Source of the DNA: Bacteroides propionicifaciens DSM 19291 = JCM 14649 | Lineage (GTDB): Bacteria; Bacteroidota; Bacteroidia; Bacteroidales; Bacteroidaceae | Direction: 5' to 3' | Length of the DNA: 64,000 nt | Assembly (NCBI RefSeq): GCF_000375405.1 | Contig: NZ_AQWS01000015.1 | Location: 120-64,119, forward strand | Shown here: one piece after another, positions 1 to 64,000 of the stretch | Layout of the letters: each line of letters begins with the position of its first letter | Numbering within the stretch: position 1 is the stretch's first letter | Made by a program: the position numbers and the translations under genes | The notes under the pieces: generated by a model | What the model saw: the letters and a program-made list of their open reading frames with translations, nothing else | The model's database searches: none | What the model was told of the DNA's origin: nothing

Positions 1-1
1 T

Positions 2-1819
2 GCTAGTCCTATTATGGTGGCTACTATGACTGCTTCTCCCTCTTCTTATCCTTATAACGAAGACGGTTCATTTAGTACCTATTTTCCTGCTTTGAATAAT
101 GCAAATATTGTGCAGACGATGAAATACAACTACGACAGAAACTCTGTAGTTCGTTCATTAAGTACCGCTTCAGCGACTTGGAATATTTGGGATAATCTAC
201 GTCTTAAAGAGATTTTTAACTATGACTTTAATCAGGCTAATAATCGTGTGTGGTGGGATCCAAGATCAAACAATGGACGTTCCTCTAAGGGAGTTTATCA
301 ACGCTATATGATGAACCGTAGCAAGTGGACTTCGCAAACACAGCTTACCTACAATAAGGTTATAGCTGAGAAACATGCGATTGATGTGTTGGCTGGTTTT
401 GAAACTGAGTCATACAAGCTTGACTATGTCTTTGCTAGCGGCAGTAATTATCCTGGTTATTTGGAGGAAATTGGTAATGCAGCCGAGACAGAATCGAGTA
501 GCTCAAAATCAGAATCAAGAATGGTTTCTATGCTAGGTCGTTTGAACTATAATTATGATAATAAATATTACGCTAGCGTAAGTTATCGTCGTGATGGTAG
601 CTCAAGATTATCAACAGATAGTCGTTGGGGAGACTTTTGGTCGGTTTCAGGGTCGTGGAGGTTAACACAAGAAAACTTCATGGACAATGTTCGTGATGTG
701 ATAACTGATGCGAAGATAAGAGCTTCTTATGGAATTAATGGTACACAACCTAGTGACTACTATGGTTATATCGGTGTTTATAGTTACGGTGCCAACTATG
801 ATGGACAACCAGGATCTTCTGAAACTGGACTCTTCAATCCTGACTTGAAGTGGGAGAAAAACTATGCTACCAACATAGGACTTGATATTACGTTGTGGGA
901 AAGATTGTCTATTGGATTCGATTGGTATAATCGCGATACAAAAGACTTACTCCTTGATCAACCTATTTCTCAAACCACTGGTATGACTACTATGTTGAAA
1001 AATATTGGTTCGATGCGTAACAGAGGATTTGAGTTCGAAATTAAATCAACTAATATAGCGAATGATGACTGGTATTGGACTACATCGTTAAATCTTGGTC
1101 ATAATAAAAATAAACTAACTAAGCTTGATGGAGATCAGTCTGAAATAATTAATGGTAGACTTATACACCGAGTTGGTGAGCCATATTATTCTTTCTATGG
1201 TTATGAATATGCAGGTGTTGATCCTGAAACTGGTAAAGAGTCTTTTTATATAAATAACGGTAGTGCAAATTCACGTGAGACTACTACTAATTCTGCGGAT
1301 GCTAAGAAGGTTATCCTGGGCAATGCCAACCCTAAAGTACAAGGTGGATTAACGAACTTTATTAGCTGGAGAGATATTGACTTGAACTTCACCTTCACAT
1401 ATTCGTTTGGTGGCAACTTAATGGATACTGCAAGTTGGTTGCATTCTAATGGTGGAGCCTATCATTATAATGGTAACATTCCATCTTACTATAAGATTGG
1501 TGATATGTGGCAAAAGCCTGGTGATCATGCTAAATTACCTCAGTTTGCTTTTGGTAATAGTGCAACTACTTCTTCACGTTGGGTGAAATCTACTGACCAT
1601 GTTCGTTTAAAAAATATCACTTTAGGATATAGCTTGCCTAAACGTATAACTAAAACCTGGGGAATTAATAAATTACGTGCATATGCTTCAGCTAATAATT
1701 TATTGACATTTAAGTCAAAAAATCTCTATGTTGATCCAGAGGTGCCAGTTGATGGCTTGGTAACTTTTGAAACTCCAGCATTGAGAACCGTGACTTTTGG
1801 CTTGGAAATTAGTTTTTAA
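2..1819 (+). CDS. SusC-like TonB-dependent outer-membrane receptor, 5' end outside window
   Basis: C-terminal two thirds of a SusC/RagA-type receptor that imports oligosaccharides or peptides across the outer membrane with its SusD partner. The reading frame is open from base 2 and matches the downstream paralogue at 3637-6051 residue for residue (the Ser-Pro-Ile-Met-Val-Ala-Thr-Met stretch occurs in both), so the Met at base 14 is internal, not a start. The visible part is beta-barrel rich in aromatic and Gly/Asn/Ser residues, ending with a typical terminal strand closing on Phe. The signal peptide, carboxypeptidase-like domain, TonB box and plug lie to the left of the window. A SusD gene follows 19 bases downstream, as expected for an operon. 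Substrate cannot be told; no glycoside hydrolase or regulator is in view. Confidence 0.93.
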   Translation, partial: ASPIMVATMTASPSSYPYNEDGSFSTYFPALNNANIVQTMKYNYDRNSVVRSLSTASATWNIWDNLRLKEIFNYDFNQANNRVWWDPRSNNGRSSKGVYQRYMMNRSKWTSQTQLTYNKVIAEKHAIDVLAGFETESYKLDYVFASGSNYPGYLEEIGNAAETESSSSKSESRMVSMLGRLNYNYDNKYYASVSYRRDGSSRLSTDSRWGDFWSVSGSWRLTQENFMDNVRDVITDAKIRASYGINGTQPSDYYGYIGVYSYGANYDGQPGSSETGLFNPDLKWEKNYATNIGLDITLWERLSIGFDWYNRDTKDLLLDQPISQTTGMTTMLKNIGSMRNRGFEFEIKSTNIANDDWYWTTSLNLGHNKNKLTKLDGDQSEIINGRLIHRVGEPYYSFYGYEYAGVDPETGKESFYINNGSANSRETTTNSADAKKVILGNANPKVQGGLTNFISWRDIDLNFTFTYSFGGNLMDTASWLHSNGGAYHYNGNIPSYYKIGDMWQKPGDHAKLPQFAFGNSATTSSRWVKSTDHVRLKNITLGYSLPKRITKTWGINKLRAYASANNLLTFKSKNLYVDPEVPVDGLVTFETPALRTVTFGLEISF

Positions 1820-1838
1820 TTTTAAAGGAAGAAATAGA

Positions 1839-3329
1839 ATGAGAAAAATATATAAATCTATAACACTTGGGATAATGCTGGTAGCTTTGTCTGCTTGTGG
1901 AAACAGTTGGTTGAATCTAGATCCTAGTACTTCGACATCCTCAGATAAAGCTATTGTTGATTATTATTCAGCTACGGTAGCGTTGAATGGTCTCTATGAC
2001 GGAATTCAAGGAAGTTCTAGTAGAGTATCATATTATGCCGCTCGTATGTTTTATACAGGAGATGTTCGTGGCGATGATATGCAGGCTAGAACGCAAGGAA
2101 TGCGTTCATCTTCTACCTATGAGATGAGGTATACACAAGATAATGCTCCAGTTATTTGGGCTATTCCTTATAATGTTATTCGGAGATCAAACAATATCCT
2201 TCAAGCTATTGAGAATGGTAAGGTGGCTGATGCTACAGCAGAACAACTTAATAGTTTGAAATCTGAGGCACTAGCTATTAGAGCTTTGGTTCACTTTGAT
2301 CTTTGTAAATTATACGGTGTACCCTATAGTGTTGACAATGGGGCATCTTTGGGTGTACCTATTGTCATAGAGCCGATTGGGGTGAATGCTCTTCCAAAAA
2401 GAAGTACGATTGCAGAGGTTTATGCACAAGTGATCTCAGATCTTAAAGAGTCATTGGACTTGGGAGGTCTAAAAACCACAAAGAACTATGGATATGTAAA
2501 CTCTTGGTATGTGAAAGCATTACTATCTAAGGTTTATTTGTATAAAGAAGATAATGCTCAGGCATTAGCATTGGCTGAAGATGTTTTGAAAAACTCTCCT
2601 TATGTGCTTTGGACAGCCGAAGAGTATATTGACGGTTGGAATACTAACGATACTGGTAGGAAAGAAATGCTTTTTGAGATCATAAATAAAAATTCTAGTG
2701 ATTGGGCCGACCGTGAGGGGATAGCTTATTTAATGTATGAAGACGGTTATGCAGACCTTATTGCGACAAAATCTTTTATAGATATGTTAGGTGCTGACCC
2801 CAATGATGTACGTAATGGTATTTTGATAGCGCCTCAAATCAATGAAGACCTTATTGAGCAATACGGTAAAACTCCGATTTTTGTTAATAAGTTTCCCCCA
2901 GCTAATGGAGATGTACGTTTAAACAGTTTGCCGATGATGCGTTTATCTGAAGTTTACTTGATTGCTGCCGAGGCTGCTGCAAAGCTTGGAAAAAGCGATA
3001 AAGCTGCAGAGTATTTGAATATAATCCATCTTCGTGCAAATCCGGCAGCTTCTCCAGTTAGTCAGGCAGATGCAACACTAGATCGTATTAGTGTAGAGAG
3101 AAGAAAGGAGCTAGTAGGTGAGGGACAACGCTTCTTTGATGCTATGCGTAATAATGAAACAATAGTTCGTTATACCAACCAAAATGATATGCAACTACAT
3201 TATACCTTGATTCCCGAGTCTCAAAAGTTTGATCGAACTTATTTTAGAACGCTATTTCCGATTCCTATAGATGAGGTTAATGTTAATCCAAATTTAAGAG
3301 GGCAACAAAATCCTGGTTATGGTAGCTAA
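1839..3329 (+). CDS. SusD/RagB-family surface lipoprotein
   Basis: SusD-type nutrient-binding lipoprotein that caps the SusC barrel at the cell surface. The start at 1839 was chosen because it gives a clean lipoprotein signal peptide (Met-Arg-Lys, hydrophobic core, Leu-Ser-Ala-Cys with Cys20 as lipidation site); an in-frame ATG 42 bases upstream lies inside susC and would add a non-signal extension. At 496 residues it has normal family length, with a helical TPR-like N-terminal half (RALVHFDLCKLYG) and the conserved C-terminal RRKELVGEGQRFFDAMR and YFRTLFPIP blocks. It is co-transcribed with the SusC upstream and followed by a strong terminator. A diverged paralogue lies at 6070. Confidence 0.94.
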   Translation: MRKIYKSITLGIMLVALSACGNSWLNLDPSTSTSSDKAIVDYYSATVALNGLYDGIQGSSSRVSYYAARMFYTGDVRGDDMQARTQGMRSSSTYEMRYTQDNAPVIWAIPYNVIRRSNNILQAIENGKVADATAEQLNSLKSEALAIRALVHFDLCKLYGVPYSVDNGASLGVPIVIEPIGVNALPKRSTIAEVYAQVISDLKESLDLGGLKTTKNYGYVNSWYVKALLSKVYLYKEDNAQALALAEDVLKNSPYVLWTAEEYIDGWNTNDTGRKEMLFEIINKNSSDWADREGIAYLMYEDGYADLIATKSFIDMLGADPNDVRNGILIAPQINEDLIEQYGKTPIFVNKFPPANGDVRLNSLPMMRLSEVYLIAAEAAAKLGKSDKAAEYLNIIHLRANPAASPVSQADATLDRISVERRKELVGEGQRFFDAMRNNETIVRYTNQNDMQLHYTLIPESQKFDRTYFRTLFPIPIDEVNVNPNLRGQQNPGYGS

Positions 3330-3370
3330 ATAAAACTTTCTATCAAAATTCATAACTAAATGCTAAGTAA

Positions 3371-3416
3371 AGCAGATTATTCAGTTTATTCTGATAATCT
3401 GCTTTGCTTTTTTATT
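3371..3416 (+). terminator. Intrinsic terminator after first SusC/SusD pair
   Basis: Inverted repeat 3371-3384 / 3391-3403 (AGCAGATTAT-TCAG against CTGATAATCTGCT, one bulged T) followed by a T-rich tail TTTGCTTTTTT. It closes the first SusC/SusD operon, so the second pair would need its own promoter. Confidence 0.8.
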
Positions 3417-3600
3417 TGTGTAATTGTAGCTATGTAAAGGTTTATTACACAGTAGTCTAACTTGCTTTATTAACAATTACAAAAATTATTCTTCACTGTG
3501 TATTGATTGTTAAATAGTAGCATAGTGTTAGTTTTTGTGCTTCTCTGTAGCTCTTTGGATAAGAATATGGATACATGGCATATCTTTATGGTAAAATAAA
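3417..3600. other. Gene-free gap with short inverted repeats before truncated SusC
   Basis: About 180 bases of AT-rich sequence without an open frame of note. It contains two small inverted repeats: TGTGTAAT (3417-3424) with ATTACACA (3444-3451), and TACACAGT (3446-3453) with ACTGTGTA (3495-3502). No TAnnTTTG promoter element is visible, although a susC gene follows. SusC-like sequence begins abruptly near 3604, just after an in-frame stop codon (TAA, 3592-3594). Confidence 0.5.
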
Positions 3601-3636
3601 GACTCTTTCGGTTATTCTCAAGGGGGTACAAGTTTA

Positions 3637-6051
3637 TTGTCTACTATTAATAGCAATGATATTGAGTCTATGACTGTAATCAAAGATGCTGCTGCAGCTT
3701 CTTTATACGGTTCTCGTGCAGCCAATGGTGTGATTGTAATTACAACTAAAAAAGGTACTGCTGGTAAGACTAGTTTTAATTTCAAGTCGAGCTTTGGTTT
3801 TTCCGATATGGCGATTAATTATCGGCCAGTATTGAACGGAGAAGCTAGAAGAGAGTTATTGCATCTTGGGCTTTCAAATTATTTTATGGCTAATGGTGAA
3901 AATGCTACACCAGAAAGCTCATTAGCTTATGCTGATAAGAATATTGATAAGTATGCAGCGAGACCTTGGTCTGGATATACTGATTGGAAAGACTTATTAT
4001 TCAAAAATGGCTCTCACCAGAACTATGAGTTTAGTGCTCAAGGAGGTAGTGAGAAAACAAAGTTTTACTCTTCAATGTCTTATACTAAGCAAGACGGTAT
4101 AACAAGCAATTCTGGTTTCGAACGTATGACTGGATCTGCTAATATTAACCATACTGCTGATCGTATAAAATTGGATTTTAACTCAATGGTTTCTTATTCT
4201 AATCAGAACCAAGTGGCTGAAGGAACAAGTTATGGTAGTCCGATAATGGTTGCTACTATGACTGGATCCCCTTCAAACTATCCATATAACGAAGATGGCT
4301 CTTTTAGTACAGATTTCCCCGCTTTAAATGGTGCTAATATTGTTCAGACAATGAAGTACAACTACGATAGAAACTCTGTTTTCCGATCTATGAGTACAGC
4401 TTCTGTTTCTTGGAATATTTGGGATAATTTACGCATAAAAGAAGTGTTTAACTTTGATTTCAACCAGGCAAATAACAGAGTCTGGTGGGATCCTCGTACC
4501 CAGGATGGTAAAGACTCTCATGGAGTTTATCAACGTTGCATGATGAACCGTAGTAAATGGAGTAGCCAAACTCAGTTGACTTACGATAAAGTTATTGCTG
4601 AAAAACATGCTATTGATGCTTTACTAGGATTCGAGACTGAAGATTATAAGTTAGACTATGTTTATGCTAACGGTAGTAACTATCCTGGTTATCTACCTGA
4701 AATAGCTAATGCTGGTACATCAAGATCAAGTAGTTCAAAATCTCAATATCGTATGACCTCGATGTTAGGTCGTTTGAATTACACCTATGATAATAAATAT
4801 TATTTAAGTGGTAGTTACCGTAGAGATGGTAGCTCACGTTTAGCTAGAGATAGCCGTTGGGGTAATTTTTGGTCTGTTTCAGGGTCATGGAGAATGACTG
4901 AAGAAGCCTTTATGGAAGATTATCGCGATATTCTTACTGATGTTAAGATTCGTGCATCGTATGGTGTTAATGGAACCCAGCCTTCAGATTATTATGGATA
5001 TATGGGTGTTTATAGTTATGGTGCAAACTATAATGGTAAGCCTGGTGCCTCTGAAACTAGTTTCTACAATCCCGACTTGTCTTGGGAAAAGAACTATGCA
5101 ACGAATATTGGTTTCGATGTGTCTCTTTGGAATAGATTGACCGTAAGTTTTGATTGGTATAATCGCGACACAAAAGATTTATTATTAGATCAACCAATCT
5201 CGCAAATTACGGGTATTGGTTCAATCTTAAAGAATGTGGGATCGATGAGAAATCGAGGTTTTGAATTCGAAATTAAATCCACAAACATTGATAAGAATGA
5301 TTGGTTTTGGAGCACTTCTTTAAATCTTGGCCATAACAAGAATACATTAACTAAATTAGACGGTTTTCAGCAAGAAATCATTGGTAGTGTGACAATTAAT
5401 AAAGTTGGTCAACCTTACTATTCATTCTACGGCTACGAATATGCAGGTGTTGATCCAGCAACAGGTAAAGAATCGTACTATATAAATGACGGTTCTGAAA
5501 ATAGCAGAAATACCACCACTAGCATTACCGAAGCTAAAAAGGGAATAATTGGTAGTGCTGAACCTAAAGTGTCAGGTGGTTTGACAAACTCTGTAAGTTG
5601 GAAAGATATCGATCTTAACTTTACCTTTACTTACTCTTTTGGAGGTAAAGCATATGATAGAGCAAGATGGTTGCATTCAAATGGTGGTACTGATCACTAC
5701 GATGGTAATATACCTTCTTATTATAAAATAGGTGATATGTGGCAAAAACCAGGTGATCACGCTAAACTTCCTCAATTCGCTTATAATAATGTTCAGGTGG
5801 AGTCGTCTCGTTGGATGATGTCAACAAGCCATGTACGTTTGAAAAATATTACTTTGGGTTATAGCTTACCTAGGAATATCATTCGTAAGGCAGGGCTTAG
5901 CAAGGTGAGAGTTTATGCTTCTGCAAGTAATTTATTTACTATTAAATCAAAAGATTTATACGTTGATCCAGAAGTCCCTGCAAATGGTCTGGTTATGTTT
6001 GAAACTCCAGCACTTAGAACAGTGACATTTGGTATTGAAGTAGGTTTCTAA
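3637..6051 (+). CDS. N-terminally truncated SusC-like receptor, possibly a silent cassette
   Basis: SusC/RagA-type receptor lacking its N-terminal part. Homology begins inside the plug domain: the frame can be read from about 3604 (Ser-Phe-Gly-Tyr-Ser-Gln-Gly-Gly...) into the family motif SNDIESMTVIKDAAAASLYG and RAANGVIVITTKKG, then the whole barrel. The signal peptide, carboxypeptidase-like domain, TonB box and first part of the plug, about 200 residues, are absent, and an in-frame TAA lies at 3592. The only start candidate, TTG at 3637, falls within the conserved plug and would give a protein that cannot be exported. The rest is intact (804 codons, no internal stop) and paralogous to the receptor at the left edge, which argues against simple decay. 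It may be dead or a donor cassette expressed only after recombination. Confidence 0.85.
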   Translation: MSTINSNDIESMTVIKDAAAASLYGSRAANGVIVITTKKGTAGKTSFNFKSSFGFSDMAINYRPVLNGEARRELLHLGLSNYFMANGENATPESSLAYADKNIDKYAARPWSGYTDWKDLLFKNGSHQNYEFSAQGGSEKTKFYSSMSYTKQDGITSNSGFERMTGSANINHTADRIKLDFNSMVSYSNQNQVAEGTSYGSPIMVATMTGSPSNYPYNEDGSFSTDFPALNGANIVQTMKYNYDRNSVFRSMSTASVSWNIWDNLRIKEVFNFDFNQANNRVWWDPRTQDGKDSHGVYQRCMMNRSKWSSQTQLTYDKVIAEKHAIDALLGFETEDYKLDYVYANGSNYPGYLPEIANAGTSRSSSSKSQYRMTSMLGRLNYTYDNKYYLSGSYRRDGSSRLARDSRWGNFWSVSGSWRMTEEAFMEDYRDILTDVKIRASYGVNGTQPSDYYGYMGVYSYGANYNGKPGASETSFYNPDLSWEKNYATNIGFDVSLWNRLTVSFDWYNRDTKDLLLDQPISQITGIGSILKNVGSMRNRGFEFEIKSTNIDKNDWFWSTSLNLGHNKNTLTKLDGFQQEIIGSVTINKVGQPYYSFYGYEYAGVDPATGKESYYINDGSENSRNTTTSITEAKKGIIGSAEPKVSGGLTNSVSWKDIDLNFTFTYSFGGKAYDRARWLHSNGGTDHYDGNIPSYYKIGDMWQKPGDHAKLPQFAYNNVQVESSRWMMSTSHVRLKNITLGYSLPRNIIRKAGLSKVRVYASASNLFTIKSKDLYVDPEVPANGLVMFETPALRTVTFGIEVGF

Positions 6052-6069
6052 TAAAAAAGTAGCAATTAA

Positions 6070-7554
6070 ATGAGAAATATATACAAATCATTCGTTTGGG
6101 GAGTAGCTTTAATTATGCTCTCTTCATGTGGGAATAGCTGGCTAGATCTAGAATCTAGTACAAATATACCAACAGAAAAAGCTATCGTAGATTATAAGTC
6201 TGCTGATGTAGCACTAACAGGTATTTATAATGGTCTACAAGGAACTTCGAGCAAAACGACCTATTATGGTACTAGCATGTGGCTTTATGGTGATGTTAGA
6301 GGTGAAGACATGCAATCTTCTTTATTGTCTAGTCGTGGTGCTCCTTTCTATTCCATGAAATATACAGCAAATGATGCACCTAGCATCTGGAGCATTCCTT
6401 ATAATGTTATACTTAGGGTTAATAGATTAATCGAAGCTATTGATTCAAATAAAATAGGAGATGCTACTCCTGCTCAGTTAGATGCAATGAAATCTCAAGC
6501 TGTAGCTATTCGTGCTTTAGTTCATTTTGACTTATGCCGCATTTATGGTGCTCCTTATAATGTTAATAACGGTGCCTCATACGGTATTCCTATTGTTTTA
6601 AACACATTACCCGTTGCTTCTCAAGAAACTCGAAATACTGTAGCTGAAGTTTATGAGCAAGTGATTAAAGATCTTGAAAAATCTATAGAGATTGGTGGAT
6701 TGACTAAGGATAAGTATTATGGATATGTTAACTATTGGTTTGTTAAAGGGCTTTTGGCTAAGGTTCATCTTTATAAGGGTGATAATGATAAAGCACTTCA
6801 GTATTCAGAAGAAGTAATCAATGACTCTCCTTATGAGTTGTGGACTAACGAAGAATATGTTGATGGTTGGCAAACTACTGATAAAGGACGTAAAGAGATG
6901 CTTTTCGAGATTGTGAATTTTAGTACCGATAGCTGGACAGACAAAGAGGGTATCGCAAATATAATGAGCCCTTATGGCTATGCTGCAGCTATTGCGACTA
7001 AATCCTTTATCGATATGCTAGCTAAAACTCCAGACGATATTCGCAATAAAGTTTTGGTAAAGAGTGTTCAGTCTGGTTCTATAAAACTATATGGTGATGC
7101 TACAGTTTTTGTCAATAAATACCCGGCTGATGAAACTGGAGAGTGGCGTTTAAACAGCTTACCCGCAATGCGTTTATCTGAAATTTACTTGTTTGCTGCT
7201 GAGGCAGCTGCTAAGCTGGGTAATTCTCAGAAAGCTGCTGATTACTTAAATGTAATTCATAAGCGTGCAAACCCTAAGGCTGCAGATATAACTGCTGCTG
7301 AAGCAACTTTAGAACGCGTTATCTTAGAAAGACGTAAAGAGCTTATTGGTGAGGGTAGTCGTTTCTTTGATGCAATGCGTAATGATGAAACTATTACTCG
7401 TTACACCAATGAAGAGGATAGAGGTTTCCATCCATCTTTAGATGATGTATCTCGTAGTTTTAATAGAACTTACTTTAGAACTCTTCTTCCTATACCACTA
7501 AGTGAGACAAACGTTAATGCACCAATCCGTGCACAACAGAACCCAGGATATTAA
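6070..7554 (+). CDS. SusD/RagB-family surface lipoprotein, second copy
   Basis: Paralogue of the lipoprotein at 1839: 494 residues, lipoprotein signal with Leu-Ser-Ser-Cys (Cys20), the helical RALVHFDLCRIYG block and the C-terminal RRKELIGEGSRFFDAMR and YFRTLLPIPL blocks. It lies 18 bases after the truncated SusC, the normal SusC-SusD arrangement. The gene looks intact, but no promoter is visible upstream of the truncated susC, so expression may depend on whatever would supply that gene's missing 5' end. The two pairs differ at many silent positions, so the duplication is old. Confidence 0.92.
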   Translation: MRNIYKSFVWGVALIMLSSCGNSWLDLESSTNIPTEKAIVDYKSADVALTGIYNGLQGTSSKTTYYGTSMWLYGDVRGEDMQSSLLSSRGAPFYSMKYTANDAPSIWSIPYNVILRVNRLIEAIDSNKIGDATPAQLDAMKSQAVAIRALVHFDLCRIYGAPYNVNNGASYGIPIVLNTLPVASQETRNTVAEVYEQVIKDLEKSIEIGGLTKDKYYGYVNYWFVKGLLAKVHLYKGDNDKALQYSEEVINDSPYELWTNEEYVDGWQTTDKGRKEMLFEIVNFSTDSWTDKEGIANIMSPYGYAAAIATKSFIDMLAKTPDDIRNKVLVKSVQSGSIKLYGDATVFVNKYPADETGEWRLNSLPAMRLSEIYLFAAEAAAKLGNSQKAADYLNVIHKRANPKAADITAAEATLERVILERRKELIGEGSRFFDAMRNDETITRYTNEEDRGFHPSLDDVSRSFNRTYFRTLLPIPLSETNVNAPIRAQQNPGY

Positions 7555-7593
7555 TTTGTTCTGATAACTAAAAATTATATCGTAATAAATGTA

Positions 7594-7645
7594 AGTAGGC
7601 TAGGTTGCTATTAAAAGCTAATCTAGCCTACTTTCGTTTATTTAA
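7594..7645 (+). terminator. Probable intrinsic terminator after second SusD
   Basis: Inverted repeat AGTAGGCTAG (7594-7603) and CTAGCCTACT (7623-7632), partly extended inward, followed by the T-rich run TTCGTTTATTT. It separates the SusC/SusD region from hflX. Confidence 0.6.
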
Positions 7646-7736
7646 TTGATACTTTAATATTCGTTATAATTGTTATTCAGCGCATACTAATGCATTTTAA
7701 ATGGCTTTAAAATGATCAAGCCTTGCAGTTATTTGT

Positions 7737-7744
7737 TATATTTG
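7737..7744 (+). promoter_or_regulatory. Bacteroidetes -7 element upstream of hflX
   Basis: TATATTTG matches the TAnnTTTG consensus 25 bases before the hflX start. No good -33 TTTG was found at the expected spacing. Confidence 0.5.
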
Positions 7745-7768
7745 TTAGTAGAAATTTAAAAGTACAGA

Positions 7769-9052
7769 ATGAAAGATTTTATAATATCCGAAGTACAACA
7801 AGAAACGGCCGTATTGGTGGGGTTGATTACTCAAGAGCAAGATGAAACCAAAACAAATGAATATCTAGCTGAGCTTGAGTTTTTGACCGAAACAGCTGGT
7901 GCTGTTATTGTAGGCCAATTTACTCAGCGCTTAGATAAACAAAACCCTACAACTTATGTGGGTACTGGTAAGCTCCAAGAGATCCGTGATTTTGTTGAAG
8001 AACATGAGGTTGGGATGGTCATCTTCGATGATGAACTTTCGGCCAAACAAATAAGAAATATTGAGAAGGTACTCGAAGTAAAGATTCTTGATAGAACTTC
8101 TTTAATCCTCGACATCTTTGCCATGCGTGCACAGACTGCTAGTGCTAAGACTCAAGTAGAGTTGGCACAGTACCAATATATGTTGCCTCGATTGACTCGA
8201 CTTTGGACTCACTTGGAACGCCAAGGTGGTGGTTCGGGAACAGGGACTGGTGGTTCAGTAGGTCTTCGTGGACCTGGTGAGACTCAGCTTGAGATTGACA
8301 AACGTATTATTGGTGATCGTATCTCTTTCCTTAAAAAACAATTGGAGAAGATTGATAGACAAAAAGCTACTCAACGTCAAAACAGGGGTCGTATGATTCG
8401 TGTAGCTTTGGTAGGATATACCAATGTGGGTAAGTCAACGATCATGAATATGCTTGCTAAGAGTGAGGTGTTTGCTGAGAACAAGCTCTTTGCTACGCTT
8501 GACACTACAGTACGAAAAGTAGTAGTGGGTAACCTTCCTTTCCTTTTGTCGGATACCGTAGGGTTTATTCGTAAACTCCCAACCGACTTGGTCGATTCGT
8601 TTAAATCTACCCTTGACGAGGTTCGTGAAGCCGATTTATTAATTCATGTGGTTGATATCTCTCACCCTAGCTTTGAAGATCATATTCGTGTGGTAGAACA
8701 GACTTTGGCTGATATTGATTGCTCTGACAAACCCGTATTCTTGGTATTTAACAAGATTGATGCTTACTCATTCATTAAGAAAGATGAAGATGACTTGACT
8801 CCTGCAACAGTTGAAAACCGTACTTTAGAAGAATTAATGAACACCTGGATGGCTAAGGCGCAAGACTGCATCTTTATCTCTGCACTAGAGAAAACCAACC
8901 TCGAAGAGTTCCGTAAAGAAATCTACGATAGAATCCGTGAACTTCACGTTCAACGTTTTCCTTATAATGATTTCTTATACCCTATTTACGACGATGTTGA
9001 CTGGGATAACATAGTAGAATCAGACGAATCTGAGGAAGATGAGGTTGAATAA
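7769..9052 (+). CDS. hflX: GTPase HflX
   Basis: Ribosome-associated GTPase that binds the 50S subunit and splits stalled or stressed ribosomes. The 427-residue protein has the N-terminal HflX domain, including the YVGTGKL and FDDELSAKQIRNIE stretches, the Gly-rich linker before GPGETQLEIDKR, a predicted coiled coil (about 178-205) and a canonical G domain: P-loop GYTNVGKS at 216-223, DTVGF switch, and NKID. The C-terminal tail is strongly acidic. It appears monocistronic, with its own -7 element and the fumarase promoter just after its stop. Confidence 0.96.
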   Translation: MKDFIISEVQQETAVLVGLITQEQDETKTNEYLAELEFLTETAGAVIVGQFTQRLDKQNPTTYVGTGKLQEIRDFVEEHEVGMVIFDDELSAKQIRNIEKVLEVKILDRTSLILDIFAMRAQTASAKTQVELAQYQYMLPRLTRLWTHLERQGGGSGTGTGGSVGLRGPGETQLEIDKRIIGDRISFLKKQLEKIDRQKATQRQNRGRMIRVALVGYTNVGKSTIMNMLAKSEVFAENKLFATLDTTVRKVVVGNLPFLLSDTVGFIRKLPTDLVDSFKSTLDEVREADLLIHVVDISHPSFEDHIRVVEQTLADIDCSDKPVFLVFNKIDAYSFIKKDEDDLTPATVENRTLEELMNTWMAKAQDCIFISALEKTNLEEFRKEIYDRIRELHVQRFPYNDFLYPIYDDVDWDNIVESDESEEDEVE

Positions 9053-9076
9053 AGATTAATTTCCCTAATCTATGGT

Positions 9077-9101
9077 TTTGAATCGAAAAAAGTTAACTTT
9101 G
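9077..9101 (+). promoter_or_regulatory. Promoter of the fumarase gene
   Basis: TAACTTTG at 9094-9101 matches the -7 consensus 43 bases before the fumarase start. A TTTG at 9077-9080 is present but only 13 bases away, shorter than the usual 19-21, so only the -7 element is convincing. Confidence 0.5.
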
Positions 9102-9143
9102 TAGGTAGCTAATATTCAAATAACACATTTAAAATAAATAATT

Positions 9144-10793
9144 ATGGCAACACCTCCATTTAAGTATCAAGCCCCATTTCCAATGGGTAAAGATACAACA
9201 GAATATTATTTACTTACTAAAGATTACGTTTCTACGGCTCAGTTCGAAGGACAGGAAATCCTTAAAGTAGAGCCTGAAGCACTTACTACTTTGGCCAACC
9301 ATGCCTTCAAAGATGTGGCTTTTATGCTTCGTCCTGCTCATAACGAGCAAGTGGCTAAGATTTTGTCTGATCCCGAGGCTAGCGAGAACGACAAGTATGT
9401 TGCTTTAACCTTCTTGCGTAATGCAGAAATTGCAGCTAAAGGTCAATTACCTGTTTGTCAAGATACGGGTACTGCTATTATACTTGGTAAAAAAGGTCAA
9501 AACGTTTGGACTGGTGGTGGTGATGAGGAAGCTCTATCGAAAGGGGTTTATAAGACCTATACCGAAGAAAACTTACGCTATTCTCAAAACGTGCCTTTAG
9601 ATATGTATAATGAGAAGAACACAGGTTGTAATCTTCCTGCTCAAATTGATTTACTATCAGTTGACGGGGGTGAGTATAATTTCTTATGTGTTGCTAAGGG
9701 AGGTGGTTCTGCCAATAAAACTTACTTATATCAGGAAACTAAAGCTCTACTAACTCCAGAGAAACTAGTTCCTTTTCTTGTTGAGAAAATCAAAACTTTG
9801 GGAACTGCAGCTTGTCCTCCTTATCATATTGCTTTTGTGATTGGTGGTACTTCTGCTGAAACCAATCTTAAAACTGTCAAACTCGCTTCGGCTAAATATT
9901 ACGACAACTTGCCTACCCATGGCAACGAGGGTGGTCAAGCATTCCGTGATATTGAGTTGGAAAACAAAGTGCTCGAAGAGGCTCAAAACATTGGCTTAGG
10001 TGCTCAGTTTGGTGGTAAGTATCTTGCACACGATATTCGTATCATCCGTATGCCTCGTCACGGTGCATCTTGCCCAGTGGGTATGGGTGTTTCTTGTTCG
10101 GCTGATAGAAATATAAAAGCTAAGATTAACAAGGATGGTATTTGGATTGAGAAACTAGATGATAACCCAGGACGTTTGATCCCTAAAGAACTCCGCGAAG
10201 CTGGTGAAGGTGAGTCTGTTCGTATTGATTTGAATCTTCCGATGCCAGAGATCTTAAAAGAATTATCAAAGTATCCTGTTGCTACTCGTTTATCTCTTAA
10301 CGGAACTATTATAGTAGGTAGAGATATTGCTCATGCTAAACTTAAAGAACGTCTAGACAAAGGTGAAGGCTTGCCAGAATATATCAAGAATCATCCTATC
10401 TATTATGCAGGTCCTGCAAAGACTCCTCAAGGAATGCCTTGTGGTTCGCTAGGCCCTACAACTGCTGGTCGTATGGATCCTTATGTGAAACTTTTCCAAA
10501 GTCACGGAGGAAGCTTGGTAATGCTAGCCAAAGGTAATCGCGACAAACAAGTTACTGATGCTTGTGCTGAGTTTGGAGGTTTCTATCTTGGTAGTATTGG
10601 TGGTCCTGCTGCTATTCTAGCACAAAACAACATCAAGAGTATCGAGTGTGTTGAATATCCAGAATTGGGTATGGAGGCTATTTATAAAATTGAAGTAGTA
10701 GACTTCCCTGCATTTATCTTAGTTGATGATAAGGGTAACGACTTCTTCAAACAGTTAAAACCTCGCTGCAAAGGTTGTGATTTGAATAAATAA
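9144..10793 (+). CDS. fumB: Class I fumarate hydratase
   Basis: Iron-sulfur fumarase interconverting fumarate and malate in the TCA/fumarate-respiration branch. The 549-residue protein has the two class I domains in one chain. The three cysteines expected to hold the 4Fe-4S cluster are Cys105 (PVCQDTGTA), Cys224 (TAACPPYH) and Cys318 (GVSCSADRN), the same numbers as in E. coli FumA. The C-terminal domain carries [11 protein letters not shown] and [13 protein letters not shown]. The cluster makes the enzyme oxygen-sensitive, which fits an anaerobe. It is a single-gene unit with its own promoter and a strong terminator. FumA and FumB types cannot be told apart from sequence alone. Confidence 0.95.
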
Positions 10794-10800
10794 TGATTTA

Positions 10801-10829
10801 AACTATCTTGAGTCTTGCTCAAGATAGTT
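10801..10829. other. Perfect hairpin after fumarase
   Basis: AACTATCTTGAG (10801-10812) is perfectly repeated inverted at 10818-10829 with a 5-base loop. No U-tract follows, so it is more likely a 3'-end stabilising stem than a terminator; the true terminator is the next hairpin. Confidence 0.5.
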
Positions 10830-10840
10830 ATTAAAATAGA

Positions 10841-10877
10841 AAAGGGATTGCTTGTTATTAACAGGCAATCCCTTTTT
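10841..10877 (+). terminator. Strong terminator between convergent fumarase and rsgA
   Basis: A 16-bp stem (10841-10856 / 10860-10875, one G-T pair, 3-base loop) starting AAAGGGATTGC and closing GCAATCCCTTT, followed by further T residues. The A-run on the left makes it able to work in both directions. Confidence 0.85.
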
Positions 10878-10917
10878 AGTTGGGTTATATTAAATCTTCT
10901 TTAGGTCTTGGCTTAGA

Positions 10918-11850
10918 CTAAAGAGAAGAACGATATTTTTGTTCAAAATCATCGTCCATCATGCTTAAATAAGAGTGATATCTTGATTCGCTGATGTAAT
11001 GATTCTTAACGGCTTCGAGTACAGCACAGCCAGGCTCGTGCATGTGGATACAGTTGCTAAATCGGCATTTCTTTGAGATCTTAAAGATCTCAGGGAAGAA
11101 GTGACAGATTTCTTCTTTATCCATATTAAATGTGCCAAAACCTTTAATTCCGGGAGTGTCGATGATATAACCTCCTTGAGGTAATTCTAACATCTCCGAA
11201 TAGGTAGTGGTATGAATTCCTGTGTTGTGGTACGATGAAATATCACCAACTTTCATGCCCGAGTCGGGAATGAATTTGTTGATAAATGAACTTTTACCTA
11301 CTCCAGAGTGCCCAGATAAGAGTGTCACCTTACCAGTCAAAACCTTTAGTAGCTCCTCAGTACCCTGACCAGTAATCATAGACGATTTCATGCAGGTGTA
11401 ACCTATAGTATTGTAAAGGTTAATTAACCCGTCTACATAGCTTAGTTCGTCTTGGTTATAAGCATCCATTTTATTGAATAGCAAAATGATTGGGACGCGA
11501 TAGGCTTCGGCAGAGGCCAAAAAACGATCAATGAACACTGTAGATGTTTCGGGATAATTCACCGTAACAAACAGTAGACAATGGTCTATATTGGCTGCTA
11601 ATATATGCGATTGTTTCGAAAGATTCGAAGAACGTCTAACGATGTAGTTCTTGCGATCTTCTATCTCCGTAATGAAGGCAGTACCTTCTGGGTTTATATC
11701 AATACGCACATAGTCTCCAACTACAATAGGATTTGTACTTTGGATATCTTTGAGCCTAAAATTCCCTCGAAGCTTGCAATGTATAACTTGGTTATCATCC
11801 GTTTTTACGTGATACCAGCTACCTGTGTTTTTTATAACTAATCCGTGCAC
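10918..11850 (-). CDS. rsgA: Ribosome small-subunit-dependent GTPase RsgA
   Basis: Circularly permuted GTPase acting in late 30S ribosome assembly. The 310-residue protein has an N-terminal OB fold, then the permuted G motifs: G4 NKMD at 126-129, before G1 GHSGVGKS at 180-187 and G3 DTPG at 231-234. A C-terminal zinc-binding segment has Cys262, Cys267, His269 and Cys275. It is the last gene of the pyrH-frr-rsgA cluster, 10 bases after frr, which fits a ribosome-related operon. Confidence 0.96.
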
Positions 11851-11860
11851 TTATATAGAG

Positions 11861-12421
11861 TTAGACAGTCATAATTTCTTTTTCTTTCTCTTCTAAGCGC
11901 TCTTCAATTTTCTTGATAAACTTATCGTGTATTTTTTGAAGTTGGTCTTCAGTGGCTTTTTGATTGTCTTCAGGAAGACCCTCTTTTACCGCTTTTTTCA
12001 ACCAATCGATACCGTCACGACGTGCATTACGGATACTGATTTTAGCAGTTTCTGCTTCACCTCTACATTGTTTGGTGAGCTGAATACGTCTTTCTTCAGT
12101 AAGAGGAGGGATACCAATACGAATTACCTCACCGTTGTTCTCAGGCATGATACCCAAGTCAGAGTTGATAATTGCTTTTTCGATGATGGGGAACATACTT
12201 TTATCCCATGGTTTGATGATAATGCTACGCGCGTCTGGGGTAGTTACTGCTGCTACATTGCTGATAGGCATTGAGCTACCATAAGAATCTACACGAATAC
12301 CGTCCAATAGCTTTGGATTGGCTTTACCTGCACGGATATGTGATAATGATTCTTCTAGATATTCTAGAGACATTTCCATGCTTTCTTTTGCATCGTTGAT
12401 ACAAGTATTGACGTCAATCAT
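11861..12421 (-). CDS. frr: Ribosome recycling factor
   Basis: Ribosome recycling factor, which with EF-G splits the post-termination ribosome. At 186 residues it has the usual length, with the family blocks LSHIRAGKANPKLLDGIRVDSYG, near the N-terminus, and IPPLTEERRIQLTKQCRGEAETAKISIRNARRD (given here as a named region, residues about 105-137). The C-terminal part is a long charged helix. It sits between pyrH (31 bases upstream) and rsgA, the common pyrH-frr order. Confidence 0.97.
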   Translation of the reverse strand: MIDVNTCINDAKESMEMSLEYLEESLSHIRAGKANPKLLDGIRVDSYGSSMPISNVAAVTTPDARSIIIKPWDKSMFPIIEKAIINSDLGIMPENNGEVIRIGIPPLTEERRIQLTKQCRGEAETAKISIRNARRDGIDWLKKAVKEGLPEDNQKATEDQLQKIHDKFIKKIEERLEEKEKEIMTV

Positions 12422-12452
12422 ATTTAATATATATTGGTTTTTGAATCTAATG

Positions 12453-13163
12453 TTAATTGTGAACTGTTGTACCGATATTTTCGCCTTGAATTACTTTTTT
12501 AAGGTTACCCACGGTATCCATATCGAAAACAAGTATTGGTAAATTATTCTCTTTGCACATAGCCGTAGCGGTCAAATCCATAACCTTAAGACCTCTGCTA
12601 AATACTTCGTCGTACGTGATTTCTGTAAACTTGGTTGCAGTAGGGTCTTTTTCAGGGTCTGCAGTATAGATACCGTCTACTCGTGTGCCTTTGAGCATAA
12701 TGTCTGCTTCAATCTCAATTCCTCGAAGAGAAGCGCCCGTATCAGTAGTGAAAAATGGGTTACCTGTGCCTGCCGAAAAAATAGCGACCTCTTGATTCTC
12801 TAATGCTTCAATAGCTTTCCATTTGGTGTAAAATTCACCAATTGGTTCCATACGAATCGCAGTGAGTACTTTGGTCTTAACCTGAACCGACTCAAGAGCC
12901 GAACTTAAAGCCAAACTGTTGATCACGGTTGCGAGCATTCCCATTTGGTCGCCCTTGACACGGTCAAATCCTTTTTGAGAACCCGAAAGGCCTCTAAAAA
13001 TGTTACCACCACCAATAACGATACCAACTTGAACACCCATTTGGTGGATTTCTTTGATTTGTGCAGCATACTCGGCTAATCGAGCCTCGTCTATGCCGTA
13101 TTGTTTTTGCCCCATTAAGCTTTCTCCACTTAGCTTTAGAAGCACTCTTTTATATCTTGCCAT
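12453..13163 (-). CDS. pyrH: UMP kinase
   Basis: Uridylate kinase converting UMP to UDP in pyrimidine nucleotide synthesis. The 236-residue amino-acid-kinase-fold protein shows the family motifs KLSGESLMG near the N-terminus, GGGNIFRG (about 52-59), GTGNPFFTTDTGASLRG and TRVDGIYTADP. It is the first gene of the pyrH-frr-rsgA cluster, with a -7 element 19 bases upstream of its start. Confidence 0.97.
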   Translation of the reverse strand: MARYKRVLLKLSGESLMGQKQYGIDEARLAEYAAQIKEIHQMGVQVGIVIGGGNIFRGLSGSQKGFDRVKGDQMGMLATVINSLALSSALESVQVKTKVLTAIRMEPIGEFYTKWKAIEALENQEVAIFSAGTGNPFFTTDTGASLRGIEIEADIMLKGTRVDGIYTADPEKDPTATKFTEITYDEVFSRGLKVMDLTATAMCKENNLPILVFDMDTVGNLKKVIQGENIGTTVHN

Positions 13164-13182
13164 AAAATATCAATTTGTTAGG

Positions 13183-13190
13183 CAAATTTA
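13183..13190 (-). promoter_or_regulatory. -7 element of the pyrH operon
   Basis: Read on the minus strand, TAAATTTG matches TAnnTTTG about 20 bases before pyrH. No clear -33 partner. Confidence 0.5.
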
Positions 13191-13235
13191 CGTAAAAAAA
13201 TGCAGATGATAAAAATTAGATAAACAATAAGATGT

Positions 13236-13243
13236 TATCTTTG
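13236..13243 (+). promoter_or_regulatory. -7 element upstream of the TPR-protein gene
   Basis: TATCTTTG, a full match to the consensus, about 70 bases before the start at 13313. Confidence 0.5.
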
Positions 13244-13312
13244 TATATATTACTGTAGTTGTATAACAACTGTTTAATATAACCAATTAGCTTATCTATT
13301 CAATAATTATTC

Positions 13313-13996
13313 ATGAAAATTTTATTACTTATTTTCTTGTTTTTGACTCCTCTGATGACTCAGGCTCAATCTCAAATGCCAGATTCGATCATGTCAAAAA
13401 TGCTTATTTCGCTGGAGGACGAGAAGTGGGGCGAGGTAATTGGTTTGTTTCATCAATTTGCTAATCTTGACCCTGAAAATGCAGAGGTGTTTTACTGGGT
13501 AAGAGCCTCCGATAAACCTGCTCTTAGTGATACTTTATTGGTAAGTCTAGCAGATATTTACTTCCATAAGGGTAAACTCGACAAGTCGTTGGGTCTTTAT
13601 AAAGAGTATTGTAAAAACACTAGCTCATTTAGTGTAAGCGAGCTACTCGTTTTGGCACAACGACTAACTGATATTGGTGAGGTGAGGCTTACGCAAGAAC
13701 TTTACCGTCAAGTCATCGCTCAAGATCCTAACAACCTGAATGCGAACCTCTTTTTGGGTAATTATATTTATCTGCGTGCAGAAAAAGAGCGTCGCAGATT
13801 ATTGTTTAATTACGAGCGTAAACGTAAGCCGACTCATATGGAGTATGTGGAGTATCGTAATAAGCTAAAGGATCTTTATACCTTTTCGTATTGTGAAGCT
13901 TATATTTATCTAACAAAGGCTTATGCTAAAATTAAGTCTGTTGAAATTCGAAGAATGCTAGCCCATATTGATAAACTCAAAGATGAGGTTTTATAA
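13313..13996 (+). CDS. Exported tetratricopeptide-repeat protein of unknown role
   Basis: A 227-residue protein with a signal peptide (Met-Lys, hydrophobic core, cleavage after Thr-Gln-Ala). The rest is helical and repeat-like: SLADIYFHKGKLDKSLGLYKEY and LTQELYRQVIAQDPNNLNANLFLGNYIYL read as TPR units, placing it in the periplasm as a likely scaffold or interaction protein. It is a single gene, divergent from pyrH and convergent with birA. A more specific function is not visible. Confidence 0.75.
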   Translation: MKILLLIFLFLTPLMTQAQSQMPDSIMSKMLISLEDEKWGEVIGLFHQFANLDPENAEVFYWVRASDKPALSDTLLVSLADIYFHKGKLDKSLGLYKEYCKNTSSFSVSELLVLAQRLTDIGEVRLTQELYRQVIAQDPNNLNANLFLGNYIYLRAEKERRRLLFNYERKRKPTHMEYVEYRNKLKDLYTFSYCEAYIYLTKAYAKIKSVEIRRMLAHIDKLKDEVL

Positions 13997-14034
13997 GATT
14001 TTAATCTTGTCAATAGCCTGTTGATACTTCTACA

Positions 14035-14781
14035 TTAAATTACAAACTGAACCTCCTTAAACAAGTAGGTTCTTTTTTTGTCCTTATCATCCACTAAGTT
14101 TAAGGCTCCATCGTGAGCTACGGATTCTATCTTAGCTTTAAATTTGACCCCTTCTTTATCTTTAAACTGATGATACCCCTCAGCTCTAAATAATAAAGAC
14201 TGATACTCCTCCGCTATCTTATCGTAGGCTTTGCCTTTAAGCATCTCAAGATATCGCTCCAGATGCTGGTGAAACTCCAGTAGAATATCATCTGAGTTTT
14301 GCTCCTTATAAGTAATTGAATGGATGGATGTAGGGTTGGGCACAGCGGGAGAAAACTTGACTTGATTCACATTTAAACCAATCCCAATAACGCTCTCTTT
14401 GATTTGCATGCCCTCTAAGTCGTTTTCAATAAGTATACCTGCAACTTTGTTCTCCTTCCAATAAATATCGTTGGGCCATTTTATTTTGAACTCTTTGCTG
14501 AATTGTCTTAGTGTAGCTATAAGCGCTAAAGAAACAATTTCGGAGAGTATAAAATGCTTGGCTATGGGTAGCTCTGTGGGTCTTAGTAAGACGCTAAAAA
14601 GTAGATTCTTATTATTTTCTGCTTCCCAGAAATTACCTCTCTGACCTTTGCCCGCAGTTTGAAAGTTTGCTTGTACGTACGTGAAGTCAGGGAGCTGCTC
14701 TTGAGTCTTTAGTGCCTTAAGAAAATTATTGGTCGAGTCTATAAGCTCAAGACGGATAATATTGGGAGTTTGCTTGTTCAT
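14035..14781 (-). CDS. birA: Biotin-[acetyl-CoA-carboxylase] ligase, catalytic-only form
   Basis: Transfers biotin to the carrier domain of biotin-dependent carboxylases. The family signature is present as GKGQRGNFWEAENNKNLLFS (around residues 44-63), followed by KWPNDIYW and VAGILIEN, which contact biotinyl-AMP. At 248 residues it lacks the N-terminal winged-helix domain of E. coli BirA, so it is an enzyme and not a repressor. It starts 3 bases after the YraN-family gene upstream, so the two are probably co-transcribed. Confidence 0.93.
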   Translation of the reverse strand: MNKQTPNIIRLELIDSTNNFLKALKTQEQLPDFTYVQANFQTAGKGQRGNFWEAENNKNLLFSVLLRPTELPIAKHFILSEIVSLALIATLRQFSKEFKIKWPNDIYWKENKVAGILIENDLEGMQIKESVIGIGLNVNQVKFSPAVPNPTSIHSITYKEQNSDDILLEFHQHLERYLEMLKGKAYDKIAEEYQSLLFRAEGYHQFKDKEGVKFKAKIESVAHDGALNLVDDKDKKRTYLFKEVQFVI

Positions 14782-14784
14782 AAG

Positions 14785-15147
14785 TCAAAAAATAAAAGGT
14801 CGTATGACATCTTCGTAATGGATAAATTCGGTGGGTTGGCTTGTGATAATTGTAATCAGATCGAACCGTATTTCAAAATCTATTTTATGGCTTTTGATGT
14901 AGTGACTTGCCGCTACAAGAATGTTTTTTTGCTTTTTGAGCGTGAAGGCCTGGTAGGGCTCGCCGTAGAGTTTGTTCTCTCGGGTCTTGACCTCTATAAA
15001 ACTGAGTGTGTTCGACTTTAGTGCGATGATGTCAATCTCCAGATGTCGATAAGTCCAGTTCAACTCTATAATTTTATATCCATGAGCTTCAAGATATAAT
15101 TTCGCCTCTTCTTCTCCTTTTTGCCCTAAAATATTGTGTTTTGCCAT
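14785..15147 (-). CDS. YraN-family (UPF0102) endonuclease-fold protein
   Basis: Small protein of the YraN/UPF0102 family, a restriction-endonuclease-like fold of unknown cellular role. The start at 15147 gives 120 residues beginning Met-Ala-Lys-His-Asn and matches the family length; the frame stays open 40 codons upstream, but that part is not family-like. Core residues are visible in HLEIDIIAL and FIEVKTR (Asp and Glu-x-Lys of the nuclease core), while the usual Gly of GEID is Leu here. Followed 3 bases later by birA. Confidence 0.88.
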   Translation of the reverse strand: MAKHNILGQKGEEEAKLYLEAHGYKIIELNWTYRHLEIDIIALKSNTLSFIEVKTRENKLYGEPYQAFTLKKQKNILVAASHYIKSHKIDFEIRFDLITIITSQPTEFIHYEDVIRPFIF

Positions 15148-15176
15148 CTTAATTGTAAAAATACAATATTTATTAT

Positions 15177-15206
15177 TTTGCAATTCAATAAGTAACGGTA
15201 TTTTTG
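15177..15206 (+). promoter_or_regulatory. Promoter of the small gene-tadA pair
   Basis: -33 TTTG (15177-15180) and -7 TATTTTTG (15199-15206), 18 bases apart. The start codon at 15214 lies only 7 bases past the -7 element, so transcription would begin at or next to the start codon. Confidence 0.6.
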
Positions 15207-15213
15207 TAAAATA

Positions 15214-15441
15214 ATGACAAAGAAGGATAAATCTATAGGTAGTAATCAGGAGGTTAAACGGTATCAACGTTTGACTTGCTTTCTGAGTGAAGAAGAACTG
15301 ACCTTTATTGATGCTTATTTGAAAAACAATAAGATTGCTAATCGGTCAAAGTGGCTTCGTGAGACTATCCTTTTATTTATTCATAAGGATTTGGATAACA
15401 AATATCCCACACTCTTTGACGAACATGAAATGCGAAGATGA
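15214..15441 (+). CDS. Small basic conserved protein upstream of tadA
   Basis: A 75-residue protein with a basic N-terminus and the pattern RYQRLTCFLSEEELTFID, two predicted helices and a charged tail ending His-Glu-Met-Arg-Arg. The strand-helix-helix layout resembles ribbon-helix-helix DNA-binding proteins, but the resemblance is weak and no function is claimed. Its stop overlaps the tadA start by 4 bases (ATGA), implying translational coupling. The promoter sits so close to the ATG that the transcript may be leaderless. Confidence 0.7.
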   Translation: MTKKDKSIGSNQEVKRYQRLTCFLSEEELTFIDAYLKNNKIANRSKWLRETILLFIHKDLDNKYPTLFDEHEMRR

Positions 15442-15881
15442 ATAATTTGAAAGATGATGCCTATTATATGGGTTTGGCACTCCAAGAGGCTGAAAAGGCC
15501 ATGTTTGCAGGAGAGATTCCTGTTGGAGCTGTTGTGGTTTCTAACGGGACTGTCATAGCGCGAGCTCACAACCTGACAGAACGCCTTACTGATGTTACAG
15601 CACATGCAGAGATGCAGGTCATAACAATGGCAGCAAGTTCGCTTGGAGGTAAGTATTTGAAAGATTGCACGCTTTATGTGACCTTAGAGCCCTGCGTTAT
15701 GTGTGCGGGTGCAATAGGTTGGGCGCAAGTAAGTCGCTTAGTGATTGGTGCAGGAGACAGCAAGAAAGGGTATAGTTTGTTGGCACCTAATGCGCTTCAC
15801 CCTAAGACTGAAGTTGTAAGGGGTGTACAGCATGAAAAATCGGCAGAACTGATTCAGGAGTTTTTTGCAAAAAGAAGGTAG
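15438..15881 (+). CDS. tadA: tRNA-specific adenosine deaminase TadA
   Basis: Zinc-dependent deaminase that makes inosine at the wobble position of tRNA-Arg. The 147-residue protein has the cytidine-deaminase-fold motifs His56-Ala-Glu58 (TAHAEMQ) and Pro85-Cys86-Val-Met-Cys89, giving the three zinc ligands and the proton-shuttling Glu. It overlaps the small upstream gene by 4 bases and converges on the DUF4834 gene, with only 3 bases between stops. Confidence 0.95.
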   Translation: MNNLKDDAYYMGLALQEAEKAMFAGEIPVGAVVVSNGTVIARAHNLTERLTDVTAHAEMQVITMAASSLGGKYLKDCTLYVTLEPCVMCAGAIGWAQVSRLVIGAGDSKKGYSLLAPNALHPKTEVVRGVQHEKSAELIQEFFAKRR

Positions 15882-15884
15882 TAC

Positions 15885-16130
15885 TTACTCGTCAACTTCT
15901 TCATAATCTACATATTCCCCCTCATCTTTACCAATTACTTTTTTCTGTTGAGCTGTTCCTTCGGTATTGATAGAGGTTTCGCCCTCTTTCCTCGCTCTAT
16001 AACCTTTTGATTGTTGGTAGGTTTGTTTACCTTTTCCTCTAAAAAGAAGAATCAAGTATTTTAGGTAGCCCACTACCATGGATACAATTAGGATAATGAT
16101 AATTATGGGGATAAGAAGAAGTTTTAGCAT
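15885..16130 (-). CDS. DUF4834-family small membrane protein
   Basis: An 81-residue protein with one N-terminal membrane helix (a run of Leu, Ile and Val), a short basic stretch, and a hydrophilic tail rich in Glu and Asp ending DYEEVDE. This matches the DUF4834 family of Bacteroidota; its function is unknown. Confidence 0.75.
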   Translation of the reverse strand: MLKLLLIPIIIIILIVSMVVGYLKYLILLFRGKGKQTYQQSKGYRARKEGETSINTEGTAQQKKVIGKDEGEYVDYEEVDE

Positions 16131-16182
16131 GACGGTATGAGTTTGATAATTTGTATAAGTAGATACAATATCTATGCCAATC

Positions 16183-16896
16183 TTACTTATTTGCCTTCTG
16201 TGTCAACAACGAAAGTATAATGTACCACGTAATTACAGCTGCTATTCCACTAAGTTTAAAGATGATTAGCATAGGAATTGACACTAAAATAAAAATATAG
16301 CTTATTTTATTGTCTTTCCATCCTAAATTCTTGAATTTTAGGGAGAACATTGGGATTTCCGCAGTTAATAATAATGAAAACACAATTACTAATGCTACTA
16401 TAACTACAGCGTTGACATGCATAAGTAATAAGTCGCCAGCACCTACAATTAGTGAACCCCAAAATAGCGCGTTGGCTGGTGTGGGTAATCCAATAAATGA
16501 GCTGGTTTGTCTTTCATCAACATTGAATTTTGCCAAGCGAAGGGCAGAAAACACGGCAATAATAAATGCTAAATAGGGAATATAGCTTTGTATGGGTGTT
16601 AAAAAATCAGGATAATGTAATCCTGACTCTTTAAGAAAACTGAAGACAATTAGGGCTGGAGCAACTCCAAAGCTAACATCGTCAGCCAAAGAGTCGAGCT
16701 CTTTGCCTATGGGCGAATGTGCATTAAGAAGACGAGCCAGCATGCCGTCGAAAAAATCGAATATGGCACTCAGGATAATGAAGCCTAATGCTAGCTCGTA
16801 TTTTGATTCAAAGGCCATTACAGATGCAATGCACCCTGAAAATAAATTCAGACATGTAACAGTATTCGGTATATGGCGAGTAATGGCATTTGACAT
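16183..16896 (-). CDS. pssA: CDP-diacylglycerol-serine O-phosphatidyltransferase
   Basis: Makes phosphatidylserine from CDP-diacylglycerol and serine, the step before decarboxylation to phosphatidylethanolamine. The CDP-alcohol phosphotransferase signature DG-x2-AR-x8-G-x3-D-x3-D is complete (DGMLAR through GKELDSLAD, about residues 49-71). Several membrane helices fill the rest of the 237 residues. It is 7 bases downstream of psd on the same strand, so both enzymes of the pathway come from one operon. Confidence 0.95.
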   Translation of the reverse strand: MSNAITRHIPNTVTCLNLFSGCIASVMAFESKYELALGFIILSAIFDFFDGMLARLLNAHSPIGKELDSLADDVSFGVAPALIVFSFLKESGLHYPDFLTPIQSYIPYLAFIIAVFSALRLAKFNVDERQTSSFIGLPTPANALFWGSLIVGAGDLLLMHVNAVVIVALVIVFSLLLTAEIPMFSLKFKNLGWKDNKISYIFILVSIPMLIIFKLSGIAAVITWYIILSLLTQKANK

Positions 16897-16903
16897 ATTT
16901 CTT

Positions 16904-17599
16904 CTATTTTAAGTTTGCAATAATCGTTTGGTTACCTGTTGTTAAGTCGCCAACCTTTACGAGAGGTTCTGAACCAATAGGTAAGTAAACATCAACACGT
17001 GAGCCTAATTTAATAAAGCCCATATGTTCATCGATAAAACATTCTTCTCCTTCTTTAGCATAAGTAACGATGCGTCGAGCCATAGCGCCAGCAATCTGAC
17101 GAGCCATAACTTCTTGTCCCTCTGGAGTCTCTATAACTACCATTGAGCGCTCATTATCTGTACTAGCTTTAGGAAGCCAAGCTTTCATGAATTTGCCGTT
17201 CTGATGACCGACTTTCTTCACTGTGCCTTCTACTGGATACCAGTTGGCGTGAACATTTAATACACTCATGAAGATAGAGATCATTAGCCTCTTTTCATGG
17301 AAGTACTCATTTTCATACACTTCCTCAACGACAACTACTTTGCCGTCTGCAGGGGCTACTACTGTTTTTTCCACTTCCCCTTCAAAACGTCTGATAGGAC
17401 ATCTGAAGAAATTTATGAGTAACAAGTAAACTGCTGCACTAACTGTTAATACTAAATAGAATAGGATTCTACTTGGTACAAACTTGTATAGTACGAGGTT
17501 AATAATTAAAAAAGCAATAAAGCTTACCACTAATGTTGAGATTCCCTCATGGTGGAGTCTCACTTTTTTTAGTTTTTTCAATCTTGTTGAACGATTCAT
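16904..17599 (-). CDS. psd: Phosphatidylserine decarboxylase, short form
   Basis: Pyruvoyl-dependent decarboxylase that turns phosphatidylserine into phosphatidylethanolamine. It is the short bacterial/archaeal type (231 residues) with two N-terminal membrane segments (about 22-64), VAPADGKV, the [15 protein letters not shown] block, and the self-cleavage site Leu198-Gly199-Ser200, where Ser becomes the pyruvoyl group. First gene of the psd-pssA operon, with a -7 element 26 bases upstream. Confidence 0.95.
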
Positions 17600-17624
17600 A
17601 AATGTAATAAAATCTATTTGTTAG

Positions 17625-17632
17625 CAAAAGTA
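17625..17632 (-). promoter_or_regulatory. -7 element of psd-pssA
   Basis: TACTTTTG on the minus strand matches TAnnTTTG, 26 bases before psd. Confidence 0.5.
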
Positions 17633-17676
17633 GGCTTAATTTAAAATATCAGCAAAAAAAAGAGATTATAATATGG

Positions 17677-17708
17677 TTTTGTTGGTAACTTTGTCATATA
17701 TACCTTTG
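17677..17708 (+). promoter_or_regulatory. dnaE promoter with long leader
   Basis: -33 TTTTG (17677-17681) and -7 TACCTTTG (17701-17708) with a 19-base spacer, a full Bacteroidetes promoter. It predicts a leader of about 110 bases before dnaE. A second -7-like TAACTTTG lies at 17686-17693, but without a -33 element. Confidence 0.65.
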
Positions 17709-17826
17709 TATTTAGTAGGATATTGTCTTATTCGTAGTGTTTCATCGCACTTTCAATTGTCTTCACTCTTGAGAATATATACAATCCTATTATCTTAGTA
17801 ATAAATATCTTAGCTATCCATATTAT

Positions 17827-20800
17827 ATGCAAAACTATACTCATTTACACGTCCACTCTCAATACTCTCTCTTAGATGGTCAAGCCAGCATCAAGGCGCT
17901 TGTTGATAAGGCGTTAGCTGATGGAATGAAAGGGATTTCATTAACTGACCACGGAAGCATGTTCGGAGTTAAAGAGTTTTACAATTATGTTAAGAAAAAG
18001 AACGGTCCAATCCATGGTGAGATCAAAACACTTAAGAAACAGATCAGGAGTTTGAAGAAAGAGGGTAAGGCGGACGATGACCCCGCTATCCTTGAAATAG
18101 AGCAAGAAATTGAAGCTAAAAAGCAAAGCCTTTTTAAACCTATTATAGGATGTGAAATGTACGTTGCTCGTCGTGGTGTACATATGCGTGAGGGTAGGAT
18201 TGACCAAAGTGGTTATCACTTGGTAGTTTTGGCAAAGAATAAAAAAGGATACCACAACCTGATTAAGCTTGTCTCTCAAGCTTGGACTGATGGTTTTTAT
18301 ATGCGACCTCGTACCGATCGTGCGCAACTCGAAAAATATAGAGAAGGGCTGATTGTAAGTACGGCTTGCTTGGGTGGAGAAATACCAAAAAATATAACAC
18401 AAGGCAAATTTGCTGAGGCTGAGGAGGCAATACTATGGTTTAAAAAGACCTTTGGTGATGATTTTTATCTTGAGCTTCAACGTCATAAGGCGACACAACC
18501 CAGAGCGAATCACGAGGCGTATCCGCTACAAGTCAATGTAAATAATCATTTGATAGAATATAGCAAGAAGTTTGATGTCAAGCTTATTGCAACCAACGAT
18601 GTTCACTTTGTTGAAGAGGCACATGCAGAAGCGCACGATCGCTTGATCTGTTTGAGTACAGGTAAAGATATTGATGACCCCAACCGTATGCTTTATACAA
18701 AGCAAGAGTGGATGAAAACTCAGCAAGAGATGAATGTCATCTTTGCTGACCTGCCCGAAGCTTTGGCTAACACTCAGGAGATTCTTGATAAGGTCGAACT
18801 CTACTCCATAGACCATGCACCAATTATGCCAACCTTTGAGATTCCCGAAGAGTTTGGTACCGAAGAGTCGTATCGTCAGCGTTATACTGATGAAGATCTT
18901 TATCATGAATTCACCGAGAATGAGCATGGAGAGGTTGTTGTAACTCGAGCCGATGGTGAAGCCAAAATTGAGCAACTCGGTGGGTACGACAAATTATATC
19001 GTGTAAAGCTTGAAGCTGATTATCTTGAGAAACTCACCTACGAGGGTGCTGTCAAGTTTTATGGCGATCCACTTTCGCCTGAGGTGAAAGAGCGATTAAA
19101 CTTTGAGCTCTACATTATGAAGACCATGGGTTTCCCTGGTTACTTCTTGATTGTACAAGATTTTATTGCTGCAGCTGAAAATGAGTTGGGTGTTGCGGTT
19201 GGGCCAGGTCGTGGATCTGCTGCAGGTTCTGCCGTAGCCTATTGCTTGGGAATTACCAAGATTGACCCTATTCGCTTTGATTTGCTGTTTGAGCGTTTCC
19301 TTAATCCCGATCGTATTTCACTTCCCGATATTGACGTCGATTTTGACGATGATGGTCGTGGTGAGGTATTGCGTTGGGTAACCGAGAAATATGGTTTAGA
19401 CAAGGTTGCACATATTATCACTTACGGAACAATGGCCACGAAGATGGCTATCCGAGATGTAGCACGTGTGCAGAAATTACCTTTGCCTGAAGCCGATCGA
19501 TTGGCTAAATTAATTCCCGATAGAATTCCCGATAAGAAAATCAACCTGCATAACTCTATAGCTTATGTTCCCGAACTACAGGCTGCCGAGGCTTCGGACA
19601 ATCCACAGATTCGCGATACCATAAAGTATGCTCGAATGCTCGAGGGTAATGTTCGTGGTACGGGTGTACATGCTTGTGGCACGATAATCTGTCGTGACGA
19701 TATTACCGACTGGGTGCCCGTGAGTACGGCTGTTGATAAAGATACGGGTGAGAAAATCTTAGTAACACAATACGAAGGTTCGCTCATTGAAGATACTGGT
19801 CTAATCAAGATGGACTTCTTGGGGCTAAAAACCCTCTCTATTATTAAAGAAGCTGTAGCTAATGTAAAAGACTCTGTTGGTGTTGAGATTGATATAGAGA
19901 AAATCTCATTTGAAGACGAGAAGACTTATAAGCTATACAGTGATGGACGTACCGTAGGTACTTTCCAGTTTGAGTCTGCTGGGATGCAGAAGTACTTGAG
20001 AGAGCTCCAACCCTCTACTTTCGAAGACTTAATTGCCATGAATGCGCTCTATAGGCCAGGTCCTATGGATTATATTCCAGACTTTATTGATCGTAAACAC
20101 GGCCGTAAACCTATCGAATACGATATTCCTATCATGGAAAAGTATCTGAAAGAGACTTACGGGATTACGGTTTATCAGGAGCAAGTCATGTTACTGTCTC
20201 GTCTATTGGGTAACTTTACTCGTGGCGAGTCTGATGCACTCCGTAAGGCAATGGGTAAGAAACTCCGTGATCAACTGGACGTCCTCAAACCTAAATTTAT
20301 TGCAGGAGGAAAGAGTAATGGTCACGAGCCAAAGGTGCTTGAAAAGATTTGGACCGACTGGGAGAAATTTGCATCGTATGCGTTCAATAAATCGCATGCT
20401 ACTTGCTACTCTTGGCTTGCTTATCAGACGGCTTACCTAAAGGCGAACTATCCATCAGAATATATGGCGGCAGTCATGAGCCGTAATATCTCCAATATAA
20501 CGGAAATCACGAAGTTCATGGACGAATGCAAGTCTATGGGGATAAAGGTTATGGGGCCCGATGTGAATGAAAGTAATTTGAAGTTCACCGTTAATAAGGA
20601 TGGTAATATTCGTTTTGGATTGGGTGCAATCAAGGGTGTAGGCGAAAATGCCGTAAAAGCCATTGTCGATGAAAGAACTAAAAACGGTCCTTTCACCTCT
20701 CTTTTTAACTTTATTGAGCGTGTTAACCTAAATGCTTGCAGTAAGAAAAACATGGAGAACATTGTTTTGGCTGGAGGTTTTGATGAATTCCACGTCAAGC

Positions 20801-21618
20801 GTGAGCAATACTTTTCACCAATGAATATTGGCGATGAAACTTTTATCGAGGCTTTGATGCGTTATGGTAACAAGTATCAAGCCGATAAGGAGATGAGTAT
20901 GAATTCTCTTTTTGGAGGGGATAATGCTATTGATATTGCTACGCCAGAGGTTCCTGAAGCCGATTCATGGAGTGACTTAGAATTGTTAAACAAAGAGCGT
21001 GAGTTAGTCGGAATTTATCTTTCGGCGCATCCACTTGATGATTATTCCGTGATTTTAAATTATGTTTGTAACACCAGAGTAAGTGAGCTCGAAGATAAAG
21101 AAGAACTTGTTGGGCGAGAAATCACGATGGGTGGCATTGTAACCAGTGTGCGTAGGGGAATGACCCGTACAAACAACCCTTATGGGATTGCTAAGATTGA
21201 GGATTATTCAGGTTCGTACGAGATTCCGTTCTTTGGTAAAGATTGGATTACGTTCCAGGGTTATATTAACGAAGGAATGTTATTATATATGAAAGCTAGG
21301 TGTCAGCCTAGACAATGGAATCCCAATGAGCTTGAGCTTAAAATAACTAGCATAGAGCTGCTTACCGATGTTAAAGATGATTTGGTACAAAAGCTAACAA
21401 TTTCGGTTCCATTAGAAGTCCTAAATTCAGCTTTTATCTCTGAACTATCTGATACGGTTAAGCGTTCAAGAGGAACAGCAGAGCTTTATTTTAAAGTTAC
21501 TGACGGAGAATCCAATCACTCGCTAGAGTTTATTTCGAAGCAATTAAAAGTGAGTGTTGGCAAGGATTTGGTCAGTTTTTTAAACCAATCTGCTGGATTA
21601 ACGTTTACTATAAATTAG
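17827..21618 (+). CDS. dnaE: DNA polymerase III alpha subunit
   Basis: Replicative DNA polymerase catalytic subunit, 1263 residues. Domains in order: PHP domain (HVHSQYSLLDG at residues 7-17, LTDHGS), polymerase core with catalytic Asp501 and Asp503 in PDIDVDFDD, the GPGRGSAAGS motif just before it, the fingers with GTGVHACG, tandem HhH-type region (GLGAIKGVGENAV), and a C-terminal OB fold (ITMGGIVTSVRRG). The PHP domain carries a Lys/Glu-rich insertion (about residues 66-105), probably a helical hairpin. It has its own promoter, and trxA follows 36 bases after its stop. Confidence 0.97.
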   Translation: MQNYTHLHVHSQYSLLDGQASIKALVDKALADGMKGISLTDHGSMFGVKEFYNYVKKKNGPIHGEIKTLKKQIRSLKKEGKADDDPAILEIEQEIEAKKQSLFKPIIGCEMYVARRGVHMREGRIDQSGYHLVVLAKNKKGYHNLIKLVSQAWTDGFYMRPRTDRAQLEKYREGLIVSTACLGGEIPKNITQGKFAEAEEAILWFKKTFGDDFYLELQRHKATQPRANHEAYPLQVNVNNHLIEYSKKFDVKLIATNDVHFVEEAHAEAHDRLICLSTGKDIDDPNRMLYTKQEWMKTQQEMNVIFADLPEALANTQEILDKVELYSIDHAPIMPTFEIPEEFGTEESYRQRYTDEDLYHEFTENEHGEVVVTRADGEAKIEQLGGYDKLYRVKLEADYLEKLTYEGAVKFYGDPLSPEVKERLNFELYIMKTMGFPGYFLIVQDFIAAAENELGVAVGPGRGSAAGSAVAYCLGITKIDPIRFDLLFERFLNPDRISLPDIDVDFDDDGRGEVLRWVTEKYGLDKVAHIITYGTMATKMAIRDVARVQKLPLPEADRLAKLIPDRIPDKKINLHNSIAYVPELQAAEASDNPQIRDTIKYARMLEGNVRGTGVHACGTIICRDDITDWVPVSTAVDKDTGEKILVTQYEGSLIEDTGLIKMDFLGLKTLSIIKEAVANVKDSVGVEIDIEKISFEDEKTYKLYSDGRTVGTFQFESAGMQKYLRELQPSTFEDLIAMNALYRPGPMDYIPDFIDRKHGRKPIEYDIPIMEKYLKETYGITVYQEQVMLLSRLLGNFTRGESDALRKAMGKKLRDQLDVLKPKFIAGGKSNGHEPKVLEKIWTDWEKFASYAFNKSHATCYSWLAYQTAYLKANYPSEYMAAVMSRNISNITEITKFMDECKSMGIKVMGPDVNESNLKFTVNKDGNIRFGLGAIKGVGENAVKAIVDERTKNGPFTSLFNFIERVNLNACSKKNMENIVLAGGFDEFHVKREQYFSPMNIGDETFIEALMRYGNKYQADKEMSMNSLFGGDNAIDIATPEVPEADSWSDLELLNKERELVGIYLSAHPLDDYSVILNYVCNTRVSELEDKEELVGREITMGGIVTSVRRGMTRTNNPYGIAKIEDYSGSYEIPFFGKDWITFQGYINEGMLLYMKARCQPRQWNPNELELKITSIELLTDVKDDLVQKLTISVPLEVLNSAFISELSDTVKRSRGTAELYFKVTDGESNHSLEFISKQLKVSVGKDLVSFLNQSAGLTFTIN

Positions 21619-21654
21619 AAACACTTAAATATTACATTTTAAAAGAATAAGAAA

Positions 21655-21969
21655 ATGGCATTAAACATTACTGACAGTAATTTCAAAGAATTACTTAATA
21701 GCGATCAATTAGTAGTAGTAGATTTTTGGGCTCCATGGTGTGGTCCTTGTAAAATGGTAGGCCCAATCATCGATGAGCTTGCTAAAGATTATGAAGGTAA
21801 AGTTGTTATCGGCAAATGCGATGTTGACGAAAATAGCGATGTACCTGGAGAATTTGGTATCCGTAATATCCCTACTGTATTGTTCTTTAAGAACGGTGAA
21901 GTTGTGGATAAACAAGTGGGTGCAGCATCAAAATCCGCTTACGAGGAGATTATTAAAAAACACATGTAA
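21655..21969 (+). CDS. trxA: Thioredoxin
   Basis: Cytoplasmic disulfide reductase of 104 residues, with the redox site Trp28-Cys29-Gly30-Pro31-Cys32-Lys33 and the cis-Pro in IPTVLFFKNG. It has no signal peptide. It lies just downstream of dnaE and upstream of a small acidic gene; the likely reductase partner trxB is at 44.2-45.2 kb. Confidence 0.97.
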   Translation: MALNITDSNFKELLNSDQLVVVDFWAPWCGPCKMVGPIIDELAKDYEGKVVIGKCDVDENSDVPGEFGIRNIPTVLFFKNGEVVDKQVGAASKSAYEEIIKKHM

Positions 21970-21996
21970 TATTAAATACACTCAATCTGAACTGTT

Positions 21997-22323
21997 ATGA
22001 GTAACGAAGATTTTTTATTAGATGATCTTGACGACGATAAAACAATAGAGTTTATCAAAAGCTATTTGCCTCAAGATTTCAAAGAGACCTTTTCCGATGA
22101 TGAGCTATTTTATCTTTTGGATCTAATTGACGAATACTATATGGATAGTGGTGTTTTAGATAGTACTACTGATGCAGATGGTTTCATCGAGCTGAACTTA
22201 GACGATATCGTAGATTATATCTTAGCTGAGGCTAAAAAGGACGACATGGGAGAATTCGATCCAGAAGCACTTCTGTTTGTTGTACAAGGTGAAATGGAAT
22301 ACGGAGATAGCTTGGACAGCTAG
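21997..22323 (+). CDS. Small acidic protein of unknown function
   Basis: A 108-residue, very acidic protein (many Asp and Glu from the N-terminus on) with predicted helices and no membrane segment or signal peptide. It follows trxA by 27 bases and is closed by a strong terminator, so it is probably the last gene of a dnaE-trxA unit. I do not recognise a domain. Confidence 0.75.
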   Translation: MSNEDFLLDDLDDDKTIEFIKSYLPQDFKETFSDDELFYLLDLIDEYYMDSGVLDSTTDADGFIELNLDDIVDYILAEAKKDDMGEFDPEALLFVVQGEMEYGDSLDS

Positions 22324-22354
22324 ATTGATACTTTATATGTGTTAAGCATATATC

Positions 22355-22397
22355 AAAAGAGCAGTTAACTTTGTTGTTAACTGCTCTTTTTTTAATG
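22355..22397. terminator. Bidirectional terminator at 22.4 kb
   Basis: Perfect 15-bp inverted repeat AAAAGAGCAGTTAAC (22355-22369) / GTTAACTGCTCTTTT (22376-22390), 6-base loop, T-run to the right and A-run to the left. It serves both the trxA side and the convergent cluster starting at 24329. Confidence 0.88.
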
Positions 22398-22649
22398 TGG
22401 TAATTTGATGATTGCCTGTTGCAGAGTATAATAAAAATAGAGAGCAAGGCACATCAAGAGGATTCCGATGATTGCATATATTATGCGAAGTGTCATTCGC
22501 TGCTCTATGCGTTTCTTGAAAAAGTTTAAGCTTTGAGAGTCAAAAAACCACTTGGCATTTGCCAGTGCAGAGATAAAACAAACAGCACCCGAGAGGAAGA
22601 ATATCCCCAGCATAATGTAGTGTGGAATTAGACTTGTGGCTTCTTTCAT
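22392..22649 (-). CDS. Small two-helix membrane protein, Imm17-like
   Basis: An 85-residue protein with two membrane helices (about 11-29 and 54-74) separated by the WFFDSQSLNFFKKRIEQR loop. The two-helix layout and the Trp-Phe-Phe loop resemble the immunity-17 family, but nothing nearby looks like a toxin, so an immunity role is unsupported. It is the last gene of the cluster with tsaE, 12 bases downstream of it. Confidence 0.65.
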   Translation of the reverse strand: MKEATSLIPHYIMLGIFFLSGAVCFISALANAKWFFDSQSLNFFKKRIEQRMTLRIIYAIIGILLMCLALYFYYTLQQAIIKLPH

Positions 22650-22661
22650 TACGGTATTTCC

Positions 22662-23078
22662 TTAAATTGTTATCTTACGTTGACCACCTTCTGGCAACTC
22701 CTCGATTTTAACGGTTACTGCATCACCAGGTAATACATCTTCAATTAGTTCTGGCCATTCGATAAAGCAGATTGCTCCACTGTAGAAGTAATCTTCATAA
22801 CCCATGTCGTAAACCTCTTCTAGTGTTTTTATTCTGTAGAAGTCGAAATGATAAATGAGTTCACCTGATTCGTCGGCACGATATTCGTTTACAATTGAGA
22901 AGGTTGGTGAGGTTATCTCATCTGTTACACCTAGCTCTTGGCATAGTGCTTTGATGAAGGTGGTTTTTCCAGCACCCATTTTACCATAGAATGCGAATAC
23001 TGAGTTCTCACCCATTGCTGCTACAAATTCTTTGGCAGCCTGTTGTATATCGTCTAGTGAGTTTATAGTTATTTCCAT
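22662..23078 (-). CDS. tsaE: tRNA threonylcarbamoyladenosine biosynthesis ATPase TsaE
   Basis: ATPase subunit of the TsaB-TsaD-TsaE complex that makes t6A37 in ANN-decoding tRNAs. The 138-residue protein has Walker A GKMGAGKT (32-39), [17 protein letters not shown] and the [10 protein letters not shown] block. It lies 6 bases after the ABC permease gene on the same strand. Confidence 0.95.
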
Positions 23079-23084
23079 TTGCTT

Positions 23085-23900
23085 TTATTTAGCTTGAAGT
23101 TTTAATTGTATAGTTCTTATTAATTTGCAGGTAGTATAAATCAGTATTGAGAAGAATATAATAGCAGCACCCGATGGTACATGCAAGATATACGACAACA
23201 CTAAGCCACCTAAACAACCCGTAAAGCCAATGAATATGGAGATAAAGATCATCTTCTTAAAGCTGTTCGTAAAGATGTTGGCTGTCATCTGTGGAATGGT
23301 TAGTAGAGAAATTACCAAAACAATCCCCACCATGTGCAGGCATGCTACAATGGTCAAAGCGATAAAAAACATCAGTATGTATTCGAAGAGTTGTACTGGA
23401 ATTTTCTGCGAAAGAGCAAAGTCTCTGTCGAATGCGATTGATAGAATAGGATGGATGTACAACGAAAAGAAGAGGATAAGCGCAATGGCCAATCCACTTA
23501 ATAGATATAAATCCGTTTTGTTGATTGTCAAGATATTGCCAAATAGGTAGGTCGAAAGTTCTGGAGTGAATCCTGGTGCAAGGAACGTAAATATGACTCC
23601 TATGGCCATCCCGAATGTCCAAAACACAGCAATAGCAGAATCTTCTCGAGTCTCTTTACGCTTGGCTAGCCACTCTACGCCAAAAGCAGAGAGTATAGCA
23701 AATACTGCTGCAGAAAAGAGTGGAGATATGCCTGTGTATAATCCAATACCAATACCTCCAAATGAGGCGTGGGTAAGTCCACCACTGATAAATACCAAAC
23801 GGCGAGTAACGATATAGGTACCAATAATACCGCATGCTATACTCGCTAGTAAACTGCCAATAATAGCATATTGAAAGAAGGCAAATTGAAATATATTCAT
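23085..23900 (-). CDS. Metal ABC transporter permease, ZnuB/MntB type
   Basis: Integral-membrane subunit of a zinc/manganese/iron ABC importer, 271 residues with about eight membrane helices. Family blocks include GGLTHASFGGIGIG near the N-terminus and the C-terminal HMVGIVLVISLLTIPQMTA. The ATPase and binding-protein genes that normally accompany it are not in this window, so they must be elsewhere. The metal cannot be assigned from sequence. Confidence 0.88.
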   Translation of the reverse strand: MNIFQFAFFQYAIIGSLLASIACGIIGTYIVTRRLVFISGGLTHASFGGIGIGLYTGISPLFSAAVFAILSAFGVEWLAKRKETREDSAIAVFWTFGMAIGVIFTFLAPGFTPELSTYLFGNILTINKTDLYLLSGLAIALILFFSLYIHPILSIAFDRDFALSQKIPVQLFEYILMFFIALTIVACLHMVGIVLVISLLTIPQMTANIFTNSFKKMIFISIFIGFTGCLGGLVLSYILHVPSGAAIIFFSILIYTTCKLIRTIQLKLQAK

Positions 23901-23909
23901 GCTCGTCTG

Positions 23910-24329
23910 TTAGTGAATTCTTCGTTCGCCTACTATTAAAAATACTTCGTCTTTAATTTCTTCCGGCAGGCTAATACCTCTAAGCATAAGGCTTCTTACC
24001 CAGCCAGCAACATCTGTGTCTTGCATGGTATAGAAGATATCTCGAAACATATCGGCCTCTCTATTGTCGTAATCATCGGGGGTGTAGCCTATAAACTGAT
24101 CAAGTTCTTCATCGTCGTAATAAACCACCTCTTTACTCACTGCCGCCAATAAGCTATCTTTTTCGCAGATTGAATGTTGTCCACAACACTCTTCATCAAC
24201 CTCTTCGGGTTCAGGAAACTTATCGAGTTCGCCACGATCTATCTTTTTCTGAATATTCTTATTGCGTATATAGCCTGCAATCATTGCAAATAAGGCAATA
24301 GCAATAAGAAAAGCTATAAGTACATACAT
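23910..24329 (-). CDS. Membrane-anchored acidic protein of unknown function
   Basis: A 139-residue protein with one N-terminal membrane helix (about 2-20), a basic patch, a CCGQHSICEKDSLLAA segment whose Cys and His residues could bind metal, and a conserved-looking C-terminal half (YTPDDYDNREADMFRDIF, then a helical segment). It is the first gene of the cluster and sits 9 bases before the metal permease, so a link to metal transport is possible but only inferred. Confidence 0.7.
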   Translation of the reverse strand: MYVLIAFLIAIALFAMIAGYIRNKNIQKKIDRGELDKFPEPEEVDEECCGQHSICEKDSLLAAVSKEVVYYDDEELDQFIGYTPDDYDNREADMFRDIFYTMQDTDVAGWVRSLMLRGISLPEEIKDEVFLIVGERRIH

Positions 24330-24351
24330 AATCTACTTGTGTTTAATACAA

Positions 24352-24359
24352 CAAAGTTA
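24352..24359 (-). promoter_or_regulatory. -7 element of the 24.3-22.4 kb cluster
   Basis: TAACTTTG on the minus strand, 23 bases before the first gene of the cluster. Confidence 0.5.
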
Positions 24360-24390
24360 ACGTAATATTGGGGCTAATGATTGAATCGTT

Positions 24391-25617
24391 TCATATTTTT
24401 AGCACTTTAACACCAATTTCTTGAAGGTCTTCCCAGTAGGTAGGGTATGATTTGGTCACTACCATAGGCTCGTCGACGATCAAACTTGGGTGTTTTATTG
24501 CCGCAGGTGCCAAGGCCATCGCCATTCGATGATCTTCGTAGGTTGCTATGACTGGTTTGGCTTGGGGTGTTGTCTTTTCCAAATTCCAATACATCTGGGT
24601 ATCACCCTTATCTTTAATGTTGTACCCTAGTTTCTTGAGCTCATTGATCAGTGCTGCGATACGGTCGGTCTCCTTTATTCTTAAGGTTTGAAGACCAGTA
24701 AATCGGAACGGAATATTAAGTAATGCCGCAGCAACTACAAAGGTTTGAGCCAAGTCTGGGATTTTAGTGAAATCGATATCTAGCTTATCCGCAATATTAT
24801 CGGTCTTGGTTAGCAATAATCCTCGATCTATTGCTTTAAAGTCAACACCCAATAGCTTAAAGAGTTCAGCTCCTTGTGCGTCGCCCTGAAGGCTTGGCAG
24901 CGTTACATCTTTGAGCAAAATCTCAGACTTATCCATAAGTGCAACCATCTCAAACCAATAAGATGCAGCACTCCAATCAGACTCTACTAAAACAGGTGTG
25001 GGTTTATACGGTTGAGGTTTCACCTCAAGCTTGTTAGGGCTTGTCCACTTGGCCGAAGCACCACATTGGTTCATCAAGGCAAGTGTCATATCAATATAAG
25101 GTTTGGATGCAATCTCACCTTTGAGTTCTAAGTTTAATCCTTTTTCAAGTGTGGGTCCGATTAGTAGCAGTGCTGTAATAAATTGAGAACTAATGCTACC
25201 ATCCAGACTTAAATCTCCCCCTTGGAGTTTCTTCCCGTTAATCTTCAATGGTGGAAACCCTTCGTTTTTGAGATACTCGATATCTGCGCCAAGTTTTCTA
25301 AGAGCTTCAACAAGCAAGTGAATTGGGCGATTCTGCATTCTCTCGGTACCTGTCATTATTTTTGTACCTGCTTGTGTGGCATAGAAGGCAGTAAGAAATC
25401 GCATAGAAGTCCCTGCGGCCATTATATCGACCAACTCGTCGGCCGAGTTGAGTGCTTTAATCATTACTGAGGTATCGTCACAATCGGCTAGGTTTTGGGG
25501 TAAAATGCCGTTTTGTGTAAGGGCATAAATAATTAGAGCCCTATTACTAATGCTTTTTGAGGCAGGAAGCTGAATTTTTGCATTCAACTCCTTTGGATAT
25601 TCTATTAAATATTTCAT
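24391..25617 (-). CDS. aroA: 3-phosphoshikimate 1-carboxyvinyltransferase
   Basis: EPSP synthase of the shikimate pathway, joining phosphoenolpyruvate to shikimate 3-phosphate. At 408 residues it is slightly short for the family but complete: LPASKSISNRALI (N-terminal Lys-Ser pair), AGTSMRFLTAFYA, SSQFITALLL, the KETDRIAAL motif and YEDHRMAMALAPAA. It appears monocistronic, with a -7 element 37 bases upstream. The other shikimate gene in the window, aroB, is 9 kb away. Confidence 0.95.
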   Translation of the reverse strand: MKYLIEYPKELNAKIQLPASKSISNRALIIYALTQNGILPQNLADCDDTSVMIKALNSADELVDIMAAGTSMRFLTAFYATQAGTKIMTGTERMQNRPIHLLVEALRKLGADIEYLKNEGFPPLKINGKKLQGGDLSLDGSISSQFITALLLIGPTLEKGLNLELKGEIASKPYIDMTLALMNQCGASAKWTSPNKLEVKPQPYKPTPVLVESDWSAASYWFEMVALMDKSEILLKDVTLPSLQGDAQGAELFKLLGVDFKAIDRGLLLTKTDNIADKLDIDFTKIPDLAQTFVVAAALLNIPFRFTGLQTLRIKETDRIAALINELKKLGYNIKDKGDTQMYWNLEKTTPQAKPVIATYEDHRMAMALAPAAIKHPSLIVDEPMVVTKSYPTYWEDLQEIGVKVLKI

Positions 25618-25653
25618 AAGAATATGATTACTAATTAAGATTTGCTGCTTTCA

Positions 25654-25661
25654 CAAAGTTA
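25654..25661 (-). promoter_or_regulatory. -7 element of aroA
   Basis: TAACTTTG on the minus strand, 37 bases before aroA; no clear -33. Confidence 0.45.
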
Positions 25662-25741
25662 AGATAAATATAGGCATAATAAGAATGACCATCGTCTTAA
25701 GGCTCCAATTTATTGCTTATTAATCACGAAGGTCTTCCGTT

Positions 25742-26698
25742 TTAGAGCAAGGTATTGGCTAGTTTACAAACTGCTTTGTTATTTCCCATGGTGTAGTAGT
25801 GAATCAGATTGAAGCCTGCGTCCATTAGCTCTTTTGATTGGGTAATCATCCACTCTGTGCCAATCTCTCTGACTGCCTCTTTTGAGTCAGCCTTCACAAC
25901 CTCATTGGCTAAGTCGAGTGGGATATCCACATGGAAACGTTGTGGAATGATATTGAGTTGACGTTTGGTTGCAAAGGGTTTTAACCCTGGAATTATCGGT
26001 ACCGTGATACCCGCCTTTCGGCATTTATCCACAAAGTCGAAGAATTTCTGATTATCGTAAAAGAGTTGGGTTGTGATGTAGGATGCTCCATTGTCAACCT
26101 TCTCTTTGAGATAGGCAATGTCGGCCTCAAGGTTGGGTGACTCAAAATGTTTCTCTGGATAGCCTGCTACGCCTACGCAGAAATTAGTTTTAGTTTTATT
26201 TTCAAGGGTCTCATCAAGGTAGATTCCTTGATTTTGATTGTTGATTTGCTTTACAAGTTGCGAAGCATATTGGTGTCCCTCTTTCTTTGCATTGAAATAG
26301 ATTTCACTCTTAACTGCATCGCCTCGAAGTGCTACGACATTGTTTATTCCCAAGAAATTAAGATCAATCAATAAGTTTTCGGTTTCCTCTTGTGTAAAAC
26401 CTCCACAAAGTACGTGTGCTACGGTATCAACTTTAAATTTATTCTGAATAGCTGCACAAATCCCTACGGTTCCTGGGCGTTTGCGGATTATCCTTTTTTG
26501 CCAAAGTCCGTTATCTAGCTCTCTATATTCAAACTCCTCCCTATGGTAAGTAACATTAATAAAGGCTGGGTCAAACTCCATAATAGGGTTTAGGGAGTCG
26601 AATATTTCGTTGATATTGGCTCCCTTCAGTGGAGGAAGTATTTCAATAGAGAAAGCTGGTTTCCCGTTGAGTTGTGCTAAGTGCTCTGTAACTGTCAT
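25742..26698 (-). CDS. metF: 5,10-methylenetetrahydrofolate reductase
   Basis: FAD enzyme making 5-methyltetrahydrofolate, the methyl donor for MetH. The 318-residue single-domain form has FSIEILPP near the N-terminus, VALRGD (flavin side) and YITTQLFYD. It is the last gene of metY-metH-metF, 15 bases after metH, so methyl donor and methyl acceptor enzymes are made together. Confidence 0.96.
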   Translation of the reverse strand: MTVTEHLAQLNGKPAFSIEILPPLKGANINEIFDSLNPIMEFDPAFINVTYHREEFEYRELDNGLWQKRIIRKRPGTVGICAAIQNKFKVDTVAHVLCGGFTQEETENLLIDLNFLGINNVVALRGDAVKSEIYFNAKKEGHQYASQLVKQINNQNQGIYLDETLENKTKTNFCVGVAGYPEKHFESPNLEADIAYLKEKVDNGASYITTQLFYDNQKFFDFVDKCRKAGITVPIIPGLKPFATKRQLNIIPQRFHVDIPLDLANEVVKADSKEAVREIGTEWMITQSKELMDAGFNLIHYYTMGNNKAVCKLANTLL

Positions 26699-26713
26699 AA
26701 TAATAGTTGTTGT

Positions 26714-29700
26714 TTATAATAAGGGTTTAAGCCATTGCTTAACCTGGTCAATGTTTTGATTTTTTCTCTCTGCATAGTCTTCCGCCTGATCTAGCCCAAT
26801 TCTTCCAACTGAGAAGTATTTGCTTTGCGGGTGCGAAAAGTAGTATCCCGAAATCGATGAGGCTGGGTACATGGCAAAGCTTGAAGTTATGCGTACTCCA
26901 ATTTTTTGTTCAATCTCCAAAAGTTCCCAAATTGTTTTCTTCTGTTGGTGGTCGGGGCACGCAGGATAACCTGGTGCAGGACGAATGCCTTGATACTCTT
27001 CAGCAATTAGCTGTTGATAACTTAAAGATTCAGGCTCAGCATATCCCCAAGCTTCTTTTCGAACATACCGGTGTAGGTATTCAGCATAAGCCTCTGCCAA
27101 TCGATCGGAAAGTGAACTCAGTAGTAATGCCGTATAGTCGTCTCCCGATTTTTTGAAGCGCTGTACTTTTAAGTCAATACCCAATCCACTCGTTACACAG
27201 AAGAAGCCCATATAATCCGTCTTGCCGTTCTCTTTAGGTGCCACAAAATCGGAAAGGGCATAGTTGGGTAAACCGTTGTTTTTTGCCATTTGCTGACGAA
27301 GCGTATAGATTGTGGTCAACGGTTTTCCATCGGGGGCACATACTTCGATGTCATCGGTTCGAACCTGGTTGGCTCCGAATAATCCGTATATAGCTTTGGG
27401 TTGAAACCACGCTTCTTTTTTAGCTTGCTCTAACAAATCTACTGCGTCGTTGTATAATTGTGATGCTGATTCTCCGACTACTGGATCGGTCAGAATCTCA
27501 GGGAATTTGCCGTAAAGCTCCCAAGCATTAAAGAATGGGCTCCAATCGATATACGGAATGAGTTCACCAATTTCGACCTCTTTTGTATAGACACCCAACT
27601 CTCTAGGCCTAGTAGGTTGATAATTATCCCACTCGATGGCGAGCTTATTAACTCTGGCTTCTTGAATTGATAATAAGCTCTGTGTTTCTCTCTTGTTGAG
27701 GTACTTCTCTTTTGTCTGTTGATAATCGTCTTTTATCGACTGAATATACTCCTGAGAAGTTTCGGGTTGTAGTAAGTTGCTCACAACAGTAACTGCACGT
27801 GAAGCATCTTTGACCTGCACAACTGCCCCACTGTAATGCGGTGCTATCTTTACTGCTGTATGTAGTTTGGTCGTTGTTGCACCACCCACCATTACGGGTA
27901 TCTTACAGTCTATTTTTTCGAGTTCAGATACCACATGAATCATCTCGTCAAGTGAGGGTGTAATGAGTCCACTAAGACCGATAATATCTACTTTTTCACG
28001 AATGGCTGTTTCAATTATTTTTTCGGCAGGTACCATTACCCCTAAATCAATAATTTCGTAATTATTGCAAGCCAATACTACCGATACAATATTTTTACCT
28101 ATATCGTGAACATCTCCTTTGACTGTAGCTAGTAATATCTTTGGAGAACTGCTGGATTTTTTAGTTGTTTTAGTCGATTCAATATAGGGTAGAAGATAGG
28201 CTACTGCCTGTTTCATTACACGTGCAGACTTCACTACTTGAGGAAGGAACATTTTACCTTCGCCAAATAAATTGCCGACAATACCCATGGCATGCATTAG
28301 ATTAACCTCTATTACCTCTATGGGGTGATTTGCTGTCAATCGTGCCTCTTCAATGTCTTCTTCAATATGTGTGGAAACTCCCTTAACCAGTGCATAATCA
28401 AGTCGACTTTGTAGGTCAGTGGTTCTCCACTGCTCAATAACTTGAGCGTGCTCTTCTTTTATGTCTTTAATGCTATCTGCAAACTCTAATAGTTTCCCCG
28501 TAGCATCGTCGGTTCGATCGAAAAGTACATCTTCAATTCGGGTTAAAAGTTCTGGCTCAATTTCATCGTAAACCGTCAGTAAACTTGGATTAACAATTCC
28601 CATGCTTAAGCCGTGTTTGATTCCGTGATACAGAAAAGCTGAATGCATCGCTTCACGAATGGGGTTATTGCCTCTAAATGAAAACGATACATTGCTGATG
28701 CCACCACTAATATTAGCTAGCGGAAGGTTCTCTTTAATCCATTTTGAGCCTAAGAAGAAATCGAGTGCATTTCGACGATGTTCCTCCATTCCTGTTGCTA
28801 CAGGAAATACATTGGGGTCGAAGATGATATCTTGTGCTGGGAAACCTACTTGTTCGGTTAGTATATTATACGAACGACTACAGATTTCGATACGTCGCTC
28901 CAAATTATCGGCTTGTCCATTTTCATCAAATGCCATTACAATAACTGCTGCACCATATCTCTTGATTAATTTGGCATGGTGGATAAACTCGGCTTCTCCC
29001 GATTTTAAACTGATTGAGTTGACAACACCTTTACCCTGCAGGCATTGCAGTCCTGCTTCGATAACCTCCCATTTAGAACTGTCAATCATAATGGGAACTT
29101 TGGCTATTTCGGGTTCAGAGGCAATTAGGTTTAAGAAGGTTTTCATCTCTTGGGTACCGTCGAGTAACCCCTCATCCATATTGATATCAATGATTTGAGC
29201 ACCTCCTTCAACTTGCTCTCTGGCTATAGCTAGAGCCTGTTCATAACTTTGCTCTTTGATGAGTCTTAAAAACTTCTTTGAGCCTGTTACGTTGGTGCGT
29301 TCACCCACGTTGACAAAGGCAATATTCTCGTTGTACTTGAAAGGTTCTAAACCAGAAAGCTCCAAAACCCGAGGTTTTGTTTTTTCTATGTAAGTCGACT
29401 TTGTTTGGTCTGCTTGACTTGCTAACTCACTTATTACTCGGATATGATCGGGAGTAGTTCCACAACATCCACCCACAATCCGTATCGCAGGGTTTTGTAG
29501 TAACGACTGAATTTCCTGACCCATGATTTGTGGGGTTTGATCGTAGTAGCCAAACTCGTTGGGTAATCCCGCATTTGGGTGGATAGAGATGGGATAGGGG
29601 CTAACTCGTTCTAGCTCTAAGGCATAGGTTTTGAGTTGCTTTGCTCCCCATCCACAATTTAACCCAATGCTTAACAGAGGAGTATGTGAGATTGAAGTTA

Positions 29701-30400
29701 TAAAAGCTTCTAGGGTTTGTCCCGATAGAATACGCCCCGAAGCATCGGTGATCGTACCCGAAACCATAATCGGAATTTGAAGATTCCACTCTTGGCTCAA
29801 TTGATCGATTGCAAAGAGTGCAGCTTTAGCGTTTAGTGTATCGAAGATGGTTTCGATCATTAGCAAGTCGGCACCTCCTTTTATGAGTGCTTCTGCTTGC
29901 TGCTTATATGCAGTTCGTAGTTCTTCAAAACTAATCGCACGATAACCTGGACGATTAACGTCGGGCGAAAGACTCGCTGTTTTATTGGTCGGACCTAGTA
30001 CTCCTGCTACAAATCGAGGTTTGTCTGGTGTTAAAGCACTAAATTTTTTAGCAGCTTTTTTGGCCAGTTGTGCCGATTGGAAATTAAGTTTCTCAACCTC
30101 TTGGCTTAAACCATAATCAGCTTGAGCTATTGTGGTCGAAGAGAACGTATTTGTTTCAATAATATCGGCACCAGCTTCCAAATAAGCTTCATGAATTTGA
30201 GTAATGATGTCGGGACGTGTAAGTGAAAGAACGTCATAATTACCCTTTAGTAGGATTTTAGAGTCGGCAAATAGCTCGCCTCTAAAATCCTGCTCAACTA
30301 GGTTATGGGCTTGAATCATTGTCCCCATAGCTCCGTCGAGTACTAGTGTTTTGTTTTGGATTAACTCCCTTAGTAGTGTATAGTTTTCAGATGGAATCAT
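26714..30400 (-). CDS. metH: Cobalamin-dependent methionine synthase
   Basis: B12-dependent enzyme that moves a methyl group from 5-methyltetrahydrofolate to homocysteine. All four modules are present in 1228 residues: homocysteine domain with zinc motif GGCCGTTP (310-317), pterin domain (about 355-620), cobalamin domain with D763-V-H765-D-I-G-K769 whose His replaces the lower B12 ligand, and the SAM-dependent activation domain ending in the [12 protein letters not shown] and [13 protein letters not shown] blocks. It is 3 bases after metY. No cobalamin riboswitch precedes the operon; control seems to come from the metY leader. Confidence 0.97.
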
Positions 30401-30403
30401 AGT

Positions 30404-31678
30404 TTATAATGTATAGAAGACTGTTCTTAAGTCGTTTTTTAAGTCCCCAATGTTTTCTAGTCCCACAGAAAGACGAATCAAATCGGGCGTTACACCTGTT
30501 GATAACTGCTCCTGCGGTGATAGCTGTTCATGAGTGGTTGAGGCTGGATGAATTATCAACGATTTCGAGTCTCCAATATTGGCCAATAGAGCAAACAATT
30601 TGGTTGAGCCTACTACTTTTTTTGCGGCATCGTATCCACCTTTTAGTCCGAAGGTTACTACACCACTTTGTCCGTTGGGTAGGTATTTTTGTGCCAACTC
30701 ATAATAGGCATTGCCCTCTAGCCCCGGATAGTTTACCCAAGCCACTTCGGGTTGTTCTTGCAACCACTTAGCTAGTAATAAAGCATTTTGAGAATGTTTC
30801 TCTATACGTAGGGGTAATGTTTCAAGTCCTTGTATGATTTGGAATGCATTGAATGGGCTGAGTGCTGCACCCAAATCTCTAAGTCCTTCGATACGGATTT
30901 TTGCAATAAAGGCTGCATTACCAAGTGCCTCATGATAAACTAATCCATGATAACCAGCAGAAGGTGTGGTGAATTCGGGGAATTTACCATTGCCCCAGTT
31001 GTAAGTTCCTGCATCGATGATTGCTCCACCTAGTGAAGTTCCGTTGCCCGAAATATATTTTGTAAGCGAGTGGATAACAATATTTGCTCCGTAAGTGATA
31101 GGGTTGAGTAAGAATGGAGTTGCTACGGTGTTATCGACAATAAAAGGAATATCGGCTTCGTTCGAAATTCGTCCAATCTCTTCGAGTTCTACTACGTCTA
31201 GTTTAGGGTTACCCAAGCTCTCCACAAAAATAGCACGTGTGTTAGGTTGAATTGCATTTTTGAAGTTCTGAGGATCTTTCGGGTCAACAAAAGTTGTTTC
31301 GATATTAAATCGTCTTAAGGTGACATTGAGTAGGTTGTATGTACCCCCGTATAAGCTGTTCGAAGAGATAATATGGTCACCTGGTTTGAGTAGAGTTAAC
31401 AGTGTGGTAGAGATAGCCGAAGCTCCAGATGCTGTAACTACTGCTCCAATTCCACCTTCGAGTGCTGCTAAACGTTGTTCTAATACATCGTTGGTTGGGT
31501 TGTTAAGACGTGTGTAGATGTAGGTCGGGATTGAAAGATTAAAAGCACCAGCAGCGTGATCAGCATCGTTGAACACGTACGAAGTAGTTTGATAAATTGG
31601 CACAGCTTGGCTTCCTTGTGTGTTTTTACTGTCGTGACCTTGGTGTAATGCTTTGGTTTCAAAATTTAAATTGCTCAT
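30404..31678 (-). CDS. metY: O-acetylhomoserine sulfhydrylase / aminocarboxypropyltransferase
   Basis: PLP enzyme of the Cys/Met metabolism family that makes homocysteine from O-acetylhomoserine and sulfide. The 424-residue length and the ALEGGIGAVVTASGASA and SLGNPKLDVVE blocks fit MetY; the PLP lysine is in SLTKYISG followed by NGTSLGG. It is the first structural gene of metY-metH-metF, which together run from homoserine ester to methionine. The start at 31678 lies 36 bases after the attenuator T-run. Cystathionine gamma-synthase is the alternative in this family, but the length and the HGTSLGG-like block favour MetY. Confidence 0.94.
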   Translation of the reverse strand: MSNLNFETKALHQGHDSKNTQGSQAVPIYQTTSYVFNDADHAAGAFNLSIPTYIYTRLNNPTNDVLEQRLAALEGGIGAVVTASGASAISTTLLTLLKPGDHIISSNSLYGGTYNLLNVTLRRFNIETTFVDPKDPQNFKNAIQPNTRAIFVESLGNPKLDVVELEEIGRISNEADIPFIVDNTVATPFLLNPITYGANIVIHSLTKYISGNGTSLGGAIIDAGTYNWGNGKFPEFTTPSAGYHGLVYHEALGNAAFIAKIRIEGLRDLGAALSPFNAFQIIQGLETLPLRIEKHSQNALLLAKWLQEQPEVAWVNYPGLEGNAYYELAQKYLPNGQSGVVTFGLKGGYDAAKKVVGSTKLFALLANIGDSKSLIIHPASTTHEQLSPQEQLSTGVTPDLIRLSVGLENIGDLKNDLRTVFYTL

Positions 31679-31713
31679 AACGTTTTGTTTTATTGGGTTT
31701 AATTATTGGGTAC

Positions 31714-31748
31714 AAAAAAAGGAGCCCTTGCTTTCGCAAGAACTCCTT
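31714..31748 (-). terminator. Intrinsic terminator (attenuator) in the met leader
   Basis: On the minus strand: AAGGAGTTCTTGC, GAAA loop, GCAAGGGCTCCTT, then seven further T residues. The stem is 13 bp with two U-G pairs, located between the leader peptide stop (25 bases upstream) and the metY start (36 bases downstream). A terminator placed inside the promoter-to-gene leader is the hallmark of attenuation. Confidence 0.85.
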
Positions 31749-31843
31749 AATCCGTATCTTAAATTTATTTCTGTCAGTTATTTAAGTTTGGGGAATAGGC
31801 AAGCCTTGCGAAGAGTAATCTCCACATCATCATGATAGCTTGC
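31733..31843 (-). promoter_or_regulatory. Alternative RNA pairings of the met attenuator
   Basis: Three mutually exclusive pairings can be read. Segment 1 (31837-31843, GCAAGCT over codons 8-10) pairs with segment 2 (31799-31805, GGCTTGC) over 7 bp. Segment 2's 5' side (31804-31812, TTCGCAAGG) instead pairs with the terminator's 5' arm (31733-31741, TCTTGCGAA) over 9 bp, forming an antiterminator. The terminator is the third. A ribosome stalled at Met codons 8-14 would cover segment 1 and free segment 2 for antitermination. Pairings were found by eye; energies were not computed. Confidence 0.65.
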
Positions 31844-31866
31844 ATATTTTGGTTCTTAAATCCCAT
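31774..31866 (-). CDS. Methionine-rich leader peptide of the metY-metH-metF operon
   Basis: A 30-codon frame too short for ordinary gene finding. Its first 14 codons contain five Met codons: positions 1, 8 and an uninterrupted trio at 12-14, followed by Trp-Arg-Leu-Leu. It ends with TGA 25 bases before the intrinsic terminator and lies on the same strand as metY. The excess of codons for the product amino acid of the downstream operon, exactly where a ribosome stall would matter, is the evidence that it is translated. Translation itself is not shown; the ATG has only an A-rich upstream region, normal for Bacteroidota. Confidence 0.72.
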   Translation of the reverse strand: MGFKNQNMQAIMMMWRLLFARLAYSPNLNN

Positions 31867-31887
31867 AACTTTAATTCTTTATTTTGG

Positions 31888-31915
31888 CAATATAAGGCTT
31901 ATTTTTTAAAAACAA
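31888..31915 (-). promoter_or_regulatory. Possible promoter of the met leader
   Basis: On the minus strand: TTG (31913-31915), 18 bases, then TATATTG (31888-31894), one T short of TAnnTTTG. It would start RNA about 15 bases before the leader peptide ATG. Read-through from the Pmp3-like gene upstream is the alternative. Confidence 0.4.
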
Positions 31916-31931
31916 GAGACCGATAAATATT

Positions 31932-32138
31932 TTAATTTGTTTTTTGACGGTTAAGTTCTCTAACCAGTCTTTCCACATCTGCTCTATTTCTGGCTTGTAC
32001 TCGCGATGATACGGCCCAAATAGCAGCTGGCAACCACCCAATCAGGGTTATTTGTAGTATGAGGCAGAGTAGACCTGCAAATATTTTTCCTCTCATAAAA
32101 AAAGAGAGCCAAGGAACTAGTATTGCAATGAGTAGCAT
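31932..32138 (-). CDS. YqaE/Pmp3-family small membrane protein
   Basis: A 68-residue protein with two hydrophobic helices (about 2-13 and 20-43) around a short basic turn, the LLCLILQITLIGWLPAAIWAV block typical of Pmp3/YqaE proteins, and a charged C-terminal tail longer than usual. The family is linked to membrane potential and salt stress in other organisms; the role here is not known. It lies just upstream of the met leader on the same strand. Confidence 0.75.
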   Translation of the reverse strand: MLLIAILVPWLSFFMRGKIFAGLLCLILQITLIGWLPAAIWAVSSRVQARNRADVERLVRELNRQKTN

Positions 32139-32211
32139 AGTAATATTGTGTTTATTTTTAGCGAAGATATAACTTCTCTGTAATATAACTTCCAGTTTTA
32201 TTTGAATTTAA

Positions 32212-33363
32212 TTAAGATTTAGTTCCAGCATAATGTTTCCGAAATGTAGTTAAAGCCAGAAATCCTATCAGGGCTAATGGGATTCCAAACAAGGCTGTGT
32301 ATTCGTAGCTATATCCCAAACCAATACTCGTACCACCTAGGTAAGCACCTAGAGCGTTGCCTAAGTTAAATGCGATTTGGACACTCGCTGCCCCAAGTAA
32401 TTCGCCTCCTTTTGAAAACTTAATGAGTAGGATTTGCTGAGGGCTTGAGAGTGCAAAGAGAGCCGATGTTGAGAGGAACAATAAAATTACGGCTATCCAC
32501 GGTTGAGATACGAAGAGAAATAATCCTATTAAGATAAAAACAACCATCCCTTGTACGCAAAGAGCTACTTTTCTTGGGGTGTAGATATCCGATAGTCGTC
32601 CACTAATTAAGTTGCCTATTACCATACCTAACCCTGCAAGAATCATAATATAGGTCATTGAGCTGGCCGAAAATCCGGCGACATTTGTAAAGAGTGGGGT
32701 AACATAGCTATACCAACAGAAGATACTACCGTTACCTACCATGGTTGCCAAAATCAAAAGCCATGGAGCAGGCGATTTCAGGAAAGCAAACTGCCCCTTA
32801 ATCCCTGTGTCGGGTAGACTGTTGACGTGTGGTAGCCATTTCCAAATGCTGTAGAATACCCAAATGCCCCAAATAGCAACAAAAAAGAAGATAATTCGCC
32901 ATGAAAAATGAAGGCTTAAGAGTGTGCCTAGTGGCACTCCAATAAGGTTAGCAACAGTCATGCCAGCAATCATTATGGCAACTGCTAGTGACTTTTTACC
33001 TTCGGGTGCAAGGCTAGAGGCCACAATAGATCCGACTCCAAAATAGGCTCCATGAGGCAAGCCAGAGAAAAAACGGGCAATTAATAACGTTTCGTAATTG
33101 GGTGCGAAAGTAGCTGCTATATTTCCCACTACCATAATAGACACCAATGCAAGTAGAATATGTTTGAGTGGGTTTTTTCTTGCTAAAATAAGGATAGGAG
33201 CTCCAAAACATACTCCCAATGCATAGGCTGAGATGAGGTTCCCTGCAGTATTTATGTCGATATTGAAGTTAGTAGCGACATCCGTAAGGATTCCCATCAT
33301 TACAAATTCTGTAATTCCCAACCCTAAAGTCCCAAAAGCTAAGGCTAATAACCCCTTGTTCAT
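32212..33363 (-). CDS. MFS exporter, AraJ-like
   Basis: Twelve-helix major facilitator of 383 residues related to AraJ and sugar or drug efflux proteins of the DHA1 type. Visible landmarks are GITEFVMMGILTDVA at helix 1, ARFFSGLPHGAYFGVGSIVAS (helix 4) and the motif-C-like MTVANLIGVPLGTLLS. It has its own -7 element 27 bases upstream and ends 73 bases before the Pmp3-like gene. Substrate unknown. Confidence 0.88.
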   Translation of the reverse strand: MNKGLLALAFGTLGLGITEFVMMGILTDVATNFNIDINTAGNLISAYALGVCFGAPILILARKNPLKHILLALVSIMVVGNIAATFAPNYETLLIARFFSGLPHGAYFGVGSIVASSLAPEGKKSLAVAIMIAGMTVANLIGVPLGTLLSLHFSWRIIFFFVAIWGIWVFYSIWKWLPHVNSLPDTGIKGQFAFLKSPAPWLLILATMVGNGSIFCWYSYVTPLFTNVAGFSASSMTYIMILAGLGMVIGNLISGRLSDIYTPRKVALCVQGMVVFILIGLFLFVSQPWIAVILLFLSTSALFALSSPQQILLIKFSKGGELLGAASVQIAFNLGNALGAYLGGTSIGLGYSYEYTALFGIPLALIGFLALTTFRKHYAGTKS

Positions 33364-33389
33364 AACTCAATTCATTTTTTTAGATTTTG

Positions 33390-33418
33390 CAAAAGTACAA
33401 ACTTCGACTGAATAACAA
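33390..33418 (-). promoter_or_regulatory. Promoter of the MFS exporter gene
   Basis: On the minus strand, -7 TACTTTTG (33390-33397), with a minimal -33 TTG (33416-33418) 18 bases away. Confidence 0.5.
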
Positions 33419-33643
33419 TAGCTTAGAAGCCCTTTAATTGGCCTAATTCAAGAAGTCCTTGATCTATGTTAAAACCAAAGGGTGGTTTAGGACAAATGAG
33501 TAAGTCGTTTGGTTAGTGGGAGTAAGGAGGAAAGTTTAGTGTTTATATTATGATTCATAGTGTTACTTTGTTTATATTTAATGCTGTTTGTTGCTTGTTT
33601 TTCTTAAAGTAAGCTCATAGTAATATATACAAAAATAAAGATT

Positions 33644-34222
33644 ATGAAAAAAACGCTATTATTTGCACTAGCAATACTCATTCCATTAATTGGATATGCA
33701 CAAAGAGACAGTATCGGAGTATATTATGAAACAGATTTAGGGCTTAAGAAAATAGAACCTATACGCTACACTAAAACTAAAGTCAATACACTTGGGTCAG
33801 CATTTAGTATGGGTATAGCTAGTACATCAATTAGAAAAATATATCCTGGTGCAACATCGTCTAATGTTGTAAGTAATACACCTGTGTTTTACTTTTATTA
33901 TCAGGATGAAGTCAAGTTGAGCCAAGAAATAAAATATTATATGTTCTACGCATCCGATACCCCTAGTGATATTATTTTGGCTAAGTTTAAAAAGAAGAAA
34001 AAGACAAGAGAACTCTCAGTTGGTAAAATTAATGCTTATTCAGGGATGACTATGGGAACTGCAGATGATGTAGATGCTGCGGTTGAATTTGAGGAAGTTC
34101 GTGATGGAGTTTACAAAGTATATTTTGATAAACCTATAGCTAATGGAGAATATTGTTTTTTATTTAATAGTCCCGATGGAGAGGGGGCATACATGTATGT
34201 ATTCGATTTCACTGTTAGCTGA
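33644..34222 (+). CDS. Exported protein of unknown function
   Basis: A 192-residue protein with a clear signal peptide (Met-Lys-Lys, hydrophobic core, cleavage near Gly-Tyr-Ala-Gln). The mature part contains a Lys-rich run (KFKKKKKTRELSVGK) in the middle and a beta-rich C-terminal half (GVYKVYFDKPIANGEYCFLFNSPDG) resembling a small immunoglobulin-like sandwich. I recognise no named family. It is monocistronic, closed by a terminator 62 bases after the stop. The 280-base gap before it contains only the MFS promoter on the other strand and a weak TTACTTTG. Confidence 0.75.
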   Translation: MKKTLLFALAILIPLIGYAQRDSIGVYYETDLGLKKIEPIRYTKTKVNTLGSAFSMGIASTSIRKIYPGATSSNVVSNTPVFYFYYQDEVKLSQEIKYYMFYASDTPSDIILAKFKKKKKTRELSVGKINAYSGMTMGTADDVDAAVEFEEVRDGVYKVYFDKPIANGEYCFLFNSPDGEGAYMYVFDFTVS

Positions 34223-34284
34223 ATAAATTATCTGTGATCTATACCTGTGTAGAGAAGCGGAAAGCTAAGAATTATATATTAACA

Positions 34285-34325
34285 AAAACGGCAGGTAGAA
34301 ACTAATCTAACTGCCGTTTTTGTAT
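34285..34325. terminator. Terminator next to tRNA-Pro
   Basis: AAAACGGCAG (34285-34294) / CTGCCGTTTT (34311-34320), extended inward by TAGA/TCTA, with T-run right and A-run left. It can end both the exported-protein transcript and the tRNA transcript from the other strand. Confidence 0.82.
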
Positions 34326-34327
34326 GG

Positions 34328-34402
34328 TCGGGGTGACTGGATTCGAACCAGCGACCTCGCGCCCCCCAGACGCGCACTCTAACCGGGCTGAGCCACACCC
34401 CG
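34328..34402 (-). tRNA. tRNA-Pro, anticodon GGG
   Basis: 75-base cloverleaf on the minus strand: acceptor CGGGGTG paired with CACCCCG, D stem GCTC/GAGT, anticodon stem CGCGT/GCGCG with loop CTGGGGG (anticodon GGG, reads CCC and CCU), T stem GCTGG/CCAGT with loop TTCGAAT, discriminator A. CCA is not encoded. Confidence 0.96.
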
Positions 34403-34424
34403 CTATACTTTCGTATTGCGATTG

Positions 34425-34456
34425 CGAAATTAATGCATTTAATAATGAATAACAAA
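34425..34456 (-). promoter_or_regulatory. Possible promoter of tRNA-Pro
   Basis: On the minus strand, TTTG (34453-34456), a 20-base spacer, then TAATTTCG (34425-34432), one base off TAnnTTTG, 22 bases before the tRNA. Confidence 0.45.
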
Positions 34457-34509
34457 CTATGATTGACAAATAATTTCTTTTGCTAAGTAAGCTATTCATT
34501 ACAAGTATA

Positions 34510-35580
34510 TTATATCCCCATGAAGTCTCTGTAGAAGTCGAAGCTCTCAAAAATAAGTTCCTTTTCGACTACCTCATCAAGCGAAACCTCACCTCTGCTT
34601 TTGAGTAGTGGCATATTGATGATACCTTCACCTTTCGTATTCTTTTTGTCGTGCAATATATACTCATAAAGCTGTTCGTACTCCTTGCACTCAATAAAGA
34701 AGGCTCCGTATCGGGATTTTATTAAGTCGATGATTGGCTTTAGTTCCTCACGTGGGAAACCACATTGTTTATGTGCTATATAAAGCTCGCAGATTAAGCC
34801 CCACGCTATTGCATAACCATGTAATATTGGACGGTCGGTATGTAGGGCATGGCTCTCAAAAGCATGACCTATTGTATGACCTAAGTTTAAGATTTTTCGT
34901 AATCCTTTTTCGTGAGGGTCTTGTGTTACATAGAACTCTTTAACCGCAATTGACTCTTCGACCAGCATAGCCAGAGTTTCATAATCAATAGGAGCATCGA
35001 AGCTAAAATTAATTAATTGGTCATAGTGTTCCACCTTATAGATAAGTCCGTGCTTTAGCATTTCGGCATAGCCTGATAAGTTGTTTTCTTTATCCAAGCT
35101 CTTTAAAAACTGCATGTCAATAAGAACAGCATCGGCATCGTAAAATGCACCCACTTCGTTCTTTAAACCATTGAAGTTGATGCCCGTCTTGCCACCTAGT
35201 GAAGCATCTACCATGGATAACAAGGTTGTTGGGATATTAATACAATGCATTCCTCTCTTAAAGGTCGCTGCACCAAAAGCACCTAAGTCCGAAATCATCC
35301 CTCCTCCAATATTAATCAGCAAAGATCTTCTCGAAGCTCCCTGTGAGCTAAGATTCTTCCATACGAACATTAGCGACTGAATTGTCTTATTATTATCGCC
35401 CGAGGGGATTGTACTGATATTCGCTTCTTGCAGAAGTGGGTGATCTTGTATGGCAGGCAAACAGTGCTTGTATGTATTCGTATCGGTAAGAATAAAAATC
35501 TTATCAGGATTGATTCTTTCGATTTGACGAGTTAAATCTTCTCGAAGATTGGTAGTTATAATTAGAGATTGACGTTCCAT
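34510..35580 (-). CDS. aroB: 3-dehydroquinate synthase
   Basis: NAD- and zinc-dependent cyclase forming 3-dehydroquinate from DAHP, the second shikimate step. The start at 35580 (Met-Glu-Arg-Gln-Ser-Leu) gives 356 residues and places a perfect -7 element 29 bases upstream; the frame continues 31 codons further, but that would overlap the promoter. Landmarks: NIGGGMISDLGAFGAATFKRG-type NAD loop, SGYAEMLKHGLI and LNLGHTIGHAFE with zinc-binding histidines. Confidence 0.95.
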   Translation of the reverse strand: MERQSLIITTNLREDLTRQIERINPDKIFILTDTNTYKHCLPAIQDHPLLQEANISTIPSGDNNKTIQSLMFVWKNLSSQGASRRSLLINIGGGMISDLGAFGAATFKRGMHCINIPTTLLSMVDASLGGKTGINFNGLKNEVGAFYDADAVLIDMQFLKSLDKENNLSGYAEMLKHGLIYKVEHYDQLINFSFDAPIDYETLAMLVEESIAVKEFYVTQDPHEKGLRKILNLGHTIGHAFESHALHTDRPILHGYAIAWGLICELYIAHKQCGFPREELKPIIDLIKSRYGAFFIECKEYEQLYEYILHDKKNTKGEGIINMPLLKSRGEVSLDEVVEKELIFESFDFYRDFMGI

Positions 35581-35609
35581 GAGGTTTAAAATAATTCTTA
35601 GTAATATAA

Positions 35610-35617
35610 CAAAGATA
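35610..35617 (-). promoter_or_regulatory. -7 element of aroB
   Basis: TATCTTTG on the minus strand; its position supports the aroB start at 35580 over the longer frame. Confidence 0.55.
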
Positions 35618-35710
35618 TGTTTTACAGCTTTATTATTGAAATTATGCTTTGAAAATAAGAGTTTCCTCGGCATTAATCTTCTCTTCCCAGAGTTTTATAT
35701 GGCCTTTTGC

Positions 35711-35718
35711 TATCTTTG
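35711..35718 (+). promoter_or_regulatory. -7 element upstream of the membrane protein at 35748
   Basis: TATCTTTG, 29 bases before the start; divergent from aroB. Confidence 0.5.
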
Positions 35719-35747
35719 TTAAGACTAACGACTTATAAACAGAATCT

Positions 35748-36128
35748 ATGAGAGCTTTATTTCCATCCTATTGCAGAGCTTTGGGCTATTTAGTTTTAAT
35801 CTTTGCTTTGTCATTTCCGTTACTCTTATTTTATCTAAATGTCTTAACAGACGATAACCTATTGTTGGTGAAGGTTTCAGTAAAGTTGGTTTTGATTTTT
35901 GGAGCGCTATTAATGCTTTTTGCCAAACGCAACAATAAAACCTCTATGAGTGTGTATAGAGAAAAATCAATTGTATTTGGTCTTATCCTTACAACTATTT
36001 ATCTCTTTGCCGATATGTTTCTGCACATTATATCACAAGATTTGACTTATACTGACGGATCTTCCTTTCTTGTATTTTTGATCTTAAGCAATGCTTGTTT
36101 TGAGTATTTTACGATCTCTAAGCGATAA
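35748..36128 (+). CDS. Small integral membrane protein of unknown function
   Basis: A 126-residue protein with four predicted membrane helices (about 11-31, 39-58, 72-93 and 102-118) and short polar loops. No motif recognised. It is followed 79 bases later by the beta-barrel protein gene on the same strand. Confidence 0.7.
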   Translation: MRALFPSYCRALGYLVLIFALSFPLLLFYLNVLTDDNLLLVKVSVKLVLIFGALLMLFAKRNNKTSMSVYREKSIVFGLILTTIYLFADMFLHIISQDLTYTDGSSFLVFLILSNACFEYFTISKR

Positions 36129-36207
36129 ATAACAGAACATCTTTTAAACCTTTTAAGTTAATGCAAGTCTAATAGACAAACGTTACTAACTAGATATACC
36201 CTAATTT

Positions 36208-39006
36208 ATGATTTCCATAAATAAAATTTTGCTCTTTGCGGCTTTCTTATCTCTGAGTTTCTCTGTTTTTGGTCAGTCGAGGAAATATGAAATCTACGGT
36301 CAAGTCATTGATGAAGAGTTTGATGAGATGGTTGAAGGTGCTACTGTGCAACTTTTGACTCTACCTGATAGTACCTTTGTTAAGGGAGTGATGACGGATT
36401 CCAACGGTAAGTTTTTCTTGCCTGGATTAAATGCCGCAAATTACTTAGTTAAGGTGTCTTATGTAGGGTATAAACCTTATACACAGTCGGTATCCAAGTC
36501 GACTTTAAAAGAAAAAACGAACTTGGGTAAGATAAAAATGAACTCTGATGCCATTCTCTTAGCTGGAGCAGAAGTTACTGCAGAAGCTCCGCAGGTTACA
36601 GTATCGGCAGATACATTGGTTTTTAACACCTCTGCATATCGTGTATCCCAAAATGCGATGCTTGAGGAGCTTGTTAAGAAATTACCAGGAGCACAGGTCG
36701 ATGATGAGGGTAAAATCACTATTAATGGTCAAGAAATAACCAAAATTATGGTTGATGGTAAAGAGTTTTTTACCAAAGATCCCGATTTAGCGTTGAAAAA
36801 CTTACCAGTTGATATTATTGACAATATTAAATCTTATAATAAAAAGAGTGACAAAACTCGAATTACAGGGATTGATGACGGAGAAGAAGAAACTGTTTTA
36901 GACCTAACCGTTAAGAAGGGTAAGAACCAAGGTTGGTTTGGTAATGCTGATATTGCAGCAGGTAATCACGACCGATATACTGCTAAGGGAATGCTTAATA
37001 GGTTTGTTGATGGAGACCAACTAACGGGAGTCTTTAACTTTAACAACGTACGTGATGCCTCTGTTGGAGGTGGACGTCGCTGGTATGGTGGTGGAGGAAT
37101 GGAGGATACAAAGTCGGGAGGTATTAACTTTAGTCTTACACGAAAGAAAGTTGAGCTTGGTGGAAGTGTTGATTTTAGAGACTCTGAGCGCGACACACAG
37201 TCACAAACTACTGCAGAGACCTTTCTCCAAAGTGGATCGTCTTATTCGAAGGGCTATTCTAACGACATAAATCGTGATAAACGGTTTAGCTCTAATTTTC
37301 GTGTGGAGTGGAAGCCCGACTCAATGACGAATATTATGTTTCTTCCATGGGTTAATTATTCTAAGACTAAGCGTCATGGTGATGGAGAGACACTAACTGG
37401 AGATATTGACAATTTTGAGCATTGGGAGCAAATGCTTCAAGACGGTCAGGCTATAAACAAAAGTACAACCTACTCGAACAGTAAAGGTGATAACCTGGGT
37501 TTTGGTACCAATATGCTTGTCAATAGAAGGCTTAGCGATAAAGGAAGAAATATAGGTGTAAACTTAAACTTCTCTTATGGAGATATCAAGACCGATGGAA
37601 ACGACTATTCGCTGATTGAATATTATAAGACAGATAAGCGTAATGAACGTGATCTCTTGACTAAAAACACTAATGATAACTACAGTTATAAGGTTGAAGT
37701 TAATTATTCGGAACCTATATTTACACAGCGTTTTTTACAATTCTCTTATAGCTATAATAAGACTTATAATAAGTCAGATCGTAGGAGTTACCGGCTGGAG
37801 AACTATCTCGAGGGTGATGATATTACTGACTACTTTGATCCTGACTTGAGTAAACTTGCTCGCAACTATTACGACAACCATGAGGTTAGCTTGAAGTTTA
37901 ATACGGTTCGTGAGAAGTATAACTATAATATTGGTTTCACTCTTCAACCTCAAAAAAACAGACTTCAGTACGATCAGTCTAAAAAGCTAATTGATACAGT
38001 GCGTACGGTAGTCAACTTTACTCCAACCTTTAATTTGAAGTATCAGTTTCACAAGCAAAGTTTCTTGAGGGTTATATATCGAGGTAATACACAGCAACCC
38101 AGTATGCTCGACCTGATTCCGATTAAAGACGTTACGAATCCTCTGAATATTCGTGAGGGTAATCCTGGTTTAAAACCCGGTTACGTCAATTACTTTATGG
38201 CTTTTTACAATACCTATTTCTCTAAGTCTCAACGTAGTATTTCTGCTCACGCTTATTTTAGAAACACGATGAATAGCGTGAGTACAATGGTAGTTTATGA
38301 TCCCGAAACTGGGGGGAAAACAACTCGTCCCGAAAACATTAACGGCAACTGGAGTGCAGGTGGTTCATTTAACTTTACCACACCATTTAAAAACAAAAAG
38401 TTTACTTTTGCTACGAACTCTCGACTTAACTACAATAATATTGTTGGTTATATGTCGCTTGATCCTAAGAGTGAAGCCGAAAAGAACAGCACGCGAAACC
38501 TGAGGCTTAATCAAAACTTGAATTTGAACTTCCGTAACGATTGGTTCGAAATGGGGCTTAATCCTGGTGTGCGATATTCTAAAATATCCAATACAATGCA
38601 ATCGCAAAGTGATAGGGAGACATTTGACTACAATTTTATGGTTAACTCTAACATCAAAATCCCTTGGGATCTTAGCTTTTCGACCGATGCAACTTATGCT
38701 ATCAAGTCGGGATATAGTCAGGGTTTAGACCGTAACGAGTTAATCTGGAACATAGAGCTTTCTAAGAACTTCTTAAAGAGTAAACAGGCAACGATTAGTG
38801 TACAAATGTTCGATATTTTGAAACAACGTAGTAACCTTTCTCGTTCTATATCGGCTAGTATGCGTCAAGACACGGAGTACAACGAAATTACCAACTTCTT
38901 TATGGTGCACTTTATCTACAAACTCAACACCTTTGGAGGGGGAAAGCAGCCAAACGAGGGAGGTCGACCTGGTAGAGGGGGTCCCAGAAGAGTACGACAC
39001 TACTGA
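36208..39006 (+). CDS. Outer-membrane beta-barrel protein with carboxypeptidase-regulatory-like domain
   Basis: A 932-residue TonB-receptor-like protein. Signal peptide ends near Val-Phe-Gly-Gln; next comes a carboxypeptidase-regulatory-like beta sandwich (about 27-110: YGQVIDEEFDEMVEGATVQLL through VSYVGYKPY), a plug-like segment (LEELVKKLPGAQVDDEGKI, TKIMVDGKEFF), then a large barrel of the OMP_b-brl_3 kind with many aromatic strand ends. The last strand (FFMVHFIYKLNTF) is followed by a Gly/Arg-rich tail of about 20 residues. Unlike SusC it has no SusD partner. Substrate unknown. Confidence 0.88.
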   Translation: MISINKILLFAAFLSLSFSVFGQSRKYEIYGQVIDEEFDEMVEGATVQLLTLPDSTFVKGVMTDSNGKFFLPGLNAANYLVKVSYVGYKPYTQSVSKSTLKEKTNLGKIKMNSDAILLAGAEVTAEAPQVTVSADTLVFNTSAYRVSQNAMLEELVKKLPGAQVDDEGKITINGQEITKIMVDGKEFFTKDPDLALKNLPVDIIDNIKSYNKKSDKTRITGIDDGEEETVLDLTVKKGKNQGWFGNADIAAGNHDRYTAKGMLNRFVDGDQLTGVFNFNNVRDASVGGGRRWYGGGGMEDTKSGGINFSLTRKKVELGGSVDFRDSERDTQSQTTAETFLQSGSSYSKGYSNDINRDKRFSSNFRVEWKPDSMTNIMFLPWVNYSKTKRHGDGETLTGDIDNFEHWEQMLQDGQAINKSTTYSNSKGDNLGFGTNMLVNRRLSDKGRNIGVNLNFSYGDIKTDGNDYSLIEYYKTDKRNERDLLTKNTNDNYSYKVEVNYSEPIFTQRFLQFSYSYNKTYNKSDRRSYRLENYLEGDDITDYFDPDLSKLARNYYDNHEVSLKFNTVREKYNYNIGFTLQPQKNRLQYDQSKKLIDTVRTVVNFTPTFNLKYQFHKQSFLRVIYRGNTQQPSMLDLIPIKDVTNPLNIREGNPGLKPGYVNYFMAFYNTYFSKSQRSISAHAYFRNTMNSVSTMVVYDPETGGKTTRPENINGNWSAGGSFNFTTPFKNKKFTFATNSRLNYNNIVGYMSLDPKSEAEKNSTRNLRLNQNLNLNFRNDWFEMGLNPGVRYSKISNTMQSQSDRETFDYNFMVNSNIKIPWDLSFSTDATYAIKSGYSQGLDRNELIWNIELSKNFLKSKQATISVQMFDILKQRSNLSRSISASMRQDTEYNEITNFFMVHFIYKLNTFGGGKQPNEGGRPGRGGPRRVRHY

Positions 39007-39035
39007 TCAGAGGTATAATATCTGTTAACTTATAG

Positions 39036-39065
39036 TTGTTTCAGTCGCTTTTTTATTTACATTTG
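39036..39065 (+). promoter_or_regulatory. Promoter of cardiolipin synthase gene
   Basis: -33 TTG (39036-39038), 19-base spacer, -7 TACATTTG (39058-39065). It supports the start at 39084, since an upstream in-frame start at 39036 would lie inside the promoter. Confidence 0.6.
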
Positions 39066-39083
39066 TTTATAAGCTGTACAGAT

Positions 39084-40526
39084 ATGATTGAGTGGAATTT
39101 TGCCTTTGTTAATTTAGCAGGGACTTTATTTAATATCATTTACTTCACAATTATTTTGGGGACTATCTTTGTTTTGATACTAGATAACCGTAATCCCCTT
39201 AAAACAATTGCGTGGTTGCTTGTGCTTATTTTCGTTCCTTTTATAGGGCTGATTATCTACTTCTTTTTTGGACAAGATCAGCGACGAGAGCGCATCATAA
39301 ATAATAAGAGCTATGGTAACCTTCTCAAAAAGCCCAGAGGTCAGTACTTGGCTCAAGAATCCATTGAACTGCCAACCTCTTATCAGACGTTGGTCTCTTT
39401 ATTCAAACGAATTAACCAGTCTTTTCCTTATGAGGGCAATGCGATCTCTTTTTATACCAATGGAGCTGATAAATTTCAAAGCCTGATAAGGGAGCTCTAC
39501 AAGGCTAAAGAACATATCCACCTAAACTATTATATTTTTGAAAATGATGCTTTGGGGCATTTGATACGTGATGTCTTAATTGATAAGGCCAAAGAAGGTG
39601 TTACCGTTCGTGTGATCTATGATGATGTGGGTTGTTGGAGCGTACCCAATAAGTTTTTTGATGAAATGCGCTATGCAGGCATTGAGGTGCGCGCCTATCT
39701 TAAAGTTCGCTTTCCACTATTTACAAGTAAGGTCAATTATCGTAACCATCGCAAGATTGTGGTAATTGATGGACAAGTAGGGTTTGTGGGAGGAATGAAT
39801 ATTGCCGATCGCTATATTAAAGGTCTAAAGTGGGGTGGAACTTGGAAAGATGCTCACATTATGATCAAAGGTAAGGCTGTTCATGGTCTTCAGACTGCTT
39901 TCTTGGTCGACTGGTATTTTGTTGACCATACATTACTGTCTTCGGCTAAGTTCTTCCCGCATATTGATAATGCAGGTACTACACTTTGTCAGATTGTGAC
40001 GAGTGAACCCATTGGGCTTTGGCGTGAAATTATGCAAGGTATGATTTTGGCCATTGGGCAGGCAAAGGAGTACTTCTATATCCAAACCCCCTATTTCTTA
40101 CCAACAGAACCTGTGCAGGTTGCTCTAAAAACAGCAGCACTTGCTGGTGTGGATGTTCGGTTGATGATTCCCAAGCGAGGGGATAGTAAGTTGACTTATT
40201 TGGGTTCAAGATCTTTTCTTGATGATATGTTGAAGGCTGGTGTACGCTGCTATCTCTATGAACCAGGATTCTTGCATGCTAAAACTCTTGTATCAGACGA
40301 CTTATTGGCTAGTGTAGGCACTACAAATATCGACTTTAGGAGCTTTGAACATAATTTCGAGGTTAATGCCTTTATGTATGATAAGAAGGCGGCTATAGAG
40401 CTTAAGAATATATTTCTGCAAGATCAGCACCACTGTGAAGAGATATTCTACAAAAACTGGGCAAAGCGCCCATTAAGAGTTCGGGTACTCGAATCTATTG
40501 TTCGTATTCTTTCCCCGATGCTTTAA
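39084..40526 (+). CDS. cls: Cardiolipin synthase
   Basis: Phospholipase-D-family enzyme that makes cardiolipin at the inner membrane. The 480-residue protein has two N-terminal membrane helices (about 9-30 and 39-60) and two HKD motifs: His222-Arg-Lys-(4)-Asp in NHRKIVVIDG and His398-Ala-Lys-(4)-Asp in FLHAKTLVSD. With psd-pssA at 16-17.6 kb the window holds both main anionic and zwitterionic phospholipid branches. It converges on rsmD with 6 bases between. Confidence 0.95.
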   Translation: MIEWNFAFVNLAGTLFNIIYFTIILGTIFVLILDNRNPLKTIAWLLVLIFVPFIGLIIYFFFGQDQRRERIINNKSYGNLLKKPRGQYLAQESIELPTSYQTLVSLFKRINQSFPYEGNAISFYTNGADKFQSLIRELYKAKEHIHLNYYIFENDALGHLIRDVLIDKAKEGVTVRVIYDDVGCWSVPNKFFDEMRYAGIEVRAYLKVRFPLFTSKVNYRNHRKIVVIDGQVGFVGGMNIADRYIKGLKWGGTWKDAHIMIKGKAVHGLQTAFLVDWYFVDHTLLSSAKFFPHIDNAGTTLCQIVTSEPIGLWREIMQGMILAIGQAKEYFYIQTPYFLPTEPVQVALKTAALAGVDVRLMIPKRGDSKLTYLGSRSFLDDMLKAGVRCYLYEPGFLHAKTLVSDDLLASVGTTNIDFRSFEHNFEVNAFMYDKKAAIELKNIFLQDQHHCEEIFYKNWAKRPLRVRVLESIVRILSPML

Positions 40527-40527
40527 T

Positions 40528-40560
40528 CTTCTCTATTCTTGCTCTCTGAATATAGAGAAG
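40528..40560. terminator. Hairpin between convergent cls and rsmD
   Basis: CTTCTCTAT (40528-40536) / ATAGAGAAG (40552-40560), a 9-bp stem partly inside the rsmD 3' end. No good U-tract; weak as a terminator. Confidence 0.35.
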
Positions 40561-41081
40561 TTAACACTTCCATAGATTCGGTGGTCAATGAAGAATGGAT
40601 GTTGTGAAAAGTCGTGATCTTTTCCGTGCTCAAATACTAGTATTGCACCTTTCTTAAGCATACCAGCATCGAATATTCGTTGAGGGATTGTCTCCATCTC
40701 TTTGAGCTCGTAAGGAGGGTCAGCAAATATAAAATCAAATGCTTGGTGTGATTTGCCAATAAACTTGAATACATCAGCTCGAATAGGAATGCATTTGTCT
40801 GTTTTAACCTCATCCATAACTTTACGAATAAAGGCTAAGTGTTTGGGATCTTTCTCAACACTTACTACTTGTTGACACCCACGAGATAATAACTCAATGC
40901 TGATACTTCCTGTGCCTGCAAATAAATCTAAGGCAGTAATGTTCTCGGAATCGAAGTCAATATAGTTGTTCACTAGCACATTAAATAGGTTTTCTTTGGC
41001 AAAATCTGTTGTAGGTCTTGCCTTGAAATTTTTAGGGACTGTAAACATTTTACGTTTGTAAAGACCGCTTATAACTCGCAT
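40533..41081 (-). CDS. rsmD: 16S rRNA (guanine966-N2)-methyltransferase RsmD
   Basis: SAM-dependent methyltransferase for G966 of 16S rRNA. The 182-residue protein shows RPTTDFAKENLFN, the SAM motif LDLFAGTGSISIELLSRG and the catalytic FADPPYEL. Its start overlaps the DUF3822 gene by 13 bases, so they are translationally linked. Confidence 0.95.
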   Translation of the reverse strand: MRVISGLYKRKMFTVPKNFKARPTTDFAKENLFNVLVNNYIDFDSENITALDLFAGTGSISIELLSRGCQQVVSVEKDPKHLAFIRKVMDEVKTDKCIPIRADVFKFIGKSHQAFDFIFADPPYELKEMETIPQRIFDAGMLKKGAILVFEHGKDHDFSQHPFFIDHRIYGSVNFSIFREQE

Positions 41082-41869
41082 AAATTTATTGCTTTTAAAT
41101 CGATAAAATCGGGTGTATCTATGATTGATAGATGTTGTATATACTTTTCTAGCTGTTTGATGAGCTCTTCTTTATCGCCTAGTGCACCCGAAAGATATAA
41201 CTCATCACGCTGTTGCTCGTAGTTTAGTTGTTTCCATATATAGAGTATATAATAGACTTGATTGCTAATTTCTGAGGTGTTAAATGAGTTTGTTAATGTT
41301 AGTTTACCTCTGTTGAGGCAAAATATATGTATGGCATCGCGTTGGAATTGCACGAACATCTTTAAGGTCGCACTTTCTTTGCTTCTTTGAGCAAAGTAGG
41401 CCAGTAAAGGTGTCGTTTGTGAGAAGAAACGTGGGTTTCTAAAGTGTTCGTTAAGAAACTTATACAACCCTTTATTGATGCCGTAAATGACTGTTAATTT
41501 GCTCGTCTCGATATTGTTATAAACTATTTTGGTATTGGGAGACAATACCTTCTGTCCATAAAAATAAAGTTCTTCAGCTATCTCCGATGTAAATAAGGCT
41601 GTTGGGTGTACTATTGCTTTAGTGTCGCCAATGACAATATTTACTCGTTTATACAGTTGACTAAGGAAGGGGTAGTTAGTGACTTTATCCTTGAAGTTAG
41701 CAATTAGGGGTTGTTTGGGATTAATGCTTAATTTAAATAAAGTATAAGGATTCTCTGCTATGGGATTAAATATAGAAAAAGAAAATCCATCCGTATTAAT
41801 ACGGATGGATAATGTATATTGTTCCGATTTGCTAAAATCCACTTTTTGAATAGTAGTTAATGGAGACAT
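41069..41869 (-). CDS. DUF3822-family protein
   Basis: A 266-residue protein of the DUF3822 family, known mainly next to rsmD in Bacteroidota. The fold is likely actin/ASKHA-like from its beta-rich halves, but this is inference. The N-terminal SIRINTDGFSFSIFN and the LAYFAQRSKESATLKMFVQFQRDAIHIF segment are the recognisable parts. It overlaps rsmD by 13 bases. Confidence 0.78.
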   Translation of the reverse strand: MSPLTTIQKVDFSKSEQYTLSIRINTDGFSFSIFNPIAENPYTLFKLSINPKQPLIANFKDKVTNYPFLSQLYKRVNIVIGDTKAIVHPTALFTSEIAEELYFYGQKVLSPNTKIVYNNIETSKLTVIYGINKGLYKFLNEHFRNPRFFSQTTPLLAYFAQRSKESATLKMFVQFQRDAIHIFCLNRGKLTLTNSFNTSEISNQVYYILYIWKQLNYEQQRDELYLSGALGDKEELIKQLEKYIQHLSIIDTPDFIDLKAINLCEL

Positions 41870-41920
41870 ATCTTAAAGTTTAAACTGCTCGCTTAAGCAG
41901 CGTTATATTGTACTCTATGA

Positions 41921-42604
41921 CTATAGAGACTCCCAGTTTCCTGTTGTGATAGGCTCTTCCATAGATCCAACACGTAATCCAGGGTATCTGTCAAGTTGTT
42001 GACGCATGTAAATCATGTTATTGATTTCTTGCTCGTCAAGACCTTTTAGGTAAACTTGGTAAGGAGTTTGTGCTTGGAAGAATCTAGCAGGACCAGATTG
42101 TATTGTATCAACTTTAGCCGAAAGCTCGAATTTAGCACCTTCAGTGAAAGGTACATATTGAATTGAGTCTGCTTTAAAGTTTTTAGGGAATAAACTGCTC
42201 AATACAGGAACGTTGATTGTATCACGTCTGAAGTTTGTTAAGCCGTTTTTCTCAACTTCCTTCCAGTCGCCAGTTTTCTTAGCTTTGTTGATCATTGCAA
42301 CAGCTTTAGTTTCAGTAATACCAGCTTCTCTCTGTACGTCTGTTAATTCACCTTCTTTAACTACGGTGTGTAGGTAACCATTCTGAATAAAATCAATTAA
42401 ACTATCGAATTCATTAGCATAATGATTAAATTGCTTGCGGTATTCAAGCTGTGCTTCTCTAATATCGATTAATCGAGCAACAACCGCTTTCTCTCTTTTG
42501 GCTTTTTCCTTCTCGAAATTAATTGGTCCCATGATACTCGAATAGCACATGTAAAGTAAAACTACCGCACATACCGCTAATACGACATTGGTTACTTTCT
42601 TCAT
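41921..42604 (-). CDS. Membrane-anchored protein of unknown function
   Basis: A 227-residue protein with one N-terminal membrane helix (about 6-25), a charged coiled-coil-like stretch (EKEKAKREKAVVARLIDIREAQLEYRKQ as a region, residues 31-58) and a beta-rich C-terminal half. The helix-then-charged-helix start resembles pilin-like or secretin-associated proteins, but there is no prepilin cleavage motif and no other such gene nearby, so no function is given. It has its own -7 element. Confidence 0.72.
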   Translation of the reverse strand: MKKVTNVVLAVCAVVLLYMCYSSIMGPINFEKEKAKREKAVVARLIDIREAQLEYRKQFNHYANEFDSLIDFIQNGYLHTVVKEGELTDVQREAGITETKAVAMINKAKKTGDWKEVEKNGLTNFRRDTINVPVLSSLFPKNFKADSIQYVPFTEGAKFELSAKVDTIQSGPARFFQAQTPYQVYLKGLDEQEINNMIYMRQQLDRYPGLRVGSMEEPITTGNWESL

Positions 42605-42638
42605 GATATGTATTATTTTTAGTTTATATTCGTATGTG

Positions 42639-42646
42639 CAAATTTA
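42639..42646 (-). promoter_or_regulatory. -7 element for the gene at 42604
   Basis: TAAATTTG on the minus strand, 35 bases before the start. Confidence 0.5.
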
Positions 42647-42697
42647 GAATAAATTAATCGATAAAACGATAGAAAGGAAAAACTTTTTCTAGCTAAT

Positions 42698-44119
42698 ATG
42701 ATGATATATACTTTTTTCTCTAAAAAAATAAAAGAAAACTTTGAACATACTCCAACTTCCCAGCAAGATCAGTTAATCACGTTATTCTCACAGTATTTAA
42801 CGAGCGTGAAATTAAATCAGCTGTTTTTACTTAGAGGTTATGCCGGTACTGGTAAGACTTCGCTGGTTGGAGCATTAGTAAAGACCTTGTTGGAGCTTAA
42901 GCAAAAGGTTGTCCTCTTAGCACCTACAGGTAGAGCTGCTAAAGTCTTTTCCCTCTATGCAGATTATCCTGCTTTCACAATTCATAAAAAGATTTATCGT
43001 GAAAAACAGTTTGGTAGTGATGAGAGTAACTTTGAGTTATCTCCTAATCTTCACGGGCATACAGTTTTTATCGTTGATGAAGCTTCGATGATTGCTAATC
43101 AAGGTTATGGGGGTGTTTCATTTGGTTCGGGTAGGTTACTTGATGACCTGATTAGCTATGTTTATAGTGGAACGAATTGTCGGTTGATCTTGATGGGTGA
43201 TACGGCTCAGCTTCCTCCTGTTGGAGAGGAGCAAAGCCCTGCTCTATCGGCCTCGCAGCTCGAGAGTTACAATTTAGATATTACAGAGTTTGAGCTCACT
43301 GATGTTGTTCGTCAAGATCGCGATTCGGGTATTTTGTTTAATGCAACTCAGCTTCGAAATCAATTGGCCTCAGAAGATAGTCTTGAGCTTCCGAAGATTG
43401 ACTTGCACGACTTTACAGATATTAAAAACATCTCAGGGATGGATTTGATAGAAGAGATAAACTCCGCTTATAGTCGAGATGGAATGGGGGAGTCTATCGT
43501 GATTTGTCGGTCGAACAAAAGAGCTAATTTGTACAATAAAGGAATTCGTTCTACCGTGCTTTACCGTGAAGATGAACTCAACACAGGCGACTTATTGATG
43601 GTCAATAAGAACAATTACTTTTGGGCTAAAGAGCATAAAGGTATGGAGTTTATCGCCAATGGTGAGATTATTGAGATTGTTCGACTTCGCGGAACTTATG
43701 AGTTGTATGGTTTTCGATTTGCCGATGCTACGGTCTCTTTTCCCGATCAAAATAATTATGAGATGGATGTGAAACTTCTACTTGACGCTTTGCATACCGA
43801 AACAGCTGCTCTTTCAAGAGCTGAACAAGAAAAACTTTTTCATGCTGTGCTCGAAGACTATCAAGATATTTCGTTAAAACGTGAGCGCTATAAAAAGATC
43901 AAAGATGATCCCCATTTTAATGCTTTGCAAGTAAAATATGCTTATGCCATTACGGGGCATAAAGCGCAAGGTGGGCAGTGGAAGAATGTGTTTTTGGATC
44001 AAGGTTATGTTAACCCCGATGGATTGACATCCGATTATCTGCGTTGGCTATATACAGCATTTACTCGATCGACAGAAAATCTTTATCTGATTAATTACCC
44101 TAAAGACCAACTGGTTTAG
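42698..44119 (+). CDS. RecD-like ATP-dependent DNA helicase
   Basis: Superfamily 1B helicase of 473 residues, shorter than RecD and RecD2. Walker A is GYAGTGKTS (about 48-56), then VVLLAPTGRAAKV, the Walker B VDEASMI, the motif III-like LMGDTAQLPPVG, and in the C-terminal UvrD_C_2 domain AYAITGHKAQGGQW and WLYTAFTRSTENLYLI. No RecB/RecC-like genes adjoin it. Two ATGs in tandem (42698 and 42701) are equally possible starts. Confidence 0.9.
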   Translation: MMIYTFFSKKIKENFEHTPTSQQDQLITLFSQYLTSVKLNQLFLLRGYAGTGKTSLVGALVKTLLELKQKVVLLAPTGRAAKVFSLYADYPAFTIHKKIYREKQFGSDESNFELSPNLHGHTVFIVDEASMIANQGYGGVSFGSGRLLDDLISYVYSGTNCRLILMGDTAQLPPVGEEQSPALSASQLESYNLDITEFELTDVVRQDRDSGILFNATQLRNQLASEDSLELPKIDLHDFTDIKNISGMDLIEEINSAYSRDGMGESIVICRSNKRANLYNKGIRSTVLYREDELNTGDLLMVNKNNYFWAKEHKGMEFIANGEIIEIVRLRGTYELYGFRFADATVSFPDQNNYEMDVKLLLDALHTETAALSRAEQEKLFHAVLEDYQDISLKRERYKKIKDDPHFNALQVKYAYAITGHKAQGGQWKNVFLDQGYVNPDGLTSDYLRWLYTAFTRSTENLYLINYPKDQLV

Positions 44120-44127
44120 GTTACTAT

Positions 44128-44185
44128 AATAAAACCCCCGTTCATCTAAACTCTAGGAGTTCAATGAACGGGGGTTTTATTATTT
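44128..44185. terminator. Bidirectional terminator between helicase gene and trxB
   Basis: Perfect 18-bp inverted repeat (44128-44145 / 44164-44181) with core AAAACCCCCGTTCAT and ATGAACGGGGGTTTT, T-run on both readings. The strongest terminator in the window. Confidence 0.9.
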
Positions 44186-44209
44186 AGAAGTAAAGTCTAT
44201 ATGTTAGAC

Positions 44210-45157
44210 CTACAAACCTTTTTCTGATAAGTATCTTTCAACCTCTAACGCTGCTTGACAACCTGTGCCTGCTGCAGTAATAGCTTGGCGGTAATGTGGG
44301 TCAGCAACATCACCAGCAGCAAATACACCAGGTACAGTAGTCTTAGGTGATTTGTCAATTGTTTTGATATAGCCAATTTCATCTGTCTCGATGAATGGTT
44401 TGAAGATATCTGAATTGGGTTTATGACCAATTGCAAGGAAGAAGCCATCAATAGGTAAATCGTAGCGCTCTTCGTCTGTTTCGCCCATTCTTTTTACCAA
44501 GTGAACACCTTCAACACCTTTGTCTCCATAGAGTCCAACAGCGTTGTGTTCGAGCAATAGTTCAATCTTAGGATTATTGCTTACACGTTCTTGTACTATC
44601 TTAGATGCGCGTAAGAAAGGCTTACGAACAACTAAATATACTTTATCTGCAAGTCCTGCTAAGTAAAGTGCCTCTTCGCAAGCTGTGTCTCCACCACCGA
44701 CAACAGCAACTGTTTTCTTTCGGTAGAAGAAACCATCACAAGTAGCACAAGCACTAACGCCCATACCCATGTATTTCTTTTCATCCTCAAGTCCGAGGTA
44801 TTTTGCAGTCGCACCTGTTGCAATAATAATAGAATCAGCTTCGATTACTTTGTCATCATCAATAGTAACTTTGTAAGGAGCCTTAGATAAATCTGTTTTA
44901 GTAGCTAGACCAAAACGAATATCTGCTCCAAAGCGTTCAGCTTGTTTTTTAAGATCTTCCATTAGTTCTGGGCCAGTAATTCCTTCTGGATATCCAGGGA
45001 AGTTTTCAACTTCAGTAGTAGTAGTTAATTGTCCACCTGGTTGAAGTCCTTCGTACATCACAGGTGCAATATTAGCACGACCTGCATAAATAGCAGCAGT
45101 GTACCCTGCAGGGCCAGAACCAATAATTAAGCATCTCACTTTTTCTATGTTTGCCAT
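44210..45157 (-). CDS. trxB: Thioredoxin reductase
   Basis: FAD/NADPH enzyme that reduces thioredoxin. The 315-residue protein has the FAD motif GSGPAGYTAA (13-22), the redox pair Cys137-Ala-Thr-Cys140, the NADPH motif VGGGDTACEEA and the C-terminal FAD block GVFAAGDVAD. It is the last gene of ftsK-lolA-trxB, 20 bases after lolA. Confidence 0.97.
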   Translation of the reverse strand: MANIEKVRCLIIGSGPAGYTAAIYAGRANIAPVMYEGLQPGGQLTTTTEVENFPGYPEGITGPELMEDLKKQAERFGADIRFGLATKTDLSKAPYKVTIDDDKVIEADSIIIATGATAKYLGLEDEKKYMGMGVSACATCDGFFYRKKTVAVVGGGDTACEEALYLAGLADKVYLVVRKPFLRASKIVQERVSNNPKIELLLEHNAVGLYGDKGVEGVHLVKRMGETDEERYDLPIDGFFLAIGHKPNSDIFKPFIETDEIGYIKTIDKSPKTTVPGVFAAGDVADPHYRQAITAAGTGCQAALEVERYLSEKGL

Positions 45158-45177
45158 ATCTTTTCTTTATATTTTGT

Positions 45178-45807
45178 TTAACGTAAATCAATAATTTCAG
45201 CATCGGGGTACTGTGATTCGTGGAACTTGAAGAGACCATCCTTTAGTATCAAGTTTTTTTTGATTTGTTTAATTCCCACTTTATTGACCGTACCATCTTT
45301 TAGAACAACCTCGAACGAACTAGGTTCATAGAGTTTGGTGTTTACCCACACGGTAATGGTTTGAAACTCTTTATTCTTGTCTTGAGCCTTAAGCACAACC
45401 TCTTGACGATCTGCAATTTTCTCCCCTAGTTGGTAGGAGTATCCTTTACGATATAAATTTAAGAGTCGATAAGGGTTGATCTGTTGGAGCTCTTCTTCGG
45501 TTGGGTTCGATACATTAACCTCTTCCATCTCAAAGATTAAACTCCATTGGGTTTTTCCATCATACCAAGTTTGCATCTCAGTGGTCTGAATCACAAAGCT
45601 CTCTTTCTTTAGATAGAGTTTGCCTTCGGTTTTACCTTTAAGTACACCCTGTTGATAACTTGACGTATTAAAAGAAACTTCCACTCCTTTATCTTCCGTA
45701 AACAGTGCTGTTGTTCTGTCGAGGAGGTTTTTAGCTTCTTTGTCTTTTTGTGAGAACCCTGTCGTAAATGACAAGATAATTAACCCCAGTGTTACCCATG
45801 TTTTCAT
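45178..45807 (-). CDS. lolA: LolA-like outer-membrane lipoprotein carrier
   Basis: Periplasmic chaperone ferrying lipoproteins to the outer membrane. The 209-residue protein has a signal peptide ending near Gly-Phe-Ser-Gln and the LolA-type beta half-barrel (GKLYLKKESFVIQTTEMQTWYDGKTQW as a region, about 62-88). It sits 26 bases after ftsK, an arrangement common in Bacteroidota. Confidence 0.9.
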   Translation of the reverse strand: MKTWVTLGLIILSFTTGFSQKDKEAKNLLDRTTALFTEDKGVEVSFNTSSYQQGVLKGKTEGKLYLKKESFVIQTTEMQTWYDGKTQWSLIFEMEEVNVSNPTEEELQQINPYRLLNLYRKGYSYQLGEKIADRQEVVLKAQDKNKEFQTITVWVNTKLYEPSSFEVVLKDGTVNKVGIKQIKKNLILKDGLFKFHESQYPDAEIIDLR

Positions 45808-45833
45808 ATGCTTACTTATAACGATTCTAATTG

Positions 45834-48335
45834 TTAATTGTTCAAACGTTGCTCCAAATCCATCTCATCTTGACAGAAAACTTGGCGTGCTTTACTGCCT
45901 TCACTTGGACCAACGATTCCCATCTTCTCTAACTGGTCCATTATTCGACCTGCTCGGTTATAGCCAATAGAGAATTTTCGTTGAATCAGTGAGGTTGAAC
46001 CTTGCTGATGTATAACAATCATTCGAGCAGCCTCTTCGAATAAGGGGTCTAAGCGGCTTGGATCAACCTCTCCGAGTGCTGCTTTACTCTCTTCGGAGGT
46101 GTATTCAGGCAGATAGAAAGGAGTGGTGTAACCCTGTTGTTGAGCAATATTCTTCGTGATATTTTCGACCTCGGGGGTATCAATAAAGGCACATTGTACA
46201 CGAATGGGATCTGCTCCTTGTAGGAATAGCATATCACCTTTACCAATAAGTTGATTGGCCCCTGGGCGGTCTAAAATGGTTCTTGAGTCCATCATTGACG
46301 ATACCCTAAAGGCTACACGAGCCGGGAAGTTAGCTTTAATTGTTCCTGTAATAATATTTGTTGTAGGACGTTGTGTCGCTATAACCATATGGATACCTAC
46401 TGCACGAGCCAGCTGTGCAATACGTGCAATTGGTAACTCTATCTCTTTACCAGCAGTCATAATTAAATCACCAAACTCATCAATGATTACCACGATGTAT
46501 GGCATGAATTTATGTCCTTTCTCAGGGTTCAATGTTCTGTTGATAAACTTCTCATTGTACTCTTTAATGTTACGCACCTTTGCAATCTTTAGCAAGTCGT
46601 AACGACTATCCATCTCAATACAAACCGAGTTAAGTGTTTGGACCACTTTGGTAACATCTGTAATGATAGGGTCTTGAGCGTCTGGTAGTTGCGCTAGGTA
46701 GTGGTGCTTAATGGCCGAGTAAATACTAAACTCAACCTTTTTAGGGTCAATCAAGACAAACTTCAATTCGGCAGGATGTTTCTTGTAGAGTAGGGAAGTA
46801 ATGATCGTATTTAGCCCTACTGATTTACCTTGCCCCGTTGCTCCAGCTACTAGCACGTGAGGCATCTTGCATAAGTCGACCACAAATACCTCGTTTGTAA
46901 TAGTCTTTCCGAATGCAATGGGTAGGTCGTAGGTACAGGATTGAAATTTTTTGCTACCGATAATGGATTGTCCCGATACGATTTTTGGGTTCTCGTTTGG
47001 TACCTCAATACCGATGGTTCCCTTGCCTGGAATTGGTGCAATAATACGTATCCCTAGTGCTGCTAAGCTTAAGGCAATATCGTCTTCAAGCCCTCTGATT
47101 TTAGAAATACGCACCCCTTGTTCTGGTGTAATTTCGTAGAGGGTCACTGTAGGGCCGACTGTGGCTTTTATGGTCGTAATCTCAATACCAAAACTTCGGA
47201 GTGTATTGATAATCTTATTTTTATTCATATTCTGCTCTTCCATATTAACGGTTGGTTCGTTATTTTCGAAGAACTTCATCATGTCGAGCGTAGGGAATTT
47301 GTAATGTTCTAGGTCGAGTTTGGGGTTGTAGGGTTGGTTAAGAGAACCCACCAAATCGTCTTGTTTGGCTTCAACCTCAAATGAGGGGCCATCTTGAGTA
47401 GGGGCAGGTTCCTGATGTGGAGTAGTGGTTCCCGATACCTCAAAACTCACTTCGCCAGTTTGCGGCTTGTTTGGTTTCTTTTGAGGATTTAGGGTTAGTT
47501 CTATTTCGTTATTGCAAGTTGGCTTGTCCTCTTCTTTTTCTTGTGTTTTTGGTAAAGTTGAAGTTGGCTCAGTCTTCGCTGCTGGTGTAAACTCTTGAAT
47601 GAAGTTTGCAGAACTGCTCTCATCGTCTTCTGGTGTAAATCCACCGTCATCGGCTAAGGTATCCTGTTTGTCTTCGTTCTTCTTGTCTTGGTTTCTCTTC
47701 ATTTTTGGGAAGTACTTGCCCTTGAAGAAATCTCGAATCTGATGAATAAACTTTTTGTTGAAGAATATTATCATGTAGAGTGCTGTAATCACCAAAAGGA
47801 TAGTTAATCCACTAGCTCCAATTTGAGCGCTAAGCCATTCACTGGTGTGATAGCCGTGCTTACCTCCTAAATAGAAATAAGTGTCTTTATAGAGGTCAAA
47901 GAAATAGTAACCCAGAAATATTGAAAACCAAATAAGCAACATGCTGCTGCCAATAAACCACCTCCACATGTTTAATGCTCTAACTTTCATCAGGCGAATA
48001 CCTGCAGCAGCCGTAAATGCGATAATAAAAATCGAAGCTGCACCAAATGTTCCATTAGTTAGCCAATTGGCTAGTTGTGCACCTTTTTCACCTCCAGCAT
48101 TATTAACTTCTTTGTCAGCAGCATTTAAACCCGCTTCATTTAAGTTTTCGAGTATGCTCTGATCTGCCCCCCCAGTTATAAAAAAAGAGAGGTAAGTTAT
48201 GAGCATGTATAACGTAAACATAATTAAGAATAGGCCGAAAATGAAATGTACAATTTCATTGCCTAAAAAAGCCTTTATTCTTTTGATCCAAGAGGTTGAT
48301 TCTGTTGTATTGTCGTCGGATATGGAGTTTGCCAT
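45834..48335 (-). CDS. ftsK: DNA translocase FtsK/SpoIIIE
   Basis: Septal DNA pump that clears chromosome ends during division. The 833-residue protein has four N-terminal membrane helices (within about 28-200), a variable Pro/Glu/Thr-rich linker (about 215-330), the alpha domain, the motor with Walker A GATGQGKS (about residues 499-506) and Walker B VVIIDEFGDL, and a C-terminal winged-helix gamma domain (STSLIQRKFSIGYNRAGRIM) that reads chromosome polarity sequences. First gene of ftsK-lolA-trxB. Confidence 0.96.
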   Translation of the reverse strand: MANSISDDNTTESTSWIKRIKAFLGNEIVHFIFGLFLIMFTLYMLITYLSFFITGGADQSILENLNEAGLNAADKEVNNAGGEKGAQLANWLTNGTFGAASIFIIAFTAAAGIRLMKVRALNMWRWFIGSSMLLIWFSIFLGYYFFDLYKDTYFYLGGKHGYHTSEWLSAQIGASGLTILLVITALYMIIFFNKKFIHQIRDFFKGKYFPKMKRNQDKKNEDKQDTLADDGGFTPEDDESSSANFIQEFTPAAKTEPTSTLPKTQEKEEDKPTCNNEIELTLNPQKKPNKPQTGEVSFEVSGTTTPHQEPAPTQDGPSFEVEAKQDDLVGSLNQPYNPKLDLEHYKFPTLDMMKFFENNEPTVNMEEQNMNKNKIINTLRSFGIEITTIKATVGPTVTLYEITPEQGVRISKIRGLEDDIALSLAALGIRIIAPIPGKGTIGIEVPNENPKIVSGQSIIGSKKFQSCTYDLPIAFGKTITNEVFVVDLCKMPHVLVAGATGQGKSVGLNTIITSLLYKKHPAELKFVLIDPKKVEFSIYSAIKHHYLAQLPDAQDPIITDVTKVVQTLNSVCIEMDSRYDLLKIAKVRNIKEYNEKFINRTLNPEKGHKFMPYIVVIIDEFGDLIMTAGKEIELPIARIAQLARAVGIHMVIATQRPTTNIITGTIKANFPARVAFRVSSMMDSRTILDRPGANQLIGKGDMLFLQGADPIRVQCAFIDTPEVENITKNIAQQQGYTTPFYLPEYTSEESKAALGEVDPSRLDPLFEEAARMIVIHQQGSTSLIQRKFSIGYNRAGRIMDQLEKMGIVGPSEGSKARQVFCQDEMDLEQRLNN

Positions 48336-48364
48336 TGCCTGATTTTTATTTGATTTACTTTGTG

Positions 48365-48372
48365 CAAAAGTA
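48365..48372 (-). promoter_or_regulatory. -7 element of ftsK-lolA-trxB
   Basis: TACTTTTG on the minus strand, 30 bases before ftsK. Confidence 0.5.
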
Positions 48373-48548
48373 GTAATTATTTAAGATACAATCTTTATAT
48401 TAAACAATACAAATATAATCTGAATATTGCAATTCAGGGTTGGGTTTGGATTAAATCTAAAACCCTTGAGTCATAAAACTTCGTCTAAAACTATCTTCTA
48501 AGTATAGTTAAAGGCTGTACCTTTTTATTAGCTATCATTAGTTTTTCT

Positions 48549-48556
48549 TACCTTTG
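48549..48556 (+). promoter_or_regulatory. -7 element upstream of DUF5063 gene
   Basis: TACCTTTG, 23 bases before the start at 48579. Confidence 0.5.
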
Positions 48557-48578
48557 TCCAAATAATTACAATTACCTA

Positions 48579-49160
48579 ATGGAAAAAGATAGCCTTGTTA
48601 TTTTTGATAAAAACGTGATCGAGTTTGTCACTGTTGCTGCTGAAACCTGTGGTTTTCTTGAGAGAACCGAGACTTTAAGCAAAGACGAGTTTGTAGATAC
48701 TTCGTTAAAAATGTTGCCTCTACTCTATCTTAAGGCCAATCTCTTACCCCCTTGTGTAGCTATTGAAGAAGAAGATTTGGAACACTTCGTATCCGAAGAG
48801 GTTTATGAGATTATTCGAATAAATATAGCTTCGGTTTTGGCGGACAAGGATGACTATCTTGAGGTGTTTCTTCCCGAAATGCGTTATAGTGATACTCCAA
48901 TCAAGAAAAATGTTTCGGAAGACTTAGCCGATATTTATCAAGATCTAAAGAATTTTGTGTTTATCTTTCAGCTTGGCTTTAACCAAACCATGCACGATGC
49001 ATTGGTAAGATGCAAGAATAATTTTGCTGAATACTGGGGGCAACGCTTAGTTAATTCACTAAGAGCTTTGCACGACATCAAGTATAATACAACTAACCCA
49101 GAGGGTGATGATGAAGATCTTTATAACGAAGAACCCTTCGAAGATGATCTTCTATTTTAA
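48579..49160 (+). CDS. DUF5063-family protein
   Basis: A 193-residue acidic, all-helical cytoplasmic protein of the DUF5063 family (opening FVTVAAETCGFLE, then LKMLPLLYLKANLLPP), function unknown. It precedes the 3'-5' exonuclease-domain gene by 17 bases and the methyltransferase after that, so the three probably form one operon. Confidence 0.78.
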   Translation: MEKDSLVIFDKNVIEFVTVAAETCGFLERTETLSKDEFVDTSLKMLPLLYLKANLLPPCVAIEEEDLEHFVSEEVYEIIRINIASVLADKDDYLEVFLPEMRYSDTPIKKNVSEDLADIYQDLKNFVFIFQLGFNQTMHDALVRCKNNFAEYWGQRLVNSLRALHDIKYNTTNPEGDDEDLYNEEPFEDDLLF

Positions 49161-49177
49161 CTATTGAAAATAATAAA

Positions 49178-49813
49178 ATGATATTACACAGAAGCATTTC
49201 AAAAGAACAAATGAAGCAACTTCCCGAAGCTAAATTCTCTGTAGCAATCGAGGTTGTCCAGACTAAAGCTGATGCTGTTTCGGCTCTAAAACACCTCAAT
49301 GAGCAGCCATTATTGGGGATTGACAGTGAAACACGCCCAGCTTTTGTTAAAGGTATTTCGCATAAGGTAGCTCTACTTCAAATCTCTTCTGAATCAACCT
49401 GCTTTCTGTTTAGACTAAACAGTCTTGGATTAATGCCCGAACTCGTAGAACTTCTAGAAAATCCTAGGATTAAGAAAATTGGGCTATCGCTTCGTGACGA
49501 TTTTTTAATGTTGCGCAAACGAGCACCTTTTAAACAAGCTAGTTGTATTGATCTTCAGGAGTTTATTAAGCCTTTCGGTATTAAAGACAAGAGTCTCCAA
49601 AAGCTTTACGCAATACTGTTTGGAGAGCGAATATCTAAGGCTCAGCGTTTATCCAATTGGGAGGCACCCGAGCTTTCTGAAGCTCAAAAGCGTTATGCTG
49701 CAATGGATGCTTGGAGCTGTCTGCGTATCTATAAACTCCTCGAAGAACTCAAAGCCAAAGGTAACTATACGCTAGCTCCTGAGGTTCAAACCGAGCTAAA
49801 TACAAATAAATAA
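49178..49813 (+). CDS. 3'-5' exonuclease-domain protein (RNase D-like)
   Basis: DnaQ/RNase-D-type nuclease of 211 residues without an HRDC domain. The DEDDy residues are visible in order: Asp and Glu in LGIDSETRP, Asp in KIGLSLRDDFLML, and Tyr-x3-Asp in KRYAAMDAW. Likely acts on RNA 3' ends; substrate unproven. It lies between the DUF5063 gene and an rRNA methyltransferase gene, which fits RNA metabolism. Confidence 0.9.
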   Translation: MILHRSISKEQMKQLPEAKFSVAIEVVQTKADAVSALKHLNEQPLLGIDSETRPAFVKGISHKVALLQISSESTCFLFRLNSLGLMPELVELLENPRIKKIGLSLRDDFLMLRKRAPFKQASCIDLQEFIKPFGIKDKSLQKLYAILFGERISKAQRLSNWEAPELSEAQKRYAAMDAWSCLRIYKLLEELKAKGNYTLAPEVQTELNTNK

Positions 49814-49840
49814 TTACTTTTTTATCTATTATATAGAATT

Positions 49841-51025
49841 ATGACCACACATAAAGTGTTTTTAAAACCCAAGAAAGAACAGTCATTACAACGTTTCCAC
49901 CCTTGGATATTTTCAGGGGCAATTGCCAAAATTGACGGCAAGCCAGACGAGGGAGACTTAGTTGATGTTTATACCGCCTCGAACGAATTTATAGCAAAAG
50001 GTCATTATCAGATAGGAAGTATTGCTATTCGAGTTTTAAGTTTTGATGATGAGCCTATTGATGATAACTTTTGGCTTACACGTATTAAAGCAGCTTATGA
50101 GCTTCGTAAAACAATTGGCTTGGCTGATAATCCAGTCAATAATACGTTCCGTTTGATTCATGGTGAGGGCGATTTCCTTCCTGGTCTGATTGTTGATGTC
50201 TATGGTGAGACTGCAGTTTTGCAAGCCCATTCAGTAGGGATGCACTTTATGCGTAATATCCTAGCTGAGTCTATTCTTAAAGCAACCGATGGTGTTGTGA
50301 AGAATGTCTATTATAAATCAGAAACAACTCTTCCTTTTAAAGCAGAGCTTGATCCAACTGATGGCTTTTTGCTTGGCGGTGATGAAAATAACGTTGCTGT
50401 GGAAAACGGATTAAAGTTTCATGTCGACTGGCTAAAAGGACAAAAAACAGGGTTCTTTATTGATCAAAGAGACAACCGTGCATTGCTTGAAAAATATGCA
50501 GCTGGTCATGCAGTCTTAAACATGTTCTGTTATACAGGAGGATTCTCGTTCTACGCTATGCGTGGTGGAGCTGAATTGGTTCATTCAGTTGACAGTTCGG
50601 CTAAAGCCATAGACTTAACTAATGAGAACATTGCATTAAATTTTGGTCAAGACCCTCGTCACGAAGCCTTTTCTGAAGATGCCTTCAGATATCTAGACCG
50701 AATGGGTAGTGAATACGATTTGATCGTTCTCGACCCTCCAGCTTTTGCTAAACACCGTAGTGCACTTCGTAATGCGCTTCAAGGATACAGAAAGATAAAC
50801 GCTAAAGCTTTTGAGAAAATTCGCCCAGGTGGAATTGTTTTCACTTTCTCTTGTTCTCAAGTTGTCTCTAAAGATGATTTTAGAACTATGATTTTCTCAG
50901 CAGCGGCTATCTCAAAACGTAAGGTAAGAGTTTTGCACCAGTTGACTCAACCTGCAGATCACCCCGTAAGTGTTTATCATCCCGAGGGAGAATATCTTAA
51001 GGGTTTGGTTCTTTATGTTGAGTGA
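49841..51025 (+). CDS. RlmI-like 23S rRNA (cytosine-C5) methyltransferase
   Basis: Class I SAM-dependent rRNA methyltransferase of the COG1092/RlmI group, 394 residues. An N-terminal PUA domain (about 1-75, RFHPWIFSGAI) is followed by an EEHEE-like segment and the Rossmann domain with VLNMFCYTGGFSF (SAM), the acidic loop HSVDSSAKAID, the LDPPAFAK motif and the FTFSCSQVV catalytic Cys block. E. coli RlmI modifies C1962; the same target is likely but not certain. Confidence 0.9.
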   Translation: MTTHKVFLKPKKEQSLQRFHPWIFSGAIAKIDGKPDEGDLVDVYTASNEFIAKGHYQIGSIAIRVLSFDDEPIDDNFWLTRIKAAYELRKTIGLADNPVNNTFRLIHGEGDFLPGLIVDVYGETAVLQAHSVGMHFMRNILAESILKATDGVVKNVYYKSETTLPFKAELDPTDGFLLGGDENNVAVENGLKFHVDWLKGQKTGFFIDQRDNRALLEKYAAGHAVLNMFCYTGGFSFYAMRGGAELVHSVDSSAKAIDLTNENIALNFGQDPRHEAFSEDAFRYLDRMGSEYDLIVLDPPAFAKHRSALRNALQGYRKINAKAFEKIRPGGIVFTFSCSQVVSKDDFRTMIFSAAAISKRKVRVLHQLTQPADHPVSVYHPEGEYLKGLVLYVE

Positions 51026-51090
51026 TTTATTATATAAACTGTAAAACCCGTTAAGTCAGGTTAAATAAGTTGGTAAAAACAAGCACAAAC
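51026..51090. other. Start of a 490-base gap without an intact gene
   Basis: The space between 51025 and 51515 holds, from left to right, a short promoter-terminator unit (51091-51195), a coding relic on the minus strand (51199-51408) and the promoter of the nucleoside transporter gene (51465-51472). Nothing else was seen. Confidence 0.5.
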
Positions 51091-51195
51091 TTGTGTTATA
51101 AAGCATATATCTTTATATTTGTACTGTGTTTTTCATGGTATTAGATTTAAGGTTAACAAAGATTGGTTGTCGTGAGACAATCAATTTTTTTTTTG
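51091..51195 (+). ncRNA. Possible small RNA unit: promoter followed closely by terminator
   Basis: -33 TTG (51091-51093), 20-base spacer, -7 TATATTTG (51114-51121), then an intrinsic terminator whose stem ATTGGTTGTC/GACAATCAAT (51162-51171/51176-51185, GTGA loop) is followed by a run of T. Predicted RNA of about 65 bases starting near 51128. It could instead be the terminator of the upstream methyltransferase gene with a chance promoter. Confidence 0.4.
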
Positions 51196-51198
51196 TAC

Positions 51199-51408
51199 CT
51201 ACCCCAAAGCAACTTCTGTTTCTTCCAAGTTGCGAATTCTAAAGAACTTACTCCCTTGCTTCTTACCAGTAAGTCGGAGCAAGGCTGCGACTAGCTCGTT
51301 TGTTTTAAACCTCCATTCTATTTTCAGATTCATTATGCCGATGTATGTCAATGCGATAATACACAAATAAATAGCGATAACTTGACCTATAACTAAGTTT
51401 TTACTACT
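51199..51408 (-). pseudogene. Possible coding relic, C-terminal fragment of an unidentified protein
   Basis: On the minus strand the frame is open for 69 codons between a TAA and the TAG at 51199-51201. From the Met at 51333 the text is protein-like: basic and amphipathic (IEWRFKTNELVAALLRLTG, then KKQGSKFFRIRNLEETEVALG). A hydrophobic stretch precedes it. The pattern resembles the tail of a DDE transposase, but I could not identify a family. No inverted repeats bounding an insertion sequence were found. Confidence 0.3.
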
Positions 51409-51464
51409 TTAAAGGAAAGTTAAAATAGATATTGAAAGATCTATTTACTTAAAAAATATTTGGT

Positions 51465-51472
51465 TACATTTG
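51465..51472 (+). promoter_or_regulatory. -7 element of the nucleoside transporter gene
   Basis: TACATTTG, 43 bases before the start at 51515. Confidence 0.45.
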
Positions 51473-51514
51473 TAGCTATACATAAGGTCTAATTTTTGTC
51501 TAAAAAACGCATCT

Positions 51515-52738
51515 ATGAGTATAAAGCATCGCTTGATAATCATGAACTTTTTGCAATATGCAATTTGGGGTTCGTGGCTAATTTCGTTTGGAGGATACCT
51601 TAGTGGAACATTAGGTTTTACAGGTAGAGAGATTGGTAGCTTTTATGCCACCATGGGTATAGCATCGTTATTTATGCCCGCTATAGTTGGGATTATTGCT
51701 GATCGTTGGATCCCTGCACAAAAGATGCTTGGGATCAGTCACTTGATAAGTGCGGTCTTGCTTATTATGGCAGCCCAAGAAACGACGTATACCCCCTTGT
51801 ATACTTATGTTCTTTTATCGGTGTTTTTTTATATGCCGACCATTGCACTGTCCAACTCCGTAGCTTATGCTTCCTTGGCCAAGTCGGGACTCGATACGGT
51901 CAAACATTTCCCACCTATTCGGGTTTGGGGAACTGTAGGGTTTGTAATATCAATGAACTTAGTCGAATTTTTAGGCTATACGAGTACATATAAGCAACTT
52001 TATGTTGCCGCTACTTTTGGCTTAATACTGGCTGTTTACTCCTTTACCTTACCCAACTGTGAAACGGTTAAACCCTCTGAGCAACAGAGCTGGGTTGAGG
52101 CTTTTGGCTTAAAAGCATTCTCGCTGTTTAAGCAAAAGAGAATGGCTATATTCTTTATCTTCTGTATGCTACTTGGTGTATCTCTTCAGATTACCAATGC
52201 TTTTGCAAACGACTACCTAACACAACATTTTGGCGGTATAGCTGCCTATAAAGACACTTTTGGTGTAACCCATGCCAATACATTAATATCACTATCTCAG
52301 GTTTCTGAGACACTCTGTATTTTGTTAATTCCATTTTTCCTTAAACGATTTGGAATAAAAAATGTTATGTTGATAAGTATGTTTGCTTGGGTATTACGTT
52401 TCGGCCTTTTAGGTACAGGAAACCCAGGAGAAGGTGTGTGGATGTTGGTACTTTCGATGTTAGTTTATGGAGTTGCTTTTGACTTCTTTAATATATCTGG
52501 TTCTCTATTTATTGACAACGAAACGGATCACTCCATTCGCTCGAGTGCTCAGGGTTTATTTATGATTATGACCAACGGTTTTGGTGCATTTTTAGGATCA
52601 TATGCTGCAGGGGCTGTTGTAGATTATATTGGATGGCCAAATTCATGGTTTGTATTTGCCGCATACGCTTTAGTAGTAACCGTGCTATTTGCTATGTTCT
52701 TTAAATATAAACACAACCCAGAAAAAATTAAAATTTGA
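51515..52738 (+). CDS. nupG: Nucleoside:proton symporter, NupG-like MFS
   Basis: Twelve-helix transporter of 407 residues in the NupG/XapB nucleoside family. The N-terminal MNFLQYAIWGSWLISFGGYL and the helix-2 GREIGSFYATMGIASLFMPAIVGIIADRWI blocks are characteristic. It is one base before the bifunctional-nuclease-family gene and probably starts an operon with it, rsmE and the DUF4836 gene. Confidence 0.88.
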   Translation: MSIKHRLIIMNFLQYAIWGSWLISFGGYLSGTLGFTGREIGSFYATMGIASLFMPAIVGIIADRWIPAQKMLGISHLISAVLLIMAAQETTYTPLYTYVLLSVFFYMPTIALSNSVAYASLAKSGLDTVKHFPPIRVWGTVGFVISMNLVEFLGYTSTYKQLYVAATFGLILAVYSFTLPNCETVKPSEQQSWVEAFGLKAFSLFKQKRMAIFFIFCMLLGVSLQITNAFANDYLTQHFGGIAAYKDTFGVTHANTLISLSQVSETLCILLIPFFLKRFGIKNVMLISMFAWVLRFGLLGTGNPGEGVWMLVLSMLVYGVAFDFFNISGSLFIDNETDHSIRSSAQGLFMIMTNGFGAFLGSYAAGAVVDYIGWPNSWFVFAAYALVVTVLFAMFFKYKHNPEKIKI

Positions 52739-52739
52739 G

Positions 52740-53303
52740 ATGAACGAAGTTGAGTTAAAAGTAAAACAGGTTTTTGAAAGCCAATCTAAAGTGGGAGCCT
52801 ACGTGCTACTATTGGAGAAATTAGATGATACGGATAAACAACAAATACCCATTATTGTGGGTGAGAAAGAAGCTTATTCCATCTCTTGTGCACTTAATGG
52901 TATTCCTAACTTACGCCCTTTGACTCACGACTTGATGACTACTTGCATTCAGTTTTTGGATGGAAACTTGACTCGTGTTGTGATTTATAAGGTAGAAGGT
53001 GGAATCTATTTTTCGCATATTTATCTAAATAAGGAAAATCAGTTTACGCGAGTTGATTCACGAACTTCTGATGCGATAGCCTTAGCCCTACGTTTTAATG
53101 TTCCTATTTATATAGATCAGGAAATCTTAGAGGCTGAGAGTATTGAAGTTGTTCTTGATGTTGATAAGGTTATGCTCACTGATGAGCCAAAACCTCTTAC
53201 TCCATCAAAAGAAGACCTTCAAAATCAGTTAGACAAGGCCATCAGTCAGGAAGATTATGAGTTGGCGTCTGTTTTGAGAGACCAAATAGCCGAATTAGAA
53301 TAA
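52740..53303 (+). CDS. Bifunctional nuclease family (DUF151) protein with UVR motif
   Basis: A 187-residue protein: an N-terminal DUF151 domain (about 1-130; ALNGIPNLRPLTHDL and DSRTSDAIALALRFNVPIY) linked to a C-terminal UvrB/UvrC-like motif (LQNQLDKAISQEDYELASVLRDQI as a region, about 162-185). The start at 52740 is one base after the transporter stop; the frame extends 17 codons upstream, but those overlap the transporter gene and are not family-like. Plant homologues have DNase/RNase activity; bacterial function is unclear. Confidence 0.88.
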   Translation: MNEVELKVKQVFESQSKVGAYVLLLEKLDDTDKQQIPIIVGEKEAYSISCALNGIPNLRPLTHDLMTTCIQFLDGNLTRVVIYKVEGGIYFSHIYLNKENQFTRVDSRTSDAIALALRFNVPIYIDQEILEAESIEVVLDVDKVMLTDEPKPLTPSKEDLQNQLDKAISQEDYELASVLRDQIAELE

Positions 53304-53309
53304 ATTTTT

Positions 53310-54005
53310 ATGCCAATATTTTATACACCCGATATATTAAAAAGTAATGAGCTTCCTCTAGAGGAAGCTCGTCATTGTTCTAGGGTTCTACGCCTGGTTG
53401 AAAGAGATCGAATTGATTTAGTCGATGGGTTAGGAGGCTTATACGAGGCCGAGATAGCACTGTCAAGTCCTAAAAAATGCCTGTTTAATATTTTAAAGAC
53501 TACTGAGGTTCCACCCTCTACTGTATCTATTCATTTGGCGATGGGGCCTACTAAAAATATGGATCGCAACGAATGGGTTGCCGAGAAATGTACCGAGATT
53601 GGCTTATCGGAACTAACATTCCTAAACTGTCGATTCTCTGAGCGAAAGGTAATCAAAGACGATCGAGTAGAGAAGATTCTAGTTTCGGCTATGAAACAGT
53701 CCAAGCGTGCTCATTTACCTAAACTTCATGGGATGCTGAGTTTTAAAGAGTTTATAAGTCAGCCTTTTGATGGTCAGAAGTTTATAGCACACTGCTATGA
53801 CGGCAATGAACTACTCCTAAAAAATGCTTATAAACCAGGATCCAATGCTTTAATTCTTATAGGACCTGAAGGTGATTTCAGCCCTGAGGAAATTGACTTG
53901 GCTCTCAAGTACGACTTTCAACCCATAAGCCTAGGGGATAGTAGGCTTCGTACAGAAACAGCTGCTGTTTTCGCCTGTAGTATGATCAATATTTTAAACC
54001 AATAA
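53310..54005 (+). CDS. rsmE: 16S rRNA (uracil1498-N3)-methyltransferase RsmE
   Basis: SPOUT-fold methyltransferase for U1498. The 231-residue protein has an N-terminal PUA-like part (HCSRVLRLVERDRIDLVDG) and the knotted SAM site with LIGPEGDFSPEEIDLA and LGDSRLRTETAA. 6 bases after the DUF151 gene. Confidence 0.95.
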   Translation: MPIFYTPDILKSNELPLEEARHCSRVLRLVERDRIDLVDGLGGLYEAEIALSSPKKCLFNILKTTEVPPSTVSIHLAMGPTKNMDRNEWVAEKCTEIGLSELTFLNCRFSERKVIKDDRVEKILVSAMKQSKRAHLPKLHGMLSFKEFISQPFDGQKFIAHCYDGNELLLKNAYKPGSNALILIGPEGDFSPEEIDLALKYDFQPISLGDSRLRTETAAVFACSMINILNQ

Positions 54006-54015
54006 CTTGTTATCA

Positions 54016-55578
54016 ATGAAAAAAGAATTTCTTTCATTTAAGACTTTATGTCTACTGTTGTGTGTGGGTGTGTTTGCCTCATGCTCATCAAAGAAGTCGA
54101 TCTATGAGACATTAATCCCGGTGAATGAGAAAAGCCTTGTGGCTGGTATAAAACTTAATCAGGTGTTAACAAAATCTGATATTAAAACTCTATTACCAGA
54201 AGACACTCGAGCTCAACTGCTATATGGAGCTATCCAAGAAGAAGGACTCCGGAACTTTGTTGCTGATTTAATTAATGATGCAGGCAAGACAGGACTTAAC
54301 TGTGATAATAACACCTATGTTGTGCTAAGTCAAACCCAGACAGATGATTTTGATTTGGGTATTTACCTTTCTGTTGATGATTTGAGTAAACTCAATAAAT
54401 ATATAGCTAGTAACTCAATGTATGAGCTACAATCTGAGAAAGTGGGTAATTACAACCATGCGGTAGCTAATGTTTCAGGACAGCCACTAAATGTTTTGTA
54501 CAACAAAGATATTTTTATGCTTACTTCTAGTGACGATCTAAAATCGAAAACTGAATCAAGTAAAACCCTGACAGCTTATAAATGGTCGGATAGCTTTAAT
54601 AATAGTGATGATTTTACTTTGGTAGCCCAGTCGAACTTTATTCAAAATATCTCTCAGTTTTTTACAACCTTAATCGCTGGTTATCCAACCAATAATCTCT
54701 CTGGTATGGTCAATCTCCCTGATGGGTTATACCAATCCTTTAACTTAAACTTTGAAAAAGGTCAGGTTGTTTACTCTCAAAAGATGTTGTCTGAATCGGC
54801 CGAAGCTCAAAAAATCCTAGATGCAAGTGCAGCTGTATTTGGCAAATCATCAGATAAGTTTGTTTCTAATATTGCGGCGGATCCTTTTATGTATATTAAT
54901 ACATCTGTTCATGGAGATAAGATCCTTAGCTATTTAGAGATGGTTTTACCAGGTATACTTAGTGCTGATAAACTTGGTGAAGACAGTTTGGATAAACTTA
55001 AAGAGGGTTTAGATGGTGTTGATGGTGAATTTACGTTTGCTGTAAGTGATATAAATATAAACTTTTTAAAGCCTTCAGTTGATTTTAGTGTTTTTTGTGA
55101 GGCTAAGCCAAGCCTTTATCCTTTCCTGGTAAAACTAATCAAGGAGTCCAACTATGGTATGTCTGCTATTCAGTTTGAAACAGAAAATATTTTGACACTA
55201 TCCGAACGTGGTTTTACGGTCTATTTAGTTAATGCTGGTGATCACATAATTCTAACTACAGATCAGGCGCTTTCCGAAAACCCATCTATGAAGATGGAAT
55301 CTGATTTTAGCAAATCACGTTACTACAATAAGCAATCAGAAGAAATGTTCATTGTTCTTGATATCCAGAAGATATTAAATATACCAATGGTTCAAATGGC
55401 TTTGTCTAGTTTGTCTACCGACAAATATCCAGGTGTAGCTGACTTCATCTCTACGCTAGATTATGGTGAGGCCTCGGGTACAGCTACTGCTACCCAAACC
55501 AAGATTGTTTTAAAGAATAAAGAAGACAACTCTTTGAAACTTATAACTGCATTACTAAAGAGTTTAGCTCATTTGTAA
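54016..55578 (+). CDS. DUF4836-family lipoprotein
   Basis: A 520-residue lipoprotein of the DUF4836 family (Bacteroidota, function unknown). The ATG at 54016 gives a lipoprotein signal with Phe-Ala-Ser-Cys (Cys23). The mature protein begins YETLIPVNEKSLVAGIKLNQVL, a beta-rich repeat-like fold, and ends with a NSLKLITALLK helix. A frameshifted paralogue and an ABC/FtsX pair follow, suggesting a shared envelope process. A terminator lies between it and the paralogue. Confidence 0.85.
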   Translation: MKKEFLSFKTLCLLLCVGVFASCSSKKSIYETLIPVNEKSLVAGIKLNQVLTKSDIKTLLPEDTRAQLLYGAIQEEGLRNFVADLINDAGKTGLNCDNNTYVVLSQTQTDDFDLGIYLSVDDLSKLNKYIASNSMYELQSEKVGNYNHAVANVSGQPLNVLYNKDIFMLTSSDDLKSKTESSKTLTAYKWSDSFNNSDDFTLVAQSNFIQNISQFFTTLIAGYPTNNLSGMVNLPDGLYQSFNLNFEKGQVVYSQKMLSESAEAQKILDASAAVFGKSSDKFVSNIAADPFMYINTSVHGDKILSYLEMVLPGILSADKLGEDSLDKLKEGLDGVDGEFTFAVSDININFLKPSVDFSVFCEAKPSLYPFLVKLIKESNYGMSAIQFETENILTLSERGFTVYLVNAGDHIILTTDQALSENPSMKMESDFSKSRYYNKQSEEMFIVLDIQKILNIPMVQMALSSLSTDKYPGVADFISTLDYGEASGTATATQTKIVLKNKEDNSLKLITALLKSLAHL

Positions 55579-55605
55579 AATAATATTGCAAGGATAATGT
55601 ATTTC

Positions 55606-55645
55606 AGCCACTGCTAATAACTATATTAGCAGTGGCTTCTTGTTT
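55606..55645 (+). terminator. Terminator after the first DUF4836 gene
   Basis: Perfect 13-bp stem AGCCACTGCTAAT (55606-55618) / ATTAGCAGTGGCT (55625-55637), followed by a moderately T-rich tail. Confidence 0.7.
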
Positions 55646-55689
55646 TGTGTAAAGCCAATAAAACAAGTATTTTAAACCATAATCCGTAA

Positions 55690-57245
55690 ATGAAAAAATC
55701 AAAATTAAGTATCAGATTATCTTTTCTGATTATAACTATTGCTCTTCTGAGTTCATGTGCCTCTCAAAAATACGAATCTCTTATAGGTGTTGAATCAAGC
55801 ACCCTGCTTGTTGGTGTGAATATCAATCAGATGTTGGATAAGTCTGAGTATAAAAAATTGGCTTCTCAAGAGATTCAAGATAAAGTACTTAGTCAGTTAG
55901 GCCTAAACAAGCTGAGTGGACCAATTATAAATCCCTTTTTCTATTATCCCTGGCAGTCAGGATTGGATTATTCTAAACCCTTATACTTTATTGTCGATGG
56001 AGAATCTAAATCGTCAGAACGGTTTAGTCTTTATGGCGCAGTAAAAGATTATAAAAAACTAATAGCGTCTCTATCGGCAAGTGAAATCTTTGACGAGCAA
56101 ACAGATAGTGTAGCCCATTTGGGTGGCTTTCGTTTTTATAAGGGAACGATGAAAAATGCAAATCTATTTGTAAACAAAGATATTTTAGTTTTAACCTCGA
56201 GTTCTGATATTGATCGTATAACCAAGCCTAAAGCTTCTCTTATGAGCCATGTGTGGTCGGGAGTTTTAAAGCCCAAGAACGATATCGTTGTGGTTTATAA
56301 CATGGCAAACTTTCAAAAGCTAGTTAATACCTTTAGTCTTATAAATCCAGATTTTGCTCTTCTAAATATGATACCTGCTGCGCAAACTCTCTTTATGCAA
56401 GTTCGAGCTTGAATTTTGAGAAGGGTAAAGTTTCGCTTGCTCAAAATCTGTATGGTCAAGATGAGCAGGCAAAGACCTATATTGACAATCTCGATGCTGG
56501 TTTAACCAAGACTCGTGGCACATGGAATTCATATCTACCCGTTAATCCTCTTTTTTATTTAGAAGCGGGGATAAAGGGGGATCAATTGCATAACTTCTTA
56601 AATGATATACCTCAAATAACTCGTATTTTTATGGGTATGGGTGAATCTACCGCATCCAGACTAAAGGCTGCGCTATCTTCGGTAAATGGTGATCTTGTTT
56701 TATCCATGAATTCACTTGAGTTTAACCTGTATAAACCAGACTTTAATTTCAGTGCATTTGTAGAGTCAACTCCAGAGTTGCTTGATATCATTCTTGAAGA
56801 ATTAAAAGAAAGTTCGTTAAGTTCACTCATTATTGAGAGTCAACCAGATAAACTGACCTTTGGTGATAAAGATTTAGTGCTGTTTATTACGCGAACAGAT
56901 AAAGGTCTTATCATATCTAATAAGGATGGATTATCTGAAAGCTCAATGCTTCCTAAAGTTGAGAATATTTCAAGTGCCCGTTATGTCGGGAGGAAATCAA
57001 TTGATATCAATTTTATAATAGATTTTAAGCAGATATTTTCTAATCCGATAATGCAGCTGGTTATGTCGGGCGTTCCCCAATATAAAGAAACTGGTTTTGA
57101 TAAGTTATTTGAAGATCTGGATTATTTAAGAATTTCAGGTTCTCCGTCCTCTAATCTTACAGAGATGCTTATGACCAGTAAGGCAGATAATACACTGAAA
57201 CTATTGATGGATGTCATATTAAAGGCTTCGAAATATGCCAAATAA
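55690..57245 (+). pseudogene. DUF4836-family lipoprotein with a single-base frameshift
   Basis: Paralogue of the preceding gene, split in two frames. The first part (55690-56412, 240 codons) has a lipoprotein signal with Leu-Ser-Ser-Cys (Cys23) and YESLIGVESSTLLVGVNINQML, and stops just after Phe-Met-Gln. The rest (to 57245) continues in the -1 frame, where the text Ser-Ser-Ser-Leu-Asn-Phe-Glu-Lys-Gly-Lys-Val aligns with Ser-Phe-Asn-Leu-Asn-Phe-Glu-Lys-Gly-Gln-Val of the intact copy. Restoring one base near 56400 (for example a third A in CAAGT) gives one frame of about 518 codons. It may be a mutation, a sequencing error, or a phase-variable state; no long homopolymer supports the last. Confidence 0.85.
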
Positions 57246-57301
57246 AGCATTAAATAAGTTATATTCGTACTGGATTTTATTTATTAATTAGCATTTCTAA
57301 G

Positions 57302-57946
57302 ATGGAGAAGATAATACTCAAACAAGCACTACCAGAGGTATTCGCTAAAGGAGAATGGGTCCAGTCTGATATTTGGCACCAAGAACTAGCTTTTAGTCGT
57401 GATTCAATATCACTCATTAAAGCTTCGTCGGGTACAGGCAAAAGCTCTTTGTTGAGCTATATATTTGGCTATCGTAAAGATTACCAAGGCATGATATTTT
57501 TTGACGATACTAATATCAGGCAGCTTGACTTAAAGCGTTGGAACAGTATTCGCCAAAAAGAATTAAGTATTATGTTCCAAGAGCTCCGACTTTTTGAAGA
57601 GTTATCCGCCATTGACAATGTCCTGATTAAAAACAAGCTAACACATTTCAAGTCCAAAAAGAAGATTATAGAGTTATTTGAGCGCTTAGGAATTGCTGAA
57701 AAGCTCAATTCACCTGTTGCCACACTCTCTTTTGGACAACGTCAACGTGTAGCCTTTATTAGAGCCTTGTGCCAACCTTATCAGTTTATTCTGCTCGATG
57801 AGCCTATTAGTCATTTAGATGTTGCCAATAGCAAGGTTTTATCTGATTTACTTTTTGAAGAGGCTTCAGCACAAGGTGCAGGTATTATTGTAACTTCTCT
57901 TGGTTATGAGTTGGAGTTGCCTTATTCTAACCACTATAAACTGTAA
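57302..57946 (+). CDS. ABC transporter ATP-binding protein, LolD/MacB-like
   Basis: A 214-residue nucleotide-binding subunit. Walker A SSGTGKSS (about 42-49), Q-loop in MFQELRLFEE, signature LSFGQRQRVAF and Walker B FILLDEPISHLD. The FtsX-like permease follows 3 bases later, so this is a type VII (mechanotransmission) ABC unit of the LolCDE/MacB/FtsEX kind. Its placement after two DUF4836 lipoproteins suggests an envelope or lipoprotein-related job. Confidence 0.9.
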   Translation: MEKIILKQALPEVFAKGEWVQSDIWHQELAFSRDSISLIKASSGTGKSSLLSYIFGYRKDYQGMIFFDDTNIRQLDLKRWNSIRQKELSIMFQELRLFEELSAIDNVLIKNKLTHFKSKKKIIELFERLGIAEKLNSPVATLSFGQRQRVAFIRALCQPYQFILLDEPISHLDVANSKVLSDLLFEEASAQGAGIIVTSLGYELELPYSNHYKL

Positions 57947-57949
57947 ATT

Positions 57950-59149
57950 ATGGTCTTTAAATTACTCAAACATAAGATAAGTAAGAATCAACTCTTTGGC
58001 TTTGCAATTGCCAACTTGGTGGGGCTAAGTATTATTCTTCTAGGAGTTCAAATTTATTCCGACTTGAATCCTGTTTTGTCTAGTAAAGACTCGTTTATTC
58101 AAGATGAGTATATTATCCTTACCAAGAATGTGAGCACGCTCAATACCTTCACCGGTAAGTCTCCTTCATTTTCTAAGCAGGAGATTGAGAGGCTTTATGA
58201 TCAGTCGTTTATCGAGAAGGTTGGTCTCTTTGAAGCTTCACATTTTAATGTAAGAGCAAATATCAGTTTTGTTGGTAAGCAGTTTGGTATTGCTACCGAT
58301 ATGTTCTTTGAGTCGGTACCCAATGATTTTGTAGATATAAACCCTAAAGAGTGGAACTACAAAGCTGGTGATACTGAAATTCCAATTATTATTCCCAGAT
58401 CGTATCTTGACCTCTATAATTTCGGTTTTGCTTCAGGCAAGAGCTTACCCAAAATATCAGAAGGCTTGATCAGCTCTATATTGCTAGATATTCAGCTTTC
58501 GGGTAATGGTAAGTTTGAATCTTATAAAGGTCGTATTGTAGGTTTCTCCAAACGATTGAATACAATTTTAGTTCCTGAGTCTTTCTTAGTAGATGCAAAC
58601 AAAGAATTTAGTAATAACACCGAGGTACAACCGCTTCGTGTGATTATTAAAGTCAAGAATAGCTCTGATCCTGAGTTGGCTCAGTTTATTAAGAAGAATG
58701 GCTATATGGTTGATGGTAATCAGCTCGATACTGGTAGGGCACGCTATTTCTTGAATATCAGTGTTGGAATTGTCTTGTTTATTGGAATCTTGATTAGTGT
58801 TTTGGCTTGTTACGTGCTAATTTTAAGTATTTACCTATTGCTTGAAAAGAATATAAATAGTCTCGAAAACTTAGTTCTCTTGGGTTATCCAAATAAAGCT
58901 ATTGTACGACCCTACTTCTGTATAACGTTTATACTTGTTACGCTGACCACGCTATTAGCTTTGCTCGTGACTTATCTTGGGCAACAAGCATATCTTCCTT
59001 TGATTGATAAAGTTACAAGCCAGACCGTCTCCAAAGGAGTTGACCTTTCGACTTGGATCTCTAGTGCACTGGTGTTTATTGCCATACTAGTGTTTAGTTA
59101 TCTTGTTATCTCACGTAAGGTTGCACGAATTTCAGCTTTTAAACGATAA
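57950..59149 (+). CDS. FtsX-like ABC transporter permease
   Basis: A 399-residue permease: membrane helix 1 near the N-terminus (about 18-38), a periplasmic domain of about 230 residues, then three helices in the C-terminal third (about 272-295, 320-345, 365-388), the FtsX/MacB four-helix pattern. It pairs with the ATPase upstream. The periplasmic domain shows no recognised motif; substrate unknown. Confidence 0.87.
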   Translation: MVFKLLKHKISKNQLFGFAIANLVGLSIILLGVQIYSDLNPVLSSKDSFIQDEYIILTKNVSTLNTFTGKSPSFSKQEIERLYDQSFIEKVGLFEASHFNVRANISFVGKQFGIATDMFFESVPNDFVDINPKEWNYKAGDTEIPIIIPRSYLDLYNFGFASGKSLPKISEGLISSILLDIQLSGNGKFESYKGRIVGFSKRLNTILVPESFLVDANKEFSNNTEVQPLRVIIKVKNSSDPELAQFIKKNGYMVDGNQLDTGRARYFLNISVGIVLFIGILISVLACYVLILSIYLLLEKNINSLENLVLLGYPNKAIVRPYFCITFILVTLTTLLALLVTYLGQQAYLPLIDKVTSQTVSKGVDLSTWISSALVFIAILVFSYLVISRKVARISAFKR

Positions 59150-59171
59150 GGTTTTTTTGATCTTTACTTAT

Positions 59172-59218
59172 AAACAAAGCCACTAACGTATTTAAACACT
59201 TTAGTGGCTTTGTTTATT
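59172..59218. terminator. Bidirectional terminator between permease and proX
   Basis: Perfect 15-bp stem AAACAAAGCCACTAA (59172-59186) / TTAGTGGCTTTGTTT (59201-59215). Confidence 0.8.
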
Positions 59219-59244
59219 CTAGATATATCTTTTTAATCCTAAGA

Positions 59245-60120
59245 TTATTCTGCTTGAGCTTCTACCTTTTCAGGAATCCAGCTGTTTACAAGTTCTTGGT
59301 TATTCTTAATCCATGTTTTAGCTCCCATCGCTTCGGTTGGAGCATTGTCTACCTCATCCATAAGACTGCTTATTTGCTGGCTAGTAAAATTCATATTGCT
59401 GATAAGCTCTGCTGCAAATGGATCATCTTCTTTAAAGCCTTTTCTGAATACGCTTTTAATAACCTCTGCTTTTCCATAAACACCTTTGGGGTCTTCAAGG
59501 AATTTAAGGTCGAAGCGGCTAAACATCCAGTGAGGTTTCCAGCCTGTAACTACTACCCATTTATTGTCGGGTATAGCTTTCTGAAGCGAAGCCGTCATCA
59601 TAGGTCCTGTAGCCGAAAGTAGATTTAAGTCTAGCTTGTAATCTTTTATAGCAATATCAGTGACAGTCATAATACCTGCCCCTGCATCGATACCTACAAT
59701 CTCTTGGTCAAACTTATCTTTGTTGGCGTTTAATTCTTCTATTGAGTTAATGTTCACATAAGTTGGAACCACTAAGCCAATACTAGCTTCAGTAAATAGG
59801 TCACCACCAACTTCAATCTTGTCTCCGTATCTCTCGAAGTAGTCTTGATGAGTTACCGGTAACCAGGCATCTAAGAATACGTCGGCATCTTTTTTAGCTA
59901 ATGCTGCAAAAACAGGAGCTACATCGGCATTTTTGAGTTGTACCTTATAACCTTGCTCTTCTAATATAGCCTTGGCTAGATAGGTCATCGAAATACCTTC
60001 AGCCCAGTTTACATATGCGATGCTTATCTTTTTCTTATTTCCCATATTACCACATGAAGCTAAAATTAATGTAGCGACAAGGAGTAGTATGGCCTTCTTG
60101 AAATGTTTCATTTGAGTCAT
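59245..60120 (-). CDS. proX: Glycine betaine/proline ABC transporter binding lipoprotein
   Basis: OpuAC-type substrate-binding protein, about 291 residues, with lipoprotein signal Leu-Ala-Ser-Cys (Cys23). The mature part starts KISIAYVNWAEGISMTYLAK and has the Trp-containing WLPVTHQDYFERYG and VVTGWKPHWMF segments, which supply the aromatic cage for the quaternary ammonium. An in-frame ATG at 60111 is an equally good start. Last gene of the porin-proV-proW-proX cluster. Confidence 0.92.
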   Translation of the reverse strand: MTQMKHFKKAILLLVATLILASCGNMGNKKKISIAYVNWAEGISMTYLAKAILEEQGYKVQLKNADVAPVFAALAKKDADVFLDAWLPVTHQDYFERYGDKIEVGGDLFTEASIGLVVPTYVNINSIEELNANKDKFDQEIVGIDAGAGIMTVTDIAIKDYKLDLNLLSATGPMMTASLQKAIPDNKWVVVTGWKPHWMFSRFDLKFLEDPKGVYGKAEVIKSVFRKGFKEDDPFAAELISNMNFTSQQISSLMDEVDNAPTEAMGAKTWIKNNQELVNSWIPEKVEAQAE

Positions 60121-60141
60121 CTTTATATTTTAATAATGTTA

Positions 60142-60984
60142 TTATTTCTTCTTCTTTTTGTTCTTGTTGTTGGCAAGTCCTTGCGTAATACGGTCAAGTA
60201 TGATGGCTAAAATAACCACGGCGATACCACCTTCAAACCCTAAACCGATTTTCATCTGTGTAATACCTTTGAGTACAATCTCTCCAAGACCTCCAGCTGC
60301 AATCATTGCGGCAATAACAACCATTGACAACGACATCATAATGGTTTGATTAATACCCGTAAGGATTGTCGGTAGTGCTAATGGTAGTTGTACCTTGAAA
60401 AGTAGTTGTGAGCGAGTTGCTCCAAGTGAAGTTGTTGCTTCGACAATACTTTCGGGTACCTGACGAATCCCAAGTCCGGTAAGACGAACTACAGGAGGCA
60501 TGGCAAAAATCACTGTAGCAAAAGCTCCAGGGACTGGTCCTAAACCAAAAAATAGTACAGCCGGAATCAGATAAACGAAAGCTGGCATGGTTTGCATAAA
60601 GTCAAGTATTGGGCGTAGAACCGTATGAGCACGATCACTATATGCAGTCCAAACTCCTAGTGGAATCCCGATGAGCAGAGCTATAAAGGTCGAAGAAAGC
60701 ACTAGTGCTAAAGTCTCCATCGTAGCTTCCCAAAATCCCATTCCCCAAATCAAAAGTAGTCCTAGGACACTAAATATTCCTATGCCTATTCCCGATTTTC
60801 TCCAAGCAAGGAGAGCAATCAGAATAATCATAACCCAGAAAGGGACGATGTTTAGTACAAACTGCAATCCCTCAATAAAACCTCCCACACCCGTATTAAG
60901 GGCATCAAAAAATGAAGCAAAGTTTTCTGTGAGCCAATTGATGGCTACCTCTATGTATTTTCCTATATTAATTCTTTCAATCAT
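60142..60984 (-). CDS. proW: Glycine betaine/proline ABC transporter permease
   Basis: OpuAB/ProW-type permease of 280 residues with about six membrane helices. The EAA-type loop is GLGIRQVPESIVEATTSLGATRSQLLFKVQLPLALP (region about 172-207). Its start overlaps proV by 4 bases. Moves betaine or related osmolytes across the inner membrane. Confidence 0.94.
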   Translation of the reverse strand: MIERINIGKYIEVAINWLTENFASFFDALNTGVGGFIEGLQFVLNIVPFWVMIILIALLAWRKSGIGIGIFSVLGLLLIWGMGFWEATMETLALVLSSTFIALLIGIPLGVWTAYSDRAHTVLRPILDFMQTMPAFVYLIPAVLFFGLGPVPGAFATVIFAMPPVVRLTGLGIRQVPESIVEATTSLGATRSQLLFKVQLPLALPTILTGINQTIMMSLSMVVIAAMIAAGGLGEIVLKGITQMKIGLGFEGGIAVVILAIILDRITQGLANNKNKKKKK

Positions 60985-62207
60985 AAATCTTGTGCGTTTT
61001 GAACCAACTGATCAATTTCTTCTTTATCTTTTCCTGTAACCTCAAATACCAATGACGATAAAGGCACAATTCCTTTGAACTCTTTATTTTCATCAACTAC
61101 CCAAATAGGAGAGTTTGTTTTGGTCATCAGTGGAATGATATCTTCAATAATCGTGTCCTCATGAACGGTATGTGAATATTGTCTGATGATCGAGTCGATA
61201 TGTTTCTCGTTTTGTTTTCTGAGTTGGAGCAGGTCTTTTAGATAAACCTCACCAATTAGTTTGTTCTCTTCATCTACAACGGGCAGAAGTGTTAGATTTC
61301 GTTTTCTCATCTTACGGATGATAACCTCAGGTCCTTCCTTCTTGAATCGTGCAACAATAGGATCTTTGAGCGAGATTGATGAAGCTGTTATAATTTTACT
61401 TCTGTCAACATTTTCAACGAAACTAGCGACATAATCGTCGGCTGGCTCTGTTAATATCTCCTCAGATGTACCTACTTGTACTATAACCCCGTCTTTCATG
61501 ATGGCAATGCGGTCACCTAGCTTAATAGCTTCGTCTAAGTCGTGGGTAATAAATACAATGGTCTTCTTCATTTTAGCCTGAAGTGCCAATAATTCATCTT
61601 GCATTTGTGCTCGAATCAGTGGATCTAAAGCAGAGAAGGCTTCATCCATCAACAGTACTTCTGGGTCGTTAGCAAGGGCACGTGCTAGTCCGACACGTTG
61701 TTGCATTCCTCCCGAGAGCTCCGATACCATTTGGTCTTCATAACCTTTTAGACCAACAAGCTCCATCGAGTAGAGAGCTTTTTCGTCTCTTTGGCTTTTG
61801 TCTACACCTTGAAGCTCTAGACCAAAACCAATGTTCTCGAGTACGGTCTTGTGTGGAAGCAAACCAAAGTTTTGGAAAACCATGGCCATAACTTTACGAC
61901 GTACTTCAAGTAGTTGCTTGTCGTTGGCTTTTGATATATCAGTCCCGTTGATGACAACCTCTCCGTGTGTAGGGTCAACTAGGCGATTGATGCAGCGTAG
62001 CAGTGATGATTTACCACTACCAGATAGACCCATGATCACGAAAATCTCGCCGTCATTAATGGTCAGGTTTGCGTTTTGTACAGCAATTGTACAGCCTGTA
62101 TGCTTTAGAATGTCCGATTTACTTTTGCCTTTTTGAAGTTGATTAAAAGCTTTAGTCTTTTCGGCTCCAAAAATGAGGAATAAGTCTTTAATTTCTATTT
62201 TACTCAT
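60981..62207 (-). CDS. proV: Glycine betaine/proline ABC transporter ATPase with CBS domains
   Basis: OpuAA/ProV-type ATPase of 408 residues. Walker A GLSGSGKSS, signature LSGGMQQRVGLA, Walker B VLLMDEAFSALD, and a C-terminal pair of CBS domains (about 275-395) that in OpuA sense ionic strength. This implies osmotic gating of uptake. It follows the porin gene by 34 bases and overlaps proW by 4. Confidence 0.95.
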   Translation of the reverse strand: MSKIEIKDLFLIFGAEKTKAFNQLQKGKSKSDILKHTGCTIAVQNANLTINDGEIFVIMGLSGSGKSSLLRCINRLVDPTHGEVVINGTDISKANDKQLLEVRRKVMAMVFQNFGLLPHKTVLENIGFGLELQGVDKSQRDEKALYSMELVGLKGYEDQMVSELSGGMQQRVGLARALANDPEVLLMDEAFSALDPLIRAQMQDELLALQAKMKKTIVFITHDLDEAIKLGDRIAIMKDGVIVQVGTSEEILTEPADDYVASFVENVDRSKIITASSISLKDPIVARFKKEGPEVIIRKMRKRNLTLLPVVDEENKLIGEVYLKDLLQLRKQNEKHIDSIIRQYSHTVHEDTIIEDIIPLMTKTNSPIWVVDENKEFKGIVPLSSLVFEVTGKDKEEIDQLVQNAQDL

Positions 62208-62241
62208 ATATAATATGCTATAAGTTTATATTTATAATTGT

Positions 62242-63396
62242 TTAAAAGTAATAGCCCATATTGATGTTAAATCGGGCATTCCACTTACCTGATGGGTCAC
62301 CTGAGGCAAAGCTTTCGTTCCACTCGTTGCCTAGCCATGCGTGGTTTTTACCCAGTGCATAATCGATATAGGTATATATTGGTCCGGTTGTTACTAAGAC
62401 ACCAGATACATTTTGATAACTGTTATTATATCCTTCTATTCGCTTATGGAGCATACTGAAATCATTGTAGATTCTGATATTGTCGAGTATGCCTTTATTG
62501 ATGGGAATATCATAGGCTAAGGATATTAAGAACGTTTCGCCTTTTGATGCAACATTATAGTTTGCACCGTAGGCTCCCATGCTAACAAAGTCGCGGCTTA
62601 AAGAGTTTCCGTTTTCATCGACTCCTTTCTTAGGACTCATTGAATAAGATGAGTATTGTGCTTTTAGATCCCAGTTTTTGTAATTTGCAGTGTAATGGAA
62701 AGCAAAAGCTTTGCGAAAACCCATTTCTTCGGTGTCAATATTATAGAGTCCACCGATCATTCCAGAAGCTCCAACCTCTTGTTTGAATTCATTTCCCCAG
62801 TTATATGCTACTTGAATATTCCCTTGGTTAACCTCTTTGTCTCTTCCTCCAACGTCGTAAGCATATCTGTCGGGTGAAAGCTCCGTTTTATTTCCAAAGT
62901 CTAGTAGGTCTGAGTTTTTGAAAAAGGCTGCATAGAATCGCCAATTATTCTTTTGGAACTTATATTTAATACCCATATCAGAATCGTCTTCAAGTCCTAT
63001 ATAATAGTTGATATTAAAAAAGAAGTTGTTTGCCGTAGCTGGTAGAATACCAAATGGTGCTTGTGTAAGTCCTACTTGAATTTGGTGATTCTCGTTAAAG
63101 TTATAGCCGAACCAACCATCTTTAAGCATATTCCCTCCAGAACTTTTAGCGTAGAAACGGTATTCTGCTGCAAAGATTATCTTCTTGTAGCTACCCTTTA
63201 AGTTAAGTCTGAATACGTCAAAGCCAAAATCTCCTCCTTTTTTCTTACTATCTGTTTTCCAATCGGAGTAATTATAATTAAAACGTAGCGCACCGCCTAA
63301 TTCAAATTCAGGTTTGTCCTGAGCTACGAGTATAGTTGTGGTTAATAGTAAATTTAAAAAAATAAAGGCAAAACATATTCTTTCCTTATAGTTCAT
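62242..63396 (-). CDS. Outer-membrane porin, phosphate-selective-porin-like fold
   Basis: A 384-residue beta-barrel porin. The start at 63396 gives a good signal peptide (Asn-Tyr-Lys-Glu-Arg, hydrophobic core, cleavage near Val-Ala-Gln); an in-frame ATG at 63417 adds seven polar residues and is less likely. Strand patterns such as FRLNLKGSYKKIIFAAEYRFYA and QVGLTQAPFG, and a final strand ending MGYYF, mark an outer-membrane barrel of the OprP/OprO type. It heads the betaine importer cluster, so it may bring osmolytes through the outer membrane. Confidence 0.83.
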   Translation of the reverse strand: MNYKERICFAFIFLNLLLTTTILVAQDKPEFELGGALRFNYNYSDWKTDSKKKGGDFGFDVFRLNLKGSYKKIIFAAEYRFYAKSSGGNMLKDGWFGYNFNENHQIQVGLTQAPFGILPATANNFFFNINYYIGLEDDSDMGIKYKFQKNNWRFYAAFFKNSDLLDFGNKTELSPDRYAYDVGGRDKEVNQGNIQVAYNWGNEFKQEVGASGMIGGLYNIDTEEMGFRKAFAFHYTANYKNWDLKAQYSSYSMSPKKGVDENGNSLSRDFVSMGAYGANYNVASKGETFLISLAYDIPINKGILDNIRIYNDFSMLHKRIEGYNNSYQNVSGVLVTTGPIYTYIDYALGKNHAWLGNEWNESFASGDPSGKWNARFNINMGYYF

Positions 63397-63577
63397 AAAG
63401 TTGCAATTCTGGGGCATCTACTTAAAATCGATGTCCTATTTTGGTTTGTAAAAATGTATTTCTAAATATAGTAACTGAACGGGGCCAAAGAAGAAGAATA
63501 ACGTGGATAAACTCCTAAAACGAACAGTAAAATTGTGGAGGAAAACAGAGCGTAAAGCGTTGGTTTTCCGATTACAA
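63397..63577 (-). promoter_or_regulatory. Long leader of the porin-proVWX operon with 5' hairpin
   Basis: From the promoter at 63584 the untranslated leader is about 180 bases. Near its 5' end the RNA can fold GGAAAAC...GTTTTCC (63563-63569 with 63540-63546) around an inner 4-bp stem. It could stabilise the RNA or be a regulatory element; no known riboswitch class was recognised. Confidence 0.4.
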
Positions 63578-63583
63578 TATCTA

Positions 63584-63614
63584 CAAAGATACAAAAAATG
63601 AGGGTTCTCACAAA
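63584..63614 (-). promoter_or_regulatory. Promoter of the porin-proVWX operon
   Basis: On the minus strand: -33 TTTG (63611-63614), 19-base spacer, -7 TATCTTTG (63584-63591). A complete consensus promoter. Confidence 0.65.
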
Positions 63615-63736
63615 TAGAGTTTAGTCTTATGTTGTCTATATGCTTGATATTCAGTATTATATTTAGTGTAATTAAATAATAGACTCTGTGGGTATTTCTA
63701 TTTACACCTTAATATATAATATCAATAATTTTGAGG

Positions 63737-63770
63737 TTGCGTTCTTTTTGTGAGCAAAAAGCAAGCGTAA
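63737..63770. repeat. Imperfect hairpin upstream of the C1 peptidase gene
   Basis: Inner perfect stem CTTTTTG/CAAAAAG (63744-63750/63755-63761, TGAG loop), extended outward by TTGCGTT against AA-G-CGTAA with two bulges. It lies upstream of the predicted promoter, so it might be an operator or a chance fold. Confidence 0.3.
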
Positions 63771-63817
63771 TATGCGTATTTACTTTCTTAATAATAGGGT
63801 AGGCTTAGAGATTTATT

Positions 63818-63825
63818 TATCTTTG
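63818..63825 (+). promoter_or_regulatory. -7 element of the C1-like peptidase gene
   Basis: TATCTTTG, 36 bases before the start at 63862. Confidence 0.5.
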
Positions 63826-63861
63826 TGTTTTAAGGAATGATAATCAACTAAATTAATCAAT

Positions 63862-64000
63862 ATGAAAAAAATACTTCTAACTGTAGCTGCGTGCCTTTTA
63901 GGTTTCACTACTAAAGCTCAGGAAGTGAGCCCGCAAGAAGAGGGATTTCAGTTTACAACTATTAAAGAAAACCCCATTACTTCAGTTAAGAATCAAAATC
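63862..64000 (+). CDS. C1-like (bleomycin hydrolase type) peptidase, 3' end outside window
   Basis: First 46 codons of a secreted protein: signal peptide (Met-Lys-Lys, hydrophobic core, cleavage near Lys-Ala-Gln) followed by GFQFTTIKENPITSVKNQN. This last segment is the stretch that precedes the catalytic Cys in Bacteroidota aminopeptidase C / bleomycin-hydrolase-like proteins (papain clan). The active site itself lies beyond the window edge, so the call rests on a short match. Confidence 0.7.
   Translation, partial: MKKILLTVAACLLGFTTKAQEVSPQEEGFQFTTIKENPITSVKNQN

Follow-up and report, generated by a model that had tools for sequence, protein, structure and literature searches.

The window analyzed here, a stretch of 64,000 nucleotides from Bacteroides propionicifaciens DSM 19291, carries on its minus strand the methionine genes metY, metH and metF, whose identity and order after the leader, first read from the bare sequence, were confirmed with NCBIfam models. 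Upstream of metY lie a putative leader peptide ORF, an intrinsic terminator and several segments that can pair in alternative ways (Table 1), a region that the original prediction took for a complete ribosome-mediated attenuator. Rereading of the sequence with scripted coordinates placed the proposed 30-codon frame to the base and found Met at codons 1, 8, 12, 13 and 14, as had been claimed, as well as the predicted GAAA-loop terminator with its T-run, 25 nt past the leader stop. The terminator stem, AAGGAGTTCTTGC-GAAA-GCAAGGGCTCCTT, has 13 pairs followed by the T-run, and it is the single terminator-like site between positions 31600 and 32250, where 0.4 would be expected. With just five Met codons including the start, the leader has fewer than those of most relatives, which we counted against an attenuator.

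Table 1. Features of the metY leader and operon in the window, in window coordinates.
Feature	Position	Strand	Remarks
Promoter-like region upstream of leader	31888..31915	-	TTG (31915-31913), 18 nt, TATATTG (31894-31888); weak
Leader peptide ORF	31774..31866	-	ATG at 31866, TGA at 31776-31774; 30 codons plus stop; encodes MGFKNQNMQAIMMMWRLLFARLAYSPNLNN; putative translation
Additional Met codon 8	31845-31843	-	Position from coordinate check
Segment 1, anti-antiterminator arm	31837..31843	-	GCAAGCT; partner 31799-31805
Control codons 12-14 (Met run)	31825..31833	-	ATGATGATG; predicted switch in masked folding right after the run
Segment 2, antiterminator 5′ arm	31804..31812	-	TTCGCAAGG; begins 12 nt past the Met run; partner 31733-31741
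Segment 2b	31799..31805	-	GGCTTGC; partner of segment 1
Segment 3, terminator 5′ arm and antiterminator 3′ arm	31733..31741	-	TCTTGCGAA
Intrinsic terminator	31714..31748	-	Hairpin 31748-31719 with GAAA loop; T tract 31718-31714; stem energy -20.0 kcal/mol
metY, O-acetylhomoserine sulfhydrylase	30404..31678	-	First structural gene; NCBIfam TIGR01326, above cutoff
metH, cobalamin-dependent methionine synthase	26714..30400	-	NCBIfam NF007024/TIGR02082
metF, methylenetetrahydrofolate reductase	25742..26698	-	NCBIfam TIGR00676

The promoter-like region resembles the TTG / TAnnTTTG promoter of the Bacteroidota inexactly, and the aligned region of G001, the only other genome in the genus that carries this operon, reads TATATTTA. 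An exact TAnnTTTG motif was absent from the 90 nt upstream of the leader in both genomes, which for the window we counted against an attenuator; of 30 leaders, 9 have the motif that close upstream, where shuffles average 2.6 and reach 8 at most. The Bacteroidota -7 motif, which between the terminator and metY would point to a metY start past the terminator and would thus speak against attenuation, was found in that interval in 0 of 30 loci. An Rfam scan of the leader region of the window detected no SAM riboswitch, T-box or leader family, its only match being a tRNA gene 2.6 kb away, and a SAM-I model run on the window gave no match. All 64 exact ATGATGATG sites of the genome were read, and no other Met-run ORF preceded a terminator; the metY paralogue on contig 8 had no Met-run leader upstream in a search by this exact 9-mer.

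Three mutually exclusive pairings had been proposed, of segment 1 with segment 2 (1:2), of segment 2 with the terminator 5′ arm (2:3) and of the terminator itself, and all of them are present in the window. Against dinucleotide shuffles, 2:3 gave p=0.010 and 1:2 gave p=0.06. The two parts of segment 2 have just 2 nt in common (31805-31804), and the mutual exclusion of 1:2 and 2:3 is therefore a matter of the edge and of steric hindrance, not of each base being shared. In G001, a leader (L003, MGYKLSNMQAMMMFMWSSYFAKLAYTHNLTD) and a terminator stand in the same place. The frame is kept relative to the window, with an in-frame 3-nt insertion inside the Met run, and so are the Met run and all pairing arms, whereas the spacer from the stop to the terminator diverges. 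The arm common to the antiterminator and the terminator has a C-to-T change in G001, matched by G-to-A changes both in segment 2 and in the terminator 3′ arm, and this amounts to a triple compensatory change; the segment 1 pairing is kept, with U-G replaced by U-A. The alignment with a relative has the conserved Met codons and terminator and the compensatory changes that the original prediction called for, the covariation of the window resting on one comparison because the exact leader was found in only two genomes.

Relatives were collected as MetY orthologues with the MetY protein of the window, and the DNA upstream of 151 Bacteroidota metY genes was searched for ORFs with at least four Met or Cys among eight codons, using the antisense strand and 10 shuffles as controls. 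There were 61 such ORFs on the sense strand, compared with 1 on the antisense strand and approximately 1.2 in shuffles; modules combining a leader and a terminator numbered 43, compared with none on the antisense strand and an average of 0 in shuffles. When ORFs were picked solely by a following terminator, Met was enriched 9.6-fold and Cys 3.7-fold over the shuffled background, and every other residue at most 1.14-fold. Many of the leaders combine Met with Cys codons, and both TGT (126 occurrences) and TGC (91) are in use, indicating that the amino acid recurs and not a nucleotide repeat. Distant Bacteroidota have the same device with other sequences, such as MRFINNNTNSMMMGMMQMMMHIMLLYYPD (L004), MRQFSENMMMSMMMAMFMMMWRGKLLRKD (L056, Puteibacter) and MTLVMTPIKFESKQIKRQMMMMHMMMMRYQHRYCHDRENRS (L061); that of L149 is MKTIAKRNMMCCKMMQMCIPHCCCQK, and the MetY of this genome, which has family code f22, clusters with named Flavobacteriaceae in the tree. 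About half of the 30 terminator-bearing loci have tandem attenuators, each with its own terminator, and the window has one module. Across families, the leaders have Met/Cys content in common and no sequence motif, N-terminal sequence being shared within one genus. Purifying selection on the peptide was sought in nine flavobacterial leaders and not found (pN/pS, 0.94), only the Met/Cys content being kept. A ratio of about 1 would be expected of a codon counter, yet it is not classical coding conservation.

The flanks of all the collected loci contained a handful of extra modules, including overlooked upstream members of tandem metY pairs. In a flavobacterial MAG (L039:675-746, plus strand), a Cys-rich leader, MRFTCCSACTCMGILSTEERYYI, and a terminator precede a serine acetyltransferase gene (Pfam SATase_N, Hexapep), an arrangement resembling an attenuator by which cysteine would control its own synthesis. 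Two more Met/Cys-rich leaders with terminators were found on the minus strand of L156, approximately 500 to 740 bases from its low end, before a gene for an EamA-family transporter, possibly a sulfur amino-acid exporter. At L149, L145 and L142, a small ORF of approximately 60 codons (e.g., MRTLNSIAVEYLLRNDSQQNNHTSEEV...) lies between the attenuator and metY.

SAM-I riboswitches were called with Rfam and with a model made from 22 local SAM-I sequences. Where metY is not preceded by a Met leader, the corresponding interval usually contains a SAM-I riboswitch. Of the 69 loci whose MetY is at least 58% identical to that of the window, 39 have SAM-I only and 27 a leader only, with none having both and 3 having neither, and a quick MetY tree, whose branches are to be taken with care, gives at least three changes between the two states. 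Elsewhere in the phylum, SAM-I and a leader occur together at 11 loci, the leader there being mainly Cys; the mean Met fraction of leaders was 0.28 with SAM-I versus 0.63 without it (p=8e-5, for loci that are not independent). On the simplest reading, methionine would be sensed either by Met codons or by the SAM aptamer, with Cys codons adding a second input. The window leader is very probably an RNA switch read by the ribosome, and its device recurs across the Bacteroidota in place of the usual SAM riboswitch.

At L098, L108, L201, L209, L228 and L230, SAM-I is followed by a Cys-rich leader, and no T-run terminator was detected before metY; these leaders may act translationally or through Rho. 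At L033, L041, L050 and L065, a SAM-II riboswitch lies on the minus strand approximately 400 to 500 bases upstream of metY, in the direction opposite to that of metY's SAM-I, and thus transcription units that diverge from each other seem to rely on different classes of SAM riboswitch.

In 34 of the 43 modules, the stretch between the Met/Cys run and the terminator contains an arm that complements the terminator 5′ arm better than shuffles do (p<=0.05). Some of the failures are script artifacts, as for L060, where the run was extended beyond the arm and GCTATTGCCAG / CTGGTAATAGC are visible by eye. The arm starts 10 to 17 nt past the last Met/Cys control codon in most modules, and 12 nt past it in the window, which is close to the point that the front of a stalled ribosome would reach, given the size of its footprint. 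Arms were matched to their terminators: in 27 distinct representatives, own arms scored 18.3 versus 12.5 for swapped ones (permutation p=5e-5, kinship among loci being ignored), and at tandem loci, most leader arms fit their own terminator better than the neighbor's.

We folded the transcript as it would stand at the emergence of the terminator 5′ arm, masking a ribosome footprint of chosen size, an approach that describes equilibrium and not kinetics. In the window, the predicted antiterminator pairing was 12.9 positions with the A site at codons 12 to 14; it fell to 11.1 at codon 15 and to 3.7 at codon 16, reaching 1.4 with the ribosome at the stop. The antiterminator was favored with the ribosome at codons 5 to 15 and the terminator from codon 16 onward. 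In 42 of the 43 modules and with all three footprint sizes, the antiterminator dominated while the ribosome was at the Met run but no longer did so once it was at the stop. Shuffled spacers lost this stall-over-stop difference, and the switch of the window was equaled by 2 of 200 shuffles. In the model, a stall at the Met run thus leaves segment 2 free, as originally predicted, and finished translation does not.

The part of the three-pairing scheme that did not extend to the relatives is 1:2, which reached p<=0.05 in just 6 of the 43 modules and which we rejected as a general design feature. In the window and in G001, this pairing is supported and is effective in the model. With the ribosome at the stop, masking segment 1 raised the predicted antiterminator pairing from 1.4 to 5.9 in the window and from 2.1 to 13.0 in G001; without a ribosome, the window rose from 3.5 to 12.4 and G001 from 3.0 to 12.2. 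The leader stop lies about 30 nt past segment 2 in these two genomes and within about 15 nt of it in most relatives, where a ribosome at the stop codon itself appears to occlude segment 2. It is likely because the finishing ribosome covers segment 2 from a nearby stop that 1:2 is not conserved elsewhere. The same differences in distance and in 1:2 would account for the states predicted for the untranslated leader, mostly ON in the relatives (median of 8.6 paired antiterminator positions versus 1.6 with the ribosome at the stop) and leaning toward termination in the window and G001.

These observations are by far best explained by ribosome-mediated attenuation of transcription, with Met as the control codons of the window leader, a reading to which we give a probability of roughly 0.88. 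The locus has a putative ORF whose control codons specify the amino acid that the pathway makes, an intrinsic terminator before the first gene and an antiterminator that excludes it, and in the model, segment 2 is free under stall and not after completed translation. The parts, their spacing, their recurrence across the phylum, the covariation and the alternation with SAM-I, all established by sequence and comparison, strongly support together with masked folding the attenuation of the trp/his type initially proposed, and from them we infer stalling, transcription-translation coupling and a response to methionine in the cell. RNA polymerase would transcribe the leader as the ribosome translates it. 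When charged elongator tRNA-Met is scarce, the ribosome would stall at codons 8 to 14, with its leading edge not quite reaching segment 2, which begins 12 nt past the Met run; the free segment 2 would pair with the emerging terminator 5′ arm, the terminator would not form, and metY-metH-metF would be transcribed. When methionine is plentiful, the ribosome would pass the Met run and cover or unwind segment 2; once it has finished, segment 1 would hold segment 2, the terminator would form, and transcription would end before metY.

An identical RNA geometry would serve a nascent-peptide sensor, in which the leader stalls in the ribosome on binding methionine or SAM and the stall sets the RNA structure, and the N-terminal sequence shared by leaders within one genus would fit such a sensor. 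TnaC provides a precedent for nascent-peptide stalling, with tryptophan; however, arrest peptides require conserved sequence, and the lack of a cross-family motif, the interchange of Met and Cys and the pN/pS near 1 make this mechanism very unlikely here, as does its sign, since arrest at high methionine would have the wrong effect. We consider it less probable still that the terminator is the expression platform of an undescribed SAM- or methionine-binding riboswitch and the Met-rich frame incidental. Although SAM-I occupies the same position before orthologous genes, neither Rfam nor the SAM-I model gave a riboswitch match in the window, leaders of different families have no aptamer-like sequence in common, and between G001 and the window it is the spacer that diverges, the frame, control codons and pairing arms being kept.

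Lone terminators are common between genes, and the site might be a plain terminator or a small-RNA gene between transcription units, next to an unregulated short ORF. Its location after the leader and before metY, the lack of a promoter motif past it in all 30 loci, the conservation of the antiterminator and the 9.6-fold Met enrichment of unselected ORFs before these terminators leave this explanation hardly any weight. Equally little credence goes to the same attenuator sensing initiation, by which low formyl-Met-tRNA would reduce leader translation and the untranslated leader would read through. The antiterminator predicted for the untranslated leader in most relatives (8.6 versus 1.6) agrees with that idea, but the untranslated leaders of the window and G001 lean to termination (3.5 and 3.0), and the Met run would be needless.

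The methionine attenuator might be one element of a modular sulfur-amino-acid leader code in the Bacteroidota, a proposal for which we see the odds as even. The Met-codon attenuator and the SAM-I aptamer would be interchangeable methionine sensors at one promoter-proximal site, Cys codons would provide a second input, and modules would be stacked in tandem; the untranslated leader would be ON in most relatives, and hence failed Met-dependent initiation and Met-codon stalling would push the same way.

Textbook amino-acid attenuators are those of trp, his, phe, leu, ilv and thr, to which Cys was a later addition, and methionine biosynthesis is usually described as controlled by SAM riboswitches, T-boxes or MetJ. 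The device proposed here resembles the trp, his and phe leaders of Enterobacteria in its short ORF with pathway-amino-acid control codons, its exclusive antiterminator and terminator and, in the window, its 1:2 pairing. Unlike them, it has Met or Met plus Cys control codons, is found in Bacteroidota and is often tandem, and most relatives are without a conserved 1:2 hairpin, their untranslated leader being predicted ON. It shares runs of sulfur amino-acid codons with the Cys-codon leaders of actinobacterial cys operons (PMC1262725) and with the uORFC-8-2 motif before cysS in Rhodobacterales (PMC8632094), which have Cys only and precede other genes. Ribosome stalling and an intrinsic terminator have been proposed for uORFC-8-2 (PMC8632094); for the actinobacteria, the cys leaders were found to have no terminators, and methionine operons are explicitly described as having no RNA regulatory structures upstream (PMC1262725).

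The SAM-I riboswitch (S box, RF00162) controls orthologous metY from the same position in sister lineages; it differs in that its aptamer senses SAM, and at loci with closely related MetY it never occurs together with the Met leader. In Staphylococcus aureus, a T-box specific for initiator tRNA precedes met genes (PMC3771891), and Xanthomonas has a SAM-I riboswitch with tRNA sensing (PMC7270179). Both likewise make met genes answer to tRNA-Met charging and not to SAM alone; as summarized in these sources, the RNA binds tRNA directly, without a leader peptide. In the same phylum, the transcriptome of Flavobacterium psychrophilum provided strong clues for leader-peptide attenuation before amino-acid operons, the main text of that report naming no amino acid and leaving methionine unmentioned (PMC9723704). 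No earlier Met-codon attenuator was found in the open-access literature, with subscription papers and supplements lying outside that search and priority not being certain. A Met-codon attenuator that alternates with SAM-I before one gene would make it possible to ask why SAM is sensed in some lineages and charged tRNA-Met in others. It would imply transcription-translation coupling tight enough for attenuation in Bacteroidota, and it would be a ready reporter for tRNA-Met charging.

The MetY of the window is 66 to 77% identical to those of some Flavobacteriaceae and of scattered genomes of the window's order, and just approximately 44 to 51% identical to MetY matches from other genera of its own family. 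This pattern suggests that metY was transferred horizontally, perhaps along with its attenuator.
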